Of a stretch of 64,000 bases of DNA, positions 1-64,000 are shown piece after piece. Source of the DNA: an uncultured Oscillospiraceae bacterium (GTDB lineage: Bacteria; Bacillota; Clostridia; Oscillospirales; Oscillospiraceae); NCBI GenBank assembly GCA_947626905.1, contig CANQUE010000001.1, positions 62,001 through 126,000 on the forward strand, read 5' to 3'. Position 1 is the stretch's first letter; every line of letters starts with the position of its first letter. The notes under the pieces were generated by a model. The model was not told where the DNA came from, did no database searches, and worked only from the letters and a program-made list of their open reading frames with translations. The translations under genes were made by a program, and so were the position numbers.

Positions 1-345
1 TTCCACCGCCCGGGCCAGCACTTCCGCTGCCAAAGTATTCACCGCGGCCACATTGGCAGATATGGCGGTGATGGTGCCGCTTGCGTCCCGTTCCATGCTC
101 ACCAGAGGCCGGCTGTTGAACTCCGGGTCCGCCATCACGTCCTTTACGATGGCGTTCACCTTTGACACCACCAGATCCCGGGCGGCCGAGGCGGCATACT
201 CCGCCACCATGCTCCGCAATGCCAGCGCCCCAGAAACCGTTCCGGCGATCAGCACGATCCCCAGCAGGAGCAGGACCGCCCTCCGGGCGGATATGCCGGC
301 TCCGGGCCGGAACACAGGACGCCTGGGCCAGCGCTTCTCTGCCAT
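1..345 (-). CDS. yunB: Sporulation protein YunB, partial (C-terminus beyond the left edge)
   Basis: The first 115 codons are present. After a basic N-terminus (MAEKRWPRRP) there is one membrane segment at about residues 28-48, then an amphipathic stretch and the YunB-typical pattern of 'SMERDASGTITAISANVAAVN' type, where a statement about N-terminal context is followed by a short beta-rich unit. YunB is known in Bacillus as a mother-cell protein needed for proper spore formation; its biochemical role is unknown. The ATG at 345 follows a strong GGGGGGAGG ribosome site. A sigma-E-like promoter sits just upstream at 366-394, which fits mother-cell expression. Identification is by remembered family pattern, not by a search. 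Confidence 0.75.
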   Translation of the reverse strand, partial: MAEKRWPRRPVFRPGAGISARRAVLLLLGIVLIAGTVSGALALRSMVAEYAASAARDLVVSKVNAIVKDVMADPEFNSRPLVSMERDASGTITAISANVAAVNTLAAEVLARAVE

Positions 346-365
346 AAGCCTCCCCCCTTCGGGCC

Positions 366-394
366 AATCTATGCCCGGAGCGGGGCGGATATGA
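366..394 (-). promoter_or_regulatory. Sigma-E-like promoter of yunB
   Basis: On the minus strand TCATATC, a 14-nt spacer and CATAGATT lie 21 nt before the yunB start. The Bacillus sigma-E consensus is roughly KMATATT, 14-15 nt, CATACANT, so the match is 6 of 7 and about 6 of 7 informative bases with the right spacing. The link to sigma-E is inference from this match and from the function of the gene. Confidence 0.55.
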
Positions 395-396
395 CA

Positions 397-1416
397 TTAT
401 TTTGCCATTTCCCGCAAAAACAGCTCGGCCAGACGCTTCTGATTCTCACACTCGCTGATCTTTGCCACGCAGGCCGGAGAGTGGATGTTCCGTATGGCAA
501 CGGAAGCCGCCGCCACCGCCGTCCCCTCCCCGGAGCGCTGGATGGCAGAGGCGTCTGTGCCTCCGGCGATCATGGTCTTGGTTTGCCATGGAATGCCGTT
601 CTCATCGGCCAGACGGGTCAGCGTCTGGAAAAGCTCTCGGTTATAGATGGTGCCCCGGTCCATAAAGGGGATCACCAGTCCGCCGCCCACCTTACACACC
701 TGATCCGCGCCGGAAGCAGCCGGAATATCGGCGGCGGTCGTTCCCTCCAGAACGAGCGCCACCTGGGGATCGATGGTCCGGGCGGCCACGGCGGCGCCCC
801 GGGTGCCCACTTCCTCCTGAACGGTGAACGCGAACCAGCAGTCGCACGGCAGCTCGCTCTCCAGCAGCTCCACCATCACCGCGCAGCCCGTGCGGTCGTC
901 GATGGCCTTCGCCTTGATAAAGCCGTTTCCAAAGCGAACGACCGTGTCGTCAAAGCTGACAAGATCCCCCACCTTCACCAGCGCTTCCGCCTGTCTGCGG
1001 CTGCCCGCGCCGATGTCGATGTACATATCCTTCATCTCCGGCAGGTTCTTCCGCTGTTCGGGGGTGGTCATGTGTACCGCCTTGACGCCGATGACCCCGG
1101 GGAGCCTGTCCGTCCCCACAAATACCCGTTTGCCCATGAGAACACGCCGGTCGATGCCTCCGGCCTGGGCAAAACGAAGATAACCCTCCTCGGTAACAGA
1201 GGTGACGATCAGGCCCACCTCATCCATATGCGCGCAGAGCATGATCCGTCTGGACGGGGCGACGGCCCCTTTCTTAAATACGAGCAGATTCCCCATCGGG
1301 TCGGTGCGCACCTCGTCCGCGTAGGGCATGACCCGCTCCAGGATGTAATCCCGGACTTCCTCCTCGCCGCCGGTGACGCCCACCAGGCAGCACAGCGTTT
1401 CCAGCGTGTCCAGCAT
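397..1416 (-). CDS. M42 family metallopeptidase (glutamyl/leucyl aminopeptidase type), copy 1
   Basis: This 339-aa protein has the usual M42 length and ligands for two metals: the CAHMDEVG box near residue 60, DDRTGC near 175, the catalytic pair EEVGTRG near 205, and a final histidine in IHSPAC near 315. M42 enzymes are large cytosolic aminopeptidase complexes that trim peptides from the N-terminus. The ATG is preceded by GGAGG at 8 nt. It begins 3 nt after the stop of a second M42 gene, so the pair is co-translated and probably co-transcribed with murD. The two proteins differ clearly in sequence and may form mixed complexes or differ in specificity; that is inference. Confidence 0.92.
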   Translation of the reverse strand: MLDTLETLCCLVGVTGGEEEVRDYILERVMPYADEVRTDPMGNLLVFKKGAVAPSRRIMLCAHMDEVGLIVTSVTEEGYLRFAQAGGIDRRVLMGKRVFVGTDRLPGVIGVKAVHMTTPEQRKNLPEMKDMYIDIGAGSRRQAEALVKVGDLVSFDDTVVRFGNGFIKAKAIDDRTGCAVMVELLESELPCDCWFAFTVQEEVGTRGAAVAARTIDPQVALVLEGTTAADIPAASGADQVCKVGGGLVIPFMDRGTIYNRELFQTLTRLADENGIPWQTKTMIAGGTDASAIQRSGEGTAVAAASVAIRNIHSPACVAKISECENQKRLAELFLREMAK

Positions 1417-1419
1417 CCA

Positions 1420-2442
1420 TCAGCCCTCCATTCTTTTCACGTAGGCGGTGATAAGCGCCTCCACGGCGGCCATATCCTCCCGGCTGACCACCTCCACCGG
1501 CGTGTGCATATACTTCAGCGGCAGGCACACCAGCGCGGTGGCAACGCCCTGACGGGCGATCTGGATCGCAGCGGCGTTGGTACCGCTGCGGCCGCCGGGC
1601 ACGGCGATCCGCTGGCAGGCGATGTTCTCTTCATCCGCCAGGGCCAGAAGCTCCCTGGTGAGAGCGGGATTCATATTGGGCCCGATGCCGACGGCCGCCC
1701 CGGCGCCGCATACGCAGGGCGCTTCCGGTCCGTCCGGCGTTTTTCCGTGGGTCACGTCTACCACGATGGCCGCGGCCGGATAAATGGCGTGGGCCGCCAC
1801 CTCGGCGCCCCGCATGCCCACCTCCTCCTGTGTGCTCAAAAGGCAGCACAGATCCACATTCAGAGGCATGGCGCTGAGCCTTTCAAACGCCTTCATCACG
1901 ATGGCGGCGCATGCCCGGTCGTCCAGGGCCTTTCCGCACAGCTTGTCCGCCCCCAGCTCTCCGCAGGCGGCGGCATACACCACCGGCGTTCCCACCGGCA
2001 CCCGCTTCACCGCATCCTCCTGGGTAAGGCCCACATCGATGTAGAGCTTTTTCTTTTCTATGGCGTTGGCCTGCTCCGCCGCGGTGAGAACATGGGGCGG
2101 CATAGTATCGATAACGCCGAACATCGGCGGCTGCGTCAGTACCATCACCTCCCGGGCGGGCAGCATTCGCAGATCCACGCCGCCCAGAACGTCGAAGGAG
2201 AGAAACCCCCTGTCCGCTCCGGTGACCACAAAACCGATCTCATCTATATGCGCGTCCAGCAGCACCGTTTTGGCGCCGGGCCTCCCGCATCGCTTGAACG
2301 CGATCACATTTCCCATCACGTCCGTCTTTACCTCGTCGGCAAAGGGAGCCAGATAGTTTGCGATATACTCCCCCACCGGCGCTTCAAAGCCGGACGGTCC
2401 GCACAGACCGGCCAGGGTCATGGTAAGTTCAGTCAGGTCCAT
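1420..2442 (-). CDS. M42 family metallopeptidase, copy 2
   Basis: A 340-aa relative of the downstream neighbour, with DAHIDEIG near residue 65, LDDRACA near 180, QEEVGMRG near 210 and a C-terminal MHTP histidine, so both metal sites look intact. Two starts are possible: ATG at 2442, giving MDLTELTMTLAG with GGAG at 8 nt, or GTG at 2451, which overlaps the murD stop. I prefer 2442 because M42 proteins normally start just before the GPSGFE motif at this distance. Predicted cytosolic aminopeptidase. Its place behind murD may reflect only operon packing. Confidence 0.9.
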   Translation of the reverse strand: MDLTELTMTLAGLCGPSGFEAPVGEYIANYLAPFADEVKTDVMGNVIAFKRCGRPGAKTVLLDAHIDEIGFVVTGADRGFLSFDVLGGVDLRMLPAREVMVLTQPPMFGVIDTMPPHVLTAAEQANAIEKKKLYIDVGLTQEDAVKRVPVGTPVVYAAACGELGADKLCGKALDDRACAAIVMKAFERLSAMPLNVDLCCLLSTQEEVGMRGAEVAAHAIYPAAAIVVDVTHGKTPDGPEAPCVCGAGAAVGIGPNMNPALTRELLALADEENIACQRIAVPGGRSGTNAAAIQIARQGVATALVCLPLKYMHTPVEVVSREDMAAVEALITAYVKRMEG

Positions 2443-2447
2443 ATGCT

Positions 2448-3836
2448 TCACTCCATTTCCTCGACGATATGGCGGAACGTTTCGCCCCGCTGCTCAAAGT
2501 TTTTGAATCTGTCAAAGGATGTGCTGGCGGGGCTCAAAAGTACGGTATCGCCCGGCGCCGCGGCGGCGGCGGCGGCTCTGACCGTTTCCGCAAAATCCTC
2601 CAGCACGAAGATCTCCGGCGCGCCGGGCCGGTATTCCGGCGCGTTTTTCACGGCCTGCTCGATCTTTCCCGCGGTCAGACCGGTGAGGAAGAGCTTTTTC
2701 ACATGCCGGCAAACCGCCGGACCCAGTTTGTCAAAGGGCACGCCCTTATCCTTTCCCCCCGCGATAAGGATGACCTTTTCCGGGAAGCAGGCCAGACCCG
2801 CGCAGGTCCTGTCCGGACTGGAGGCGATGGAGTCGTTGATATAGGTCACGCCCCGCAGCACCCGGACCGGCTCTAGCCGGTGGGCCACGCCGGAAAACTC
2901 CCGTGCCACCCGGACCATGACGTCTGCCGGCACGAGCCCCCACACGGCCGCCATGGCGCACATCACGTTTTCCACGTTATGCATCCCCGGGATGCGGATG
3001 TCGCCGGCCGCCAGAACGGGCGTTTCCTCCCCGCCGCAGCCCTGGAAGCAGATCATTCCGTCCGGGCGCAGATATAGGCCGGGGCTGACGCTCTCCCGGC
3101 GGCTGAACCACCACAAAAAGCTGTTGGCCTCGCCGGCGCAGGCGGCGGTGACGGCGTTGTCCCGGTTCAGCACCAGCTTGGCGTTCTGCCGCTGATGCAG
3201 GAAGATCTGTTTTTTCGCGTCGATATAGTCCTGGTAATCGCGGTGGATGTCCAGATGGTTCGGCGCTATATTCGTGATCACCGCCACATCCGGCGAGCAG
3301 ATCATGGAATGGAGCTGGAAAGAGCTCAGCTCCAATACCGCCATATCTTCCGGCGTCATCTGATCCACGTCCGCCAGAAGAGGATGGCCGATATTTCCCC
3401 CCAGCCAGACCCTCCTCCCCGCCGCTTCCAGCATTTTGGCAATCAGGGTGGTGGTGGTGGTCTTGCCGTCGGAGCCGGTCACGGCGATCACGGGACAGGG
3501 ACACAGGGAGAGAAACACTTCCATCTCGCTGGTGACACAGGCGCCCTCCTGGGCAGCCCGGACCAGGGCGGGCCGGGTGGGCAGGAAGCTGGGCGTGCGG
3601 AAGATCACGTCCCCGGAGATATCCTGTTCGTAATCCTCGCCAAGGCGGAATTTTACGCCTTTGGCGGCATATCGATCGTAAAAATCTCCCAGCGCGGCGC
3701 GGTCCGATCTGTCGTGAACGGTCACGTCCACCCCCGCGTCTGAGAGCAGGGCGATCAGCGGCCGGTTGGAAAGTCCCGCGCCGATCACCGTCACGCGCTT
3801 TCCCGCCAGGCTCGCGGTGTATTCTTTCAAGGTCAA
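2448..3836 (-). CDS. murD: UDP-N-acetylmuramoyl-L-alanine--D-glutamate ligase
   Basis: This 462-aa protein adds D-glutamate to UDP-MurNAc-L-Ala in the cytoplasmic branch of peptidoglycan synthesis. Visible motifs are the N-terminal Rossmann-like GAGLSNRPL, the ATP loop TGSDGKTTTT near residue 117, the Mur-ligase ENVMCAMAA segment near 288, and the C-terminal NDSIASSPD and GGKDKGV segments. The start is TTG at 3836, 8 nt after AAGGAGG; no ATG fits. A sigma-A-type promoter lies at 3863-3891. The gene leads the small operon murD-M42-M42 and possibly yunB, and is not in a dcw cluster here. Confidence 0.95.
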   Translation of the reverse strand: MTLKEYTASLAGKRVTVIGAGLSNRPLIALLSDAGVDVTVHDRSDRAALGDFYDRYAAKGVKFRLGEDYEQDISGDVIFRTPSFLPTRPALVRAAQEGACVTSEMEVFLSLCPCPVIAVTGSDGKTTTTTLIAKMLEAAGRRVWLGGNIGHPLLADVDQMTPEDMAVLELSSFQLHSMICSPDVAVITNIAPNHLDIHRDYQDYIDAKKQIFLHQRQNAKLVLNRDNAVTAACAGEANSFLWWFSRRESVSPGLYLRPDGMICFQGCGGEETPVLAAGDIRIPGMHNVENVMCAMAAVWGLVPADVMVRVAREFSGVAHRLEPVRVLRGVTYINDSIASSPDRTCAGLACFPEKVILIAGGKDKGVPFDKLGPAVCRHVKKLFLTGLTAGKIEQAVKNAPEYRPGAPEIFVLEDFAETVRAAAAAAAPGDTVLLSPASTSFDRFKNFEQRGETFRHIVEEME

Positions 3837-3862
3837 GGCAGGCGCCTCCTTTTACCGCATAC

Positions 3863-3891
3863 AGTATAACGCAACATCTTGTGGTTTACAA
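3863..3891 (-). promoter_or_regulatory. Sigma-A-like promoter of murD
   Basis: TTGTAA, 17-nt spacer, TATACT on the minus strand, 26 nt upstream of the TTG start and its ribosome site. It lies just after the rnpB terminator, as expected for a new transcription unit. Confidence 0.65.
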
Positions 3892-3945
3892 GAAACGAAT
3901 AACTACAACTCGAAATTTATATCCCTTCTTCCAGAAAGTCCGGGC

Positions 3946-3986
3946 CATATAAAAAGGACAGGATATCATCCTGTCCTTTTTATATG
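3946..3986 (-). terminator. Intrinsic terminator after rnpB
   Basis: A perfect 19-bp stem with a 3-nt loop (atc), made of AT-rich outer and GC-rich inner parts (GGACAGGAT / ATCCTGTCC) with an AAAAA/TTTTT flank, so it can act in both directions. It directly follows the RNase P RNA on the minus strand. Confidence 0.85.
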
Positions 3987-4341
3987 ATCTGCGAGTCTTC
4001 TTGTAAGCCGGATTCTGTTAAAAATGGCCATCTATCTAGGCGCGGCGTTGCCGCAGCGCTCCAGCCACCTCCCCGGGGGAGCCGGGCCGGCCTATTCCCC
4101 CTCCACGGTGTTGCTCCGGATAGAGTTTACAGCGGCGGCCTGTCGCCAGGCCGTCGGGCGGTCTCTTGCACCGCCTTTCCACCCTTACCGCGCCTTGGCG
4201 CGGCGGTCTATTTCTGTTGCACTTGTCCTGATGTCGCCATCGGCGGGCGTTACCCGTTATCCTTGCCCTGTGGAGCCCGGACTTTCCTCACGCACGGCCT
4301 TTCGGCCTGTGCCCGCGGCCATTGGGAAGGCTCGTCGGATC
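3986..4341 (-). ncRNA. rnpB: RNase P RNA, bacterial type A
   Basis: The catalytic RNA of RNase P, which makes the mature 5' ends of tRNAs. On the minus strand the conserved GAGGAAAGTCCGGGCTCC core lies near 4270-4295, ACAGAAA near 4215, and the 3' signature CAGAATCCGGCTTAC near 4005-4020. The two ends form P1: GATC and CGAG at the 5' end pair with CTCG and GATC at the 3' end, which sets the boundaries to a few bases. The 5' end lies about 5 nt after the yebC stop, and I see no clear promoter between them, so it may be released by processing of a yebC transcript or be driven from within yebC. Confidence 0.93.
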
Positions 4342-4345
4342 TTTC

Positions 4346-5083
4346 TCAGTCCATATTCTCCCAGTTGTGCCAGACGTTCTGCACGTCGTCGTTCTCCTCG
4401 AACACATCCAGCATTTTCTGCATGTTCTTCCGATCGCCCTCGCTGGTCAGCGTCACATAGGTCTGGGGGACCATCTCTTCCTGGGCGGAGTCCAGCTTAT
4501 AGCCGTGGCTGGTCATATAGTCCGCCACCGCGGTCACATCCTCCGGCGCGGTATAGAGGGTGAACACCCCTTCTTCCGTTTCCATATCGGCGGCGCCGGC
4601 TTCCATGGCGTCCATGAGAACGGTATCCTCATCCAGATCCCCGTCCTCGTTGTCCACCACGATGACGCCCTTGCGGTCAAAGGACCAGGACACGCAGTTG
4701 GTGGGGCCCAGGTTGCCGTTATACTTGTCGAAGCAGTGGCGCACATCGCTGGCGGTGCGGTTGCGGTTATCGGTCATGGCCTCCACGATCACGGCCACGC
4801 CGCTGGGGCCGTAGCCCTCATAGGTGACAGACTCAAAGTTCGACGTATCGCCGCTGCCCAAGGCCTTGTCGATGGTGCGCTTGATATTGTCGTTGGGCAT
4901 ATTGGCGGCCTTGGCCTTGGTGATAACGGCGGCAAGGCGCATATTGTTCTTCGGGTCGCCGCTGCCGCCTTCCTTCACGGCAACGATCATCTCCCGGGCG
5001 ATCTTGGTAAAAGCCTGGGCCCGCTTGGCATCGGCAGCGCCCTTGGTTTTCTGTATGTTGTGCCACTTGGAATGTCCGGACAT
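4346..5083 (-). CDS. yebC: YebC/PmpR (TACO1) family protein
   Basis: A 245-aa protein of normal length beginning with the family hallmark MSGHSKWHNIQ and KGAADAKRAQAFTKIAREM. Members were first described as DNA-binding regulators; more recent work connects YebC/TACO1 with translation of difficult (for example proline-rich) sequences on the ribosome. The ATG follows an AGGGGG ribosome site. It has its own promoter at 5120-5148 and is followed with almost no gap by rnpB. The large number of Pro/Glu/Ala-repeat proteins in this window makes the translation role attractive, but that link is inference. Confidence 0.93.
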   Translation of the reverse strand: MSGHSKWHNIQKTKGAADAKRAQAFTKIAREMIVAVKEGGSGDPKNNMRLAAVITKAKAANMPNDNIKRTIDKALGSGDTSNFESVTYEGYGPSGVAVIVEAMTDNRNRTASDVRHCFDKYNGNLGPTNCVSWSFDRKGVIVVDNEDGDLDEDTVLMDAMEAGAADMETEEGVFTLYTAPEDVTAVADYMTSHGYKLDSAQEEMVPQTYVTLTSEGDRKNMQKMLDVFEENDDVQNVWHNWENMD

Positions 5084-5119
5084 GGTGTGAATTCCCCCTG
5101 TATCTTTACGTTACAGGTC

Positions 5120-5148
5120 ATTGTAACACATTTTTCCGGCAATATCAA
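5120..5148 (-). promoter_or_regulatory. Sigma-A-like promoter of yebC (and perhaps rnpB)
   Basis: TTGATA, 17-nt spacer, TACAAT on the minus strand, 36 nt upstream of the yebC ATG. The -35 box touches the stop codon of the upstream DUF3794 gene. Confidence 0.65.
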
Positions 5149-6651
5149 CTATTTGGCCTTGGGAATTAAGAGCAGGCCGGCTCTTTTCTCGCCGTTGGCG
5201 GCGGCAATGGCCTCCACTGTGGACCGGTAGCGCTTTGCCAGCGCCCACATATCCGCCCCCGGCTCCACCCTTGCCAAGGTCACGGAGGGCGCCGGGACCA
5301 TGGCGGCAAACGCCTCCGGGTCCTCTGTCGCCGACACGACCGCGTCCAGCGCGGTGCGGGTGACAGCGGTCGCGTCCATCTGCAGCGCCGCCCGCACATC
5401 CGCGGAAGAGCCGGCGCTGGCGGCATAGACCTCCGCGGCTGTCACCGTCACATTGACCAGCTCCGTTCCGGCAGGAAGATCGGTGGTGAATTCCGCCGCC
5501 AGGCGGCAGCGGGCACAGGCATAGCCGCCTCCCTCCTGGGCTGTGATGATGCGGATGTTCACCGTGGTTTTCACCGTTTCATCTTCCACGCTCACGCCGC
5601 CCACAGACGCGGACAGCGCCAGGATCTGCCCCGCCCCGCCCAGCAGCTCGGCGCTGCCGGTGACTGTCTGACGCATGGATACCGGCCGCGCGGCGCTCAC
5701 GATGGCCACCGCCTCTCTCTGGCCGGTAAGCGCCGTTCGGTTGGAATAGATGTCGGCGATGTAGCTCACCTCGCCCGTCTGGCGGCAGACTGTCTGGGCC
5801 ACCAGATGCAGCTCGGCCATCACCCGGCCGTCCTCATCCTGCCGCTCGGGAAGATCAAAATACGCGCCGGTGAATTGCACAGCCACCTCTGCCGCCGCGT
5901 CGGACGTCTGTGCCTCTACCTCCATGATCTGGGAAAATTCCGTTTCGTACCGGCCGGCGAAGACCTGGCCATCTCTCCCGGCAAAGATCAGTCCCGCCCG
6001 GATGCGGCCCCGGAACACCACCTTGCCGCCGGCGTATTGCACATCCTCCACGCTGGCCTCGGCCCGCTGGCTCAGAAGCCGCTCCACCCCGCCGCAGCCG
6101 GAGGGGAGCTGGTACTCATCGGTGACTACGAATGTCTTCTCCCGCACGTCCGCCACCGTCACCATCGAAGCCGTTCCCGGCAGGATATGTACGGCGCCTT
6201 CGTCCTTCTCCAGCCCGGAGGGAAGCTCCAGGCTCCTGCGCTGATATACCGTCGCCTCGCACTCCACATCCGCCCGCACAGAGAGCTTCCGGGAATTGAC
6301 CGCTCTGGCGTCCAAAGCCCGGACCCGCAGCCGGGCCACGGTGCGGCAATCCGTATCCGCGCCCGGCGCATCCGCCCGCAGCTCCGCCGGCACGGTCATG
6401 CTCAGGCTCTGGAGGGGCCCGCCGCCCTCCGGCATATACATCACCCATACGCTTACCGAGGCGGCAAGCGTCACCGCCCCCGCCTCCGTTTCCTTGCTCC
6501 GCAGCGTGATGACGCCGTCCGCGTCCACCACCGACGCCACATCCGGCATGGCGTCCGGCACGATGGTTTCCGCTGTAAAGTCCCGGCTGAACGACCCGGT
6601 CCATACCGGGGCCAGGTGCTCATATATGTCCTTATTGAAGGCCGTGTCCAT
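5149..6651 (-). CDS. DUF3794 (SPOCS) and LysM domain protein, probable spore coat/cortex protein
   Basis: A 500-aa protein with a beta-rich N-terminal half, at least one clear DUF3794/SPOCS region in the middle (segments around residues 160-300, with 'GKVVFRGRIRAGLIFAG'-like strands), a second similar beta region to about 430, and a LysM at the C-terminus (about 455-498, EPGADMWALAKRYRSTVEAI). SPOCS-LysM proteins in Clostridia are linked to spore coat assembly, and LysM binds peptidoglycan. No signal peptide is seen, as expected for mother-cell coat proteins. ATG at 6651 follows AAGGAG. A good sigma-E-like promoter at 6685-6713 supports mother-cell expression. Exact role unknown. Confidence 0.85.
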   Translation of the reverse strand: MDTAFNKDIYEHLAPVWTGSFSRDFTAETIVPDAMPDVASVVDADGVITLRSKETEAGAVTLAASVSVWVMYMPEGGGPLQSLSMTVPAELRADAPGADTDCRTVARLRVRALDARAVNSRKLSVRADVECEATVYQRRSLELPSGLEKDEGAVHILPGTASMVTVADVREKTFVVTDEYQLPSGCGGVERLLSQRAEASVEDVQYAGGKVVFRGRIRAGLIFAGRDGQVFAGRYETEFSQIMEVEAQTSDAAAEVAVQFTGAYFDLPERQDEDGRVMAELHLVAQTVCRQTGEVSYIADIYSNRTALTGQREAVAIVSAARPVSMRQTVTGSAELLGGAGQILALSASVGGVSVEDETVKTTVNIRIITAQEGGGYACARCRLAAEFTTDLPAGTELVNVTVTAAEVYAASAGSSADVRAALQMDATAVTRTALDAVVSATEDPEAFAAMVPAPSVTLARVEPGADMWALAKRYRSTVEAIAAANGEKRAGLLLIPKAK

Positions 6652-6684
6652 GATGCTATCGCTCCTTGCATGATTTTCTGTGCA

Positions 6685-6713
6685 AGGGTATGCGCCGGAC
6701 AGGGTAAATATGC
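6685..6713 (-). promoter_or_regulatory. Sigma-E-like promoter of the DUF3794/LysM gene
   Basis: GCATATT, 14-nt spacer, CATACCCT on the minus strand, 33 nt before the start codon. The -35 is a full match to the Bacillus sigma-E consensus and the -10 differs at one informative base. Confidence 0.6.
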
Positions 6714-6715
6714 CC

Positions 6716-6856
6716 TCAGCGCATCATACATATCCCTCCCCAGACGAGCAGCGCGCCGCATACCATCCACCAAAACCAGGCGGGAAGGATGAGCGCCATC
6801 AGGATCACCGACCCCACGGCTACGGCCCATCGGCCGCAGCGTCCGTTTCTGCGCAT
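6716..6856 (-). CDS. Small hydrophobic membrane protein, 46 aa, unknown function
   Basis: The frame from ATG 6856 to TGA 6716 encodes a short basic N-terminus (MRRNGRCGRW) and then an almost continuous hydrophobic stretch ending in WGGICMMR, most simply one or two membrane helices. It has a strong GGGAGGCGG ribosome site 6-8 nt before the ATG, and it fills the gap between rsgA and the DUF3794 gene on the same strand. I do not recognise the family. The ribosome site lies in the arm of a hairpin (6865-6893), so translation may be controlled or coupled to rsgA. The next sporulation promoter lies at its 3' end. Confidence 0.55.
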   Translation of the reverse strand: MRRNGRCGRWAVAVGSVILMALILPAWFWWMVCGALLVWGGICMMR

Positions 6857-6864
6857 GATAAACC

Positions 6865-6893
6865 GCCTCCCGTCCATTGTACGGACGGAAGGC
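6865..6893 (-). promoter_or_regulatory. Hairpin covering the ribosome site of the 46-aa gene
   Basis: Inverted repeat GCCT-x-CCGTCC / GGACGG-x-AGGC with a 7-nt loop and one mismatch, directly after the rsgA stop. In the RNA the 3' arm includes the GGGAGG ribosome site of the small downstream gene. There is no T-run, so a terminator is unlikely. Confidence 0.45.
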
Positions 6894-6902
6894 GGGATGT
6901 GT

Positions 6903-7796
6903 TCATACCGTATTGATCTCCCAGCGGTTCAGGCGGGACGCCTCCTCATACAGCCGCAGATAGGAAGCATAGCGGCTGGGGTGGATGAGCCCTTCCTCCG
7001 CCGCCCGGCGCAGGGCGCAGCCCGGCTCGGTCCTGTGGGTGCAGTCGTCAAACCGGCACTTCCCGATCCAGGGCGCGAATTCCGGGAACAGTCCGGCCAA
7101 CTCCTCCGGGAGGATAGGCGCTTCTCCTTCGCCGTCAAAGGACGCGAAACCCGGGGTATCGGCCAGCCAGCCGCCGTTTCCCATGGCAAACAGCTCCACA
7201 TGGCGGGTGGTGTGCTTTCCCCGGCCCAGTTTCTCGCTCACCTGCGCGGTGGGGATGGAAAGTCCCGGCGAAAGGGCGTTGAGAAGACTGCTCTTTCCTA
7301 CGCCGGAATTGCCGGTAAAGCAGCAGATCTTTCCCGAAAGCGCCTTTCCCAGCGAACCGATCCCCTCGCCTGTCACGGCGCTGGTCCTGTATACCGGATA
7401 AGGCGTGGCCCCATAGATCTCCACCAGCCGGGCACCCGGCTCCAGGTCGCACTTGTTGATGACGATGACCGCGCCGCAGCCGTTTTTCTCACAGCGGACG
7501 GTGATCCTGTCCACGAGAAAAGGGTCTGTCACCGGCAGCGCGCCGCTCGTCACCATCACCAAATGATCCACATTGGCAATGGCCGGACGGAAAAAGGCGT
7601 TCTTCCGGGGCAGGATATCCGTGACCGTCCCGGCGGATGCGTCCGCCGACAGCTCGGCGATCACCCGGTCCCCTACCAGGGGCGTCAGCCCCTCCTTCCG
7701 GAAACGGCCCCGGGCCCGGCAGCGGATCTGCCCAGTCTGTGTCTGAACGTCGTAATATCCGCTCATGGCCCGGATAATGGTCCCTTCAAACCGCAC
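6903..7796 (-). CDS. rsgA: Ribosome small subunit-dependent GTPase A
   Basis: A 297-aa circularly permuted GTPase: OB-fold at the N-terminus (about 1-65), then the G-motifs in permuted order, NKCDL (G4) near 118, GNSGVGKSSLLNAL (G1) near 163-176 and DTPGFAS (G3) near 212, and a C-terminal zinc finger with cysteines and histidine in CRFDDCTHRTEPGC near 244-257. RsgA helps late 30S maturation and is released by GTP hydrolysis. It starts 1 nt after the prkC stop and is the last large gene of the prpC-prkC-rsgA set, a very common Firmicutes order. The usual rpe/thiN genes do not follow it here. Confidence 0.95.
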   Translation of the reverse strand: MRFEGTIIRAMSGYYDVQTQTGQIRCRARGRFRKEGLTPLVGDRVIAELSADASAGTVTDILPRKNAFFRPAIANVDHLVMVTSGALPVTDPFLVDRITVRCEKNGCGAVIVINKCDLEPGARLVEIYGATPYPVYRTSAVTGEGIGSLGKALSGKICCFTGNSGVGKSSLLNALSPGLSIPTAQVSEKLGRGKHTTRHVELFAMGNGGWLADTPGFASFDGEGEAPILPEELAGLFPEFAPWIGKCRFDDCTHRTEPGCALRRAAEEGLIHPSRYASYLRLYEEASRLNRWEINTV

Positions 7797-7797
7797 G

Positions 7798-9555
7798 TCA
7801 GTTCTCCGGCTGGCTGGTGGCGTCCTGCGCGTTCTGGTCCATGCTGGGACCGGTGCCGATCTGCAGATACACCTGGGTGCCCATAACGATCTGCGAGCCG
7901 GGAGAATAGTTCTGCCACATGACCCTGCCGGCTTTGTCTTCGGTGGAGCTGGTATAGTATATCTCCGTTTCGCCGCAGATCAGTCCCTTATGCTGCAGCT
8001 CCAGAAGCGCCTCCTGTTTGGTCAGACCCAGCAGATCCGGCACGTCGGTATAGGTCACCGCCGGTCCGGCGCTGACAAGCAGCGTCACCGTGCTGCCGCT
8101 GGGGATCGACGAACCCGGAGCGGGGTCAGAGCTGATCACATAGTCCTTCGTCACCGAGGACGACTCCTGCCAGGTGAGGATCACATTCAGGCCCATCTCC
8201 TTCAGCCGCATCTGGGCGTCGGAATAGGAAACGTTGGTGATCGCGTCCGGCACGGTCTCCATCTTCACGCCGGAGCTGACGGTGAGCTTCACCTTGATGC
8301 CGTCGGAGGAGATCATCCGGCTGGCGCCGGCGGCCGGGTCCTGTTCGATGATCTTGCCCCTCTCATAATTGGCGTTGGGCGCATAGACCACGTCAAAGCT
8401 GTACAGCTGCGCGAACGTTTCGTTGTTGACCACATCCTGTTCGCTCATGCCGACGAAGGAAGCCACCTCCGTACGCTCCGCGTCACGGAAAATATCCTCC
8501 AGCCAGTAGTTCCATACGAACGCAAACAGGCAGATGGCAAACGCCGCCACCAGGGCGAACCCCAGCAGCATGCTGACGCTGGCGGCCCGGGACCGCCGGC
8601 GGACATAGCCCTCCCGGGACAGCTCCCCCGTCTTGCTGATCCGGGGGACGTTTTTGGTGATGACGTGTACTTCGTCCTTCATAGTGCGCTCCTGGGCGGG
8701 CTGGGAAAACGTGCCGTTTTGCTGGCGGCGGAAATCCTCCAGATCGGCCAGCATCTCGTCCGCGGAGGGATAGCGGTCGTCCGGGTTCGGCTGCATAGCG
8801 CGCAGCGTGATGGCCTCCAGCTCCGGAGGGACCGCCTCGTTCAAAGCGCTGGGCACGTCCGGGATGACAGAATAGTGCTGCATCGCCACCTCTTCCACGG
8901 TCTTCCCGTCGAACGGCAGCGTGCCGGTGAGCATCTCATACATGACTACGCCGAGGGAATAGATATCCGAACGGGCGTCCACCGTTTCGCCCCGGGCCTG
9001 TTCCGGAGAGATATAGTGGATGCTTCCCACCGCCTCCTCGCTGGAACCGGCGCCGCCGTCGTCCATCTGGGCGATGCCAAAATCGGCGATCTTCACGGTG
9101 CCGTCCTTGGGCAGCATGATATTCTGCGGCTTGATGTCCATGTGGATGATGCCCCGGCGATGGGCATGGCTCAGAGCCCGGGCCATCTGGGTGGAGAAGT
9201 GGAGCACCTCCTGCCAGGACAGGACGCCCTTCATTTTCATGTACTGTTTCAGGTTGATCCCGTCCACGTACTCCATCACGATATATTCCGTATCCCCGGA
9301 GACCACCACGTCGTAAACCGCGCGGATGTTGGGGTGGCTGAGTTTTTCCACGGCCTGATACTCTGTGCGGAACTGTTTGCGGCTGTCCGCGTCCATGGAC
9401 ACGTCGTCCCGCAGCACCTTCACCGCCACATCCCTCTTCAGCTCCAGGTCATAGGCCTGGTATACCACGGCCATGCCGCCCATGCCCACCACGGACAGGA
9501 TCTCATACCGGCCGTCCAAAATTTTCCCGAGACGCCAATTCACTTTGTTTTCCAT
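7798..9555 (-). CDS. prkC: Stk1/PrkC family Ser/Thr protein kinase with PASTA domains
   Basis: A 585-aa membrane kinase. Residues 1-275 are a Hanks-type kinase: glycine loop GMGGMAVV at 24-31, catalytic Lys46, catalytic loop HMDIKPQN at 138-145, DFG at 158-160, and SPEQARGE. One membrane helix at about 327-349 leads to three extracytoplasmic PASTA repeats (about 365-430, 431-500, 501-575) that in homologues bind peptidoglycan fragments. It controls growth, wall synthesis and spore germination in relatives. Unusual here: the HRD arginine is a methionine. It lies 2 nt after prpC, its partner phosphatase. The C-terminus after the last PASTA is a short polar tail. Confidence 0.95.
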   Translation of the reverse strand: MENKVNWRLGKILDGRYEILSVVGMGGMAVVYQAYDLELKRDVAVKVLRDDVSMDADSRKQFRTEYQAVEKLSHPNIRAVYDVVVSGDTEYIVMEYVDGINLKQYMKMKGVLSWQEVLHFSTQMARALSHAHRRGIIHMDIKPQNIMLPKDGTVKIADFGIAQMDDGGAGSSEEAVGSIHYISPEQARGETVDARSDIYSLGVVMYEMLTGTLPFDGKTVEEVAMQHYSVIPDVPSALNEAVPPELEAITLRAMQPNPDDRYPSADEMLADLEDFRRQQNGTFSQPAQERTMKDEVHVITKNVPRISKTGELSREGYVRRRSRAASVSMLLGFALVAAFAICLFAFVWNYWLEDIFRDAERTEVASFVGMSEQDVVNNETFAQLYSFDVVYAPNANYERGKIIEQDPAAGASRMISSDGIKVKLTVSSGVKMETVPDAITNVSYSDAQMRLKEMGLNVILTWQESSSVTKDYVISSDPAPGSSIPSGSTVTLLVSAGPAVTYTDVPDLLGLTKQEALLELQHKGLICGETEIYYTSSTEDKAGRVMWQNYSPGSQIVMGTQVYLQIGTGPSMDQNAQDATSQPEN

Positions 9556-9557
9556 CG

Positions 9558-10298
9558 TCAGGCGCCCCCCTTCTGCGCATAGATCACAATCGCTGTCACG
9601 TTATCTCTGGCGCCGCTCTCCAGCGCCTCCTCCACCAATTTCCTGCATGCCATCTCCGGATCTTCTTCCGCCAGCAGCACCCGGTGCAGCTCCGCGTCCT
9701 CCAGAGCGTTCGTCAGCCCGTCGGTACACAGCAGATACCGGTCGCCGGGCCGGATGGGTATGACAAATTCGTCGCATACGACAAATCTCTCGCTTCCCAC
9801 CGCCCGGGTGATGATATTTCGTCGGGGATGGTGCCGCCCCTGGGCGGGCGTGATCTCTCCCCGATCGATCATCTGCTGGACAAGGGAGTGGTCATGGGTG
9901 AGCTGGACGATGCCGTCCTTGGCGATCCGGTAAGCGCGGCTGTCCCCCACGTTCACAAAAAAGGCGGAATTGCCCTGCCAATAGCCAGCCACCAGGGTGG
10001 TGCCCATCCCCGCATATTCCTCCGATTCTCCCGCGAAGCGAAATATCTTCCGGTTGGCGGCGTCGGTGGCCTGGCGCAGGGCGTCCGCCGGATCGTCTCC
10101 GTCCGAGGCCTCCAGAGCAGCCCGGGCGAAGGCCATGAACCGGCTCACCGCCAGCTCGCTGGCCATGGTGCCCCCGGCCACGCCGCCCATACCGTCGCAA
10201 ACCACGGCCAGTACGCCGCCGCCGGCGGAGCACAGGTCGAAGCAGTCCTGGTTTTCGGCGCGGTACTGCCCTTTGTCACTCAGACCGAAGTAGTTCAT
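9558..10298 (-). CDS. prpC: PP2C-type Ser/Thr phosphatase
   Basis: A 246-aa PPM/PP2C phosphatase of standard length with the metal motifs QDC near residue 17, CDGMGGVAGG at 34-43, GDSRAYRI near 118, DGLTN near 190 and GARDNVT near 232. It removes phosphate from substrates of the neighbouring kinase PrkC and from PrkC itself in homologues. Its ATG overlaps the end of rlmN by 4 nt, and prkC follows after 2 nt, so translation is coupled. An intragenic promoter in rlmN (10705-10734) could give this signalling pair its own expression. Confidence 0.95.
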   Translation of the reverse strand: MNYFGLSDKGQYRAENQDCFDLCSAGGGVLAVVCDGMGGVAGGTMASELAVSRFMAFARAALEASDGDDPADALRQATDAANRKIFRFAGESEEYAGMGTTLVAGYWQGNSAFFVNVGDSRAYRIAKDGIVQLTHDHSLVQQMIDRGEITPAQGRHHPRRNIITRAVGSERFVVCDEFVIPIRPGDRYLLCTDGLTNALEDAELHRVLLAEEDPEMACRKLVEEALESGARDNVTAIVIYAQKGGA

Positions 10299-11341
10299 AC
10301 CTTCCTCATCTCGCCCCGGCGCAGCTGGCCGCAGGCGGCGTCGATATCGCTTCCCAGCCGCCGCCGGATGGTGGCGGTGACGCCCCCGTCCGTAAGAGCC
10401 TTTGCGAAAGAACGGACCGTTTCCTCACTGGAAGGGGCCAGCCCCCGTTCGGATACATAGTTCAGCCGGATCAGATTCACATGAGAGCCTGTTCCCCGCA
10501 GCCGGCGGACCAACTCCCGGGCGTGCCACGGAGAATCGTTCACATCCCGGACCATGGCATATTCAAAGGAAATACGCCGTCCGGTAACGGCGAAGTAACG
10601 CCGGCATGCCTCATACAGCTCGTCCACCCCATACCGGGCGTTCACCGGCATCAGCTTTGAGCGCGTTTCATCGTCCGGCGCGTGCAGGGATACGGACAGT
10701 GTCAATTGTAAATGCAACTGTGCCAGTTTGTCAATCGCTTCCACCAGCCCGCATGTGGAAAGAGAGATATGCCGCATCCCGATGTTGGCTCCGGCGGGAT
10801 CGTTCACCAGCGCCAGGAACCGCATCACGTTGTCAAAATTGTCCAGCGGCTCGCCGATGCCCATGAGCACCACCCCGGTGACAGCCGTGCCGGCGGCAAG
10901 GCCTGTGCGGATCACCTCGTCCAGCATCTCCGAGGCGGACAGATCCCGGACCTTTCCGCCGATGGTGCTGGCGCAGAACGCGCAGCCCATCCGACAGCCC
11001 ACCTGGGAAGAGATGCAGACCGTGTTGCCGTGCTTATAGCGCATCAGCACCGTCTCCACGCTTTCCCCGTCGGGCAGCCGCCAGAGGAATTTCTCCGTGC
11101 CGTCCTTTGCCGACACCTGCCGTCGGATCATCGACAGCGCCGGCAGATCAAAGCGCTCCTCCAGCCGCGCCCGCAGAGCCTTCGGCAGATCGCTCATCTC
11201 CTCAAATCCGGCGGCGCCGCGGCCCAGCCAGCGGAAGACCTGCTCCGCCCGGTAGCCGGGCAGATCCATGGCGCGGAAAGCTTCGCCTAGCTCCCCCGGG
11301 GTCATGGCCTTGATATCTATTTTGCCCGATCCATCCGGCAT
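10295..11341 (-). CDS. rlmN: 23S rRNA (adenine-2503-C2)-methyltransferase
   Basis: A 348-aa radical-SAM enzyme that methylates A2503 of 23S rRNA and A37 of some tRNAs. The cluster motif CRMGCAFCAST, GIGEPLDN, SLHAPDDETR and the C-terminal NLIRLNY segments are all visible, and the second catalytic cysteine is expected in the C-terminal ARRRLGSDIDAACGQL-like region. I start it at ATG 11341 (MPDGSGKIDIKAM), which overlaps the rsmB end by 25 nt; a longer frame upstream has no family support. The ribosome site here is weak, so coupling to rsmB translation is likely. Confidence 0.93.
   Translation of the reverse strand: MPDGSGKIDIKAMTPGELGEAFRAMDLPGYRAEQVFRWLGRGAAGFEEMSDLPKALRARLEERFDLPALSMIRRQVSAKDGTEKFLWRLPDGESVETVLMRYKHGNTVCISSQVGCRMGCAFCASTIGGKVRDLSASEMLDEVIRTGLAAGTAVTGVVLMGIGEPLDNFDNVMRFLALVNDPAGANIGMRHISLSTCGLVEAIDKLAQLHLQLTLSVSLHAPDDETRSKLMPVNARYGVDELYEACRRYFAVTGRRISFEYAMVRDVNDSPWHARELVRRLRGTGSHVNLIRLNYVSERGLAPSSEETVRSFAKALTDGGVTATIRRRLGSDIDAACGQLRRGEMRKV
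10705..10734 (-). promoter_or_regulatory. Near-consensus promoter inside rlmN
   Basis: TTGACA, 18-nt spacer, TACAAT on the coding strand within an AT-rich patch of this GC-rich gene, about 400 nt upstream of prpC. It would drive prpC-prkC-rsgA separately from the long translation operon. Sequence match is seen; function is inferred. Confidence 0.5.
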
Positions 11342-12558
11342 AAATAAAAACCGTCCGTTCCATCCCGGTCCGGCCAGAAAGTCCGTTCCAGGGTCTTGGT
11401 AAAGTCCGGATGGGCGGCCAAAAACCGGGCCGACACATCCTCGTTCTCCTCCCGGCGCCATGTGCAGGTGGAATATACAAGACGCCCTCCCGGCCGCACC
11501 GCCGTGGCGATGGCCTGCAGCAATTCCTCCTGCAGCTCCGGCAGGCCCGCCAGAGCCGCCGGGTCGCGGTAGCGGATATCCGGCTTTTTCCGGATGACCC
11601 CCAAACCGCTGCAGGGCACGTCGGCAAAGACCACATCGTACTCCCCGCCCGAGATATCCCGGGCGTCGCCAGGTTCGCAGCGGATGCAGGAAAGGCCCAT
11701 CCGCTCCGCGCCCTGGGCCACCAGAGCTAGCTTCTTCTCCAGGATATCCCGGGCCGTGACCGATCCCTCGTTGCCCATGGCAATGGCGGCGGCGAAGCTC
11801 TTGCCGCCGGGGGCGGCGCAGGCGTCCAGCACCCGCATCCCGGCAGTCAGCTCTGCCGACTGGGAAACCGCGTGGGCGGCCGGGTCCTGGACATAGAAAA
11901 GGCCCTTTTGAAAGGCGTCCAGCCGGGCGATGCCGCCGCTGCGCTCCAGAATGAGCCCGGCGGGACTGTTCCGCACCGGGAGCATCCGCGCCAGTTCCTC
12001 CGCCGAAACACGGCAGGTGTTCGGCTGAATATAAACGGCGGGCTCCGTATTGTCGGCGGAGAGCACCGCCTCCGCCCCCTCATACCCCCGCCGGTCTATG
12101 AGCTGCTCGACGAGCCAAAGCGGGTGGCTGTACCGCACCGAAAGATGCGCCGCCGTCCCCTCTCCCGGCACCTGGGGCAGATCGTCCTTGCGCTGGCTGA
12201 TCCGGCGGAGGACCGCGTTCACCAACCCGGCCGCCCGGCCATAGCCCAATCCGCGGCACTGGCGCACCGCCTCATCCACCGCGGCGGCGGCGGGGATCCT
12301 GTCCATCCATATGAGCTGGTAAGTCCCCAGGCGCAGGATATCCCGCACCTTGGGTTCCAGCTTCCCTTTGGCAAAGCAGCCGATATAGAAATCGCACAGC
12401 TCCATGTTTTGCAGCACGCCGTAAAAGAGCCTGGACGCCAGGGCGGTATCCCTCTCCGACAGGCGGTTTTTCTCCGCCAGGCCATCCATCACCTGGCGGC
12501 TCCACGCGCTGTCGCGCCGGAATCGCTCCAGCGCCTCCAACGCCGTCCGTCTGGGCAT
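11317..12558 (-). CDS. rsmB: 16S rRNA (cytosine-967-C5)-methyltransferase RsmB
   Basis: A 413-aa protein with an N-terminal NusB-like RNA-binding domain (about 1-140) and a C-terminal Rossmann methyltransferase: SAM site DACAAPGGKSFA near 237-248, ADVPCSGLGVIRKKPDIR with one catalytic cysteine near 305, and YSTCTW with the second near 355. It makes m5C967 in 16S rRNA. ATG 12558 lies one base after the fmt stop. In many Firmicutes a zinc peptidase (yugP type) lies between fmt and rsmB; it is absent here. Confidence 0.94.
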   Translation of the reverse strand: MPRRTALEALERFRRDSAWSRQVMDGLAEKNRLSERDTALASRLFYGVLQNMELCDFYIGCFAKGKLEPKVRDILRLGTYQLIWMDRIPAAAAVDEAVRQCRGLGYGRAAGLVNAVLRRISQRKDDLPQVPGEGTAAHLSVRYSHPLWLVEQLIDRRGYEGAEAVLSADNTEPAVYIQPNTCRVSAEELARMLPVRNSPAGLILERSGGIARLDAFQKGLFYVQDPAAHAVSQSAELTAGMRVLDACAAPGGKSFAAAIAMGNEGSVTARDILEKKLALVAQGAERMGLSCIRCEPGDARDISGGEYDVVFADVPCSGLGVIRKKPDIRYRDPAALAGLPELQEELLQAIATAVRPGGRLVYSTCTWRREENEDVSARFLAAHPDFTKTLERTFWPDRDGTDGFYLCRMDRAK

Positions 12559-12559
12559 G

Positions 12560-13474
12560 TCAGACCTCCATGGGATGGCCCAACAGCCATGCCCCGGCGG
12601 CCATGCGCTTGCCGCCGGCGGCCTGCAGCTGGGTGATGAGAACGCTGCCGTCCCCACAGGCGACCTCTATCCCCGCCTTCCCGGCGGACAGGACCGTGCC
12701 GGGCGCTTTGCCCGTATCCCTTCCCGCGGCCTGGGCATCGAAGATCCGAAAGCTCTGTCCGCCCAGCTCTGCGGTGGCGCACGGCCAGGGCTGCATCCCA
12801 AAGATATGCTTCAGGACCATACGCGCCGGCTTTGCCCAGTCGATGGGCGATTCTTCCCGGCTGAGGGGCGGGGCGTAGGTCGCCTGTCCCGGGTCCTGGG
12901 GCACCCGGGGAGCCGTTCCCTCTTCTATGGCCCGCAGGGTCTTGACAAGGAGCGCCGCGCCCATAGGCGCCAGCCGGTCGAACAACTCTCCGCTGGTCTC
13001 TCTCTCCCCGATGGGGGTCTGCTGCTGATAGATCATGTCCCCCTCATCCATACCGGCGGACAGATACATGGTGGTGACGCCGGTGACCGCGTCCCCCCCA
13101 AGGACCGCCCGCTGGATCGGGGCGCTGCCCCGGTATTGGGGCAAAAGCGATCCGTGCACGTTCACGCACCCATACGGGGGAAGATCCAATATCTCCTGGG
13201 GCAGGATGCGGCCATAGGCCACCACGGCGATCAGATCCGGAGCCAATCCGCGCAGAATGGCCAGCGCCGAACCGTCCCGCAGCTTTTCCGGCTGGTACAC
13301 GGGCAGGCCCGCCGTCAGCGCCGTCTGTTTCACAGCGCAGGGGATCAGCTTATGTCCCCTGTCCCGGGGCCTGTCCGGCTGGCAGAACACCCCCGCCACG
13401 TCGAACCCCGCGTCCAAAAGCCCCTGCAGGGACACGGCCGCAAAATCCGGCGTGCCCATGAAGACGATCCTCAT
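12560..13474 (-). CDS. fmt: Methionyl-tRNA formyltransferase
   Basis: A 304-aa enzyme that formylates initiator Met-tRNA. MRIVFMGTPDFAA at the N-terminus, the catalytic Asn/His/Asp region in NVHGSLLPQYRGSAPIQ near 105-121, and the typical C-terminal OB-like domain are present. ATG 13474 overlaps the def stop as ATGA, so fmt and the enzyme that later removes the formyl group are co-translated, the classic def-fmt pair. Confidence 0.95.
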   Translation of the reverse strand: MRIVFMGTPDFAAVSLQGLLDAGFDVAGVFCQPDRPRDRGHKLIPCAVKQTALTAGLPVYQPEKLRDGSALAILRGLAPDLIAVVAYGRILPQEILDLPPYGCVNVHGSLLPQYRGSAPIQRAVLGGDAVTGVTTMYLSAGMDEGDMIYQQQTPIGERETSGELFDRLAPMGAALLVKTLRAIEEGTAPRVPQDPGQATYAPPLSREESPIDWAKPARMVLKHIFGMQPWPCATAELGGQSFRIFDAQAAGRDTGKAPGTVLSAGKAGIEVACGDGSVLITQLQAAGGKRMAAGAWLLGHPMEV

Positions 13475-13983
13475 TCGTCCCCCTCGCTGCCGTAATAGGC
13501 GGCCAGCTCTTCGTCGGAGAGGATATGGTCGCATAGCTCCGTAAAAAGATGGCCGTCCAGATGGTCGATCTCATGACAGAACGCCCGGGCGGTCAGGCCG
13601 GTCCCCTCCGCCTCGAACCAGCCGCCGTTGCGGTCCTGGGCCTTGACGCGGACGCGGCTGGGCCGCTTTACCATCCCATAGGACCCGGGCACGGACAGAC
13701 AGCCCTCCGGCCCGTCCTGTTCCCCGTCGGCGTCTATGATCTGGGGATTCACCATCTCGATCACCCTGTCCGGCTCCCCCTCCGGGACGTTGGTCTCCAG
13801 CACCACCACAGCCCGGCGGAGCACGCCCACCTGGGGGGCGGCCAAGCCCACGCCGTTGGCGGAGAGCATCGTTTCCGCCATATCGTCCAAAAGCTCATGC
13901 AGCCGGGCGTTGAAATCGGTCACAGGGCGGCACCGCTTGGCGAGGGCCTCGTCCCCCTGTTTGAGAATATTGCGAAGGGCCAT
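13471..13983 (-). CDS. def: Peptide deformylase
   Basis: A 170-aa metalloenzyme that removes the formyl group from nascent proteins. All three motifs are intact: GVGLAAPQVG near 46-55, EGCLSVP near 93-99 with the metal cysteine, and HEIDHLDG near 136-143. It lies 20 nt behind priA and overlaps fmt by 4 nt. Length is usual for a type 1B-like deformylase. Confidence 0.95.
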   Translation of the reverse strand: MALRNILKQGDEALAKRCRPVTDFNARLHELLDDMAETMLSANGVGLAAPQVGVLRRAVVVLETNVPEGEPDRVIEMVNPQIIDADGEQDGPEGCLSVPGSYGMVKRPSRVRVKAQDRNGGWFEAEGTGLTARAFCHEIDHLDGHLFTELCDHILSDEELAAYYGSEGDE

Positions 13984-14003
13984 AGCTCTTATCTCCTATA
14001 AAT

Positions 14004-16466
14004 TCAGTCCAAGGGCGCGAAGTCCGCGTACACGCTCACGCCCTTAAAGTGTTTTCCGTCGTTTGCCAAAAGCAGCGTCTGCCCTACGCAGGAGCGGACA
14101 TGCCTTGACTCGGGACAACTCACCGTGACCCGGTAGCGCCAGGCGTTGTTCACCTTTGCCACCGGCAGCGGCGCCGGCCCCAATATCCTGACCTGGGGGA
14201 TATCCGCGGTCATGGCGAGAAGCTGCCGCCGGATGAAATCGCAGCAGCGGAGCACGCCGTCTTCGTCCTCGCCCGTAGCGGTGAGGACAAACAGCTCCGC
14301 AAAGGGCGGAGAGCCGGACACCTGCCGCAAGGCGATCTCCCCGGTGTAAAAGCTCTCGTAATCCTGCCGGGCAGCCTGCAAGATGATCTGGTTTTCCGGG
14401 GTAAAGGTCTGGATCACCGCCCGGCCCGGCTTTTCGAACCGGCCGCTGCGGCCGATGACCTGGGTGATCAGAGAAAACGTGCGCTCCCCGGCCCGGTAAC
14501 CGCTGCTGTAAAGGCTCTGATCCGCGTTCAGCACCCCCACCAGCGTCACATTCTCAAAATTCAGCCCCTTAGTCACCATCTGGGTGCCCACCAGGATGGG
14601 GATACGCTGGGCCCTGAACTGCTCAAACAGCGCCCTGTGGCTTCCCACCGGCGCCACCGCGTCCGTGTCCATCCGCAAAATAGGGGTGCCGGGAAACAGC
14701 TCTTCCAGCTCCTGCACGACCTTTTGCGTGCCCGCGCCGGTAAACGTCAGCTTCCCGCCACACTGGGGACAGACCGGGTCCAGCCGCCGCACATGGCCGC
14801 AATAGTGGCACATGAGCCGGTTCCCTACGCTGTGATACGTCAGGGAGGCGGTACAGTTGGGGCATTTGTACGTATAGCCGCACACGCCGCAGGTCACCAG
14901 CTTGTTGGCTCCCCGCCGGTTCAGGAACAGGATGGACTGTTCCCCCCTGGCCATATTTTCCTCCAGCTCCGACCGGAGCACGGAGGAGATCGTACCGCCG
15001 TTGCCCTGCTTCAGCTCCTGCCTCATGTCCGCGATCCGCACCTGGGGCAAATGCATGGCGTTGTACCGGTGAGGAAGCGTGAAAAAATGATACCGCCCCG
15101 TCTGCGCGTGATACCGGGAGCATACGTCCGGCGTGGCGCTGCCCAGCACCAGCGCGGCGTTGGCGCGGGCGCACAAAAACTTCGCCACATCTCTGGCGTG
15201 GTAGCGAGGGTTGGTTTCCGATTTATAGGTATCCTCCTGCTCCTCGTCCAGGATGATCATACCCAGATCGGCCACCGGCGCAAACACCGCGCTGCGGGTA
15301 CCGATCACCACCCGCGCGGCGCCGGCGCGGATGCGCTTCCACTCGTCATAGCGCTCGCCCATGGAAAGCGAGGAGTGCAGCACGGCGATGCTGTCCCCAA
15401 AATAAGTGGAAAAGGTCCGGAGCATCTGCGGCGTCAGGGCGATCTCCGGCACAAGAAAAATGGCGCTTCTGCCCCGCCGGAGCATCTCCGCGATCAGATG
15501 GATATAGATGGTGGTCTTGCCGGAGCCTGTGACCCCGAACAGCAGCGAAGCCTGCGGGCTTTTCCCGTCCGCCTGGGCCAGCAGCCCCTCAAAGGCGGCC
15601 TGCTGTTCGCTGTTGAGGGCGGGAAGCGGCTCTCTCCGGCCCGGATCGAACTCCGGGCGGCGGTAGATCTCCCGCCGGGAGAGGGTCACAAGGCCTCTCT
15701 GCTCCAGCCGCTTCACCGTATCCCGCCCCGCGCCTGTAAAATAGCACAGGTCCGCCACACTGGCGCTGCCCAGGTCCGCCAGGACCCGCAGCACCGCCGC
15801 CTGGCGCACGGCGCGGCTGTTCTTCTCCGCCTGGGCCAGCGCCTGCTGGGGAGATACCGCCAGCGCCGCCTGCAGGATGGTCTTATCGCCGGTCCTTCGG
15901 CTGGCGCCGGCCTCCGTCCGCAGCACGCCCTTTTTTACAAGACTGGCCAGGGCCGGCCCGGGGTTCTTCTCCCCAAAGACCGCCTCCACATCCGCCAGCT
16001 CGCACCGGCCGCCGTGGCCGACGACCGCGTCCAGCACCAGCTTTTCCGCCCGGGAAGAGCCGGCGGCGGCATAGGCCCTATCCCGGTCCATGTCCCCGGC
16101 CAGAAGATAGACGGGCCAGACCCGATACCATAGCCCGGCCGGGAGCATGGCCCTCACGGCATCCATCACCGTGCAGAAAAACCGTTCCCGCATCCACATG
16201 GCCAGCTTCAGCTGGGTATCGGTCAGCAGCGGTTCCTCGTCCAGGACCTCCAGCACGCTCTTCAGCCGCCTGGAACTGTCCCCGCCCATGGCCAGCACCA
16301 CGCCCTCCCGGGGGCGGTTCCCGCCAAAGGGCACCGCCACCCGCACCCCCGGGCGGACCTTGTCCGCCAGCTTGGGGGGCACGGCGTAGGTATAAGGCCG
16401 GTCTACCCAATATGTGACGTCTGCCACGGCCACTTGGGCCGTGGCGTCAGCGGTATGGGTCTGCAT
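14004..16466 (-). CDS. priA: Primosomal protein N' (replication restart helicase PriA)
   Basis: An 820-aa SF2 helicase that reloads the replisome at stalled forks. In order: N-terminal 3' DNA-binding domain, winged helix, Walker A GVTGSGKTT near 309, motif II DEEQED near 402, a zinc region with four CxxC pairs (CGVC, CPNC, CHYC, CPQC) near 508-555, and helicase motifs V/VI (GTQMVTKGLNFENV, QVIGRSGRFEKPG). Motif II is DEEQ where PriA usually has DEEH. The coaBC gene that normally separates rpoZ and priA in Firmicutes is missing here. Confidence 0.95.
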   Translation of the reverse strand: MQTHTADATAQVAVADVTYWVDRPYTYAVPPKLADKVRPGVRVAVPFGGNRPREGVVLAMGGDSSRRLKSVLEVLDEEPLLTDTQLKLAMWMRERFFCTVMDAVRAMLPAGLWYRVWPVYLLAGDMDRDRAYAAAGSSRAEKLVLDAVVGHGGRCELADVEAVFGEKNPGPALASLVKKGVLRTEAGASRRTGDKTILQAALAVSPQQALAQAEKNSRAVRQAAVLRVLADLGSASVADLCYFTGAGRDTVKRLEQRGLVTLSRREIYRRPEFDPGRREPLPALNSEQQAAFEGLLAQADGKSPQASLLFGVTGSGKTTIYIHLIAEMLRRGRSAIFLVPEIALTPQMLRTFSTYFGDSIAVLHSSLSMGERYDEWKRIRAGAARVVIGTRSAVFAPVADLGMIILDEEQEDTYKSETNPRYHARDVAKFLCARANAALVLGSATPDVCSRYHAQTGRYHFFTLPHRYNAMHLPQVRIADMRQELKQGNGGTISSVLRSELEENMARGEQSILFLNRRGANKLVTCGVCGYTYKCPNCTASLTYHSVGNRLMCHYCGHVRRLDPVCPQCGGKLTFTGAGTQKVVQELEELFPGTPILRMDTDAVAPVGSHRALFEQFRAQRIPILVGTQMVTKGLNFENVTLVGVLNADQSLYSSGYRAGERTFSLITQVIGRSGRFEKPGRAVIQTFTPENQIILQAARQDYESFYTGEIALRQVSGSPPFAELFVLTATGEDEDGVLRCCDFIRRQLLAMTADIPQVRILGPAPLPVAKVNNAWRYRVTVSCPESRHVRSCVGQTLLLANDGKHFKGVSVYADFAPLD

Positions 16467-16484
16467 CCGGGGCGATCGGCCGGA

Positions 16485-16700
16485 TCAACGATCGCTGCCG
16501 CCGATCTCGGCGGTATTGACAGTGAGCTTGCCGGTATATACCTCGTCAATGGCGGCCGATACAGGCTTTTTCAGCAGGGGCTCCCCGGTGCTCTCCGCCT
16601 CGGCGGAGATGCTGCGGGCCCGCTTGGCCACCAAGTTGATCAGCGCATAACGGCTGCCGACCTTATCCACCAGGTCGGCTACAGGGGGATAGAGCATCAT
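16485..16700 (-). CDS. rpoZ: DNA-directed RNA polymerase subunit omega
   Basis: A 71-aa protein with the omega pattern MMLYPPVADLVDKVGSRYALI followed by VAKRARSI. Omega supports assembly of RNA polymerase. The ATG at 16700 is 8 nt after AAGGAGATCC; an open frame extends 10 codons further upstream but lacks homology and overlaps this ribosome site. It sits between gmk and priA in the conserved yicC-remA-gmk-rpoZ-priA order. Confidence 0.92.
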   Translation of the reverse strand: MMLYPPVADLVDKVGSRYALINLVAKRARSISAEAESTGEPLLKKPVSAAIDEVYTGKLTVNTAEIGGSDR

Positions 16701-16738
16701 ATCGTTGGATCTCCTTCCAAAATAGGTCAAAATCGTTT

Positions 16739-17320
16739 TTATCGTCTGTCGCTGCGGCAGAGCTCCGCCGTCAGGATGGCGTCCAGCTCCCTGGCGGCCT
16801 TTTCGGCATCGTCGTTGACGACGGTGTAGGTGTAATGTTTCGCCTGGGCCATTTCCCTCTGGGCGGCGGCCAAACGGCTGGCGATCCGCGCCTCGTCGTC
16901 TGTGCCGCGGCCCCGAAGACGCTTTTCCAGGACCTCCAGACTGGGGGGACGGAGAAAAACGCTCACCGCGTCGGGACGCTTCGCCATCACCTGGGCCGCA
17001 CCCTGGACCTCGATGTCCAGCAGCACATGGTATCCGGCGCGCATATTCTCCTCCACCGGCGCCGCCGGCGTTCCGTAGAAATTGTCCACATACTCCGCGT
17101 GCTCCAGAAACGCGTCCTCCGCGATCATCTGAAGGAACTGCTCCCGGCTTTTGAAATAATACTCCCGGCCGTCCTCTTCTCCCGGCCGCGGGGCGCGGGT
17201 AGTGGCGGAAACTGAAAAGCGGATATCGTTTCTCCGGCGCAGGAGCGCCGTGATGACCGTGCTCTTTCCCGTGCCTGAGGGGCCGGACAGGACTACCAGC
17301 AGGCCTCTTTTCTCCCCCAT
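16739..17320 (-). CDS. gmk: Guanylate kinase
   Basis: A 193-aa enzyme that phosphorylates GMP to GDP. P-loop GPSGTGKSTV at 13-22, the GMP-binding region SVSATTRAPRPGEEDGREYYF near 37-57 and HAEYVDNFYGTP near 73-84 are all typical. It starts 1 nt before the remA stop codon region ends and is part of the yicC-remA-gmk-rpoZ set found throughout Firmicutes. Confidence 0.95.
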   Translation of the reverse strand: MGEKRGLLVVLSGPSGTGKSTVITALLRRRNDIRFSVSATTRAPRPGEEDGREYYFKSREQFLQMIAEDAFLEHAEYVDNFYGTPAAPVEENMRAGYHVLLDIEVQGAAQVMAKRPDAVSVFLRPPSLEVLEKRLRGRGTDDEARIASRLAAAQREMAQAKHYTYTVVNDDAEKAARELDAILTAELCRSDRR

Positions 17321-17321
17321 G

Positions 17322-17567
17322 TCAATCTTCCTCCCCGTCGCCTGCCCGCTGGGCCACCGTTTCCGGCGGCAGCGGACAGAGGATCACATGGCCGCTGTCC
17401 ATGATCAGCACCGACTCGGTCTTGCGTCCATAGGTGGCGTCCACCAGCTTTCCGCTGTCCCGGGCCTGGGCCACGACCCGCTTGATGGGATTGGATTCCG
17501 GCTCCACCGCGGCCACGATCCGCCCGGCGGAAACATAGCTGCCATACCCGATCGATACAAGTTCCAT
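17322..17567 (-). CDS. remA: Extracellular matrix regulator RemA (DUF370)
   Basis: An 81-aa protein beginning MELVSIGYGSYVSAGRIVAAV, the family hallmark, with ESNPIKR and RKTESVLIMDSGH further on. In Bacillus subtilis RemA is a DNA-binding activator of biofilm matrix and osmolyte genes; in Clostridia it is kept next to yicC and gmk but its targets are unknown. The start at 17567 is set by homology; an upstream frame overlapping yicC has no support. It starts 5 nt after yicC ends. Confidence 0.93.
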   Translation of the reverse strand: MELVSIGYGSYVSAGRIVAAVEPESNPIKRVVAQARDSGKLVDATYGRKTESVLIMDSGHVILCPLPPETVAQRAGDGEED

Positions 17568-17572
17568 GGCCG

Positions 17573-18451
17573 TCACTCCATGTTCTGGATCTGCTCGCGG
17601 ATCTTCTCCAGCTCCGCCTTCATGTCGATCACGATCCCCGCGATCTCGCTGTCGGAGCACTTAGAGCCGGTAGTATTGGCCTCCCGGTTCATCTCCTGGA
17701 GAAGGAAATCCAATTTCCGGCCCACCGGCGAGCCAGCGGAAAGCAGATGCCGAAACTGGGCGATATGGCTTTTCAGCCGGACCATCTCCTCGTCCACGGC
17801 CACTTTATCGGCATAGATGGCCGCCTCCTGAAGGATGCGGCTGTCGTCGACGGCGGAATCCGCCAGCACCTCCTGCATCCGCGCCAGCAGCCGGGCCCGG
17901 TACTCCGCCACCGTCTGGGGCGAGCGGGCTTCGATCCGGTCCACCATGCTCTCCAGGCCGGCGAGTTTTTCCTGGATATCCTCCGCCAGCCGCTGCCCCT
18001 CCCGGGTACGCATGGCGTCAAAATCCTCCAGAGCCTGTTCCAGCACGGCGGATATGGCCTGCAAAAGCACATCTCTGTCGGTATCCGACTTCTCCTGGAC
18101 CATCACGTCCGGCATACGGACCAGCTGCAAAGCGGTGACGGTCCCGTCCAGGTCATAGGCCGCGGCCGTATCCCGGACCGCTTTCAGATAGGCCGCCGCC
18201 AGAGGCTCATTCACTTTGATGATCTCCTCTTCCGCAGCGGAGGTGTCCACTGTGATAAAGACATCCACCTTCCCCCGGCTGATCCGGGCGGCCACGGCGG
18301 ACCGGACGGCTTCTTCGGCAAACAGGCAGCTCTTCGGCAGCCGGACAGACACGTCAAGATAGCGGTTGTTCACGCTTTTCAGCTCCGCCGATACGGCGAT
18401 GGCGCTTCTTTCGCCCTTTGCGCCGCCATATCCGGTCATGCTCTTGATCAT
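17573..18451 (-). CDS. yicC: YicC/YloC family endoribonuclease
   Basis: A 292-aa protein starting MIKSMTGYG, the family signature, and including SVNNRYLDVSVRLP and the C-terminal GRKLDFLLQEMNREANTTGSK block. YicC proteins form hexamers with endoribonuclease activity and affect decay of some small RNAs. Its ATG overlaps the stop of the upstream membrane protein by 4 nt. It leads into remA-gmk-rpoZ. Confidence 0.94.
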   Translation of the reverse strand: MIKSMTGYGGAKGERSAIAVSAELKSVNNRYLDVSVRLPKSCLFAEEAVRSAVAARISRGKVDVFITVDTSAAEEEIIKVNEPLAAAYLKAVRDTAAAYDLDGTVTALQLVRMPDVMVQEKSDTDRDVLLQAISAVLEQALEDFDAMRTREGQRLAEDIQEKLAGLESMVDRIEARSPQTVAEYRARLLARMQEVLADSAVDDSRILQEAAIYADKVAVDEEMVRLKSHIAQFRHLLSAGSPVGRKLDFLLQEMNREANTTGSKCSDSEIAGIVIDMKAELEKIREQIQNME

Positions 18452-18951
18452 TCAAAATACCTCGAGATCTTCACGATGTAAAAACGGATGAGGCCCGAAT
18501 AGGCCCGGTCGTACAGCCAGAATACGGCCGCTCCCAGCGGAAACAGGGCGAACCAGGGCAGCTCCGCGCCGGTAAAGGTGAAAAGGGCCTTTGCCAGCAG
18601 CCAATAGACAACGAACACCGCCACATAAAGCGCGTATTTGCCCCCCCACTCCGCCCAGGGGCTGTGCAGCCGCTCAAACAGGCTCTTCGCAATGGGATAA
18701 TACCCAAAAAACGCGGTATACATGATGGCCGCCGCGCCGGGATAAATGAGCGCGCCCAACAGCGCCGTCAGCGCAAACACAGCCAGCGCCCATTTTGCAC
18801 CATACATCATCAGCGCCACGCATACCGGCAGGCTGGACAGCGCTATAAGGGCCAGACGCCCCGCGGGAAGCGCGCTGCCCAAAAGCAGCAGCACCGTGCC
18901 CAGAGCCGTCATGATCGCCAGCCGGGCCAGCCGTTTCGTCCGATCGTTCAT
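18448..18951 (-). CDS. Multispanning membrane protein, unknown function
   Basis: A 167-aa hydrophobic protein with a basic start (MNDRTKRLAR) and about five predicted helices at roughly 10-28, 33-50, 55-75, 103-122 and 130-148, with Arg/Lys at the C-terminus (ISRYFE end). The first helix, ARLAIMTALGTVLLLL, and the overall size resemble substrate-binding (S) components of ECF vitamin transporters, but I see no firm family signature. The ATG follows AGGTGAG. It overlaps yicC by 4 nt and starts 4 nt after the J-domain gene, so it belongs to that operon. Confidence 0.7.
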   Translation of the reverse strand: MNDRTKRLARLAIMTALGTVLLLLGSALPAGRLALIALSSLPVCVALMMYGAKWALAVFALTALLGALIYPGAAAIMYTAFFGYYPIAKSLFERLHSPWAEWGGKYALYVAVFVVYWLLAKALFTFTGAELPWFALFPLGAAVFWLYDRAYSGLIRFYIVKISRYFE

Positions 18952-18955
18952 CTTC

Positions 18956-19609
18956 TCACCTGCAGCCGATACAGGGGATCAGGTTTCCCCCCATCATCTC
19001 GCAGCAGCAATCCGCGCAGATCAGATTCTGGCACATGTTGCAGGCCATATCCCCGCCCATCATATCCATGCCGCCAGAGGGACGGTATGCCTGCCCGCCC
19101 TGATTCATGTACTGGATCGCGTTGCGGTATTCGATGTTGGACGGGTCCATGGTGGCGGCCGTACGGAAATACTGTCCGGCCTGGTCCATCCAGCCCTTGC
19201 GCCAGTAGACGCTGCCCATCAGATAATACCACTCCGCGTCGTGATTGCCGATGGCGTTCAGCATGGCCTCCGCCTGGACCAGGTTGTTGGCATTGATCAG
19301 GTTGCGGATCTGGATATACTGCGGGTTGCGGGCGGCGGACTGCCGCTGGGCGCCGCCCTGGGCCTGATAGGCCCCGGCGCCGTAACCGTAGGAATAGCCG
19401 CCTGCGCCTGAGCCGCCCTGTTCCCGGCTCTTGGTGATGGCGTCGTAGGCCTCGTTGATCTCCTTCATCTTCTCGGAGGCCAGGTCCGCCAGAGGATTGT
19501 CGTGGTAATTGTCGGGGTGATATTTCCGCGCCAAGTCGCGGTAGGCCCGTTTTACCTCTTCGTCGGTGGCCTGGGGGGATACGCCCAGGACGCTGTAAGG
19601 GTCGTTCAT
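18956..19609 (-). CDS. J-domain protein with TPR-like middle and cysteine-rich tail
   Basis: A 217-aa protein: J-domain at 1-62 with the HPD tripeptide at 31-33, a Gly/Tyr/Gln-rich linker (65-95), a helical TPR-like part (about 97-160, LIXANNLVQAEAML and YYLMGSVYWRKGWMDQA pattern), and a tail with eight cysteines (190, 193, 198, 201-203, 213, 216). J-domains stimulate DnaK ATPase; the other parts suggest a dedicated co-chaperone rather than DnaJ itself. ATG 19609 overlaps the DUF5685 stop as ATGA. The tail may bind zinc or an iron-sulfur centre; that is inference. Confidence 0.88.
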   Translation of the reverse strand: MNDPYSVLGVSPQATDEEVKRAYRDLARKYHPDNYHDNPLADLASEKMKEINEAYDAITKSREQGGSGAGGYSYGYGAGAYQAQGGAQRQSAARNPQYIQIRNLINANNLVQAEAMLNAIGNHDAEWYYLMGSVYWRKGWMDQAGQYFRTAATMDPSNIEYRNAIQYMNQGGQAYRPSGGMDMMGGDMACNMCQNLICADCCCEMMGGNLIPCIGCR

Positions 19610-20493
19610 AAGCTGCTCCGATCTTTGTGTAATCTGGCCGGCGCACGCCACACGCCGGAAAATACCGCCTGGGCCGCCGCGGGAAGGCCCAGATAAACTG
19701 TGTTGGAAAGGATGCCGGAATACGGGTTCTCCCCCAGCAGGGCAAATGCCCCCGCCAAGGCGTTGTGGCTCATCTGAAGCCCCGTGCGGAGGGTCCGCTC
19801 ATCCTCCGGGGAGAGCTTGCCCTGCTCCGGAGCAAAGCGGAATCGCAGCGGATTGTATGCGCCAGTACGCTCATCCTCCGCCAGATCGTCCACCGCGTCC
19901 AGGATGTAGATGATCCTGCCCAGGTGGTACAGCAGCTGCTCCAGCGTCCTGCGCCGGGCCGCGTCGGCCTCGCCCTGGGCGATGGAGCGGAGGATCAGGG
20001 CGAACTTGTCCGCCGTTTCATCCACGCTGGAGCAGTTCTCCCGCTCCAAGGACCGGAGGGCCTGGAGATTTTCCCTGACCGCGCCGGCAAATCCCGGCCG
20101 CTGGGCCGCCGCCTTTTTATAGGCCCTTTTGAGCATGGCGCAGGCCGCCTTCCAGCCGGCCGCCTGGATCCCCCGGCTGTCGTCCGCGCTGTCCGCCAGC
20201 TTCCACCAGCCCAGGATCACCGTCATATCCGCCGCCGTGGACAGGCTGTCGCACGGGCCAAGACACCGCACCGGCCGGATGGGATGGGCCACGCATCGGC
20301 GGGAACAGCACTTCCCTTCCTCCGCCCCCGCCAGGAGCATGGCGAGAAAGGTGAAGTCATAGTTGACCAAAAACCTGCTCACCGGTCCGTACCGGCGGGC
20401 CAGCTCATGGCACAGCCCGCAGTATACGCCCCGGAACAGCTCATATTCCCGTATCTTCAGCTCTCCCTTTACCGGGCGGACATACCCATACAT
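19606..20493 (-). CDS. DUF5685 family protein
   Basis: A 295-aa, mainly helical, cytosolic-looking protein of a clostridial family with no assigned function. Conserved cysteines occur as CGLC at 25-28 and as a cluster at 62, 63, 67, 77 and 81, just after a hydrophobic patch (FTFLAMLLAG). The C-terminal half contains an acidic helix bundle (LYHLGRIIYILDAVDDLAEDERTG), somewhat like isoprenoid-synthase or ferritin-like folds, though this is a weak impression. It overlaps the J-domain gene by 4 nt and the RseC-like gene by 1 nt, so the three are co-translated. Confidence 0.75.
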   Translation of the reverse strand: MYGYVRPVKGELKIREYELFRGVYCGLCHELARRYGPVSRFLVNYDFTFLAMLLAGAEEGKCCSRRCVAHPIRPVRCLGPCDSLSTAADMTVILGWWKLADSADDSRGIQAAGWKAACAMLKRAYKKAAAQRPGFAGAVRENLQALRSLERENCSSVDETADKFALILRSIAQGEADAARRRTLEQLLYHLGRIIYILDAVDDLAEDERTGAYNPLRFRFAPEQGKLSPEDERTLRTGLQMSHNALAGAFALLGENPYSGILSNTVYLGLPAAAQAVFSGVWRAPARLHKDRSSL

Positions 20494-20891
20494 CAGCGCT
20501 TATAACCGGTGATATGGTAATCGATCTTCTTAAAACGCTTGCCCAGCAGCGTGCTCAGTCCCATCCCGGCCGCAAAGCCAAGAGCGCTGGTGATCACGCA
20601 TTTTTGCTGGTCCAGGTGCAGCAGCGCGCCGACGCCATAGCCCAAAAACAGGAACGCCACCGGGAGCATATAGATCAGCAGCGTCACCTGCAGGATCGTT
20701 TTGGTCTCGCTCTCCAGCACCACCCGCTCTCCGGGCTGGGCAAAGATCCGGTTGTCGGCCTCCACAAGGATCTCCTTGCCATAGATGCACTCTCCGCAGC
20801 CGGAGCAGTGGGAGCATGCGGTGACCCGCTCCACGGACACCTCCGCCATGCCCTTGTCAAGCAGCCGTTTTACGATCCCCGTCTGGGTCAT
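20493..20891 (-). CDS. RseC/SoxR-reducing system family membrane protein
   Basis: A 132-aa protein with an N-terminal beta domain that contains four cysteines at 26, 29, 32 and 35 (CSHCSGCGEC), then two membrane helices (about 67-88 and 95-114) and a basic tail. This is the RseC/RsxC-associated fold, linked in other bacteria to reduction of SoxR and to the Rnf complex. The ATG overlaps the cdaR end by 4 nt. It is the first of three consecutive cysteine-rich gene products. Confidence 0.85.
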   Translation of the reverse strand: MTQTGIVKRLLDKGMAEVSVERVTACSHCSGCGECIYGKEILVEADNRIFAQPGERVVLESETKTILQVTLLIYMLPVAFLFLGYGVGALLHLDQQKCVITSALGFAAGMGLSTLLGKRFKKIDYHITGYKR

Positions 20892-22156
20892 TGCTCTGCC
20901 TCCATTCGGATATACAATGGATATGAGCCCACCACGCCCGCGGACTCAAAGCCGTCCACATATACGGTCGTAGGTACCCGGCTGGTGGTGGTGACGCCCG
21001 TCAGGTCGGCGACGATGCGTATGTTGTTCACCGCGATCTGGGGGAATACATCCGCCGGGGCCCGGACGGTGACCACCTTGTTGGCTTCCATGATGCTGGC
21101 TGTGTATCCCTCCGGGGCGTTGATGAAGCTCAGGTTGGTGACCGTGAACAGGCCGGACTCCAGACCGACGAACTCCAAACTCACCGTGGCGGTGGTTTCC
21201 CCGGACAGGCATTCCACCCCATTGGGCAGCACGATGTTGTAGGCGGTGGGTTCAAAGTTGAGATAACTGGCGAGAGGGATGTTGGCCAGAGAGATCATAT
21301 TCAGCGAATCCAGCGTGGCCGCGTCGCCGGCGATGGTGATGGTCGCCGGCTGGACGGTAGTGACCACGTTCCTCTCCGTAGCGCCGCCGCCGTCGATCAG
21401 CGTCACGCCCAGAGCCACTTCCTTGACCGCGCTCACAGGGACGTTGACGGACACCGTTTCCACGTCGGCCTGCACATCTTCAAACTCCAGCGTGTTCCCG
21501 TCCGAATCCAGCAGGACATAATTGCCCACGGCGGTGAAAGCGGCGCTGACCTCGTCCCTGGCCACCACCACCTGGACCTTGGCGATCTGCTCCAGCTCCT
21601 CCTCCGGTCCGGTGAAGGTGACCGCCGCCGGGTCAAAGGTCATCTCCGCAGCGTCCACGATATATCCCTCCGCCGTAGTGCCCTCAAACGTACCGACCAC
21701 GGGGAAGCTCCGGGTGGCCAATTTGCTGATCTGCAGGCCGATGGTAGAAGGGCTCTTCGCCCCTTCCCGGATGCTGGCCTGGTTCACCCCCGTGTCATAG
21801 CTCAGGGTGTAGCCCATGGTCCGGTATCCTGCCATGGTGATATTGGACAGGTTCACCACCGCCTTGAGATCGTCGCTGGTGATGTTGTAGAGATCTCTGC
21901 GGCTGCCGGAAAGCGTCACGTTCACCGTAGTGGCATCCTGATCGGAGATCACCAGGTTCAACGTGTCCCGCATGGCCTCCTGCCCGGTAAAGGTGACCTC
22001 TACCCCATAGAGGGTCTTGGTCTCTGTCACGCCGAAGTTGGACATGTAGTATACCCAGATCATCAGCGCCGCCCCAAGGCTCAGCAGCGCCCACAGGATA
22101 CGGCTGCCCCTCAAGCTGGGCTTGCTGCCTGCGCCGGTATCATTTCTCATTGGCAT
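20888..22156 (-). CDS. cdaR: CdaR (YbbR-domain) regulator of diadenylate cyclase
   Basis: A 422-aa protein with a short basic N-terminus, one membrane helix at about 18-36, and a long extracytoplasmic beta-rich part made of about four YbbR repeats. CdaR binds CdaA and tunes c-di-AMP synthesis. I place the start at ATG 22156, 7 nt after GGAGG; this overlaps the end of cdaA by 17 nt. Residue length and order cdaA-cdaR are as in Bacillus, but glmM, which usually follows, is not here. Confidence 0.9.
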   Translation of the reverse strand: MPMRNDTGAGSKPSLRGSRILWALLSLGAALMIWVYYMSNFGVTETKTLYGVEVTFTGQEAMRDTLNLVISDQDATTVNVTLSGSRRDLYNITSDDLKAVVNLSNITMAGYRTMGYTLSYDTGVNQASIREGAKSPSTIGLQISKLATRSFPVVGTFEGTTAEGYIVDAAEMTFDPAAVTFTGPEEELEQIAKVQVVVARDEVSAAFTAVGNYVLLDSDGNTLEFEDVQADVETVSVNVPVSAVKEVALGVTLIDGGGATERNVVTTVQPATITIAGDAATLDSLNMISLANIPLASYLNFEPTAYNIVLPNGVECLSGETTATVSLEFVGLESGLFTVTNLSFINAPEGYTASIMEANKVVTVRAPADVFPQIAVNNIRIVADLTGVTTTSRVPTTVYVDGFESAGVVGSYPLYIRMEAEQ

Positions 22157-23018
22157 TTCCCTTCCTCCGCGCAAGGCGGTCCAGCAGCCCGCTTCGCTCC
22201 GGCTTCTCCTGGGGAAGAAGCTCCTGGCGCAGCAGGGACTCGAATGTATCCGCCGAAAGGTGCCGTTTCAAAAGGCCGTCCTGGGCCACGCTGATGGCTC
22301 CGGTCTCCTCCGAAACGATGACGACCACCGCGTCGGACCGCTCGCTCATGCCGATCCCGGCCCGGTGGCGCATGCCCAGATCTTTGCTCAGATTCGCGCT
22401 CTCCGACAGGGGCAGCACGCACCCGGCGGCCGCCAGACGGCCGTCCCGGATGATCACCGCTCCGTCATGGAGGGGAGATTTGTTGAAGAATATATTTTTC
22501 AGCAGCTCCGACGTGACGATCGCGTCCACCGGCGTGCCGGAAACCATGGTTTCGTTCAGATGATTCGCGCGCTCGAACACGATCAGCGCGCCGGTGCGGC
22601 TCTTGGACATATCCTGACAGGCGTTGACGGTCTGCATGATGGCCCGATCCACCGCCTGCCCTCCCACGCTCCGTCCGAACAGGGAGAAAAACCGGTAGGA
22701 ACCCACGCGCTCCAGCGCCCGGCGTATCTCCGGCTGAAACAGGATCACCACCGCCAGCACGCCGATCTCGAACACCTGTCGCAGCAGGAAGGTGGTCACC
22801 GTCAGCTGGGCGATGCTGCTGAGCCAAAGCGCCACAAGCAGCAGCAGGATCCCCTGCGCAAAGCGGACGGAATTGGTCTTGCGGATGAAGCCGGCCACGG
22901 CATACACCGCTACCGCCACGATCAGCACGTCCACTACGTCGGCAAGGCTCATGGAGAGTATGAGGTTGAAAGAATCGGTCACGCGGCTAATAAAACTGTT
23001 CATTGCGGCACCATTCAT
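22140..23018 (-). CDS. cdaA: Diadenylate cyclase CdaA
   Basis: A 292-aa membrane enzyme making c-di-AMP from two ATP. Three N-terminal membrane helices (about 20-100) precede the DAC domain with the catalytic motifs HDGAVII near 194 and MRHRAGIG near 226. c-di-AMP controls potassium and osmotic balance. The start could be ATG 23018 (ribosome site very close) or ATG 23003, which would shorten it by five residues. It has a clear promoter at 23058-23086 and begins the long operon that runs left to at least yicC. Confidence 0.94.
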   Translation of the reverse strand: MNGAAMNSFISRVTDSFNLILSMSLADVVDVLIVAVAVYAVAGFIRKTNSVRFAQGILLLLVALWLSSIAQLTVTTFLLRQVFEIGVLAVVILFQPEIRRALERVGSYRFFSLFGRSVGGQAVDRAIMQTVNACQDMSKSRTGALIVFERANHLNETMVSGTPVDAIVTSELLKNIFFNKSPLHDGAVIIRDGRLAAAGCVLPLSESANLSKDLGMRHRAGIGMSERSDAVVVIVSEETGAISVAQDGLLKRHLSADTFESLLRQELLPQEKPERSGLLDRLARRKGNANEK

Positions 23019-23057
23019 CCTCTTGTACTGTGAAAAAACATGCTATGTCAACTTTGT

Positions 23058-23086
23058 ATTATATAACAATTTCCTGCCTTTGGCAA
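23058..23086 (-). promoter_or_regulatory. Sigma-A-like promoter of cdaA-cdaR
   Basis: TTGCCA, 17-nt spacer, TATAAT (perfect -10) on the minus strand, 39 nt before the cdaA start, in a short AT-rich intergenic region. Confidence 0.75.
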
Positions 23087-23116
23087 TATGTTTTCTCTTC
23101 GCCCGGCCATCCGTAT

Positions 23117-23150
23117 GAAAAGCGGCCCCCTGTCGGCAGGGGGCCGCAAA
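23117..23150 (-). terminator. Intrinsic terminator after the amino-acid ABC operon
   Basis: An 11-bp GC stem, GCGGCCCCCTG / CAGGGGGCCGC, with a 4-nt loop, followed on the minus strand by TTTTCAT. It separates the transporter operon from cdaA. Confidence 0.8.
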
Positions 23151-23166
23151 ACACAGCGCTGGGCTG

Positions 23167-23961
23167 TCAGTCGCTCGTGATATCACCGCCGAAGTATTTC
23201 ACGCTGAGCGCCGAGAGGGTCCCGTCCTCCCGCATGGACAAGATGGCCTCGTTCACCGCCTGGCGCAGAGAGGCGGAGTCGTCGCCCTTGCGCATGGGAA
23301 TGGCGATCTCATTGGCGTCGGGGGTATAGGCCACGATCTTCAGCTCCGCTTCCGGATGCTCGCCAAAGTAGTCCAGGATGGACTGCTCGGCGTTCAGCGT
23401 CGCGTCCACCCGGCCAGACTCCACCATCTGCATGGTTTCGCCCAGGGAGTCCACGCCCTCGCAGGTGGCGCCGTACTGCTCCGCCAGCTCCATATAGGTG
23501 CTGCCGATGCTGTTGGAAGTGGTGCGGCCCTGCAGATCGTCAAAGGAAGTGATGTCCTCGTTGTCGGTGCGGACCACCAGCGCCGTGCGGATATAGGCGT
23601 AAGCGTCGGAGAAGTCATACTTCTCGCTGCGGTCTTCGGTCACATCCACGCCGTTGATCACAAGGTCATACCGGCCCGAGTCCATGCCGGCAAACAGGCC
23701 GTCCCAGGGGATTTCCACGAACTCGGCTTCCACGCCGAGATACTGGGCGATATACTGGCCGACCTCCACATCGAAGCCCACCAGCTCCCCGGAGGCCTCG
23801 TCATGATAGGTCCAGGGCGACCAGGTCCCCTCCATGGCGATGGTCAGCTTGCCGTTTTTCTTGATCTGATCCAGCTGGTCTCCCCCGCCGCCGCATCCGG
23901 CCAGCAGCCCCAGACAGAGCACAGCCGCCAGGATCAGAGCAGCCACCTTTTTCATAGTCAT
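23167..23961 (-). CDS. Polar amino-acid ABC transporter, substrate-binding lipoprotein
   Basis: A 264-aa SBP_bac_3 protein with a lipoprotein signal peptide (lipobox LAGC, Cys23), followed by a Gly-rich spacer. GTWSPWTYHDE, GFDVEVGQYIA and the arginine-containing VTEDRSEKYDFSDAY segment are typical for binding of a charged or polar amino-acid backbone. It is the last gene of permease-ATPase-SBP and overlaps the ATPase gene by 4 nt. The true substrate cannot be read from the sequence. Confidence 0.92.
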   Translation of the reverse strand: MTMKKVAALILAAVLCLGLLAGCGGGGDQLDQIKKNGKLTIAMEGTWSPWTYHDEASGELVGFDVEVGQYIAQYLGVEAEFVEIPWDGLFAGMDSGRYDLVINGVDVTEDRSEKYDFSDAYAYIRTALVVRTDNEDITSFDDLQGRTTSNSIGSTYMELAEQYGATCEGVDSLGETMQMVESGRVDATLNAEQSILDYFGEHPEAELKIVAYTPDANEIAIPMRKGDDSASLRQAVNEAILSMREDGTLSALSVKYFGGDITSD

Positions 23962-24701
23962 TCATCCTTTCTATCAAGGGAGCGGAGAAATGTCTGTATC
24001 CGCTCCAATTTTTGCTCTTCAAAAAACGGTCCTGCCGGCATACAGGCCAGGGCCCTGCCCTCATCCATGAACAGCACCTTGGTGGATACGTGTCGGGCAA
24101 AGTTGATCTCATGGGTCACCACGATCATGGTCATACCATCTTCCGCCAGATGCTGGATCACATCCAGCACGCCCCCGATCAGCTCCGGGTCCAGCGCGCT
24201 GGTGGGCTCGTCGAAAAAGATCACGTCCGGCTCCCCCGCCACGGCCCGGGCAATGGCCACCCGCTGCTGCTGACCGCCGGACAGCTGGCTGGGATAGGCG
24301 TCCTTTTTGTCCCTCAATCCCACTCGCTCCAACGCCGCCTCCGCCCGCTCTTCCGCCTCAGCACGGGGCATTTTCCGGGCCACGATCAGCCCTTCCATAA
24401 CGTTGCGCAGCGCGGTCTTATTGGCGAACAGATTGAAGCTTTGGAACACGAACGCGGTATGCCGGCGGTAAGCGGCAATCTCCTTCCGGCTCAACGTGGG
24501 CATATCCATCCGCTTTCCCTGAAAGACCATCGTTCCGGCGTCTGCCTGTTCCAGATAGTTCAGGCAGCGCAGCAGAGTGGTCTTCCCTCCGCCGGAAGGT
24601 CCCAAGACCGTCAGCACGTCCCCCTTGGAGATGGACAGATCCACGCCCTTCAATATCTCGTTGCCCTCAAATGCCTTGCGAAGGCCGCTGACCTCAAGCA
24701 C
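23958..24701 (-). CDS. Polar amino-acid ABC transporter, ATP-binding protein (GlnQ type)
   Basis: A 247-aa ATPase with Walker A GPSGGGKTT at 33-41, Q-loop VFQSFNLF near 83, signature LSGGQQQR near 135, Walker B VIFFDEPTSALDPE near 158-169 and switch histidine VTHE near 193. It energises uptake by the neighbouring permease. It overlaps the permease end by 8 nt and the binding-protein start by 4 nt. Confidence 0.94.
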   Translation of the reverse strand: MLEVSGLRKAFEGNEILKGVDLSISKGDVLTVLGPSGGGKTTLLRCLNYLEQADAGTMVFQGKRMDMPTLSRKEIAAYRRHTAFVFQSFNLFANKTALRNVMEGLIVARKMPRAEAEERAEAALERVGLRDKKDAYPSQLSGGQQQRVAIARAVAGEPDVIFFDEPTSALDPELIGGVLDVIQHLAEDGMTMIVVTHEINFARHVSTKVLFMDEGRALACMPAGPFFEEQKLERIQTFLRSLDRKDE

Positions 24702-25377
24702 GGATCACTTCACCACCGTTCATCGCGTTCAGCTTTCGCTCTCCCATCCGCTGGAGCCATGTGATCACCGTGCAGAACATCAGATAGATCAGGGCCACCT
24801 CGCTGTACAGCGCCAGATGCTCATAGGTCCGCCCCGCCACGCGCTGGGTCTCCATGAACATCTCCATGACCGTGATATTGGCCGCCAGGGACGTGTCCTT
24901 TACCATGCTGATAAGAGAGTTGGACAAGGGCGGGAAGGCCGTGCGGAACGCCTGGGGCAGCACGATGCGGCACATGATCTGGGTATAGCTCATGCCCACG
25001 CAGTAGCCCGCCTCCATCTGTCCTTTGGGCACCGCTTCGATGGCCGCGCGGACCGTTTCCGCGCAGTACGCCCCCTCGTTCAGCGCAAATACCGCGATGG
25101 CGCAGGGAAAGGCCGGGAGCATAATCCCCAGATCCGGCAGGCCAAAATACACCAGATACAGCTGTACCAGCAGCGGCGTGCCCCGGATGATCCAAATATA
25201 GAAGCGCACGATCTGCTTCAGGCCCTTGATATCGGCGATCTGGATCATGGCGCAGATCACCGCGATCACCAGCGCCAGCGAGAAGGAGATCACCGTCAGC
25301 GGGATGGTGACGAGGATCCCCTGCCCCAGGATCCGGGGAAAGGAGGTGATCAAAATATTGATGACTCTTTCACTCAA
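24694..25377 (-). CDS. Polar amino-acid ABC transporter, permease
   Basis: A 227-aa HEAT/HisM-type permease with about five helices and the EAA loop (EAVPKGQMEAGYCVGMSYTQIM near 118-139). I choose TTG at 25377 (MSERVINILITSF) with GGTGGAG 9-10 nt upstream; a longer frame would start in the tRNA terminator hairpin and is not credible. Only about 30 nt separate that hairpin from the start codon and I see no promoter in them, so expression probably depends on read-through from the tRNA-Ser genes. Confidence 0.9.
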   Translation of the reverse strand: MSERVINILITSFPRILGQGILVTIPLTVISFSLALVIAVICAMIQIADIKGLKQIVRFYIWIIRGTPLLVQLYLVYFGLPDLGIMLPAFPCAIAVFALNEGAYCAETVRAAIEAVPKGQMEAGYCVGMSYTQIMCRIVLPQAFRTAFPPLSNSLISMVKDTSLAANITVMEMFMETQRVAGRTYEHLALYSEVALIYLMFCTVITWLQRMGERKLNAMNGGEVIRA

Positions 25378-25404
25378 TGGTATTACACTCCACCGGTCAT
25401 ATGT

Positions 25405-25438
25405 AGAAAAACCGTGGCCGCGTTGTTTCGCGGCCACG
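25405..25438 (-). terminator. Hairpin with T-run after tRNA-Ser(GCU)
   Basis: A 10-bp stem CGTGGCCGCG / CGCGGCCACG with a 6-nt loop, followed on the minus strand by GTTTTTC. It starts at the CCA end of the tRNA and lies just before the transporter operon, so it may act as a partial terminator. Confidence 0.75.
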
Positions 25439-25530
25439 TGGCGGAGAAGGCGGGATTTGAACCCGCGCTGCGCTCATCACGCACTACTCCCTTAGCAGGG
25501 GAGCCCCTTCGGCCACTTGGGTACTTCTCC
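25439..25530 (-). tRNA. tRNA-Ser (anticodon GCU), CCA encoded
   Basis: The acceptor stem GGAGAAG/CTTCTCC, discriminator G and encoded CCA are visible, with T-loop GGTTCAAATCC. The anticodon loop CTGCTAA gives GCU, reading AGC and AGU. A long variable arm (about GTAGTGCGTGATGAGCGCA region) is typical for serine tRNAs. Confidence 0.95.
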
Positions 25531-25578
25531 AAGCCGAAAATACTGTTGTACCGGACCGGCCCCAAAACCGTCAAAAAA

Positions 25579-25667
25579 TGGCGGAGAGAGAGGGATTCGA
25601 ACCCCCGGCCCCTTGCGGAGTCACTGGTTTTCAAGACCAGCTCCATAAACCACTCGGACATCTCTCC
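25579..25667 (-). tRNA. tRNA-Ser (anticodon UGA), CCA encoded
   Basis: Acceptor stem GGAGAGA/TCTCTCC, discriminator G, encoded CCA, T-loop GGTTCGAATCC. The anticodon loop CTTGAAA gives UGA, reading UCN codons, mainly UCA. The long variable arm is typical for serine. It lies 48 nt upstream of the other tRNA-Ser and shares its promoter. Confidence 0.95.
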
Positions 25668-25680
25668 GCACAGCGCGATT

Positions 25681-25709
25681 ATCTTATCACATAAAAACAT
25701 GGCTGTCAA
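25681..25709 (-). promoter_or_regulatory. Strong sigma-A-like promoter of the tRNA-Ser pair
   Basis: TTGACA, 17-nt spacer, TAAGAT on the minus strand, placing the start of transcription about 6-8 nt before the first tRNA. It is one of the best matches in the window, as expected for stable RNA genes. Confidence 0.8.
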
Positions 25710-25798
25710 TTGTAAACACGGATTTTTTTGCCCGCGGGGCTAGGAACTACCGGAAAAATATGATATGATGCTCTCAGACGACCAACGGAGGACGATCC

Positions 25799-27409
25799 AT
25801 GATCACAGTAGAAAACCTATCCCTTCAATATGGCAGCCAAGTCCTTTTTTCCGGCGTGGATCTGCAATTCACAGCCGGCAACTGCTATGGCATCATCGGC
25901 GCCAACGGCGCGGGCAAATCCACTTTCCTGAAGCTGCTGTCCGGCCGGGAAGAACCCACCAAAGGGCATATCTACATCGACCCGAAGTGCCGCATGAGCG
26001 TGCTGCGCCAGGACCAGACCATGTTCGACGATTTCGGCGTGCTGGAAACGGTCATTATGGGCAACAAACGGCTGTATGACTGCAGCAAAGAAAAAGACGC
26101 CATCTATGAAAAGCCCGATTTTTCCGACGCCGACGGCATCCGCGCCGCGGAGCTGGAGGAGGAATACGCCGAGCTGGGCGGCTGGGAAGCGGAATCCGAC
26201 GCGGGCCGGCTCCTGCAGGGGCTGGGCATCCCCACCGCGCTGCACGAAAAGCGGATGGTCGAGCTGGAGGGCCGCCAAAAGGTAAAGGTCCTGCTGGCCC
26301 AGGCCCTTTTCGGCCACCCGGATATCATCCTTCTGGACGAGCCAACCAACAACCTGGACCTGGCCTCTACCGTATGGCTGGAGGATTTTCTCATGGACTA
26401 TGAGGGCACGGTCCTGGTGGTGAGCCACGACCGGTACTTCCTCAACAACATCTGCACCCACATCGTGGATATCGATTACGGCAAGATCCGCATGTATGTG
26501 GGCAACTACGATTTCTGGTACGAGTCCAGCCAGCTGATGCAGAAGCTCATCAAAGACCAGAACAAGAAGGCCGAGCAGAAGATCCAGGAGCTGCAGACCT
26601 TTATCGCCCGGTTCTCCGCCAACAGATCCAAATCCCGCCAGGCCACCAGCCGCCGCAAGCTGCTGGAAAAGATCACCGTGGAGCAAATGCCCGCCTCCTC
26701 CCGCCGCTATCCCTGGGTAGGCTTTAAAGCCGCGCGGGAACCGGGAAAGGACCGGCTGTTTGTGACGGACCTCTCTAAGACCGTAGACGGAGTGAAGCTC
26801 ATCAACCACGTTTCCTTCATCATGGGCAAAGAGGACAAGATCGCCATCATCGGCGCCAATGAAAACGCCATCACCTGCCTGTTCCAGCTTCTGGCCGGGG
26901 AGCTGGAGCCGGATGAGGGCGAGATCAAATGGGGCGTTTCCACGACGCAATCCTATTTCCCCCGGGATTTTGACCGGTATTTTGACGGCTGCGAGCTGGA
27001 GCTGATGGACTGGATGCGCCAGTTCTCCGCGGATAAACGGGAGAGCTACCTGCGCACGTTTTTGGGCCGGATGCTCTTCTCCGGCGACGACGTGTATAAA
27101 AAAGTGAGCGTGCTGTCCGGCGGAGAAAAGATGCGCTGCATGATCTCCAAGACCATGCTGGCCGGCGCCAACGTGCTCATGTTTGACCAGCCCACCAACC
27201 ACTTAGATCTGGAGAGCATCGCCGCGCTGAACAACGGCATGTCCGCTTTTCCCTACAACATCCTCTTCTACAGCCATGACCACCAGCTCACCCAGACGGT
27301 GGCCAACCGGATCATTGAGCTGACCGACGACGGCTGCGTAGACAAAATGTGTACGTACGACGAATATATGCACATGATGGGCCGGGACGTGAACGAGATA
27401 CAGGAATGA
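25799..27409 (+). CDS. ABC-F family ATPase (YkpA/YbiT-like translation factor)
   Basis: A 536-aa soluble protein with two ABC domains and no membrane part. Site 1: Walker A GANGAGKST at 34-42, degenerate signature LEGRQ at 156-160, Walker B LLDEPTNNLD at 178-187. A linker with a basic helix (about 250-300) joins to domain 2, where Walker A reads GANENAIT (352-359) without the lysine, the signature is LSGGE (439-443) and Walker B is FDQPTNHLD with Gln for the catalytic Glu. ABC-F proteins bind the ribosomal E-site and relieve stalls or antibiotic block. ATG 25799 follows GGAGG. It is transcribed away from the tRNAs; a TATGAT -10 is near 25758-25768 but I see no good -35. Confidence 0.92.
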   Translation: MITVENLSLQYGSQVLFSGVDLQFTAGNCYGIIGANGAGKSTFLKLLSGREEPTKGHIYIDPKCRMSVLRQDQTMFDDFGVLETVIMGNKRLYDCSKEKDAIYEKPDFSDADGIRAAELEEEYAELGGWEAESDAGRLLQGLGIPTALHEKRMVELEGRQKVKVLLAQALFGHPDIILLDEPTNNLDLASTVWLEDFLMDYEGTVLVVSHDRYFLNNICTHIVDIDYGKIRMYVGNYDFWYESSQLMQKLIKDQNKKAEQKIQELQTFIARFSANRSKSRQATSRRKLLEKITVEQMPASSRRYPWVGFKAAREPGKDRLFVTDLSKTVDGVKLINHVSFIMGKEDKIAIIGANENAITCLFQLLAGELEPDEGEIKWGVSTTQSYFPRDFDRYFDGCELELMDWMRQFSADKRESYLRTFLGRMLFSGDDVYKKVSVLSGGEKMRCMISKTMLAGANVLMFDQPTNHLDLESIAALNNGMSAFPYNILFYSHDHQLTQTVANRIIELTDDGCVDKMCTYDEYMHMMGRDVNEIQE

Positions 27410-27425
27410 CACCTGAAAAAACGCC

Positions 27426-27460
27426 TTGCCGGGAGCGACACGCTCCCGGCAATATTTATA
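27426..27460. terminator. Bidirectional terminator between the ABC-F gene and pdaB
   Basis: A 12-bp stem TTGCCGGGAGCG / CGCTCCCGGCAA with a 3-nt loop. On the minus strand it is followed by GGCGTTTTTTC and on the plus strand by an AT-rich tract (TATTTATAT), so it can end both convergent transcripts. The rest of the gap to 27544 is AT-rich without a recognisable gene. Confidence 0.8.
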
Positions 27461-27544
27461 TGGCTGAATATTAACCAAATATAAATTCGCAAAAATATCG
27501 TAAAATACGGTATAATTCGCTATATATTCCATAATTATTCTGTA

Positions 27545-28321
27545 TTATGCGTTATTTATAGAGATCATGCGCCCGGTATTGTCCGTATCATATTCCCCCG
27601 GCAGCAGCAGCTCTGAAACCGGCACGATCTCATATCCCTCGCTGAGCAGATATTCTATGATCCCGGGCAGTGCCTCCGGCGTATGCTCTCCGGCATTGTG
27701 GAACAGCACGATGCTCCCCGCCTCTACCTTGGTGGTAACACGCTTATATATCTCGTCGGCGCTCAGATCCTTCCAGTCCAGAGAATCCACGTCCCATTGG
27801 ATGGGATAGATGCCCATGTTCCGCAGCGAGGTGATCACCTCATCGTCATATTCTCCATAGGGGCAGCGGAACACCTTGACCTCCTGGCCTGTTATCGCCT
27901 GGATCTTCCCGGTGCAAAGGCTCACTTCGTCGATGATCTGCTTCTCCGACAGCTTCGCCATATGGGGATGGGTATCGGAATGATTGCCGATCTCCATACC
28001 CGCGTCGGAAAGGGCCTTGACGCTCTCCGGGTATTTGTCCACCCACTGGCCTACCAGGAAGAAGGTGGCCTTCACGCCATACCTGTTCAGAATATCGATC
28101 AGCTTTTGTGTGTCCTCGTTGCCCCAAGCCGCGTCAAAGGTAAGGCTCACCGCCTTGTTGCTTCTCTGGACGCAATAGATCGGCAGCTCTTTTGCCGAGG
28201 CGGACACCCCCACCACAGCGGGGCTGTTCACCACCCAAAATATAGCTATCACCGCAAGCACCAGAGCGGCAGGCCCCAGTGACCGGCGGTGATTCATCAG
28301 TATAGACCGAATCCTTCCCAC
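27545..28321 (-). CDS. pdaB: Polysaccharide deacetylase, PdaB-like (sporulation)
   Basis: A 258-aa protein with an N-terminal membrane anchor (about 15-35) and a NodB-type deacetylase domain. The catalytic Asp is in TFDAAWGNEDT near 71, the zinc histidines in NHSDTHPH near 124-130, RCPYGEYDD near 166, and a later His in VLFHNAGEHTPEAL near 217-230. The FDAAWGNED form marks the PdaB group, which affects spore integrity after the cortex is made. I choose GTG at 28321, 8 nt after GGAGG; ATG 28297 would be the alternative. A sigma-E-like promoter is just upstream. Confidence 0.85.
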   Translation of the reverse strand: MGRIRSILMNHRRSLGPAALVLAVIAIFWVVNSPAVVGVSASAKELPIYCVQRSNKAVSLTFDAAWGNEDTQKLIDILNRYGVKATFFLVGQWVDKYPESVKALSDAGMEIGNHSDTHPHMAKLSEKQIIDEVSLCTGKIQAITGQEVKVFRCPYGEYDDEVITSLRNMGIYPIQWDVDSLDWKDLSADEIYKRVTTKVEAGSIVLFHNAGEHTPEALPGIIEYLLSEGYEIVPVSELLLPGEYDTDNTGRMISINNA

Positions 28322-28350
28322 ATCGCATACCTCCGGGCTGATTTTGGTAC

Positions 28351-28379
28351 ATACTATGAGCTTCGACAACGGTTTATGA
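28351..28379 (-). promoter_or_regulatory. Possible sigma-E promoter of pdaB
   Basis: TCATAAA, 14-nt spacer, CATAGTAT on the minus strand, about 30 nt before the GTG start. The match to the consensus is partial (about 5 of 7 and 5 of 7), but spacing and gene function agree. Confidence 0.4.
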
Positions 28380-28440
28380 GAAAGCAGGCCAGGGTCTCGC
28401 CAAATGACATCCCCTGCCCTGCCGCGACCCTGAAACAAGA

Positions 28441-28463
28441 TCCGGGCGGCAGCGCCGCCCGGA
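28441..28463 (-). terminator. Probable terminator of the peptide transporter operon
   Basis: A perfect 10-bp stem TCCGGGCGGC / GCCGCCCGGA with a 3-nt loop. On the minus strand it is followed by TCTTGTTTC, a weak T-run; the plus side has CATTTGTTTTTT. It lies 11 nt beyond the 66-aa gene. Confidence 0.6.
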
Positions 28464-28474
28464 CCATTTGTTTT

Positions 28475-28675
28475 TTACAGTGCCTTGGCCAACAAAAGGA
28501 TCAGAAGCCCAAATCCCAAAAGGACCAATATCGCGGGGATCAACAGTACCAGGCACGCAGAAAGCATCATGGCAAATTTGTCCTGCCAGGATAGCTTTAT
28601 ATCCTTCATGCCCTCCTGCAGGGCTTTCTCCTTTTCAGGGTCTGGCTTGGACCGCAGACGGCCTAAAATAAACAT
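28475..28675 (-). CDS. Small membrane protein at the end of the opp operon, 66 aa, unknown
   Basis: The protein has a charged cytosolic-type N-terminus (residues 1-32, rich in Lys, Glu, Asp) and a strongly hydrophobic C-terminal part at about 35-64 (one long or two short helices). It starts 7 nt after the oppF stop with only a weak ribosome site (GAGCGAG), so it is probably translated by coupling. I do not recognise a family. Its position suggests an accessory subunit of the transporter, but this is inference from context only. Confidence 0.55.
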   Translation of the reverse strand: MFILGRLRSKPDPEKEKALQEGMKDIKLSWQDKFAMMLSACLVLLIPAILVLLGFGLLILLLAKAL

Positions 28676-28682
28676 GGCTCGC

Positions 28683-30296
28683 TCAGTCCGTCCCGGCCGC
28701 TTCTTCTTCGGTGTGCCGGGAAACGTTCACCATCTTCGGCAGCTCGAACAGATACGAACCGTCCTCCGCCAGCTTCTTCTGGGGGAAGTGGCAGGCCAGA
28801 TAGTGGCCGGGCTCCACCTCCGTCAGCTCCGGCGGCACGGTCTTGCACTTGTCGCAGGCCATGTAGCACCGGGTATGGAACTTGCAGCCGGATGGGGGCC
28901 GGATGGGGCTGGGGATGTTGCCCTCCAGCAGGATACGGTCCCTCTTGAGCGCGTCCACATCCGTGGTGGGGATAGCAGATAGCAGCGCCACCGTATAGGG
29001 ATGGCGGGGGTCTTTAAAGATCGTTTCGCTGTCGCCCAGCTCCACAACGTTGCCCAGGTACATGACGCAGATGCGGTCAGAGATATAGCGGACCACCGAC
29101 AGGTCGTGGCTGATGAACATATAGGTCAGGTTCTGCTTATCCTTCAGCTCCTGCAGCAGGTTGATGATCTGGGACTGGATGGACACATCCAGCGCGGACA
29201 CGCACTCGTCGCAGACGATGAACTTCGGCTGTACCGCCAGGGCACGGGCAATGGCCACGCGCTGGCGCTGGCCGCCGGAGAACTGGTGCGGATAGCGGTG
29301 GAACATGTAATCCTGCAGGCCGCACATCTCCATGGTGTTGAGGATGTGCTCGCGCATCTTGTCCGACCCGTGCTTGAAGAAGTTATGGGTCAGCAGGCCC
29401 TCCTCGATGATCTGGCCGACTGTCATACGGGGGTTCAGGCTGGAATAGGGGTCCTGGAAGATAATCTGCAGATCCTTCCGGAACAGGCGCATCTCATTGT
29501 ACTTCAGCCGGGACAGGTCGATCCCGTCGTCCCGCATGGCCTCGTACTTGGCGAATTCCTCGTTGCCGGCATATTTCGCCCGCAGCTCGTCCAGCTGGGC
29601 GTCCACCGCCTTTACGGCGCTGTCGCAGGCGTCGAATTCCTTCTGGGCCTCGTCCAGCTTGCTCTTGGCGGATGCCGTACGGCTGTCCCCTTTCGGATCT
29701 TCCAAAAGGCTGTCGTAATCCAGCTTTGCCTTGAGCAGCACTTCCCTGGCCTTGCGGCGCTTCACCTGCTCATTGTACTGCTTGAGCAGCAGATTGCGCC
29801 CGGCGTCATTCTCATCCACGGCAAAGAAGCCGCCCATGATCTTGACGATATTCACCAGGCAGGTCTGCTCTTCGCAGTGAGCCAGGTTCTGCTCCTGGAG
29901 GGTGTAGAAGTCGGCGTTGTCCTTGCCGCCCAGATCTTCGACCTTTTTGTCCAGCTCCGCCACCTTGGCGGACGCTTTTCTCAGCTTTTCCTTGTACTTC
30001 CCCAGGTCCTTCAGGGTATGCTCCACATACAGCGGCGCCGTATCGGCGAGGGTGGAACCGTAATACATGGTGGTGCCGGCGGTCTGGGTATAGAGCTGGA
30101 GCAGCACACGGCCCAGCGTGGACTTGCCGCAGCCGGACTCGCCCACCACGCCCAGGGTCTCGCCCTCAAAGATATCCAGGGAAATATCCTCGTTGGCGCG
30201 GACATACAGCTGCTCGCGCTGAAATAGGGAGGTCTTTGCCACAGGGAAGTATTTTTTCAGATTACTGATTGACAGTAATTTTTTTGTGCTCTTCAC
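28683..30296 (-). CDS. oppF: Oligopeptide ABC transporter ATP-binding protein OppF with a large coiled-coil-like insertion
   Basis: At 537 aa this is about 200 residues longer than normal OppF/DppF. Walker [10 protein letters not shown] lies at 52-60, but the Q-loop [12 protein letters not shown] only at 278-289, where family members have about 50 residues between them. The extra part, about 83-262, is rich in Lys, Glu, Ala and Leu (for example [18 protein letters not shown]), looks helical with a coiled-coil pattern, and holds a CEEQTC pair. After it the fold is regular: signature LSGGQRQR-type near 338, DECVSALD Walker B, switch His in FISHD, and a C-terminal cysteine-containing OppF tail ([14 protein letters not shown]). 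GTG 30296 has AGGAGG 9 nt upstream and overlaps oppD by 35 nt. Confidence 0.92.
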
Positions 30297-31293
30297 TGCA
30301 CCTTACCTCCTTTTCGGGATAGAAGCACCGGATCAGCTGGCCGTCGCCCATATCCTGCAGGTCGGGCTCCTCGTCGATGCACTTCTGGGTGCAATACTTG
30401 CAGCGGGGAGCGAACTTGCAGCCCTTGGGCAGGTCCAGCGGATGGGGCACCACGCCGGGGATGGGTTCGATCTTCTTGTCGATGGCGTTCAGCCGGGGGA
30501 TGGACGTCATCAACCCTTCCGTATAGGGGTGGCTCTTGGGGCAGTCGGAGAAGATCACCCGGGCGGAGGCCTTCTCCACCACCTGGCCGCAGTACATGAC
30601 GGCCACGTCGTCGGCCATCTCGTTGATCACGCCCAGGTCATGGGTGATGAAGATGATGCTGGTCCCCTTCTCCTTTTGCAGGTCGTTCATCAGCCGCAGG
30701 ATCTGCGCCTGGATGGTCACGTCCAGAGCCGTGGTGGGCTCGTCGGCGATCAGGATCTTGGGCCGGCAGGCCAGGGCCATGGCGATCATCACCCGCTGGC
30801 GCATACCGCCGGACAACTGGTGGGGATACTGGCGGATGACCGACTCCGGGTTGGGGATCTGAACGTCGTAGAGCATTTTCAAGGCCTGTTCATGGGCCTG
30901 CTTCTTATTCAGCCCCTGGTGGATCATGAACGGCTCGCACAGCTGCCTGTCCACGGTGAACACCGGGTTAAGGCTGGTCATGGGCTCCTGGAAGATCACG
31001 GAAATGGCGTTGCCGCGGATGTGGTACATCTCCTCCTTGGACAGCTTGGTCAGCTCCCGGCCCTCAAAAATGATCTCGCCGGATTCGATAAAACCGTTGG
31101 CGTCCAGAAGCTGGAGGATGCTCATGGCGGAAACGGACTTGCCCGAGCCGGACTCGCCCACGATACCGATGGTCTTGCCCTCGTCCAGGGTATAGGAAAC
31201 GTCGTTCACCGCTTTGACGATGCCGTTCCTCGTCTTGAAGAAGGTCATCAGGTGCTTGATCTCAAGCAGATGATCGTTCGTCTTTTCCATCAT
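30262..31293 (-). CDS. oppD: Oligopeptide ABC transporter ATP-binding protein OppD
   Basis: A 343-aa ATPase of normal length: Walker [10 protein letters not shown] near 48-56, Q-loop [12 protein letters not shown] near 105-116, signature LSGGMRQR near 166, Walker [14 protein letters not shown] near 184-196, switch ITHD, and the C-terminal cysteine motif ([14 protein letters not shown]) typical of OppD/DppD. It pairs with OppF under the OppB/OppC channel. ATG 31293 lies 7 nt after GGAGG and overlaps oppC by 4 nt. Unlike its partner OppF it has no insertion. Confidence 0.94.
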
Positions 31294-33227
31294 CTATCCA
31301 CCTCCGTTTTCGGGTCGAGCACATCTCTGAGCGTGTCGCCGATGACATTTATGCAGATGACGACAATGGACAGGAACAGCGCGGGGAACACCCATCTCCA
31401 CCAGTAGGACTGGATGACCAGCGCGTTTCTCGCGCCGTTGAGCATGTTGCCCCAGGTCGGTCTGGGAAGCTGCACGCCAAAGCCCAGGTAGGACAGGCTG
31501 GATTCTGTCAGCATGCATCCGGCAAAGTCCAGCGTCAGGGTGACCAGGATGACCGAAACGATGTTGGGCAGGATGTGCTTGAACGCGATGCGCCGCTCCC
31601 GCACGCCCATGCTCCGGGCGGCGGTGACGAACTCCTTCTCGCGCTCCGCCAGGATCTGGCCACGGACCATATGGGCCAGGCCCGTCCAGCTCAGCACGCC
31701 CAGGATCACCATGATGATGAATATTCGTGTGTTCTCCTGCAGGTTCGACGCCTGCAGTATGACCGACAGCACCAATGCGAAGGGCAGGAATGGGATAGAG
31801 CCGCAGATCTCCGTGAACCGCATCAGCAGCATATCCGTCATGCCGCCGAAGTAACCGGACAGGCAGCCGATGATGATGCCGATGATGGTGGAGATGATGA
31901 CGGCCACCGCGCCCACGGTCATGGTCATCTTGCCGCCGTTCATAAGCCGGATGAAGATATCACGGCCCATCTCGTCGGTGCCCATCAGGTAGCCCTTCAG
32001 GCCCCACGCGCCCACGAACTTGCCGTCCTTAAAGGCGTAGTTCTGGAACCCGCTGGCAAACACCTGATCCACCGCGCCGGCCTCGGTGAACTTCTCCGGC
32101 ACCTCGCACTGGTTCCGGTAGTTCTGGCCCCAGGCATATACCCGGCCCTGCTCCGTCACCAGCACGAAGTGGCGCGTACCGGCGGAGACCTGCTTGACCT
32201 CGTCCCCCTCGGGGATGGTCGGCACAGGGGTCTTCATGCCGGACACGATCACGTCGCCGTCCTCAGTGACAAGGGCGAGGGCGTTGCCTGTAGCGGCGAT
32301 GTCCACGAGCTTCCGCCCGCCGATCAGCTCCTCCAGCGAGGTCGTGGTGACCGCGCCTCTCTCGTCGGTGACGGTCACCGTGTTGAACTTGGTGGACTTG
32401 CCGGGCACAAAGACGCCGTTTTCGTCGATGCCATAGATGCCGTCGGTGGTGAAGGCCACCTTCACCAGCCGGGCCTCGTTGTTGTTATACTTGATAACGG
32501 AGGAAAGGTTGGTGGCGCTCAGACCGTCGTTGCCCCAGGCGTAGATCGTGCCGTCCTTCATCAGGATGGCCGTCACCTGGTTGCCGCAGGTGAGCTGCTG
32601 CACCTGGCTGGCGTCGATGGTGCCGTTGATCAGTTCATCGGGCTGCTTTCTGGCGGCCGCGATCATCGACCCGTCCAGGCCATACTGGCCCACGTCATAG
32701 GCGCCCCAGCAGTACACATGGCCGTCCTCGCTGATGGCCACGCAGTGGTCGGCGCCGGCCGCCACGTGAACGATTTTGCTGTTTTTCACTTCCTCCGGCA
32801 CATTCAGCACGTTGATCTTGTCGTTGGTGGAGGAGTTGGGGTTGAAGCCCCACATGTACACGTTCCCGTCCGTGGAAACACCGATGGTGAACGTGCCCTG
32901 GGAGGAAATGTCCACAGCGCCGTCCTTCATGTCAGCGGGGATCTTCATGAAGCTCTGGGTAGGGGCCACGTTGCTGTGCAGCATCTCCGCGCCGGCCTCG
33001 GTCAGATCCACCGGTTCAATGGCCGAGCCGATGAACACGAATCCGAACATCGCGACCAGCACCACCACAGCCACCACGGCCACGGGGGTCTGGAAGAACC
33101 GCTTGAAGGCCAGCTTTCCGGGACTGTCATAGCGCTCGTCCCGCACGCTCTTGCTGGCGCCGAAGAACATCCGGCCCAGCCAGCCGCGCTTTTTCACGGC
33201 TTGGGAGGAATTTCCATTCATACTCAT
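31290..33227 (-). CDS. oppC: Oligopeptide ABC transporter permease OppC with an inserted RCC1-like beta-propeller
   Basis: A 645-aa permease, about twice the usual OppC size. N-terminal cytosolic part, first membrane helix at about 46-66, then an extracytoplasmic region in which residues about 102-404 form repeated RCC1-like units with the pattern VxxVAAGxxHxxAIxxDGxVYxWGxN. I count seven (conserved cores near 118, 165, 219, 265, 320, 357 and 397), the number needed for a complete propeller. The chain then returns to the normal OppC sequence at MGTDEMGRDIF (415-425), with five further helices and the EAA loop (EFVTAARSMGVRERRIAFKHILP near 533-555). I choose ATG 33227, 8 nt after GGAGG, not the GTG that overlaps oppB. 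The inserted domain faces the binding protein side of the membrane. Confidence 0.93.
   Translation of the reverse strand: MSMNGNSSQAVKKRGWLGRMFFGASKSVRDERYDSPGKLAFKRFFQTPVAVVAVVVLVAMFGFVFIGSAIEPVDLTEAGAEMLHSNVAPTQSFMKIPADMKDGAVDISSQGTFTIGVSTDGNVYMWGFNPNSSTNDKINVLNVPEEVKNSKIVHVAAGADHCVAISEDGHVYCWGAYDVGQYGLDGSMIAAARKQPDELINGTIDASQVQQLTCGNQVTAILMKDGTIYAWGNDGLSATNLSSVIKYNNNEARLVKVAFTTDGIYGIDENGVFVPGKSTKFNTVTVTDERGAVTTTSLEELIGGRKLVDIAATGNALALVTEDGDVIVSGMKTPVPTIPEGDEVKQVSAGTRHFVLVTEQGRVYAWGQNYRNQCEVPEKFTEAGAVDQVFASGFQNYAFKDGKFVGAWGLKGYLMGTDEMGRDIFIRLMNGGKMTMTVGAVAVIISTIIGIIIGCLSGYFGGMTDMLLMRFTEICGSIPFLPFALVLSVILQASNLQENTRIFIIMVILGVLSWTGLAHMVRGQILAEREKEFVTAARSMGVRERRIAFKHILPNIVSVILVTLTLDFAGCMLTESSLSYLGFGVQLPRPTWGNMLNGARNALVIQSYWWRWVFPALFLSIVVICINVIGDTLRDVLDPKTEVDR
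32016..32924 (-). other. Region of oppC coding for the RCC1-like repeats
   Basis: Sub-gene domain. Each repeat is 35-60 residues with a hydrophobic strand, a small-residue turn (AAG, SAG, ATG, ASG), a second strand and a DGxVYxWG-type end. The unit at EVKQVSAGTRHFVLVTEQG is closest to the classical RCC1 motif; the first and fourth are the most degenerate. Base composition is like the rest of the gene, so there is no sign of recent acquisition. Confidence 0.85.
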
Positions 33228-33241
33228 GTCCTTCTCCTCCC

Positions 33242-34270
33242 TCACTTGTTGACCCGGACGCGTGGATCGGCGATGCCATAGGCGATATCGGTCACCAGGT
33301 TCCCGATGAGGCCGATGATCACGTAGAACATCTGCAGAAGCAGCACGACTTCAAAGTCCTTGTCGTTGAGCGCGTTGATGTACAGCCTTCCCACTCCGTT
33401 GAGGCCGAAGATGTTCTCCAGCACGACGGAGCCGGAAAAGATGCCCAAAAACCATCCGATGACCAGGGTGATGATGGGGATGAGCGCGTTGCGGAAGGCA
33501 TGGGAGTAGACCACGACTTTCTCCCGCAGGCCCTTGGCCCGGGCCGTGCGGATGCAATCCATGCTCAAAGCCTCCGTCATGGCGGCGCGGACGTAACGGG
33601 TCATGCCGCCCAGAGAGGAGAACGTCATCACGATCAGGGGCAGGCTCATGTAATACAGCCTGTCCTTCAACTCCGCTAAACCGGTGTAGTTTGACCCAGG
33701 CGTTTTCATGCCGGACACGGGGAACCAACCCAGCATGATGGCGAACAGCCAAATGAAGATGATAGCGGTGATGAAGCTGGGGATGCTGTAGCCCACGATG
33801 GTGGCGATCTGGATGCCCGTGTCCCGCTTGCTGCCCCGGTGCACAGCGCAGAAGATGCCCAGGGGGATGGTGATCCCCAGGCCCAGGATCGTGGCGAACA
33901 CGTTGATGAACACCGTGTTCATCATCGGCGTTTTCAGCACATCGATGACCGGTCGGTCATATGTATAGCTGTAGCCGAAATTCCCCTGGAATATCCCGTT
34001 GTACTTGCCGTTGATGGGCCCCAGGCCAAGCCAGCCCAGATACCGCTTCAAGACCGGCTGGTCCGTGCCCAGCTGCCGGCGCAGATCCGCCAGTTTGTCC
34101 GCGTATAGCTGTGCGGCGTTGGGGTTGCCCTTATAGGCCGTCTTGAAGCTCTCCGCCTCCGTCACGGCCCGGTCATAGGGGATCATGGTGTACACCAGGA
34201 ACATCAGCAGGGAAAGAATGATCATGACCAAAAGCATATACCCGCATCGTCTGAGTACATATCTGCCCAT
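33242..34270 (-). CDS. oppB: Oligopeptide ABC transporter permease OppB
   Basis: A 342-aa permease of normal build: MGRYVLRRCGYMLLVMIILS first helix, an extracytoplasmic loop to about 105, and five more helices with the EAA loop (DCIRTARAKGLREKVVVYSHAFRNALIP near 235-262). It forms the channel with OppC. I start at ATG 34270, 6 nt after GGGAGG; a TTG two codons upstream is less well placed. A terminator lies between the binding-protein gene and oppB, so oppBCDF are probably expressed by read-through at a lower level than oppA. Confidence 0.93.
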   Translation of the reverse strand: MGRYVLRRCGYMLLVMIILSLLMFLVYTMIPYDRAVTEAESFKTAYKGNPNAAQLYADKLADLRRQLGTDQPVLKRYLGWLGLGPINGKYNGIFQGNFGYSYTYDRPVIDVLKTPMMNTVFINVFATILGLGITIPLGIFCAVHRGSKRDTGIQIATIVGYSIPSFITAIIFIWLFAIMLGWFPVSGMKTPGSNYTGLAELKDRLYYMSLPLIVMTFSSLGGMTRYVRAAMTEALSMDCIRTARAKGLREKVVVYSHAFRNALIPIITLVIGWFLGIFSGSVVLENIFGLNGVGRLYINALNDKDFEVVLLLQMFYVIIGLIGNLVTDIAYGIADPRVRVNK

Positions 34271-34329
34271 AGCCAACCTCCCTTTCTCCTTTATTTCGGA
34301 TCCGCCGAAAAGATCCGTGTCTGGTTCTG

Positions 34330-34364
34330 AAAGAAAATGAGGCAGCCGATATTCGGCTGCCTCA
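34330..34364 (-). terminator. Intercistronic terminator between oppA and oppB
   Basis: A 12-bp stem TGAGGCAGCCGA / TCGGCTGCCTCA with a 3-nt loop, followed on the minus strand by TTTTCTTTC. I see no good new promoter in the 60 nt before oppB, so it should act as a leaky terminator that keeps binding protein in excess over permease. Confidence 0.75.
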
Positions 34365-34408
34365 TCCTCAGATAATTAGCCTTTTATGGTTTCGTCAACT
34401 GCAAAGAC

Positions 34409-36712
34409 TCAGAAACCCTTGACGTTGGCGTAAACGATCGCGCTGGCAGCGCCAAAGAACGGGCTGGGATTGAAGTTCTCGATCTTGGCGTTGTACACGT
34501 CGTAGTAGTAGTTGGAGTACAGGGGGATGTCCGGCATGAGCTGGTTCCAGCGCTCGATGTAGGCTTCCCACCAAGCGTTGTACTCGTCCTCGGTCTGGGC
34601 GTTGTACACCATGCCGAAGGACAGGTAATCCATGCCCAGCTTGCCGTCGGAAGCCGCCATGGCGTCCTCCAGGGACAGCTTCTCAGCGCTCAGGTCATAG
34701 GGGAAGTCCTTGTCGTACGGGTCGACCAGCTTGTTGACAGAATAGTCGGCGTAGGCAACGTCGTCCATCCAGTTGTAGGCATAATCGTAAACGGCGCTGT
34801 TCCAGCCGGTGGCCAGGTTGTACATGCCATAGGTCGGCGTGCCCAGATAGCCCATGCTGGCGTCGCGGTAGATGTTACCGGTCAGGGTGGTGAAGTCGCC
34901 GGTGGTGGAACGGATCACCATGCCGGTCTCAGCCAGGTCGGAGCTGTTGGCCAGGGTGGTGCTCAGCAGGTCGGTGACGGTGTTGGGCTGAGAGCCGAAC
35001 CAGTTGATGGCCAGAGGCATATAGTACTCGCCGTTGATCTCCACGGTCTTGTACTCCACGCCGTCGGTGTTGGCCACGGAGGCATACTCCTTGTTGCCGG
35101 CGTCATTGCCGTAGATGTCCAGAGCGTTGGCCTCTTCCTCGGTCAGCTTCTTGTAGCGGACAGCGTCCACGCCCTCGGCGCCAGCCTCAAAGGGCTCGCC
35201 CTTGGAGTTGTAGATCCAGCCGCCATCCTCCAGCACCTTCACGGCGTTGGCGGGAGAATAGGAGTAGTCGATCAGCTCGATGTCGTCCCGGACAGCCTGC
35301 CACATATCGAAGTCAGGGCTGTAGGGGCCGTCCACCACCACGCCGTAGCCGCCGGTGAAAGCCTGGCAGAAGGCAGCGCGGTCAAGCAGATAAGCGATGG
35401 CCTGACGGACCTCGGGGAACATGGTGGGTCCGAAGTCGCAGTCGAACTGGATCTTGCCGTAGCCGGCGCGCTGATAGTGGGTCTCGGCAAAGTTCTCGCC
35501 GTCCACGACTTCCAGCGCGGACTTGGTCAGCTCGCCGCCGGTGATGTCGCTGAGCACGTCCACAGCGCCGCTCTTCAGCTGGTCGAGCTGGGTCTCCTCA
35601 ACGATCTTCACGTAGATGATGGTCTCGATGGAAGGCTTCTGGCCCTCGAAGTTGCCCTGGTACTCGGGGTTCAGGGTCAGGGTCGCCTGCTTGGTGCCCT
35701 CGTCCCACTCGGAGATGACGTAAGCGCCGGAGTACGGATAGGTGGTGATATCGTAGCGGTTGGCCTCGATCTCAGCGGCCTTCACATAGTCCTCGCCGTT
35801 CTTCTCATAGAAGTTGTCGGACAGGTAGCAGCCCTCGCCGTCGTCCATGACGGTGACGTCAGAGCCGGTCATCAGGCCCATGGGATAGGGGCTGATAGCG
35901 CCGTAGGTGTAAGCGAAATAGTACGGATAGTAGTCGGGGCTGACGGTCAGTTCGAAGGTGTAGTCGTCCAGCATACGGATGCCGGAGAAGACCTTGCTGA
36001 CCTCGGCGGCGGGAGCGGCCTCTTCAGCAGGCTCTTCGCCCTCGGCGGCCTCTTCGCCCTCAGCGGGCTCCTCGGCCTCGGCGGGCTCCTCAGCCTCGGC
36101 GGGCTCCTCAGCCTCAGCGGGCTCCTCGGTCTCAGCAGCGGCGTCGGGGCCGGTGTAGGCGTGGAACGCGTCATAGCCTACCAGGGACTGGCCGGCGGTG
36201 CCGGGCAGTCCGGCGCCAATGGCCACGGGGCTGGCCATAGCCAGAGTGGGGGCCAGATAGTTCTGGGCGGTGATGGGGGTGCCGTCGGAGAAGGTCAGGC
36301 CTTCCTTGATCTGAATGTGGATGGTGTAGGTGCCGTCCTCATTCTCGGTCTCGGTGTGCTCCTGAACAGCGGTCTCGTTCCAGACATAGGCGCCGCCCTG
36401 GTTGGTCTCCATGGTGGAGTAGCCAACGGTCAGGTTGTTGATGTCGATGTCTGCCGCGCCGGCGGAGCTGCCGCCCCAGCCGGGATAGCGGAAGTCACCG
36501 CTCAGGTCGGTGGTGCTGCCCAGGATGACCTGGTTGGTCACCTCAGCCGCAGGCTCCGCTTCGGGCTCGGTCTCGGGCTCGGTCGCGGGCTCCGCTTCAG
36601 GCTCCGTCTCGGGCTCCGTCTCGGGCTCAGTCACAGGCTCGGACCCACCGCCGCAGGCGGCCAAGCTGAGGACCATGACAAGCGCCAGAAGCAGGCAAAT
36701 CAGTTTCTTCAT
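34409..36712 (-). CDS. oppA: Oligopeptide ABC transporter substrate-binding lipoprotein
   Basis: A 767-aa SBP_bac_5 lipoprotein. Signal peptide with lipobox LAAC (Cys20), then an unusual Thr/Glu/Pro/Ala repeat linker (about 26-57), then the ligand domain with IKEGLTFSDGTPITA (136-149) and the SGAVDVLSDITGGEL-type segment. At about 190-238 the domain is interrupted by an acidic repeat built from EEPAEA units, just before VFSGIRMLDDYTF where homologues continue directly. The protein is 150-200 residues longer than classical OppA. ATG 36712 is 7 nt after AGGAGG; upstream open frame is leader. It has a strong promoter and a structured leader. Confidence 0.92.
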   Translation of the reverse strand: MKKLICLLLALVMVLSLAACGGGSEPVTEPETEPETEPEAEPATEPETEPEAEPAAEVTNQVILGSTTDLSGDFRYPGWGGSSAGAADIDINNLTVGYSTMETNQGGAYVWNETAVQEHTETENEDGTYTIHIQIKEGLTFSDGTPITAQNYLAPTLAMASPVAIGAGLPGTAGQSLVGYDAFHAYTGPDAAAETEEPAEAEEPAEAEEPAEAEEPAEGEEAAEGEEPAEEAAPAAEVSKVFSGIRMLDDYTFELTVSPDYYPYYFAYTYGAISPYPMGLMTGSDVTVMDDGEGCYLSDNFYEKNGEDYVKAAEIEANRYDITTYPYSGAYVISEWDEGTKQATLTLNPEYQGNFEGQKPSIETIIYVKIVEETQLDQLKSGAVDVLSDITGGELTKSALEVVDGENFAETHYQRAGYGKIQFDCDFGPTMFPEVRQAIAYLLDRAAFCQAFTGGYGVVVDGPYSPDFDMWQAVRDDIELIDYSYSPANAVKVLEDGGWIYNSKGEPFEAGAEGVDAVRYKKLTEEEANALDIYGNDAGNKEYASVANTDGVEYKTVEINGEYYMPLAINWFGSQPNTVTDLLSTTLANSSDLAETGMVIRSTTGDFTTLTGNIYRDASMGYLGTPTYGMYNLATGWNSAVYDYAYNWMDDVAYADYSVNKLVDPYDKDFPYDLSAEKLSLEDAMAASDGKLGMDYLSFGMVYNAQTEDEYNAWWEAYIERWNQLMPDIPLYSNYYYDVYNAKIENFNPSPFFGAASAIVYANVKGF
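35999..36145 (-). repeat. Tandem 18-bp repeat coding for the acidic insertion of oppA
   Basis: About four to seven imperfect copies of an 18-bp unit coding for EEPAEA, with variants EEPAEG and EEAAEG towards the 3' side. Such in-frame repeats can change copy number by slippage. A second, similar repeat (TEPE/EAEP units) codes for the linker after the lipobox at about 36542-36637. Confidence 0.85.
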
Positions 36713-36875
36713 CTTGTTTCCTCCTATAATATTTTGTTTTTTGCTGTTTCTACAAATCTCCGAAGAGATATTGTATATGTACTCATTCGCCCCGTAGGAT
36801 ACGGGGCGACAGGGGGGGCCGGCCCCCCCTGCGCTGTCCACGGCAGACACACTTTCGTCCACCGCACGAGCATTT
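36713..36875 (-). promoter_or_regulatory. Structured 5' leader of oppA
   Basis: The transcribed leader is about 160 nt long and holds three hairpins: a 22-nt perfect GC palindrome at 36810-36831, a 9-bp stem at 36789-36809 (CGCCCCGTA / TACGGGGCG), and a small stem with a TTCG tetraloop at 36756-36769. No T-run follows them, so they are not simple terminators. I see no known riboswitch. The rest of the gap to pepF (up to 37011) holds the promoter and no gene. Confidence 0.55.
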
Positions 36876-36881
36876 TAGTGT

Positions 36882-36910
36882 ATTCTAGTACTTTAATTCA
36901 ATAATGTCAA
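36882..36910 (-). promoter_or_regulatory. Strong sigma-A-like promoter of oppA
   Basis: TTGACA (perfect), 17-nt spacer, TAGAAT on the minus strand. It follows the end of pepF by about 100 nt and starts the opp transcript independently of pepF. Confidence 0.8.
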
Positions 36911-37011
36911 GAAAACATTCTGGAAAGGGGCTTCCCTTCCGGAAATTATGGCACATTGCCCAGCCCCCGCCAAGAGAAGCCCGGGGGATTCGTGCAAAAA
37001 TGCACAGTGCC

Positions 37012-38718
37012 TCAGACGACGCCGCTCAGGTCGTATTCGGCCAGCCACTTGCTGGCCTTTTCGCACACGCCGGCCAGGCAGCTGGGATCGAAGGGACTGG
37101 CCAGTCCCGCGTTGGCGAGAAGCTCCGTGAACACCCGGCTGCCGCCCTGGCGAGTATAAGCCATGTACTTCTCCCAGGCCGATTCCTGGTCGTCCTGCAG
37201 CAGCGCCCAGAACTGCAAAGCCACGGTCTGGGCCAGGCAGTAGTCGATGTAATAGAAGGGGCTGGAATAGATGTGGTGCTGCCGCTGCCAGCCCTCCCCC
37301 TCGCTGTAGAAGGGGATGTCGCCGTCCAGCTTCATCCAGGGCATGTACACCCCCAGCAGCCGCTTCCACGTGGCGTGCCGCTCCGCCGGCGTCATCTCCG
37401 GGTGGGCGTAGACCTCATGCTGGAAGTGATCCACCATGGTGCCGTAAGGGATGAAGGTCAGCGCGCCGGCCAGATGACTGTAGCGGAACTTCCGGGCGTC
37501 CGAGCCGAAGAATTCCTCCTCCCAGGGCCAGGCCATGAACTCCATGCTCATGGAGTGGACCTCGCAGCCCTCCATGCTGGGCCAGATGTAGCTGGAGGGG
37601 ATACGGTCCCGGTTCATCCACTCGGCGAAGGCGTGGCCCGCCTCGTGGGTGACCACCTCCACGTCGTGCTGGGTGCCGTTGAAGTTGGCGAAAATGAAGG
37701 GCACGCCGTAATCGGCCAGGCTGGTGCAGTAGCCGCCGGAGGCCTTCCCCTCCGTGGACAGCACGTCCAAAAGCTCCATGTCCAGCATGGTGTCGAAGAA
37801 CACCGCCGTTTCCGGGCTCAGCTCACTATAGAATTTCTTCCCCGCCGCCAGCACGTCGTCGGGCTTCCCCTGGGGCCGGGGGTTGCCGGAGCGGAACTCC
37901 AGGGCGTTGTCGGCAAAGCTCATGGGGTATTCCTTGCCCAGGCGCTGGGCCTGCCGGCGATAGATGGCGTCCGCCACGGGGACGAGATATTCCACCACCG
38001 CGGCGCGGAACTTCTCCACGTCCTCCTTGGTGTAGCAGTTGCGGCCCATGTTGTAATAGCCCAGGGTGGTGTAGCCCTCGTAGCCCAGCTTTTTGCCCAT
38101 GGTATCCCGCAGGTGCACCAGCTTGTCATAGATCTCGTCCATCTTGGGCTGGTTTTCCTTGTACCACTGCCCTTCCGCCTTCCAGGCGGCCAGCCGGCGG
38201 TCGTCGTCCGGGTCGGTCTTATAGGGGGTCAGCTGGCTGAGGGTGTAAACGCCACTCTCAAAGGGGATCTGGGCCGAGGCCAGCAGCTTTTCATACTCCT
38301 GGGTCAGATCGTTCTCCTGCTGCATCTCCGGGATGATCTCCGGCGAGAACGCCTTCAGCGCGATCTCCGCGTTGACGAACATCAGATCGCCGTACTCCGC
38401 CGCGAAGTCGTTCCGGAAGGGGCTGGCCAGCATGGCCATGGTCCACTGCTGCCGGTATTCTCCCAGCTCCGGCAGAGCCGTGTTCCAGAATTTCATCTCC
38501 CCGTCATAGAATTCGTCCCGGGTGTCGATGGTATGGCGGATGTGGGCAAGACTGACCTGGGTGGACAGATGCTTCTCCTGCTCCTCCTTCTCCAAAAACA
38601 CCGCCTTGGCCGCGGCATAATCCGGCGCCTGGCGCAGTTTTTCGGTCAGCGCCGCCAGCGTCTGCTTCACCTCGTCCATATCCGGACGCTCATAGGGCAT
38701 CTCCGAGAATCTTATCAT
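37012..38718 (-). CDS. pepF: M3 family oligoendopeptidase (PepF type)
   Basis: A 568-aa cytosolic zinc peptidase of usual size. The HEAGHAFAEWMNRD motif near 355-368 with the zinc histidines and catalytic Glu, and the later Glu in SMEGCEVHSMSMEFM near 382-396, are intact. PepF cuts oligopeptides inside the cell, so it is a natural partner for the peptide importer encoded next to it. ATG 38718 follows AAGGAG at 7 nt and a sigma-A-type promoter lies upstream. It is on the same strand as oppA but the latter also has its own promoter. Confidence 0.93.
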   Translation of the reverse strand: MIRFSEMPYERPDMDEVKQTLAALTEKLRQAPDYAAAKAVFLEKEEQEKHLSTQVSLAHIRHTIDTRDEFYDGEMKFWNTALPELGEYRQQWTMAMLASPFRNDFAAEYGDLMFVNAEIALKAFSPEIIPEMQQENDLTQEYEKLLASAQIPFESGVYTLSQLTPYKTDPDDDRRLAAWKAEGQWYKENQPKMDEIYDKLVHLRDTMGKKLGYEGYTTLGYYNMGRNCYTKEDVEKFRAAVVEYLVPVADAIYRRQAQRLGKEYPMSFADNALEFRSGNPRPQGKPDDVLAAGKKFYSELSPETAVFFDTMLDMELLDVLSTEGKASGGYCTSLADYGVPFIFANFNGTQHDVEVVTHEAGHAFAEWMNRDRIPSSYIWPSMEGCEVHSMSMEFMAWPWEEEFFGSDARKFRYSHLAGALTFIPYGTMVDHFQHEVYAHPEMTPAERHATWKRLLGVYMPWMKLDGDIPFYSEGEGWQRQHHIYSSPFYYIDYCLAQTVALQFWALLQDDQESAWEKYMAYTRQGGSRVFTELLANAGLASPFDPSCLAGVCEKASKWLAEYDLSGVV

Positions 38719-38775
38719 GTGCGTTCTCCTTTTCCGGTCCGACGCGGGCCCAGATACAACAAAAAATATATGGAT

Positions 38776-38804
38776 ATTTTATCACAGCCTATACAAAAGT
38801 GCAA
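38776..38804 (-). promoter_or_regulatory. Sigma-A-like promoter of pepF
   Basis: TTGCAC, 17-nt spacer, TAAAAT on the minus strand, about 58 nt before the pepF start. It lies back to back with the recG promoter in a 148-nt divergent region. Confidence 0.65.
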
Positions 38805-38831
38805 GGGGCGGGAAAATATCGGATGGGAAAT

Positions 38832-38860
38832 TTGAATTTTTTCCCCGCCCGTGGTAGAAT
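38832..38860 (+). promoter_or_regulatory. Extended -10 promoter of recG, predicted to give leaderless mRNA
   Basis: TTGAAT, 17-nt spacer and TAGAAT preceded by TGG (extended -10). The -10 box ends at 38860 and the recG ATG is at 38867, so the usual start of transcription (about 7 nt after the -10) would fall on the A of the ATG. Confidence 0.65.
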
Positions 38861-38866
38861 CGGCTC

Positions 38867-40924
38867 ATGAGTACGCTGCAAGATGACATCCGAACCCTGA
38901 AAGGCGTGGGCGAAGCCCGGGCCAAGGCGCTGGAAAAGCTGGGCATCCACACCCTGGCGGATCTGCTGGGCTACTTCCCCCGGGCCTATGAGGACCGGCG
39001 GGTATGTTACGCCATCGCCGACGCGCCGCTGGAAACGCCGGTCTGCGTGAAGGCCATGGTGGCCACGCCGCCCAGCGCCGTTTTTGTCCGCCGGGGCATG
39101 GATCTATTGAAGTTCCGGGCGGTGGACGACTCCGGCGCGGTGGACGTCACCTATTTCAACCAGAGCTTCCTCAAATCCCAGTTCGTCACCGGCCGGACCT
39201 ATATCTTTTACGGCCGGATCTCCGCCATGGGCCGGCGGTACGCCATGACCAACCCTGCCTTTGAGCCGGAGGACCGCCAGGGGACCGTCACCGGCCGCAT
39301 CCTGCCCATCTACCGGCTCACCGCCGGCACGACCCAAAAGCTGCTCCTGTCCCTTGTGGAGCAGGCCCTGGAAAAATGCGGCGGGCAGGTGCCGGACGTG
39401 CTGCCCCCCGCTCTGGCGGACCGGCTGATGCTGGCCCAGGCGCCCTATGCCTATGAGAACATCCACTTCCCCCGGGACGAGCAGGCCCTGGAGCAGGCCC
39501 GGCGGCGGCTGGTATTCGAAGAGCTGTATGTGCTGGCGGCGGCCCTCGGCCTCATGCGCCGGGAGCGCACCGCCTCCGGCGGGCAGAAGCTCGCCCCCCG
39601 GCCCATGAAGGGGTTCTGGGCCGCCCTCCCCTACCGGCCCACCAACGCCCAGATCCGGGCGGTGAACGAGGCGCTGGCGGATATGGCCTCCGGCGCGCCC
39701 ATGAACCGGCTGCTGCAGGGGGACGTGGGCAGCGGCAAGACCCTGGTGGCCGCCGCGCTCATCTGGCAGTGCGCCAAAAACGGCCTTCAGTCCGCCTTCA
39801 TGGCCCCCACGGAGATCCTGGCCGAGCAGCATTACAAGAACCTCTCCGCCCTGCTGGAGCCTATGGGCGTGCGCGTCGTGAAACTCACCGGCTCCATGAA
39901 GGCCGCGGAAAAGCGGCGCGCCGGGGAGCTCTTGGCCCAGGGCATGGCCGATGTGGCCGTGGGCACCCACGCCCTCCTCAGCGCTGGCGTATCCTTCGCT
40001 GGTCTGGGTCTGGTGGTCACCGACGAGCAGCACCGTTTTGGCGTGGAGCAGCGCAGCGCCCTGGCGGGCAAAGGCGCCCGCCCCCACGTACTGGTCATGT
40101 CCGCCACCCCCATCCCCCGCACGCTGGCGCTGATCATCTATGGGGATCTGGACATCTCCGTGCTGAACGAGCTGCCGCCCGGGCGGCAGAAGGTGGATAC
40201 CTTCGCCCTGGGCGAGGACATGCGCCCGCGGATCTGGCGCTTCGTCCGGAGGCTGGTGGGCGAGGGCCGGCAGGTGTTCGTCGTCTGCCCCATGGTGGAG
40301 GAGAACGAAGAGCTCCCCGCCGGGGTGAAGAGCGCGGAAACGTGGGCAAAGACGCTGCAGAAGACCGTGTTCCCGGACCTGCGGGTGGGCTGCGTCCACG
40401 GAAAGATGAAGGGCCGGGACAAGGACGCGGTCATGTCGGCTTTCGCCGCAGGCGAATACGACATCCTGGTCTCCACCACGGTGATCGAGGTGGGCGTGGA
40501 CGTGCCCAACGCGGCGCTGATGATCGTGGAGAACGCCGACCGGTTCGGTCTGAGCCAGCTGCATCAGCTCCGCGGCCGGGTGGGCCGGGGCCAGCACAAG
40601 AGCTACTGTGTGCTGTTCTCCGACGCCAAGGGGCCGGAGGCCCTGTCCCGACTGAAGATCATGGTGAAGACGAACGACGGCTTCGCCATTTCCGAGGAGG
40701 ATCTGCGACTGCGGGGCCCCGGCGATTTCTTCGGCTCCCGGCAGCACGGCCTTCCCCAGATGCACGTGGCGGACCTGACCGCGGATATGCGGGTGCTGAA
40801 GCAGGCCCAGGACGAGGCCCAGGCCCTATTGGCGGCGGACCCGGACCTTTCGCGGCCGGAGCACCGCCCCCTCCGGGAGCGGATCGACGCCCTCTTCCAA
40901 CTGCACGCGGACACCTTCAACTGA
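38867..40924 (+). CDS. recG: ATP-dependent DNA helicase RecG
   Basis: A 685-aa branch-migration helicase. N-terminal wedge OB domain (about 55-160), Walker A GDVGSGKT near 286-293, motif II DEQHRFGVEQR near 385-395 (the RecG form of DEAH), motif III SATPIPRT, and motifs V-VI VIEVGVDVPNA and QLHQLRGRVGRG. It remodels stalled replication forks and Holliday junctions. The ATG at 38867 has no ribosome site upstream and sits directly after the promoter. MSTLQDDIRTLKGVGEARAKALEKLGI is the normal N-terminus, so the start itself is secure. Confidence 0.95.
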   Translation: MSTLQDDIRTLKGVGEARAKALEKLGIHTLADLLGYFPRAYEDRRVCYAIADAPLETPVCVKAMVATPPSAVFVRRGMDLLKFRAVDDSGAVDVTYFNQSFLKSQFVTGRTYIFYGRISAMGRRYAMTNPAFEPEDRQGTVTGRILPIYRLTAGTTQKLLLSLVEQALEKCGGQVPDVLPPALADRLMLAQAPYAYENIHFPRDEQALEQARRRLVFEELYVLAAALGLMRRERTASGGQKLAPRPMKGFWAALPYRPTNAQIRAVNEALADMASGAPMNRLLQGDVGSGKTLVAAALIWQCAKNGLQSAFMAPTEILAEQHYKNLSALLEPMGVRVVKLTGSMKAAEKRRAGELLAQGMADVAVGTHALLSAGVSFAGLGLVVTDEQHRFGVEQRSALAGKGARPHVLVMSATPIPRTLALIIYGDLDISVLNELPPGRQKVDTFALGEDMRPRIWRFVRRLVGEGRQVFVVCPMVEENEELPAGVKSAETWAKTLQKTVFPDLRVGCVHGKMKGRDKDAVMSAFAAGEYDILVSTTVIEVGVDVPNAALMIVENADRFGLSQLHQLRGRVGRGQHKSYCVLFSDAKGPEALSRLKIMVKTNDGFAISEEDLRLRGPGDFFGSRQHGLPQMHVADLTADMRVLKQAQDEAQALLAADPDLSRPEHRPLRERIDALFQLHADTFN

Positions 40925-40930
40925 CCATAC

Positions 40931-40965
40931 AAAAAGAGCGGCCGGATCTTCCGGCCGCTCTTTTT
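40931..40965. terminator. Bidirectional terminator between recG and ispH-rpsA
   Basis: A 15-bp stem, AAAAAGAGCGGCCGG / CCGGCCGCTCTTTTT, with a 5-nt loop. It can end both convergent transcripts; it starts 6 nt after the recG stop and ends 16 nt from the rpsA stop. Confidence 0.9.
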
Positions 40966-40981
40966 ATCGGAATATTGGGGA

Positions 40982-43219
40982 TCACTTCTCCTCAGACTCG
41001 GGCTCGTCCACTTCAGGAGCCACACCGCTGACCTCGCCGGTGGCGGAGATCTCATACACCAGAGCGTCATCCTCCGGCTCGGGATCGGGCTCCGCCTTCC
41101 TGGGGGCCCGCTGACGGGCAGGCGCCGGTTCCGGCTCGATGAGAGCGCGGATGCTCAGGGAGATCTTCTGCTTGTCGTTGTCGATGGCGGTGATCTTCGC
41201 CTTCACTTCCTGGCCCACGGACAGGACCTCTTCCGGCTTGCCGATGCGGCGGTTGGCGATCTGGGAAATGTGGATCAGGCCGTCCACACCGGGCAGTACC
41301 TCGGCGAACGCGCCGAAGGGCATCAGCTTGACGATCTTCACGTCAGCCACGTCGCCGGGCTGATAGGCCGCGACGAACTTGGCCCAGGGGTTGTCCTCCG
41401 CCTTGCGGTAGCCAAGAGAGATCTTCCTCTTCTCCGGGTCGAAGCTGATGACATGGACCTCCACCTCCTGGCCGATGGACAGGACGTCTTCCGGCTTGCG
41501 GATCCGGTCCCAGCTGATCTCCGACACATGGACCATGCCGTCCACGCCGCCGATATCCACGAAAGCGCCGTAGCTGGTCATGCTCTTGACGGTGCCCTGA
41601 TAGACCTTGCCGTTCTCGATCTCGGCCCAGATCTTCTCCGCCTTCTCCTTGCGCTCGCGCACGGACACGCTGCGGATGGAACCCACCACCCGCTTGCGGG
41701 AGCGGTTGACCTCGGTGATGCGGAAGCGGACCGTCTTGCCCACCAGCTCGGACATGGGCACGTCACGGCCCAGACCGGTCTGGGAAGCGGGGATAAACAC
41801 CCGGATGCCCTTGATATTGATGACCACGCCGCCCTTGTTCTCCTCGGACACCTTGCCCTCCAGGACGGTGCCGTCCTCGCAGGCAGCCTCCACGTCGGAC
41901 CAGCTCTTGGCCGCGTCCAGACGGCGCTTGGAGAGCTGCACCGTGCCCTCCACGTCATTGACACGAACGACGGAAGCCTGGATCTCGTCGCCGACCTTGA
42001 CCAGTTCGTTGATGTCCACGCCGGGCTTATCGTCGGTGAACTCGGATACGGCTATGTATCCGGAGTGCTTGGTGGGCAGATCAACGGTGATCTCGGTGGA
42101 GCCGATGGCAGCCACGATACCGGTAACGGTCTCGCCGTTGTGGATGGTGCGGATGGAATCCTCCAGCATCTGATCAAAGCTCTTCTCCGACGGGGCGGCA
42201 GGAGCTTCCTCTGCGGCAGCGGGAGTTTCTTCCGGAGCAGGGGTCTGCTCTGCGGCGGCAGGAGCTTCTTCCGCGACCGGAGCTTCCTCCGCAGCGGCAG
42301 GGGCTTCTTCCACAACAGGCGTTTCTTCCACAGCGGGGCTCTCCTCGGCGACAGGTTCTTCTTTCAGGATCTCAGGCTCGTTCATTTTGTTTACTACCTC
42401 CTTAATTATCCACGAGGGCGTTGAGGCGCCGGCCGTAACGCCGACGGAGGAACACCCGGAAAGGTTCTTTCTGTCCAGCTCGTCCGCCGTTTCCACGAAC
42501 AGGACGGTGGGGCAATTCTCCGCACAGATCTGCGCCAAACGAATGGAATTGGCGCTGTGCCTTCCCCCTGCCACCACCATGGCGTCGCAGGCCACGGCGA
42601 GCTGTCTGGCCTCATTTTGCCTAATACTCGTAGCATCACATATTGTATCAAATATCTCTGCGTTTGTACACAGTTTTTTTATCGAATTAATACTTTGTTC
42701 ACTATTTTCTTTGTTGGAGGTGGTCTGAAAAACCACCGTGATGGGCCTGTCCGGAGCCGTACCGGACGTATCCATCCATCGAAGCATTTCCTCCAGATCG
42801 CGGACCACCACCGCGCCGCCGCACCAGCCGCATATGCCCTGGATCTCCGGATGATCCGGCTCCCCGAAGACCACCACCTGCCGGCCCTGGCCTTCCGCCT
42901 GCGCCACGATCCGGTGGATGCGGGACACCCTGGGGCAAGTGGCGTCCAGGATGACGCATCTCTTTTCTTTCAGTATGTCCTGTTCCGCCCGGGAAATACC
43001 GTGGGAGCGGATCACCACCCGCTCTCCGGCGGGCACGTCCTCCACCCTGTCCGCGATGCGCAGGCCCCTTTCCATCAGCCGGGCCACCACGTCCCGGTTG
43101 TGGATCAGCTCCCCCAGACACCAGCAGCCGTTTCCGTCCGACAGAGCCTTTTCCGTCATGGAAACGGCCCGGTCCACGCCAAAGCAGAACCCCGCGCTCT
43201 TCGCCACCGTGACAGTCAT
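40982..43219 (-). CDS. ispH-rpsA: Fused HMB-PP reductase (IspH) and ribosomal protein S1 (RpsA)
   Basis: A 745-aa fusion known from several Clostridia. Residues 1-278 are IspH, the last enzyme of the MEP isoprenoid pathway, with the three iron-sulfur cysteines at 12, 95 and 194 and the usual EPDHPEI and TTSNKE segments. Residues 285-345 form a Glu/Pro/Ala/Val linker. Residues about 350-700 hold four S1 RNA-binding domains (for example YGAFVDIGGVDGMVHVSE), followed by an acidic tail. Met279 has its own AAGGAGG site, so a separate 467-aa S1 may also be made. ATG 43219 overlaps cmk by 4 nt. The plsC gene usually between cmk and ispH is missing. Confidence 0.94.
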   Translation of the reverse strand: MTVTVAKSAGFCFGVDRAVSMTEKALSDGNGCWCLGELIHNRDVVARLMERGLRIADRVEDVPAGERVVIRSHGISRAEQDILKEKRCVILDATCPRVSRIHRIVAQAEGQGRQVVVFGEPDHPEIQGICGWCGGAVVVRDLEEMLRWMDTSGTAPDRPITVVFQTTSNKENSEQSINSIKKLCTNAEIFDTICDATSIRQNEARQLAVACDAMVVAGGRHSANSIRLAQICAENCPTVLFVETADELDRKNLSGCSSVGVTAGASTPSWIIKEVVNKMNEPEILKEEPVAEESPAVEETPVVEEAPAAAEEAPVAEEAPAAAEQTPAPEETPAAAEEAPAAPSEKSFDQMLEDSIRTIHNGETVTGIVAAIGSTEITVDLPTKHSGYIAVSEFTDDKPGVDINELVKVGDEIQASVVRVNDVEGTVQLSKRRLDAAKSWSDVEAACEDGTVLEGKVSEENKGGVVINIKGIRVFIPASQTGLGRDVPMSELVGKTVRFRITEVNRSRKRVVGSIRSVSVRERKEKAEKIWAEIENGKVYQGTVKSMTSYGAFVDIGGVDGMVHVSEISWDRIRKPEDVLSIGQEVEVHVISFDPEKRKISLGYRKAEDNPWAKFVAAYQPGDVADVKIVKLMPFGAFAEVLPGVDGLIHISQIANRRIGKPEEVLSVGQEVKAKITAIDNDKQKISLSIRALIEPEPAPARQRAPRKAEPDPEPEDDALVYEISATGEVSGVAPEVDEPESEEK
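42383..42403 (-). promoter_or_regulatory. Internal ribosome site and ATG at the ispH/rpsA junction
   Basis: AAGGAGG at 42397-42403 lies 10-11 nt before an in-frame ATG at 42385 that begins MNEPEILKEE, exactly where the IspH domain ends. It would give a free S1 protein of normal length for Firmicutes. Confidence 0.6.
42642..42670 (-). promoter_or_regulatory. Possible internal promoter upstream of the rpsA part
   Basis: TGTACA, 17-nt spacer and TACAAT with an extended TGA before the -10, inside ispH and in a strongly AT-rich patch (about 42600-42725). Transcription from it would start about 250 nt before the internal rpsA ATG. Confidence 0.4.
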
Positions 43220-43911
43220 GACCCGCTCTTCTCCCCCATCCGCTGCCGCACCAGATCATACACCGCGGCGATGCTCTCCTCCAGCGTCATGCAGGAGGTA
43301 TCCACCGTCACGGCGTCCTCCGCCGCCCGCAGCGGCGCGGCGGCCCGGGAGGCGTCGTCATGGTCTCGCTTGGCCATATCCGCCGCCACCTGCTCAAAGG
43401 TGCTCCCGTCCCCCTTGGCGGCCAGCTCCGCCAATCTCCGGCGGGCCCTGGCCTCCCGGGAGGCGGTAAGGAATACTTTCAGATCCGCCCGGGGCAGCAC
43501 CACCGTACCGATGTCCCGGCCGTCCATGACCACGCTGTGGACCTTGGCGGCCTCCCGCTGCATATCCAGCAAAAATGCCCGGACCGCCGGCAGCGCGGAT
43601 ACCGCCGAGGCGTACATGCTCATCTCCGGACTGCGGATGGCACCGGAAACGTCCTCGCCGTTCAAATACATCCTCTGGCTGCCGTCGGGACTGTAATCGA
43701 ACCGGATCTCCAGCCCCGGCAGCAGCGGCGCCACGGCGGCGGCGTCATGGGGATCGGCCCCCGCCCGGCGCACCGCCAGCCCTACCGTCCGGTAGATGGC
43801 CCCGGTATCCACGTATACGAACCCGCAGCGGGCCGCCACCGCTTTGGCGATGGTGCTTTTGCCCGCCCCGGCGGGGCCGTCGATGGCAACTGCGAAGCGC
43901 TTGTCACTCAT
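43216..43911 (-). CDS. cmk: Cytidylate kinase
   Basis: A 231-aa kinase for CMP and dCMP, with P-loop DGPAGAGKST at 11-20, VDTGAIYRTVGL near 35-46, the CMP-binding DGRDIGTVVLP near 152-162 and the lid region TASREARARRRLAEL. It overlaps the flavoprotein gene upstream and ispH-rpsA downstream by 4 nt each, so it is translated with both. cmk next to rpsA is a widely kept order. Confidence 0.95.
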   Translation of the reverse strand: MSDKRFAVAIDGPAGAGKSTIAKAVAARCGFVYVDTGAIYRTVGLAVRRAGADPHDAAAVAPLLPGLEIRFDYSPDGSQRMYLNGEDVSGAIRSPEMSMYASAVSALPAVRAFLLDMQREAAKVHSVVMDGRDIGTVVLPRADLKVFLTASREARARRRLAELAAKGDGSTFEQVAADMAKRDHDDASRAAAPLRAAEDAVTVDTSCMTLEESIAAVYDLVRQRMGEKSGS

Positions 43912-45149
43912 GCCGGTCTTTCCTTTCCCACCGCCCGGCCGGCGCAGCGGCCGGTAGACCAGGCGATCTGCAAATTATAGCCGCCGGTGTATGCGTCCAC
44001 ATCCAGCACCTCACCGGCAAAGTACAGTCCCCGGACCAGCTTGGAACCCATCGTCCGCGGATCGATCTGCCGCACGTCCACGCCCCCGCCGGTGACGATG
44101 GCGCTGTTGGCAGGCTCCCAAGGGCCGCTGACAGGCACGGGCAGCGCCTTGATGACCTGTCCCAGCGCCTGGCGCTGCGCCCGGGTGAGGTCATGGGCCT
44201 TCGTTTCCGGCGGGATCTGCGCCAGCCGGAGCATCACGGGGATCAGCGATCGGGGCAGCAGTTCGCCCAGGGCGTTGCCCATATCCCGGTTCTTGAATTT
44301 TTCAAGATCCCGCAGTATCCGCTCGTCCAGCTTTCTGCTATCCAAGGCGGGCTTGAAGTCAACGGAAAGGTCGTACTTTTTCTCGCCCCAGCGCATATGG
44401 GCGCTGGCCGTCAGCACCAGCGGTCCTGTCACGCCGTAGTAAGCGAAGAGCATCTCCCCCCGCTCGGTATAGACCGCTTTCCCATCCTCGTAAACGGTCA
44501 GATCCACGTTTCTCGGGGAAAAACCGGCCAGCTCCGCACAGTACGGCGCGGAACTGATCAGCGGCACCAGCGACGGGCGGGGCGGTACGACGGTGTGTCC
44601 CACGGAGGCCGCCAGGGCGTATCCGTCCCCGGTGGAGCCGGTGGAGGGGCAGCTCTTGCCCCCTGTACAGACAATGGCGGCGGCGCAGGGTATCATCCCC
44701 CGGCTGGTGACGACCCCGCGCAGGCGGCCGTCTTCCACAGCCAGACCGGCGGCGCGGCCGTACACATGGCCCACGCCCAGCGTTTCGCACCAGCGGCTCA
44801 GCGCGTCGGCGATGTCGTGGGCGTTATCGCTCACCGGGAATACCCGGCCGCCCCGTTCCGTCTTCAGGGGCACGCCCAGCCGGTCCTCGAAAAAGTCCAT
44901 CACGTCCGAGGGAGAGAAGGCGGTGGCGGCGCTGTAGAGGAATTTCGGGTTGCTGACCACATTGGCAAGGAAAGTCCGCACATCGCAATGGTTCGTCACA
45001 TTGCACCGCCCCTTGCCGGTGATGCGCAGCTTTTGCCCATACCTCTCGTTGGGCTCCACGATCACCACCTTCAGGCCATGCTCCGCCGCGGTGCCCGCCG
45101 CCATGAGCCCGGCGGCGCCGCCGCCTATCACGGCCACGTCAGCTCTCAT
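43908..45149 (-). CDS. HI0933/BaiN-like FAD-dependent oxidoreductase
   Basis: A 413-aa flavoprotein with the FAD-binding GGGAAGLMAA at 9-18, GKLRITGKGRCNVTN-like ring near 40-54, GGKSCPSTGSTGDGY near 157-171 and the C-terminal GGVDVRQIDPRTMGSK and FAGEVLDVDAYTGGYN blocks. The family is widespread; its reaction is mostly unknown, although one member is called BaiN in bile-acid-converting Clostridia. It overlaps rpiR by 11 nt. In many Clostridia it is found just before cmk, as here. Confidence 0.92.
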   Translation of the reverse strand: MRADVAVIGGGAAGLMAAGTAAEHGLKVVIVEPNERYGQKLRITGKGRCNVTNHCDVRTFLANVVSNPKFLYSAATAFSPSDVMDFFEDRLGVPLKTERGGRVFPVSDNAHDIADALSRWCETLGVGHVYGRAAGLAVEDGRLRGVVTSRGMIPCAAAIVCTGGKSCPSTGSTGDGYALAASVGHTVVPPRPSLVPLISSAPYCAELAGFSPRNVDLTVYEDGKAVYTERGEMLFAYYGVTGPLVLTASAHMRWGEKKYDLSVDFKPALDSRKLDERILRDLEKFKNRDMGNALGELLPRSLIPVMLRLAQIPPETKAHDLTRAQRQALGQVIKALPVPVSGPWEPANSAIVTGGGVDVRQIDPRTMGSKLVRGLYFAGEVLDVDAYTGGYNLQIAWSTGRCAGRAVGKERPA

Positions 45150-46002
45150 TGCCGGTAAACACTCCGTATTCGCTCCACAGCTGCTCCAGATAGCCGAACG
45201 TATCGTCCAGAGAGTCCCGCCGCCGGCTGGCTACCGCCACGATGAGGGCGTTGATGAGGCTCATGGGCGCGACGAGGGAATCCAGAAAAGACACCATATC
45301 GCTTTTGGCGTAGAGCTTTATATCTGCCAGGGCAGCGAAGGGCGAATTGCCGTTGTCGGTCAGGGCCACCACCTGCGCGCCCCGGCCCTTGGCAAACTCC
45401 ATGGCCTTCAGCGATCCGGCGGAATACCGGGGATAGCTTATGCCCATATACACATCCCCCGGCCCGATGTGCATGATCTGCTCATACACCTCGTTCACGG
45501 TGGTGTCATGGACCAGGCGCACATCCTCCACCAGCAGGTTCAGATAAAAACCCATGAAACTGGCCAGGGACGCGGAAGAGCGCATTCCCACGATGTACAG
45601 ATGCTTCGCCCCGGCAATGGCCTCCACCGCCCGGTTGAAGCTGTCCCGGTCCAGCTCCTCCAGGGTGCGTTGGAGCTTCTCCACGTCGGACGCCATGACG
45701 GTCTTCATCACATCCGCCCCGTCCAGCATATCCTTGGCCACAGCGATGCGCTGTACACTGGTAAGGCGGCTGCGGACCATCTCCTGCATGGCCCGCCGCA
45801 TATCGGGATAACCGCCGAACCCCAGCTCCGTGGCGAAGCGGACCACCGTGGACTCGCTCACGCCCACCGTCCTACCCAGTTTTCCCGCCGTCATAAAGGC
45901 GGCTTTATCATAGTTTTCCGTGATGTACCGGGCAATGAGCCGCTGGCCTTTGCTCAGGCGGCGCTTGCTGTCGTTCATCATGGATAAGATGTCTTTTTCC
46001 AT
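45139..46002 (-). CDS. MurR/RpiR family transcriptional regulator
   Basis: A 287-aa regulator with an N-terminal HTH_6 domain (about 1-77, SVGVSESTVVRFATELGFGGYPDMRRAM) and a C-terminal SIS sugar-phosphate-binding domain (about 125-260, IVGMRSSASLASFMGFYLN and GISYPRYSAGSL). The family senses phosphosugars such as MurNAc-6-P. No sugar gene is nearby; it leads the operon with the flavoprotein, cmk and ispH-rpsA. An inverted repeat overlapping its -35 box is a plausible operator for self-control. Confidence 0.92.
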   Translation of the reverse strand: MEKDILSMMNDSKRRLSKGQRLIARYITENYDKAAFMTAGKLGRTVGVSESTVVRFATELGFGGYPDMRRAMQEMVRSRLTSVQRIAVAKDMLDGADVMKTVMASDVEKLQRTLEELDRDSFNRAVEAIAGAKHLYIVGMRSSASLASFMGFYLNLLVEDVRLVHDTTVNEVYEQIMHIGPGDVYMGISYPRYSAGSLKAMEFAKGRGAQVVALTDNGNSPFAALADIKLYAKSDMVSFLDSLVAPMSLINALIVAVASRRRDSLDDTFGYLEQLWSEYGVFTGNES

Positions 46003-46044
46003 ATCTGCTTCTCCCCGGCGTGTTCATTCGCGCACACCAGATAT

Positions 46045-46105
46045 ATCATAGCGGCAGCGGTGGAAAAATGCAAGTATCACCGAGAAATTTTGCTGAAACT
46101 TGCAT
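46045..46105 (-). promoter_or_regulatory. Promoter of rpiR with overlapping inverted repeat
   Basis: TTGCAT (46068-46073), 17-nt spacer and TATGAT (46045-46050) on the minus strand. The -35 box is inside one arm of an inverted repeat ATGCAAGT (46068-46075) / ACTTGCAT (46098-46105). A third TGCAAGT half-site lies at 46141-46147 in the end of rluB. Confidence 0.6.
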
Positions 46106-46130
46106 ATCATGTGCGCTTACCCGGAAAAAC

Positions 46131-46841
46131 TCAGTGATTTTGCAAGTACTCTACCTCCTCCGCCGTCATTGGGCGCCAGTGTCCCACAGGCAGATCGCCC
46201 AGCAGGATAGGTCCCTCGGCGATGCGGATCAGGCGGCTGACACGGAGCCCGCAGGCGGCGCACATCCGCCGCACCTGGCGGTTTTTCCCCTCATGGATCA
46301 CGATCTGGATCTCCGCGCCGGTCCCTTTTCGCTCGATGAGCGTCACGCCGGGCCGGGCGATCGGCTCTCCCTCCAGGCTCTCCATGCTCCGCAGTTTTCC
46401 CAAGGCTCCCGAAATATCCTCGCCCTGGACGAAGACGGTATACACCTTATCCACCTGCCGGGACGGGTGCATGAGCCGGTTGGCGGCCTGGCCGTCGTCG
46501 GTGAAGATGAGCAGACCCTCTGAGTCCATGTCCAGCCGGCCCACCGGATACAGCCGGCCTCCCGCGTCCGCTACCAGCTCCGCCGCCGTGGGGCGGCCCC
46601 GTTCGTCGCGTAGGGTCGTCACATAACCCCGGGGCTTATGGAGCACTATGTACCGGCGCCGGGAGGGCAGGCGCAGGGCCTGTCCGTCCACCCGGATATC
46701 GTCCGCATCCGGATCGGCGCTCATGCCCACGGACGCGGCCGCGCCGTTCACCGTCACCCGTCCCGCGGCGATCATCTCCTCCGCCGCCCGGCGCGAGGCG
46801 ATCCCCGCCCCGGAGATCAGCTTTTGCAAGCGCTGTTTCAT
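46131..46841 (-). CDS. rluB: rRNA pseudouridine synthase, RluB/RsuA family
   Basis: A 236-aa enzyme with an S4 RNA-binding domain (1-60, MKQRLQKLISGAGIASRRAAEEMI) and a synthase domain with the catalytic Asp in GRLDMDSEGLLIFTDDG near 101-117. Isomerises a uridine in rRNA, most likely in 23S helix 90 if RluB. It begins 15 nt after dacF with AAAGGAG. In Bacillus dacB-spmA-spmB-rluB is the order; here spmA and spmB are absent. Confidence 0.93.
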   Translation of the reverse strand: MKQRLQKLISGAGIASRRAAEEMIAAGRVTVNGAAASVGMSADPDADDIRVDGQALRLPSRRRYIVLHKPRGYVTTLRDERGRPTAAELVADAGGRLYPVGRLDMDSEGLLIFTDDGQAANRLMHPSRQVDKVYTVFVQGEDISGALGKLRSMESLEGEPIARPGVTLIERKGTGAEIQIVIHEGKNRQVRRMCAACGLRVSRLIRIAEGPILLGDLPVGHWRPMTAEEVEYLQNH

Positions 46842-46856
46842 CCCGGCTCCTTTCTC

Positions 46857-47957
46857 TCATTCCAGCAGCTCCAGCACACGTTCCCATAAGGTCGGCTCCT
46901 CTTCCGCCGCCCGGGAAACGTCCTGCGCAAATACCAGCTGCGTCCGCCCGGCCTCCCGGTCCCCCAGGTAGGCCACCGCCTCGCCGCACACCGCGCCGGC
47001 CGTCACATCCGCGTATACGAACGGGGGCAGGCGGTATTCCACCCGGATGGGTTCCGCTCCCCTGTGGAGCACGAAAAGTCCCTCCGCCGGCGCTACCCGG
47101 ACCGACTCATAGACGCCCCCGATCACCGGCACAGACCATGTCCGGCCCGCCAGCACATCGCTCCGGTCATAGAGGTCATAGGCCCAGTCATACATGTCCC
47201 TGTGGTCGTCCCAGTCGTCCGGATCAGACAGCGTCACGCATATAAGGGTCATCCCTTCCCTCCGGCAAGCGGTGACCAGCGTGCGGCCCGCCGCCATCGT
47301 GTAGCCCGTTTTCACACCGAAGACGCCGTCGCATTCTCGCAGGAGCCGGTTGTGGTTGACGTACGTGTTCTCTCCCACCGTTTTTGACGCGGTGGACACG
47401 ATCCGGCAGAAGTCCCCGTTTTGCAGCGCGGCGCGGGTGATCAGGGCCAGATCGTAGGCGCTGGCGTGATGCTCTTCCTCGTCCAGTCCGCTGGGGTTGG
47501 TGAAATGGGTATTCTCACAGCCGAGCTCTTGGGCCTTTTCGTTCATCAGCTCCGCGAACGCCTCCACGCTGCCCGCCGTCACGCAGGCCAGCGCCACCGC
47601 CGCGTCGTTTCCGGAGGCCAGCATCATCCCATACAGCAGCTCTTCGACGGTCAACCTCTGGCCGGGGGCCAGATACATGCTGGACCCCTCTATCCCGGTC
47701 CAGGCCGGATCAACTACGACTTCTCTGTCCAGCTCACACCGCTCCAGCACCACCAGCGCGGACATGATCTTGGTCGTGCTGGCGATCAGCATCGGCGTAT
47801 CCGGCTGCTTCTCCCACAGCACCGCGCCGCTGTCCGCCTCCATCAGCACGCCCGCCTGGCAGGAGGGCGCGGGCTCCTCTTCCGCCGCCAGAGCGCCGGG
47901 ACCGCCGGTTAACAGCAGCGCGGCGGCCAGCGCCGCCGCCACAGTCCTGATCTTCAT
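46857..47957 (-). CDS. dacF: D-alanyl-D-alanine carboxypeptidase (DacF/DacB, S11 family)
   Basis: A 366-aa penicillin-binding protein with a signal peptide (about 1-24) and all three active-site motifs: SxxK in ASTTKIMSA near 63-71, SxN in SGNDAAVAL near 113, and KTG in GVKTGYTMAAG near 221. It trims the terminal D-Ala of peptidoglycan stem peptides, in sporulating relatives in the cortex. The ATG at 47957 is chosen over a GTG three codons upstream because of ribosome-site spacing. The start region is covered by a 12-bp hairpin. Its neighbours ytfJ and DUF2953 point to a role in sporulation. Confidence 0.93.
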   Translation of the reverse strand: MKIRTVAAALAAALLLTGGPGALAAEEEPAPSCQAGVLMEADSGAVLWEKQPDTPMLIASTTKIMSALVVLERCELDREVVVDPAWTGIEGSSMYLAPGQRLTVEELLYGMMLASGNDAAVALACVTAGSVEAFAELMNEKAQELGCENTHFTNPSGLDEEEHHASAYDLALITRAALQNGDFCRIVSTASKTVGENTYVNHNRLLRECDGVFGVKTGYTMAAGRTLVTACRREGMTLICVTLSDPDDWDDHRDMYDWAYDLYDRSDVLAGRTWSVPVIGGVYESVRVAPAEGLFVLHRGAEPIRVEYRLPPFVYADVTAGAVCGEAVAYLGDREAGRTQLVFAQDVSRAAEEEPTLWERVLELLE

Positions 47958-47987
47958 AATAAGCACCGCCTTTCAGCAGTGCTTATT
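47958..47987 (-). promoter_or_regulatory. 12-bp hairpin/inverted repeat over the dacF ribosome site
   Basis: On the minus strand AATAAGCACTGC and GCGGTGCTTATT pair fully (one G-T wobble) around a 6-nt loop TGAAAG and end directly at the ATG. The ribosome site AAAGGCGG is half in the loop and half in the stem. It could be a translational switch or, as DNA, an operator. Confidence 0.55.
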
Positions 47988-48007
47988 CTTGCCCCTTTTG
48001 GACCGGT

Positions 48008-48400
48008 TTAGCCCTGACCGGCCGGTTTTTTCCCATTCCTGTCCAGATACCGCTCCAGCCTCTCCAAAAGCTCCGGTACCATATCCAGCAGTCTGTCCGC
48101 CGTGGAAAAGGCCGGAGGCTGTATGGCCAGCATACGGCTGCCGCCGTCTTTGTTCAGAAGAAACCCCACCGGCTCCACCTTCACCGCCGCGCTGCCGCCG
48201 CCCCATATGCCCCCCTTGCCTGTGGCGGCGGGGCGGTCGCTGCCGCCGGAGGCAAAGCCGAACGTGAGCCGGGAAACGGGGATCAGCGTGGTCCCGTCCA
48301 GCGTGGTCACAGGCGAGCCGATGACGGTGTCCGGGTCCACCATCGTCCGGATCTTTTCCATAGCGCCTTCCATCAGGTCGCTTACCGATTGTTCTGCCAT
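48008..48400 (-). CDS. ytfJ: GerW/YtfJ family sporulation protein
   Basis: A 130-aa protein with the family pattern LMEGAMEKIRTMVDPDTVIGSP, a Gly-rich strand region (FGFASGGSD and GGIWGGGSAAVKVEPVGFLL) and a C-terminal helix. GerW is needed for normal spore germination in some species; its mode of action is unknown. I start at ATG 48400, in line with the normal family N-terminus; the open frame extends further upstream but there overlaps DUF2953. ytfI(DUF2953)-ytfJ is also the Bacillus order. Confidence 0.92.
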   Translation of the reverse strand: MAEQSVSDLMEGAMEKIRTMVDPDTVIGSPVTTLDGTTLIPVSRLTFGFASGGSDRPAATGKGGIWGGGSAAVKVEPVGFLLNKDGGSRMLAIQPPAFSTADRLLDMVPELLERLERYLDRNGKKPAGQG

Positions 48401-48407
48401 GCGCACA

Positions 48408-48989
48408 TCATCCTTCCCTTCTGGCGCTCCGCTTTTGGGAGCGTCTGTATGGGAAGTATTGCCGCAAAAGGTCCGTTCCAAACGCCGCGGCCGCCTCCAG
48501 CAGATTGCCCATTCTGAGCCGCAGGCGCGCCCCGCACACCAGCTCTCCCGGTCCGCCGGACAGCGCCGGGCGCACATGCAGCTGCGCCTCCGGCAGCCTT
48601 GCGGCCAGCGCTTCCATGGCGGCGCCCGCCCGCCCATAGGCCATGGCGGCGGCATATAGGTCCCGCCCACCGGCGGTATAATCGATCCGGACCCGGTCCA
48701 CGCGCACATAGGGAAGAAGCCCGCGCAGGGACCGCGCGCCGCTTTTCAAGAGCATTTTCCGCACCGGCGCCGGTATTCTTGCCCAACGGCGGCGGGCGGC
48801 GGGTCTTGGGTCTTTTGCCGCCTGGCGCTTTCTCTCCCGGCGGAGGGCCAAAAGATCCCGCTTCACCGGTCCCACCGACGCGGTGAGCGCCGGCCGGCCC
48901 TGGTCATAGGCCCCCTCCAGACTTACCGGCAGGAAGAGTATCCCGATCACCGCCAGCGCGGCGAGATCCACAGCGATCCAAACTGTCAC
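48408..48989 (-). CDS. DUF2953 domain protein (YtfI-like)
   Basis: A 193-aa protein with an N-terminal membrane helix (about 3-22), a basic linker, and the DUF2953 domain (about 85-180, with VRVDRVRIDYTAGGRDLYAAAMAYG). The gene is paired with ytfJ in spore formers. It starts 6 nt after the scpB end and ends 7 nt before ytfJ. Function unknown. Confidence 0.85.
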   Translation of the reverse strand: MTVWIAVDLAALAVIGILFLPVSLEGAYDQGRPALTASVGPVKRDLLALRRERKRQAAKDPRPAARRRWARIPAPVRKMLLKSGARSLRGLLPYVRVDRVRIDYTAGGRDLYAAAMAYGRAGAAMEALAARLPEAQLHVRPALSGGPGELVCGARLRLRMGNLLEAAAAFGTDLLRQYFPYRRSQKRSARREG

Positions 48990-48995
48990 AGCGCT

Positions 48996-49598
48996 TTACG
49001 CGTCCTCCCTTTCCTCCGCCGCGGCCTCTTCCGCGGCCCGCAGGGCGTCCACCTGCTTTTGCAGCTGCGCCGCCGCGTCGCTCCCCGCCAGCTCCGGCAA
49101 CGGGGGCAGATCCTCCAGCGCCGAGACCCCCACAGACCGGAGAAACAGATCGGTGGTCCGGTACAGCGTGGGCCGGCCCACCGTTTCCAGGTGGCCGCAC
49201 GGTTCGATCAGGCCCCGCTCCGTCAGCACCCCCACGGTATAGGAGCTGTCCAGGCCCCGCATCTGCTCGATATACGCCCGGGTCACCGGCTGGAAATAGG
49301 CCACGATGGCCAGTACCTCCAATGACGCCTGGCTGAGCCGGGGGGGCCGGCGCTGCTCCAGCGCCCGGGTGATGGCTCCGGCAAATTCCGGCGCGCTGTG
49401 CATCTGCAGATCGCCGCCCAGGCGCACCAGCCGGATGCCCCGGCCGCCGGACTCATATTCCTCCGCCAGATCCGACGCGGCCGCCAACACATCCTGCTCG
49501 TCCGCATCCAGCACCAGGGCCAGCCGCTCGGCCGCCACCGGCTCGCCGGAGGCGAACAAAATGGCCTCGACGGCGTTTTTCAGTTCTATTTTATCCAT
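48996..49598 (-). CDS. scpB: Segregation and condensation protein B
   Basis: A 200-aa protein of two winged-helix units: MDKIELKNAVEAILFASGEPV at the start, LSQASLEVLAIVAYFQPVTRAYIEQMRGLDS near 92-122, and GRPTLYRTTDLFLRSVG near 149-165. It forms the SMC-ScpAB condensin that compacts and separates the chromosome. It overlaps scpA by 8 nt. Confidence 0.95.
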   Translation of the reverse strand: MDKIELKNAVEAILFASGEPVAAERLALVLDADEQDVLAAASDLAEEYESGGRGIRLVRLGGDLQMHSAPEFAGAITRALEQRRPPRLSQASLEVLAIVAYFQPVTRAYIEQMRGLDSSYTVGVLTERGLIEPCGHLETVGRPTLYRTTDLFLRSVGVSALEDLPPLPELAGSDAAAQLQKQVDALRAAEEAAAEEREDA

Positions 49599-50373
49599 AA
49601 TCCATGCTCTCCAAAATGGCCTCGGTATCGCCGCCGGTAAAGCGGACGGCGTAATCGTCCCCCTCCCGGTCGATGGTCACGCTCCCCATAGAGCACATGG
49701 TGAGCAGGGACAAGAACGTGGCCACCACTTCCGAACGGCTGGCCGCCATGGCGTAAAGCTGGCGGAGCGTATACCGCCCGTGGGTACGCAGCAGGCCGAT
49801 GAGCTGGCGGCTCTTGTCCTGGACAGAATACACGATGGGCCGGGGAATGGCCACCGCCGCTTCCTCCTCCCGCACGGGCACGCCCTTTTGGAGCATCCCC
49901 GCCAGGGCCGCCAGCAGCTCCCAGCTCTCATGGCGGTAATCGTAGGCGCCGTATTTTGGCATGGGCTCGGCCGGCGTGGAGAACAGCAGCGCCCCCTTTT
50001 CCAGCCGCTTTGCCAGTTCCGGCAGATTCTCCTTCACCGCGGCGAAGGCGTCCCGGCTCTTCAGCTGCTCCAAGCTCGCCATCAGCAGTTCCAGCTCGCT
50101 GGTCTCCTCCGTTCCGGCCAGAAGGGTCTTCGTCTTGATGTACACGAGATGGGAGGCCATCTGTACGAACTCGCTGGCCACCTCCAGGTCCATCTCCTGC
50201 ATCTTCGCCAGCCACGCCAGATACTGGTCCAGGATATCGGCGATGCGGATATCCCGGATCTCTATTTTGTTTTTCGCCAGGAGCATCAGGATGAGGGTCA
50301 GCGGACCTTCAAAGTCCTGCATCTCCTCCTTCGTCCTGATGACGCCCTCCAGATGAAAGGTGGGATTCTCCAT
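49591..50373 (-). CDS. scpA: Segregation and condensation protein A
   Basis: A 260-aa kleisin with the N-terminal FEGPLTLILMLLAKNKIEIRDI (21-42) and VASEFVQMASHLVYIKTKTLL (near 66-86), and a C-terminal winged helix. It bridges the SMC heads and binds ScpB. It starts 3 nt after the M50 protease gene stop; the set M50-scpA-scpB is common in Clostridia. Confidence 0.94.
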   Translation of the reverse strand: MENPTFHLEGVIRTKEEMQDFEGPLTLILMLLAKNKIEIRDIRIADILDQYLAWLAKMQEMDLEVASEFVQMASHLVYIKTKTLLAGTEETSELELLMASLEQLKSRDAFAAVKENLPELAKRLEKGALLFSTPAEPMPKYGAYDYRHESWELLAALAGMLQKGVPVREEEAAVAIPRPIVYSVQDKSRQLIGLLRTHGRYTLRQLYAMAASRSEVVATFLSLLTMCSMGSVTIDREGDDYAVRFTGGDTEAILESMDYG

Positions 50374-50376
50374 AGG

Positions 50377-51057
50377 TCAATTTACCAGATCAAACGCAAA
50401 TTCCGCGATGAAAAAGAGCTTGTCGTATATCCAGGCGGTGACGGTGGACAGATACCCGGACAGGCTCCCGGAGATCACCAGCACCATGACGATGAGCATA
50501 CCGTAGCGCTCGTAGCGCATGAGCTTTTCATAGGCTCTGTCGCTGAGAAAGGCGAAAAGCACCTTCGACCCGTCCAGGGGCGAGATGGGCAGTAGGTTGA
50601 ACACCGCCAGCGACAAGGACATGAAGGCCGTGTTCACCACCATCTCCAGCAGGTCATAGGAAAGCGCCGTCCCCCGCAGGTACAGCGGCCCGTACAGAAG
50701 CCCGTACAAAAACAGGAAGACCGCCGCGATGATCAGGTTGCTCACCGGCCCGGCCAGTGCGGTGATGGCCATGCCCTGGCGGGGCTTGTCAAAATGGCGC
50801 ATATCCACCGGCACCGGTTTTGCCCAGCCAAAGCGGAACAGCACCATCATCACCAGCCCCCAGGGGTCTATGTGGCGCAGGGGGTTGAGAGTGAGCCGGC
50901 CGGCCAGCATGGCGGTATTGTCCCCCAGCTTATAGGCCGTGTATCCGTGGGCCAGCTCATGCAGCGTGATGCATATCAGCGCCGGCAGCACCCGCAGCAC
51001 AATGTCCGTCAGCACCGACCAGTCCAGGTTTCGCAGTATGTTCCCAAACGCACCCAT
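50377..51057 (-). CDS. M50 (site-2 protease) family membrane metalloprotease
   Basis: A 226-aa membrane protein with about six helices. The zinc motif HELAHG near 34-39 lies in the second hydrophobic segment, and NLLPISPLDGSK near 161-172 holds the Asp ligand. Family members cut other proteins within the membrane, but the substrate of this short Clostridial type is unknown. ATG 51057 lies one base after the engB stop; it leads into scpA. Confidence 0.9.
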   Translation of the reverse strand: MGAFGNILRNLDWSVLTDIVLRVLPALICITLHELAHGYTAYKLGDNTAMLAGRLTLNPLRHIDPWGLVMMVLFRFGWAKPVPVDMRHFDKPRQGMAITALAGPVSNLIIAAVFLFLYGLLYGPLYLRGTALSYDLLEMVVNTAFMSLSLAVFNLLPISPLDGSKVLFAFLSDRAYEKLMRYERYGMLIVMVLVISGSLSGYLSTVTAWIYDKLFFIAEFAFDLVN

Positions 51058-51058
51058 C

Positions 51059-51643
51059 TCACACCCGGGCGGATATCGCCCCCAAAAGTTCCTCTCTGCC
51101 GGTGCGCTTTTCCGCGGAAAAAGGCAGCAGCGGCACATCCTCCGCCAGGCCCAGCGTCCGGCGGATCAGATCCAGGTTCGGCTCCATCTCCGACCTTTTC
51201 AGCTTGTCCCACTTGTTCGCCGCCACCGCCCAAGGGCATCCGCAGCCGGCGAACAGTTCGGCCATCTGCCGGTCCAGCGCCGTGGGCGCGTGGCGGCCGT
51301 CCACCACCTGCACCCCCATGGCGATGCGCTCCGGCTCGGAGAAAAAGTCCTCCATCAGCTTCCCCCACCGGTCGATCTCCGCCTGGGGACGCTTGGCATA
51401 GCCGTAGCCGGGCAGGTCCACGAACCAGACCCGCTGGGCCACCAAGTAATAGTTCACATTGGTGGTCTTGCCGGGAGCGGCCCCGACCCGGGCCAGGTTC
51501 TTCCTGCCGAGCAGGCAGTTGATGACCGAGCTCTTCCCCACGTTGGACTTGCCCGCGAACACCACCATGGGCCGGTCGTCCCGGATGAAGTCCGCCTTTC
51601 TCCCTGCGGACTTGACGAATTCCGCCGGGTCAGTCTTTATCAT
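51059..51643 (-). CDS. engB: Ribosome biogenesis GTP-binding protein YsxC/YihA (EngB)
   Basis: A 194-aa GTPase with G1 GKSNVGKSS near 32-40, G2 KTTNVNYY, G3 DLPGYGYAK near 78-86, G4 NKWDK near 146 and G5 SAEK. It helps assembly of the 50S subunit. ATG 51643 is 6 nt after GGAGG and overlaps lon by 14 nt, the order found in Bacillus (lonA-ysxC). Confidence 0.94.
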
Positions 51644-53993
51644 GGTTCTCCTCCCGGCACAGAGCGGCGTCCAGCACCGCCTCCACCCGGCTGGCCGTGA
51701 CAAAGTTCAGCGCCGAGCGGACGGCCGGATCGATCTCCGCCAGATCCGCCTCGTTCTCCGCGGGAATGATCACCGTATGGATGCCGGCCCGAAGGGCGGC
51801 CATGGTCTTTTCCCGCAGTCCTCCGATGGGCAGCACACGGCCCCGGAGGGTGATCTCGCCGGTCATAGCCACGTCCTGCCGGACCGGGACCCCGGCCAGG
51901 GCCGACACCAGGCCCGTGCATATGGTCACCCCGGCGGAGGGCCCGTCCTTGGGCACGGCCCCCTCCGGGAAATGGATGTGGATGTCCTTGTTCTTATAGA
52001 AATCCGGGTCGACTCCCAGCTCTCCCGCCCGGCCGCGGATATAGGTCAGGGCGGCCCGGGCGGACTCCTTCATCACGTCGCCCAGATTGCCGGTCAGCTC
52101 CAGCTTTCCCGCGCCGTCCATGACGCCCACTTCCGCGTCCAGCATCTCGCCGCCCGCCTGGGTCCAGGCCAGGCCGTGGACAAGGCCCACCTCCGCCTGG
52201 CCGCCGGTGCGCTGGTCTCTGTATTTGGGCGGGCCGAGGAATTCCTCCAGGCAGCCGGCCCGCAGATACTTGCTCTTATACTCTCCCGCCACGATCCCGG
52301 CGGCCGTCTTCCGGCACACCGAGGCGATCTGCTGCTCCAGGCGGCGCACGCCGGACTCCCGGGTATAGCGGGCAATGATCTCCCGCATGGCGCCGTCGTT
52401 GATCCGCAGCTGGTTGCCGTTCAGGCCATGCTTTTTCCGCTGTTTGGGCAGCAGATGTTCCCGGGCGATGGACAGCTTCTCCTCGTCGGTGTAGCTGGGG
52501 AATTCCACCACCTCCATCCGGTCCAGCAGCGCGGGCGGTATGGTATCGGCCGTATTGGCCGTGGTGATGAAAAGCACCTGAGAAAGATCAAAGGGCAGCT
52601 CAAGGAAGTGGTCCCTGAACTGGCTGTTCTGCTCCGGGTCCAGCGCCTCCAGCAGCGCCGCGGACGGGTCGCCCCGATAGTCGGAGCCCAGTTTGTCGAT
52701 CTCGTCCAGCACCATCACCGGGTTGCGGCTGCCGGCCTGCTGGATGCCCGCCATGATCCGGCCCGGCATGGCCCCCACATAGGTCTTGCGGTGGCCGCGG
52801 ATCTCCGCCTCGTCATGGATGCCGCCCAGGGAGATGCGACACAGCTTCCGGCCCATGGCCCGGGCAATGGAAAGGGCGATACTGGTCTTGCCGGTGCCCG
52901 GAGGGCCCAGCAGGCACAGGATGGACCCTTTCTGGTCCGGCGCCAATTTCCGCACGGCCAGATATTCGATCACCCGCTGCTTGATCTTTTCCAGGCCGAA
53001 GTGGTCCGCGTCCAGCGTCCGGCGCACTTCCTCCGTGTCCAGATTGTCCTCCGTGGTCACTTCCCAGGGGATCTCCAGGCAGATGTCCAGATAGGTCCGG
53101 ATGACGGCGGCCTCGGCGCTGCCGAAGGGCTGTTTGGCCAGGCGGCCGATCTCCTTATAAAGCTTGGCGGAGACCTCCTTGGGCAGCTTGGCCCGGGCCA
53201 CGGCGGCGCGGTATTCCTCCGTGTCGTCCGTATAGCCGTCCTCTTCCCCCAGCTCCGCCTGGATCGTGCGCATCTGCTCCCGGAGGAACATTTCCCGCTG
53301 GGCGCGCTTCATGCGCTTGGCGGCCTCCTCGTGGATGGAGTGCTCCATATCCAGGATATCCAATTCCCAGCGCAGCAGCCGGTTCACCAGCGCCAGACGG
53401 CGCAGAGGACGCAGCTCCTCCAGCACCAGCTGCTTCTGGTCGTAGCGCATATAGATGCTCTGGGTCACATAGTCCGCCACATACCCCGCGTCCGTGCTGC
53501 CCAGGATGTCCCGCAGCACTTCCTCCAGCTCCAGGCCGGAGGTCTCGGCATACTTCTCCAACAGACCGTAGCACTGGCGGATCAGCGCCTCCGCCTTTAC
53601 GGCGCCCCGGGGATTGGGCTCGGTCTGCAGCACCTCCACCTGGGCAGTGGGATAGGGTTTCATCCCGGAGATCCGGTTCAGATAACCCCGGTCCTGGCCC
53701 TCCACCATGGCCTTGGCTCCCTCTTCGCCGGGCACCCGCAGCACCTGCAGGACACGGCTGACCGTGCCGATCTTATACAGGCTGTCCGCTCCGGTGATCT
53801 TGTCGGCGGCGGGGTCCCTCTGGGGGACAAGAAACAGCGTCTGGTCCGATTCCATGGCTGCGTTCAGCGCCGCCAGGGCCTCGCCGCGCTCCACGTCGAA
53901 GATCAGCCGCATACCGGGGAACACGCTGATGCCCCGCAGGGGGATCAGCGGGAGCACCTGATAACGGGAAACAGTTGTCGCTTCAGTATCCAT
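51630..53993 (-). CDS. lon: ATP-dependent protease Lon
   Basis: A 787-aa protease with an N-terminal LON substrate domain (about 12-205), a helical linker, AAA+ module with GPPGTGKTS near 363-371 and [12 protein letters not shown] near 429-440, and the protease domain with catalytic Ser in DGPSAGVT near 685 and Lys in [14 protein letters not shown] near 728. It degrades damaged and regulatory proteins. A terminator hairpin lies between clpX and lon, so lon may be expressed mainly by read-through. The start is ATG 53993 with AGAGGT upstream. LonB, common between clpX and lon in Bacillus, is absent. Confidence 0.95.
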
Positions 53994-54010
53994 GAAAATT
54001 ACCTCTTATC

Positions 54011-54037
54011 CGCAAAAGGCCGCACCTCTGTGCGGCC
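54011..54037 (-). terminator. Intercistronic terminator between clpX and lon
   Basis: An 8-bp GC stem GGCCGCAC / GTGCGGCC with a 4-nt loop, followed on the minus strand by TTTTGC. It starts 8 nt after the clpX stop and ends 18 nt before lon. Confidence 0.7.
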
Positions 54038-54044
54038 CTTTGTG

Positions 54045-55328
54045 TCAGGAAGCGTCACGGTCCAGCTTTCGCTTCCGGTAGATGACCGGGCGGGAGCCGT
54101 TTTTGACGCTGTCGGCGGTGATGATCACCTTTTCGATGGTGGCGTCAGAGGGCGCCTCGAACATGATGGACGTCATCAGCTCCTCCATGATGCTCCGCAG
54201 CCCGCGGGCGCCGATGTCCATGTCTATGGCCTTGTCCGCCACCGCTTTCAGGGCCATGGGATCAAATTCCAGCTGCACATCGTCGTAGGCCAGCATGGCC
54301 TGATATTGCTTCACCAAAGCGTTTTTCGGCTCGGTGAGGATCCGGACCAGATCCTCCCGGCTCAGGCTGTCCAGGGTGGTGACCACCGGCAGCCGGCCGA
54401 TCAACTCGGGGATGATGCCGAATTTCAAAAGGTCATGGCTCTGCACATGGCGCAGCACCTCGCCCACGTCCTTTTCCTTCCGGCTGGACACCTCCGCGCC
54501 AAAGCCCATGCTCTTCCGGTCCAGGCGGTTTTCGATGATCTTCTCCAGGCCGTCGAAGGCGCCGCCGCAGATGAACAGGATGTTGCTGGTGTCGATGTGG
54601 ATGAACTCCTGGTGGGGATGCTTGCGCCCGCCCTGGGGCGGGACGGCGGCCACCGTGCCCTCCAGGATCTTCAGCAGCGCCTGCTGCACCCCTTCGCCGG
54701 ACACGTCCCGGGTGATGGAGGTGTTCTCGCTCTTGCGGGAGATCTTGTCGATCTCATCGATGTAGATGATGCCCTGCTGGGCCCGCTCCACATCGAAGTC
54801 CGCCGCCTGCAGCAGCCGGAGCAGGATGTTCTCCACGTCCTCGCCCACATACCCCGCCTCCGTGAGCGTGGTGGCGTCGGCGATGGCAAAGGGCACATCC
54901 AGCATCCGGGCCAGGGTCTGGGCGAACAGCGTCTTGCCGCTGCCGGTGGGACCCACGAGAAGGATGTTGGACTTTTGCAGGTCCACATCGTTCTCTTCCC
55001 TGTGGGTGATGCGCTTATAGTGGTTGTACACCGCCACCGCCAGAGCCACCTTGGCCCGGTCCTGACCGATGACATAGTCGTCCAGGGCCTTCTTGATCTG
55101 ACGGGGAACGGGCACGTTTTTGGGGTCCACGAGCTGTTTTGCGGCGGGCTCATCCAGGGTGAATTCCGGATAGTCCTCCTCCAGTTCGTCCCCCAGGATG
55201 TTCAGGCACAGCCGGACGCACTCATCGCAGATATACGCGTCGTTCCCGGCAATGAGCCGCCGGACCTGGGACTGTGGCTTGCCGCAGAAGCTGCATCGGA
55301 GCGTTTTTCTCTCGCCGTCTCTCGGCAT
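54045..55328 (-). CDS. clpX: ATP-dependent Clp protease ATP-binding subunit ClpX
   Basis: A 427-aa unfoldase with an N-terminal C4 zinc domain (CSFCGK at 12-17 and CDECVRLC near 34-41), Walker A GPTGSGKT near 118-125, Walker [11 protein letters not shown] near 184-193, pore-loop GYVGED and sensor II region. It unfolds proteins and feeds ClpP, encoded 12 nt upstream. The clpP-clpX pair behind tig is a conserved order. Confidence 0.96.
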
Positions 55329-55340
55329 ATCGTTACCTCT

Positions 55341-55922
55341 TTACCTCTTCGTGATGATCTTGTCGATAAGCCCGAAAGCCTGGGCCTCCTCGGCGGACAT
55401 GAAATTGTCCCGTTCGCAGGCCGCCACCACTTCCTCGTAGCTGCGGCCGGTATGATCAGCCAGCAAGTGGTTCATCCGCTCCTTGATAGCCTCCAGCCGT
55501 TTGAGGTGGATGGCCATGTCGGTGATCTGTCCCTGGGTCCCGGCAGAGGGCTGATGGATCATGATCTCGGCGTTGGGCAGGGCGATGCGCTTGCCCTTGG
55601 CGCCGCTGGCCAGCAGGAACGCGCCCATGCTGGCGGCCATACCCACGCAGATGGTGGACACGTCGCACTTGATATACTGCATGGTATCATAGATGGCCAT
55701 GCCCGCCGTGACGCTGCCGCCGGGGCTGTTGATGTAAAACTGGATATCCTTATCCGGGTCCTGGCCTTCCAGATAGAGCATCTGGGCCACGACCAGGGAC
55801 GCGGTGGTGTCGTTGACCTCCTCCGAGAGCATGATGATCCGGTCGTTGAGAAGCCGGGAGAAGATATCATAGCTCCGCTCTCCCCGGGAGGTCTGTTCCA
55901 CTACATAGGGCACTAAACTCAT
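55341..55922 (-). CDS. clpP: ATP-dependent Clp protease proteolytic subunit
   Basis: A 193-aa serine protease of normal length. Catalytic Ser98 in GMAASMG, His123 in MIHQP, and the Asp in the region around 172. [11 protein letters not shown] at 64-74 is the oxyanion strand. ATG 55922 ([10 protein letters not shown]) follows AGGAG at 8 nt; an upstream in-frame start is not supported by homology. Confidence 0.96.
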
Positions 55923-55970
55923 ACTCTTCGCTCCTTTCAGCACTGGAAGCCTATCCAAAATCTTCCCCGC

Positions 55971-57443
55971 TTATTCCGCTTTTTCTCCCTCGTCCGCCTT
56001 CGGGGCCGTCTTTCTGGCAGCGCGCTTTTTGGGCGCGGGCTTGGGCTCCTCCGCCGGGGCCTCCGCCGCAGGTTCCGCGGCGGGTTCAGCCGCTTTTTTC
56101 GCGCTCTTGCGGGCCGTCTTCTTGGCGGGCTTGGGCTCCTCCTCCGCCGGCGCCTCCGGCACGGGCTCCGTGGGAACGCCCGTGTCGAAGATCAGCTGGG
56201 CGGCCTTGCGGGTCTTCAAATCCCCGGCCACGATCTCCCGGCCCAGAGAGGACTTCACCTGCTCGACGGTCATGCTGTACTGCTTGGCCAGCTTGTCATA
56301 TTCCTCGTCGATCTCTTCGTCGGAAACGGCGAGATCCTCCGCCTTGGCGATGGCCTCCAGGACCACGTCGGTCTTGGCCCGGCGCTCCGCCGTGGGCCGG
56401 ACAGAATCCCGGAAAGCAGCCATGGTCTGACCCAGGTATTTCAGATACAGCTCCAGGTTCAGCCCGTTCATCTGCAGGTTCCTGTCATACTCCCGGACCA
56501 TGGAATCCAACTGCTCCTCCACCATGGCGTCCGGGATCTCGGCGGTCATATTGTCCCCCGCCTTCTCGATCAGCAGGGACTGATATTCGTTCTCCGCGTC
56601 GTCCTGGGCAGTCTTCTCCAGCCGGTCGCGGACAGAGGCCTTGTACTCGTCCAGCGTATCGAACTCGCTCACGTCCTTGGCGAATTCGTCGTCCAGAGCG
56701 GGAAGCTGGGTTTCCTTGACCTCGTTGCACTTCACATGGAACACGGCCGCCTTCCCGGCCAGGGACTTTTCATGGTATTCCTCGGGGAAGGTCACGTTCA
56801 CATCCTTCTCCTCGCCGGCGCTCATCCCCACCACCTGGTCTTCAAATCCGGGGATAAACATGCCGGAGCCCAGGACCAGATTGTGGCCCTCGTCCTTGCC
56901 GCCGTCGAAGGGTACGCCGTCCACCGTGCCCAGATAATCTATGACGGCCGTATCCTCCAGCTTGGCGGGGCGGTCCACCGTCACGATGCGGCTGTTGCGG
57001 CGGCGCACCTTTTCCAGCTCCTCGTCCACCTGCGCGTCGGTGATCTCCACCTTGGCCCGGGGCGCTTCCAGGCCCTTATACTGGCCCAGCTCCACCTCCG
57101 GCCACACAGCGGTGAGGAAGCTCAGCGTCAATTCCTTCTCATCGGATACGTCCATCCCCTTCACCGCGGGGGTGCCCACCACCCGCAGGCCGGCCTGCTC
57201 CACGCCGAAGTTAAACGCTGTCGGAGCCAGATCGTCGGCGGCGTCTTCATAGAACACATCCTTGCCGTACAGGCCCTCGATGATCATCCTGGGGGCTTTT
57301 CCCTTCCGGAATCCCTGGACGAATATTTTGCTCTTGTTCTTCAGATAGGCGCCGTTCACCGCCTTCTCAAACTCGGCGGCATCGCACAGCACATCAAAAG
57401 TAACAGTGCTTTTTTCTTTTTTCTCTACGTTCTTTACGATCAT
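55971..57443 (-). CDS. tig: Trigger factor with long Lys/Ala/Pro-rich C-terminal tail
   Basis: A 490-aa ribosome-bound chaperone and prolyl isomerase. The N-terminal ribosome-binding segment with FRKGKAPRM (near 44-52), the FKBP-type domain (about 160-245), and the C-terminal helical arms (to about 425) are as normal. Beyond that a tail of about 65 residues alternates acidic EPAEEPK and basic KKTARKSAKK blocks, which common trigger factors do not have. The gene has its own promoter and leads tig-clpP-clpX-lon. Confidence 0.95.
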   Translation of the reverse strand: MIVKNVEKKEKSTVTFDVLCDAAEFEKAVNGAYLKNKSKIFVQGFRKGKAPRMIIEGLYGKDVFYEDAADDLAPTAFNFGVEQAGLRVVGTPAVKGMDVSDEKELTLSFLTAVWPEVELGQYKGLEAPRAKVEITDAQVDEELEKVRRRNSRIVTVDRPAKLEDTAVIDYLGTVDGVPFDGGKDEGHNLVLGSGMFIPGFEDQVVGMSAGEEKDVNVTFPEEYHEKSLAGKAAVFHVKCNEVKETQLPALDDEFAKDVSEFDTLDEYKASVRDRLEKTAQDDAENEYQSLLIEKAGDNMTAEIPDAMVEEQLDSMVREYDRNLQMNGLNLELYLKYLGQTMAAFRDSVRPTAERRAKTDVVLEAIAKAEDLAVSDEEIDEEYDKLAKQYSMTVEQVKSSLGREIVAGDLKTRKAAQLIFDTGVPTEPVPEAPAEEEPKPAKKTARKSAKKAAEPAAEPAAEAPAEEPKPAPKKRAARKTAPKADEGEKAE

Positions 57444-57515
57444 GGGTCGGCTTCTCCTTCCTATATTACGCGGGGGATATGATGAATAATGGATCGTCTG
57501 TTGACACAGTTTTTT

Positions 57516-57544
57516 ATTTTACCAAAACTTATAAGATTTTACAA
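57516..57544 (-). promoter_or_regulatory. Sigma-A-like promoter of tig
   Basis: TTGTAA, 17-nt spacer, TAAAAT on the minus strand. The -35 box overlaps the end of the metallophosphoesterase gene; the leader is about 65 nt long. No CIRCE-type repeat is seen. Confidence 0.6.
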
Positions 57545-58215
57545 GGTCTAAAGTTGATCCCGTCGGCGGAAACGCAAAGATGCCGCGTGTTCTCGTACCA
57601 GCCGTTGAAGGCCATGCGCAGGCTGTCCGCGTGCAAATGGCCGCTGCAGCAGCATTTCACCTCGTATGTGCGCAGCAGGTCCAATATCTCCCGGCACACA
57701 TAGCCGCCGTATTTGGGGGGATAGTGCAAAAAGACGTACTTCTCCCGGTCCCCCGCCGCCTTCAGCGACGCCTCCAGCCGCAGGATCTCCCGGGCCATCA
57801 GCTTTTTGTCGTGCTCCGTGGCGCGGGTCTCCCCGTAAAACCAGCCCTTCGTGCCGCAGATGGCGGCATCGCCATAGGGATAATAGTTATTGTGCAGGAT
57901 CGAGATGCTGTCCAAACCGTTTTCCGCCAGAAAACCGTTCATCTTCACCGCGCTGGTCCACCAGTAATCGTGGTTGCCCTTGAGCAGGATCTTTCTGCCC
58001 GGCAGGGCATGGATGAACCGAAAGTCCTCCAGCGCTCCCGCCAGATCCATCGCCCAGCTGCTGTCGCCGCACAGCACGGTCACATCGTCCTGTCCCACGC
58101 AGGCAAATCCCTCCAGCAGCTTGTCCACATGGTCCTTCCACCGGGGGCCGAATACGTCCATGGGCTTGTCCGCCGACAGGGACAAATGCAGATCGCCTAT
58201 GGCAAAAAGTGACAT
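57529..58215 (-). CDS. Calcineurin-like metallophosphoesterase
   Basis: A 228-aa cytosolic protein with metal ligands in IGDLHLS (6-12), CGDSSWA (49-55), KGNHDYWW (78-85) and later histidines in FLHYPPKYGG and CSGHLHADS. The family covers phosphatases and nucleotidases of many kinds; substrate is unknown. The start MSLFAIGDLHLS is normal. It is divergent from the DUF1540 gene by only 50 nt. Confidence 0.9.
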   Translation of the reverse strand: MSLFAIGDLHLSLSADKPMDVFGPRWKDHVDKLLEGFACVGQDDVTVLCGDSSWAMDLAGALEDFRFIHALPGRKILLKGNHDYWWTSAVKMNGFLAENGLDSISILHNNYYPYGDAAICGTKGWFYGETRATEHDKKLMAREILRLEASLKAAGDREKYVFLHYPPKYGGYVCREILDLLRTYEVKCCCSGHLHADSLRMAFNGWYENTRHLCVSADGINFRPCKIL

Positions 58216-58265
58216 GGCATAAGGACCTTTCTCCGGGCAGATACTATCCCCGAGGTGATAGACAG

Positions 58266-58457
58266 ATGGATAAAAAGAATTGCGGCGGCCGGGACTGCCT
58301 CAGCGGCGTGCACTGCTCGGTGGAGAGCTGTATCCACCACACTCTCGGCGACGAATGCACCGCTGAGCACATCAGCGTCAAGAGCGAAGACGCCACCACC
58401 AAGGCGGAGACCTTCTGCGGCACCTTCGCGCCTGTGGACACCTGGCAGTATGTGTGA
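58266..58457 (+). CDS. DUF1540 domain protein
   Basis: A 63-aa cysteine-rich protein with the pattern CSVESCIHHTLGDECTA and ETFCGTFAP, typical for DUF1540, a small Clostridial family probably binding a metal ion. ATG 58266 follows AGGTGA at 7 nt; the open frame continues upstream but without homology. It is the only plus-strand gene right of recG. Function unknown. Confidence 0.88.
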   Translation: MDKKNCGGRDCLSGVHCSVESCIHHTLGDECTAEHISVKSEDATTKAETFCGTFAPVDTWQYV

Positions 58458-58461
58458 CCTC

Positions 58462-58486
58462 AGGAGGGCGGATCATTCGCCCTCCT
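58462..58486. terminator. Hairpin between convergent DUF1540 and thrC
   Basis: A 9-bp stem AGGAGGGCG / CGCCCTCCT with a 7-nt loop, 4 nt after the DUF1540 stop. No T-run on either side, so it is a weak or factor-aided terminator. Confidence 0.5.
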
Positions 58487-58531
58487 ACATATTCCCCCGC
58501 GATCCGCTCCACGGATCTGCGCGGGGCCCCG

Positions 58532-60013
58532 TTACGCCAAAAACTCCGATACGGCCTTTTCCATGTCCGCCACCGGGACCCACCGGTCGAAACGGACCTT
58601 TTTGTTCCCCAGGCCAGCCAGAGGGGCCGGGGCGGCTACGCCCGTAGCGGCGGACAGGATGTCCACCAGCGCCGGCCCGGTCTCATCCGTGGGCGCGCCG
58701 ATGGCCCGCAGCACCGCGGCGCCGAATTTAAAGGGGCTGGCGGTGGACACCACCACCGTGGGCCGGCGCGCACCCTCCCGTTCCCGTATCCGGCGGAGCA
58801 CCCGGCTGGCTACGGCGGTATGGGTATCGGTCAGATATCCGTGCTCCCGCCAGAGAAGCCCGATCTCCTCCCCCGCGGCGGCGTCCTCGCAGAAGCCTCC
58901 GGCAAATTCCGCGCCCACCGCGGCCAAAAGGGACGGTCCCACGTCATAGCGCCCCTGGGCGGCGAGCCGGTCCATAAACGTCCCCACCCTCTGCGGGTCC
59001 CCGGACAGGCAGTAGAGCAGCCGCTCCAGGTTGGAGGACACCAAAATGTCCATAGACGGGGAGCTGGTCAGGTGGAAGGGCCGGTTTTTGTCATATACGC
59101 CGGTGGCGATAAAGTCCGTGAGCACATGGTTGTCGTTGCTGGCGCAGATCAGCCGCCCCACCGGCAGGCCCATCCGCTTGGCGAACCATCCGGCCAGGAT
59201 GTTGCCGAAATTCCCGGTGGGCACGCAGAAGTCCAGCGGCTCTCCCGGCTTCACCATCCCGGCGTTCACCCCGTCGCAATAGGCGGAGAAGTAGTAGGCC
59301 ACCTGGGGGACCAAGCGGCCCCAGTTGATGGAGTTGGCGGAGCTGAGGAAATAGCCCCGCTCATCCAGCGTCCGCGCAAATCCCCGGTCGGCAAAGATCC
59401 TTTTCACCCCGGTCTGGGCGTCGTCGAAATTGCCGTCCACGGCCACCACGTTGACGTTCCGTCCCTCCTGGGTCGCCATTTGCAGCTTCTGCACCTGGCT
59501 GACCCCATCCCGGGGATAGAACACCATGATCCGGGTGCCGGGCACATCCTTAAAGCCCTCCAGGGCCGCCTTTCCCGTGTCGCCGCTGGTGGCCACCAGG
59601 ATGCTCACCGTCCGCTGTTCCCCGTTTTTCCGCAGACTGCTCGTCAGCAGCCGGGGCATGATCTGCAGGGCCATATCCTTGAACGCGCTGGTAGGGCCGT
59701 GCCAAAGCTCCAAATAGGCGGTGTCGCCGTCCAGCCTGTGCAGCGGCGCCACGGCCGCGCTGTCAAAATTCCCGCCATAGGAATCGGCGGCGATCTGCTC
59801 CAGCTCCTCGGAGGAGAACTCCTCCAGATACAGCCTCAGCACCTCAGCCGCTCTGTGCCGGTAATCCATCTGCCCCAGCCGGCTGATAAAACCCATGTCC
59901 ACGGCGGGGATGGTCTCCGGCACATACAGCCCCCCATCCGGCGCGATGCCCCGGATGATGGCCTGGGAAGCGGTGACGGCCGGGCTCCGGCCTCTGGTAC
60001 TCACATAGTTCAT
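58532..60013 (-). CDS. thrC: Threonine synthase
   Basis: A 493-aa PLP enzyme that converts O-phosphohomoserine to threonine. The Lys that carries PLP is in GPTSAFKDMALQ near 106-117; the phosphate loop TSGDTGKAAL near 146-155 and SANSINWGRLVPQVAYY near 265-281 are the family signs. It is the long (group with N-terminal TS domain) type. It overlaps yraN by 4 nt, the last gene of the rplS-lepB unit. Confidence 0.95.
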   Translation of the reverse strand: MNYVSTRGRSPAVTASQAIIRGIAPDGGLYVPETIPAVDMGFISRLGQMDYRHRAAEVLRLYLEEFSSEELEQIAADSYGGNFDSAAVAPLHRLDGDTAYLELWHGPTSAFKDMALQIMPRLLTSSLRKNGEQRTVSILVATSGDTGKAALEGFKDVPGTRIMVFYPRDGVSQVQKLQMATQEGRNVNVVAVDGNFDDAQTGVKRIFADRGFARTLDERGYFLSSANSINWGRLVPQVAYYFSAYCDGVNAGMVKPGEPLDFCVPTGNFGNILAGWFAKRMGLPVGRLICASNDNHVLTDFIATGVYDKNRPFHLTSSPSMDILVSSNLERLLYCLSGDPQRVGTFMDRLAAQGRYDVGPSLLAAVGAEFAGGFCEDAAAGEEIGLLWREHGYLTDTHTAVASRVLRRIREREGARRPTVVVSTASPFKFGAAVLRAIGAPTDETGPALVDILSAATGVAAPAPLAGLGNKKVRFDRWVPVADMEKAVSEFLA

Positions 60014-60381
60014 AGCGTATAGGCGTCCTCCAGATGGTATATCTCGGGCTTTTTCGTGTCCAGGCCCTGGGGCGCGTAGACCTCGATGACATCAAATCGC
60101 GGCTGCAGGTCCGTGGGGTTCTGCTGGAGCCATCGCTCCGCGGCCAGGATCACCCGCCGCTGCTTGGCCGGCGTGACGAACTCCGCCGCCGTGCCGTGGG
60201 AGGGATCTTTGCGCAGCTTCACCTCCACAAAGACCACGAACCCGCGCCGCCGGGCGATCACATCCACCTCGCCCAGACGGCAGGCGAAATTCCGCCCCAG
60301 GATCTGATAGCCGTGCCTGCGCAGATAGCGGCAGGCGGCGTCCTCCCCGAAGGCTCCCAGGAGCTTTTTATCGCTGGGCAT
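60010..60381 (-). CDS. yraN: YraN/UPF0102 family putative endonuclease
   Basis: A 123-aa protein with the nuclease-like fold: GEDAACRYLRRHGYQILGRNF, GEVDVIARRRGFVVFVEVKLR with the D-(E)xK residues near 37-55. The family is often next to rnhB, as here; its substrate is unknown. It overlaps rnhB by 14 nt. Confidence 0.92.
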   Translation of the reverse strand: MPSDKKLLGAFGEDAACRYLRRHGYQILGRNFACRLGEVDVIARRRGFVVFVEVKLRKDPSHGTAAEFVTPAKQRRVILAAERWLQQNPTDLQPRFDVIEVYAPQGLDTKKPEIYHLEDAYTL

Positions 60382-60958
60382 AGAACTTCCTCAAAAAACT
60401 GGGCCTGTGGACCGGCGAAGGCCCGTATTTTTCCAGGGCGGCGTAATGCTCTTTCGTGCCATAGCCCTTATGCCGCTCAAATCCGTATTGGGGATACTGC
60501 TCCGCCAGCGCGAGCATCAGCCTGTCCCGGGTGACCTTCGCCAGCACCGAAGCCGCCGCGATCGACGCGCACAGCGCGTCCCCGTGGACCACGCTGCGGG
60601 CGGGGACGGAGATGCCTTTCACCGTATTGCCGTCGATGAGCGCCAGCTCCGGCTGGGGGTCCAGCTGTCCGATGGCCCGATCCATGGCCAGCAGCGCCGC
60701 GGCCAGGATGTTCCGCTGTTCGATCTCCTCCACAGAGGCAAAGGCGATCCCATAAGAAACGGCCTTTTCCCGGATCAGCGGGAAAAGGGCCTCCCGCTTT
60801 TTCTCCGTGAGTTTTTTGGAATCGTTCAGGCCCGGCAGGACACAGTCTTCCGGCAAAATGACCGCCGCGGCGCACACCGGCCCCGCCAGCGGGCCCCGGC
60901 CGGCCTCATCCGCGCCGCAGACGAGGGCGAAGCCCTCCCGCCGAAGGGTCCGTTCCAT
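60368..60958 (-). CDS. rnhB: Ribonuclease HII
   Basis: A 197-aa enzyme that removes ribonucleotides from DNA. Catalytic residues are in GADEAGRGPLAGPV near 14-27, the Asp of LIDGNTV near 111 and the later Asp in SVLAKVTRDRLM. ATG 60958 has no good ribosome site, and homologues usually have a few more residues; codons before it (LPDLWE) look homologous, so the true start could be a rare codon or ATG 61036, which would overlap rbgA. Confidence 0.9.
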   Translation of the reverse strand: MERTLRREGFALVCGADEAGRGPLAGPVCAAAVILPEDCVLPGLNDSKKLTEKKREALFPLIREKAVSYGIAFASVEEIEQRNILAAALLAMDRAIGQLDPQPELALIDGNTVKGISVPARSVVHGDALCASIAAASVLAKVTRDRLMLALAEQYPQYGFERHKGYGTKEHYAALEKYGPSPVHRPSFLRKFYAQR

Positions 60959-60980
60959 CTCCCACAGGTCGGGGAGGGAT

Positions 60981-61805
60981 CTAACGCCGGGGCCGCTCAA
61001 GGCTGATCCTCCCCAGCTTTCCGCCGCGAAATTCATCCAGCAGCACCGCCGCCATCCGCTCGGTGTCCACATGGCCTCCCGCCATGAGAAAGCCCCGTTT
61101 CCGGGCGCACGCCTCCAGCAGTTCCCATCCCTGGGCCGACGGGTCCGGGTCCAGCTTGTAACGGGCCGCCAGGGCCCCGGGATAGGTCTCCCGCAGAGTC
61201 ACGAGAAGCCGCGCCGCCAGATCCTCTGCGTCCAGCACCTCATCCTTCACCGCGCCGGTGAAGGCCAGGCGCTCCCCCACAAGAGGATCGTCAAATTTCG
61301 GCCAAAGGATACCCGGCGTGTCCAAAAGCTCCAGCTGGCTGTCCACGGCGATCCACTGCTTGCCCCGGGTGACGCCGGGGCGGTCGGAAACGGCCGCGGT
61401 CCTGCGGCCGCTGACCCGGTTGATGAACGTGGATTTTCCCACATTGGGCACTCCCACCACCATGGCCCGCATCGGTCCCTGCTTGTCCCGCAGGGCCCGC
61501 AGCGCCTGGGGAAGTCCCTTCACGCCCCGGCCGGACTGGGCGTCGCACTCCAGAAAGGGCACGCCCTGATCCTTATAGTATTCCCGCCACTGGGCCGTGA
61601 CGGACGGGTCCGCCTGATCGGCCCGGTTCAGGATCAGCAGCCGGGGCTTGCGTCCGGCGATGATCCCGTCCAGGTCCGGGTTCCTGCTGGCCGACGGGAT
61701 GCGGGCGTCCACCACCTCGCACACCGCGTCCACCAGCTTCAGGCTGTCCTGCATCATCCGCTGGGCCTTTTTCATGTGGCCGGGGAACCACTGCACCTCA
61801 GCCAT
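60981..61805 (-). CDS. rbgA: Ribosome biogenesis GTPase YlqF/RbgA
   Basis: A 274-aa circularly permuted GTPase: N-terminal WFPGHMKKAQRMM, G4 NRADQ near 58, G1 GVPNVGKSTFINR near 117-129, G3 DTPGIL near 163, and a C-terminal RNA-binding domain. It is needed for a late step of 50S assembly (loading of L16). It overlaps lepB by 8 nt; rplS-lepB-rbgA-rnhB is a conserved Firmicutes order. Confidence 0.95.
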   Translation of the reverse strand: MAEVQWFPGHMKKAQRMMQDSLKLVDAVCEVVDARIPSASRNPDLDGIIAGRKPRLLILNRADQADPSVTAQWREYYKDQGVPFLECDAQSGRGVKGLPQALRALRDKQGPMRAMVVGVPNVGKSTFINRVSGRRTAAVSDRPGVTRGKQWIAVDSQLELLDTPGILWPKFDDPLVGERLAFTGAVKDEVLDAEDLAARLLVTLRETYPGALAARYKLDPDPSAQGWELLEACARKRGFLMAGGHVDTERMAAVLLDEFRGGKLGRISLERPRR

Positions 61806-62490
61806 TGCCCTGCTCCACGCCGTAGATGGCGCCGATCCTGTCGAAGGGGTACATGCGGAACACGACTTTTCCCATCACGTCCCGCTCGTCGATATAGCCG
61901 ATGGAATTCACCCGGCTGTCGCTGGAGTTGTTGCGGTTATCCCCCATGACGAACAAATGCCCCTCCGGCACGGTGACGGTGACGCTGTCGGCCGTGACGT
62001 CCTTGTCCGGATCGATGCCATAGACATCGTAATACAGCGGGTCCATAATGTCATAGCGGTCGATGGTCCGCTCCATGATATAGGGTTCCTCCATCACGTT
62101 CCCGTCCACAGACAGCGTCCCCTCGGCGAAGTCGATGGTCAGCTTCTGTCCGCCGGTCGCCACGATCCGCTTGACGATGGGCTCTTTTTTGAACTCCTCC
62201 GCCTTCAGCACGACGATGTCGCCCTGTTCATAGCCCCCCGCCAGACGGGTGATGATGACCTTGTCCCCCTCCTCCAGCGTAGGGAGCATGGACGGGCCCA
62301 CCACATCGATGACCCGGGCCGCCAGCACGAACAGCAGCACGCAGACGATCACCGCCACGATGATGCAGTGTATCCACTCGTACGCGTCCTTCAGCGGGTC
62401 AAAGGACTCCTCCTCCGCTTCCTGCACGGCAGGCACCTCCACGGCGGCGGGTTCTGCGCCGCCCTCTATATGTTTTCCCTTTTTCCTCAT
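61798..62490 (-). CDS. lepB: Signal peptidase I
   Basis: A 230-aa membrane peptidase with an acidic cytosolic start, one membrane helix (about 42-62), and the catalytic Ser in GPSMLPTLEEGD near 70-81 and Lys in KRIVATGG near 110. GDNRNNSSDSR near 178-188 is box E. It removes signal peptides of exported proteins. ATG 62490 follows AGGAGG at 9 nt; a promoter is at 62549-62578. Confidence 0.95.
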   Translation of the reverse strand: MRKKGKHIEGGAEPAAVEVPAVQEAEEESFDPLKDAYEWIHCIIVAVIVCVLLFVLAARVIDVVGPSMLPTLEEGDKVIITRLAGGYEQGDIVVLKAEEFKKEPIVKRIVATGGQKLTIDFAEGTLSVDGNVMEEPYIMERTIDRYDIMDPLYYDVYGIDPDKDVTADSVTVTVPEGHLFVMGDNRNNSSDSRVNSIGYIDERDVMGKVVFRMYPFDRIGAIYGVEQGNG

Positions 62491-62548
62491 GGATCATGGC
62501 CTCCTGTCGCCGGCAGAGCGTACCTATATCCTTCTTGCCCAACAAATG

Positions 62549-62578
62549 ATTATACAATATCTTCCGTCCCTAACGCAA
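62549..62578 (-). promoter_or_regulatory. Sigma-A-like promoter of lepB
   Basis: TTGCGT, 18-nt spacer, TATAAT (perfect -10) on the minus strand. The -35 box touches the end of the rplS terminator, so lepB can be expressed apart from rplS. Confidence 0.6.
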
Positions 62579-62609
62579 CAAAAAAGAGGCTCTCCGCCCC
62601 TTTTTTGTT
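62577..62609. terminator. Terminator after rplS
   Basis: A 14-bp stem AACAAAAAAGAGGC / GCCCCTTTTTTGTT with one wobble and a 5-nt loop; T-runs on both sides. It lies 16 nt after the L19 stop. Confidence 0.85.
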
Positions 62610-62625
62610 GGTCTTAATGGACTTT

Positions 62626-62967
62626 TTACAGCTTTTCCCGGACTTTGGCGGCCTTGCCCACCCGATCGCGCAGGTAATACAGCTTGGCCCGGCGGACCTT
62701 GCCCTTGCGAACGGTGTCCACGCTCACGATGGTGGGCGAATGGACCGGGAAGACCTTCTCGCAGCCCACGCCGTAAGAGATCCGGCGCACCGTGATGGTC
62801 TCGTTGATGCCGCCGTGTTTCTTGGCGATCAGCGTGCCTTCAAAGGCCTGGTTGCGTTCGCGGTTGCCCTCCTTGATCCGGACGGTGACGCGGACGGTGT
62901 CGCCCACGTTCATCTCGGGAAGCTCCGGCTTCATATACTGTTGGGTCAGCGCATTGATGAGATCCAT
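62626..62967 (-). CDS. rplS: 50S ribosomal protein L19
   Basis: A 113-aa ribosomal protein at the subunit interface, with [39 protein letters not shown] and the basic [22 protein letters not shown]-terminus. ATG 62967 follows AAGGAAGG. The reading frame stays open upstream through the leader, but that part is not protein: it holds the promoter and repeats. It is separated from lepB by a terminator. Confidence 0.96.
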
Positions 62968-63117
62968 GGTATATCCTTCCTTTGATAGACGTTCATACCG
63001 GGAATTCCTCTCCTCCGGCAGCGGACCGCCCTGATAGGCGCGCTTTGCGCCCCAGTACGGTGATACCCCTACCAAAATAGCGGAGGCCCACCGCCCTGAA
63101 AGGCGCACATTACGCGC
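62968..63117 (-). ncRNA. rplS 5' leader (candidate L19 leader element) with a repeated motif
   Basis: The leader is about 150 nt long and GC-rich. A 17-bp motif, ACCGCCCTGAWAGGCGC on the plus strand, occurs at 63025-63041 and again at 63090-63106 with one difference. Firmicutes rplS mRNAs are known to have a structured leader that binds L19; I cannot confirm by covariance that this is the same fold. Confidence 0.5.
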
Positions 63118-63123
63118 CCGGGT

Positions 63124-63152
63124 ATAATAGCATATTTTTCCCGAATATGCAA
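63124..63152 (-). promoter_or_regulatory. Sigma-A-like promoter of rplS
   Basis: TTGCAT, 17-nt spacer, TATTAT on the minus strand, right after the stop of the radical-SAM-associated gene. Confidence 0.7.
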
Positions 63153-63170
63153 GGATTTTTTCAAAAAACT

Positions 63171-63803
63171 TTATCGGAACGGCGTCATATCCTCCTTATA
63201 CGCCTCCAGACGGGTGAACCGAAAGTAAGCCGGCCCGTTCTCCCCCAGCGCCGCCATCATCAGCTCCGGGCTCACGGTGGGTTCCTGGGCGTGCAGCACG
63301 AGCTCCGCCCTCACGCCGTTTTCAACGTCCGTGAAGCGGGCGGACCGGATCGCCGGGGCGATATCGTCGGTGCGCACGCCCCGCTTGGCCCGATGCTCTA
63401 CCAAAATGGGGCTTTTGGCAAAAAAACCGGTATAAAACGCCGCGTCACGGCCCCCGCGAAGCAGGCCCTCCAGCCGCAGCCACCGCAGCTCCGCCCCCTT
63501 GCAGGGAGCTGGATACGCCTCCAGCGCGGCGATGCCCTCCGGCATATAGGGCCCGAGCCGCTCCGGCAGCATTTTCAGGTCATATTCGCCCTCCAGCGCG
63601 AAATCCATATACTCGCAAAGGCTGGCCGTGCCCACGCTCAGGGGCAGGATGATGGATATCTTCGCGTGGGGGTTGAAGCCCTCGGAATACTTCAGCGCCA
63701 TCCCCGCCCGGGAAAACACCCGCTGCATGGTGCGCATCAGATCCAGGTGGGAGATATACACCGCCCGTCCGGTCTTCGCAAATTTCAATCGCAGCTTATC
63801 CAC
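63171..63803 (-). CDS. TIGR03936 family radical-SAM-associated protein (DUF2344)
   Basis: A 210-aa protein with the family pattern [49 protein letters not shown] near the N-terminus. It always lies next to, or is fused with, a B12-binding-type radical-SAM protein, as here. I take GTG 63803 because AGGAGG is 9 nt upstream; a GTG three codons earlier sits on the ribosome site. It overlaps the upstream gene by 8 nt. Function unknown, perhaps RNA modification. Confidence 0.92.
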
Positions 63804-64000
63804 GGCACACACCCTCCTTCAACAGGCTGGCGGCCCCGCAGCCGGAGCAGCCCGCCCGGCAGTCGGGGGTGAGCGCGCCCTCATAGGCCCTGGCCCGTTC
63901 CCGCTCAAGATGGCGGCGGCTCACGGCACAGTCCATGTGCTCCCAGGGCTGCAGCTCTTCCACCGGGCGGGCCCGGGTGGCGTAAAAGTCGATGTCCAGT
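63796..64000 (-). CDS. TIGR03960 family radical-SAM protein, C-terminal end only
   Basis: The last 67 codons of a larger gene that begins beyond the right edge. LDIDFYATR, LQPWEHMDCAVSRRHLERERARAY and the ending CRAGCSGCGAAS are typical for the C-terminus of B12-binding-domain radical-SAM proteins paired with TIGR03936. The final cysteines (CxxxCxGC type) may bind a second cluster. It overlaps the next gene by 8 nt. Confidence 0.85.
   Translation of the reverse strand, partial: LDIDFYATRARPVEELQPWEHMDCAVSRRHLERERARAYEGALTPDCRAGCSGCGAASLLKEGVCRG

Follow-up and report, generated by a model that had tools for sequence, protein, structure and literature searches.

The ispH-rpsA open reading frame analyzed here, from an uncultured Oscillospiraceae bacterium, very probably consists of two genes nested in a single frame. 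In this arrangement rpsA would form a transcription-translation unit of its own within the longer frame, with IspH being made only as a fusion to ribosomal protein S1 and S1 being made also as a free protein. The anatomy of the gene, conservation at synonymous sites, and the behavior of split, relocated and decayed copies in relatives are observed directly, and from them we infer the activity of the promoter and start site, the amounts of the two products and their purpose. The gene lies in a stretch of 64,000 nucleotides (hereafter the window), and its features are collected in Table 1.

Anatomy of the fused gene

The reading of the 745-aa frame revealed no in-frame stop between ispH and rpsA. 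At the junction, the minus strand reads TGG ATA ATT AAG GAG GTA GTA AAC AAA ATG AAC GAG CCT, with a spacer of 11 nt between AAGGAGG and an ATG that opens a 467-codon S1 frame ending at position 40982. The first-pass annotation had described these elements (AAGGAGG and ATG at the ispH/rpsA border, a 467-aa S1 and no stop in between), and all of them can be read directly in the window. The stop of cmk and the start of ispH overlap by 4 nt (ATGA), and the fusion sits in a same-strand gene run.

Table 1. Coordinates of the ispH-rpsA gene, its predicted internal signals and the neighboring cmk within the window
Feature	Position	Strand	Basis
cmk (cytidylate kinase)	43216..43911	-	Name from the authors' reading of the translation
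ispH-rpsA fused ORF, 745 aa	40982..43219	-	Direct reading; NCBIfam NF000907
IspH part, residues 1-278, with Fe-S cysteines C12, C95 and C194	42386..43219	-	Pfam LYTB 3-279
AT-rich patch, codons 171-186, at and upstream of the -35 box	42662..42709	-	
Predicted internal promoter: TGTACA (42670-42665), 17 nt, extended -10 TGATACAAT, TACAAT at 42647-42642	42642..42670	-	
Predicted transcription start of S1-only mRNA, ~7 nt past the -10 box	42634..42636	-	Promoter position
Internal Shine-Dalgarno AAGGAGG (codons K273, E274 and first base of V275)	42397..42403	-	
Internal ATG of free S1 (fusion residue 279)	42383..42385	-	
Free S1 reading frame, 467 aa: acidic Ala/Glu/Pro linker, then four S1 domains	40982..42385	-	
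Four S1 domains: 42139-41924, 41878-41672, 41620-41405 and 41362-41147	within 41147..42139	-	

Profile searches place the Pfam LYTB boundary at residue 279, with the four S1 domains downstream. The IspH part matches solved IspH chains, and its three Fe-S cysteines are invariant in an alignment of 11 sequences. The fusion had been given in the first-pass annotation as a known bifunctional protein, which is correct: the product scores 698 bits over residues 1-701 against NCBIfam NF000907 (bifunctional IspH/S1; cut-off 624), and such proteins are described in PMC4746011. Rao et al. 2015 (PMC4746011) reported 447 IspH-RPS1 fusions in genomes with no other ispH or rps1, obtained active enzyme on expressing one of them, and suggested sensing linked to the ribosome. 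The present gene shares this architecture (it has four S1 repeats, and neither ispH nor rps1 occurs a second time) and is a member of this already-known family. That paper, however, treats the gene as one bifunctional protein, a Rosetta-stone hybrid, and makes no mention of an internal start, Shine-Dalgarno sequence or promoter.

A search of the 91%-complete genome with the S1 profile found no separate rpsA; the sole other S1-domain match was a 724-aa frame away from the fusion, which is probably PNPase. In some Clostridia, a second, stand-alone S1-profile protein occurs beside the IspH-S1 fusion (loci L155, L163, L170 and L178, in genomes G154, G202, G099 and G178), and these proteins depart from the one-copy rule stated in 2015.

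Other observations concern the surroundings of the gene. A perfect inverted repeat, aaaaagagcggccgga..tccggccgctcttttt, lies at 40931-40965, where rpsA and a helicase-like plus-strand ORF (38867-40924) converge from either side, and is likely to be a bidirectional terminator; our terminator scan missed it, probably because the T run belongs to the stem. A substrate-binding-protein-like ORF on the minus strand (34409-36862) contains expanded acidic repeats (TEPE/AEEPAEAEEP) that resemble the acidic S1 linker in style. A structured RNA leader was considered and rejected, an Rfam scan of 42200-44100 having given no match near threshold.

Conservation and relocation of the probable internal start site

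To follow the site beyond the window, homologous genes were gathered from the genus, order, class and phylum, yielding 222 fused genomes from 109 families. GGAGG or GGGGG is found at the identical place and in the identical phase in all 222, followed in each by an in-frame start codon: ATG at 11 nt in 212 genomes, ATG at 8 nt in seven and GTG at 11 nt in three (one locus, L061, was missed by the script and read by eye, its ATG lying 11 nt past the second of its GGAGG motifs). Retention of the site in related species, which the first-pass annotation had put forward as a check, is therefore complete among these fused genomes (GG[AG]GG with an in-frame start in 222/222). The site is also present in 77 of 78 fused genes of a second, named set, which includes Flavonifractor, Pseudoflavonifractor, Ruminococcus, Moorella, Syntrophomonas and many metagenome-assembled genomes. 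It should be noted that the two sets overlap partly and that close relatives are not independent, and hence the argument rests on family-level counts.

Codon usage points to constraint acting on the nucleotides. Residue 274 is written GAG in 164 of 164 class-level codon-aligned genes, as compared to a mean of 43% of Glu codons elsewhere in these genes (the background being the codon use of the fused genes themselves). The synonymous codon entropy of this residue is 0, the lowest of 144 conserved degenerate columns, with the next best at 0.78 bits. The preceding codon may be AAG, GAG, AGG, CAG, TTG, GGG or ATG, such that the residue changes and the last base is always G, and in five genomes a change from Glu to Gly (GGG) at the motif still keeps AGGGGG. 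AT-rich genomes retain GAG too. Residues 276-278 and 280-282 vary widely in the class-level alignment while the start codon stays constant, and only 16 other internal Shine-Dalgarno and ATG sites were found within the 222 fused genes. These patterns indicate that the internal Shine-Dalgarno sequence and start codon are conserved beyond what the protein would require.

Across the genus, predicted mRNA structure dips twice, at the promoter patch described below and exactly at the internal start, where it amounts to ~-2 kcal/mol per 44 nt versus ~-14 kcal/mol nearby. Real translation starts show such a dip in structure at the start codon. The spacing is less typical, as GGAGG sites elsewhere in the window commonly have spacers of 6-9 nt, shorter than the 11 nt of the internal site. 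The 11-nt spacer occurs in nearly all of the 222 fused genomes, though 8 nt would also be in frame and nearer to the usual optimum. In Staphylococcus aureus, longer Shine-Dalgarno spacing with extended pairing has been reported as normal (PMC13009471).

Lineages in which the gene has been split, moved or lost provide ready-made natural experiments. Six genomes lack a single ispH-rpsA frame. Five of these (G051, G085, G171, G194 and G232) keep GAG GAG GTT or AAG GAG GTA at the motif, and their rpsA opens in the +1 frame inside ispH, at an ATG or GTG 9-10 nt past the motif that is its sole start. In the sixth (G041; locus L057, G041:C45, ~15000), what is left of ispH is a decayed remnant interrupted by several frame breaks; the 90%-complete genome yielded no other ispH, yet both TGGAGG and the ATG of rpsA are preserved. 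Where rpsA instead starts downstream of the ispH stop (G061, G287, G271, L343 and, in Alkaliphilus, L328), the Shine-Dalgarno sequence is found there and is absent from the end of ispH; likewise, unlinked ispH genes read CAA GAT, AAA GAA and similar at the site. Overall, the motif is kept in one of 11 families with ispH unlinked or the rpsA start relocated, versus 112 of 112 linked families (Fisher p ~7e-14), the single exception being G156. Two further cases record movement of the site: G267 retains the old GGAGG and has a second AGGAGG ahead of its moved start, and L337 (~3795-3900), which is still fused, encodes K-E-V as AAA GAA GTT and carries an SD-like AGGTGA together with an ATG ten codons downstream. 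This comparison indicates that the Shine-Dalgarno sequence tracks the start of S1 and not the residues of IspH.

The open frame itself also shows signs of constraint. In-frame stops at codons 276-278 are absent from the aligned fused genes, despite the fact that 166 of the 492 codons at these positions are one base from a stop; therefore the fusion, too, looks selected. Comparison of these genes thus suggests that the fusion itself is kept by selection, though frameshift splits do occur.

A predicted promoter within ispH

Only one promoter-like match, the site at 42670-42642 with TG preceding TACAAT, was found between positions 40900 and 43950. The codon scan had flagged I193 (ATA in 129 of 158 genes), and the codons of T192 and I193 together spell TTTGATACAATATG, the extended -10 box. 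Among the 33 genus genomes, which are not independent samples, TACAAT occurs in 33/33, with T192 written ACA (33/33; background 7.5%) and I193 written ATA (33/33; background 9.9%). A -35 box of TATACA or TGTACA lies 17 nt from a TGATACAAT-type -10 box in 32 of the 33 genus members; the -35 hexamer of the window is weak, matching at 4 of 6 positions. The 17-nt spacing of the hexamers, within the 16-18 nt of sigma-A promoters, and the synonymous conservation lead us to predict a sigma-A-type promoter at 42670-42642.

In the 33 genus members, GC3 falls to 0.12 at codons 171-185 in the AT-rich patch, compared to a gene mean of 0.81. The minus-strand segment 42642-42709 is strongly AT-rich and synonymously constrained within a GC-rich gene. 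Its upstream stretch, AGTGAACAAA..TATTAATT, hardly varies within the genus and may serve as an UP element or as a site for a regulator.

The distribution of the promoter is narrower than that of the start site. TACAAT is present in 80 of 132 other class members, some of which have better -35 boxes (e.g., TTGCAA), and in just four of 57 fused genomes outside the class. The possibility that the internal promoter is a phylum-wide feature was rejected on this basis; rather, the predicted promoter appears to be a trait of many Clostridia that is either more recent or less widespread than the Shine-Dalgarno sequence and start codon.

Two probable products from one frame

Under the nested arrangement, ribosomes loading at the ispH start would read through into rpsA, and each IspH would be born as IspH-S1, since ispH lacks both its own stop codon and a second copy. 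Free S1 would arise by internal initiation at the Shine-Dalgarno sequence and start codon embedded in the last codons of ispH. This would occur mostly on a short, S1-only mRNA beginning near 42635 and comprising the last third of ispH and the whole of rpsA, and perhaps also, as seems probable, on a long mRNA running from cmk into ispH. In the source genus and many other Clostridia, the short mRNA would be driven by the predicted promoter inside ispH, ~260 nt upstream of rpsA. S1 is usually needed in amounts near those of the ribosome and a biosynthetic enzyme in smaller ones; a nested S1 unit would let the output of S1 exceed that of IspH, with free S1 probably in excess.

Several other explanations were weighed. 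It is quite unlikely that free S1 alone is of consequence, with the open frame an accident of overlap and the fusion a tolerated by-product. Lineages with split frames (G051, f51 and G232) evidently do live with separate proteins; yet the fused genes contain no stops in codons 276-278 despite many one-step opportunities, and there is no other ispH gene (PMC4746011), so that, unless released by cleavage, all IspH must be in fused form. Such cleavage is the core of another alternative, in which both proteins derive from proteolysis of the fusion at its acidic linker and internal initiation plays no part. This explanation is favored by the Ala/Glu/Pro linker encoded in the window, which is long and of low complexity; however, linker length and sequence differ strongly among relatives, and proteolysis would leave the DNA-level conservation of the Shine-Dalgarno sequence, the start codon and the promoter unexplained. 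We regard it as very improbable.

Equally improbable in our judgment is that only the fusion is made and that the internal GGAGG serves as a programmed pause, acting through the anti-Shine-Dalgarno sequence, so that IspH folds and gains its Fe-S cluster before S1 is made. The site coincides exactly with the end of the IspH domain, which would suit a pause. A pause, however, needs no start codon, and one is found in frame at fixed spacing in all 222 fused genomes; the split lineages use the site as the start of rpsA; unlinked ispH products also fold and bind the cluster, yet their genes do not contain the motif; and the internal promoter would remain unaccounted for. Coincidence was possible from this genome alone, as AAG GAG GTN encodes the K-E-V common in IspH (K-E-V or E-E-V is common at its C-terminus, including in unlinked ispH) and a GC-rich genome would write these codons anyway. 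The relatives rule it out and leave it practically no probability: GAG is used in 164 of 164 genes where 43% would be expected, AT-rich genomes keep GAG, Glu to Gly changes keep AGGGGG, and other codons, such as AAA GAA or GAT, are found in the unlinked or relocated cases.

The first-pass annotation proposed that the cell makes a free S1 as well as the fusion, and this is strongly supported by comparison among genomes, through the conserved Shine-Dalgarno sequence and start, the split lineages, the movement of the Shine-Dalgarno sequence with the start, the low mRNA structure and the predicted promoter, while the fusion would be made because there is neither a stop nor a second ispH. The annotation had further proposed that S1 and the isoprenoid enzyme may be tuned independently, which stands for one side only: S1 could be made without IspH, and its independent tuning is plausible, but IspH cannot be made without S1. 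Its remaining suggestion, that the fusion could place an iron-sulfur enzyme on the ribosome, had been published in 2015 (PMC4746011), and is uncertain because a ribosome-anchored bS1 has been reported absent in S. aureus, another Firmicute (PMC13009471). A related scheme would have free S1 as the default and the ratio of fusion to free S1 regulated by the internal promoter and Shine-Dalgarno sequence versus read-through, with the Fe-S enzyme present on a limited, controlled fraction of S1 and so of ribosomes or mRNAs, coupling translation across Clostridia to isoprenoid or iron-sulfur status; we consider this unlikely, though deserving of some weight.

The layout is of the known in-frame internal-start kind. 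Like infB of Escherichia coli (IF2 alpha/beta), clpA, clpB, cheA and other N-terminal proteoform pairs (PMC11005335), the gene has an in-frame internal start that would yield a C-terminal isoform and, as with infB, the product belongs to the translation machinery. It differs from these cases in that the short product would be a complete and different protein, conservation of the site extends across a phylum, and a promoter appears to be nested as well. Overlapping operon genes of the 4-nt ATGA type also carry a Shine-Dalgarno sequence inside the upstream ORF, and the split cases (G041, G051, f51 and G232) are exactly of this form; in the 222 fused genomes, by contrast, both genes share one frame across the overlap with no stop, making the upstream product a fusion. 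In the E. coli cmk-rpsA operon, rpsA follows cmk and has its own promoters upstream of and within the preceding gene but, unlike here, no ispH lies between them and there is no fusion. The literature searched contained no report of an internal start or promoter in ispH-rpsA, and no transcription-start, ribosome-profiling or N-terminomic data on this gene in Clostridia; the "RpsA" of a ribosome-profiling paper on Clostridium ljungdahlii is a different S1-domain protein.

This gene is annotated as a single bifunctional protein in hundreds of anaerobe genomes. If the internal unit works as its conservation implies, the annotation would overlook the predominant form of a protein central to translation, and proteomic signals assigned to IspH would largely measure S1. 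The Rosetta-stone argument would also be altered, given that the fusion appears to be kept while S1 would not be obliged to carry IspH. With a two-product gene, the reason for the IspH-S1 fusion could be tested directly, by eliminating each product in turn.
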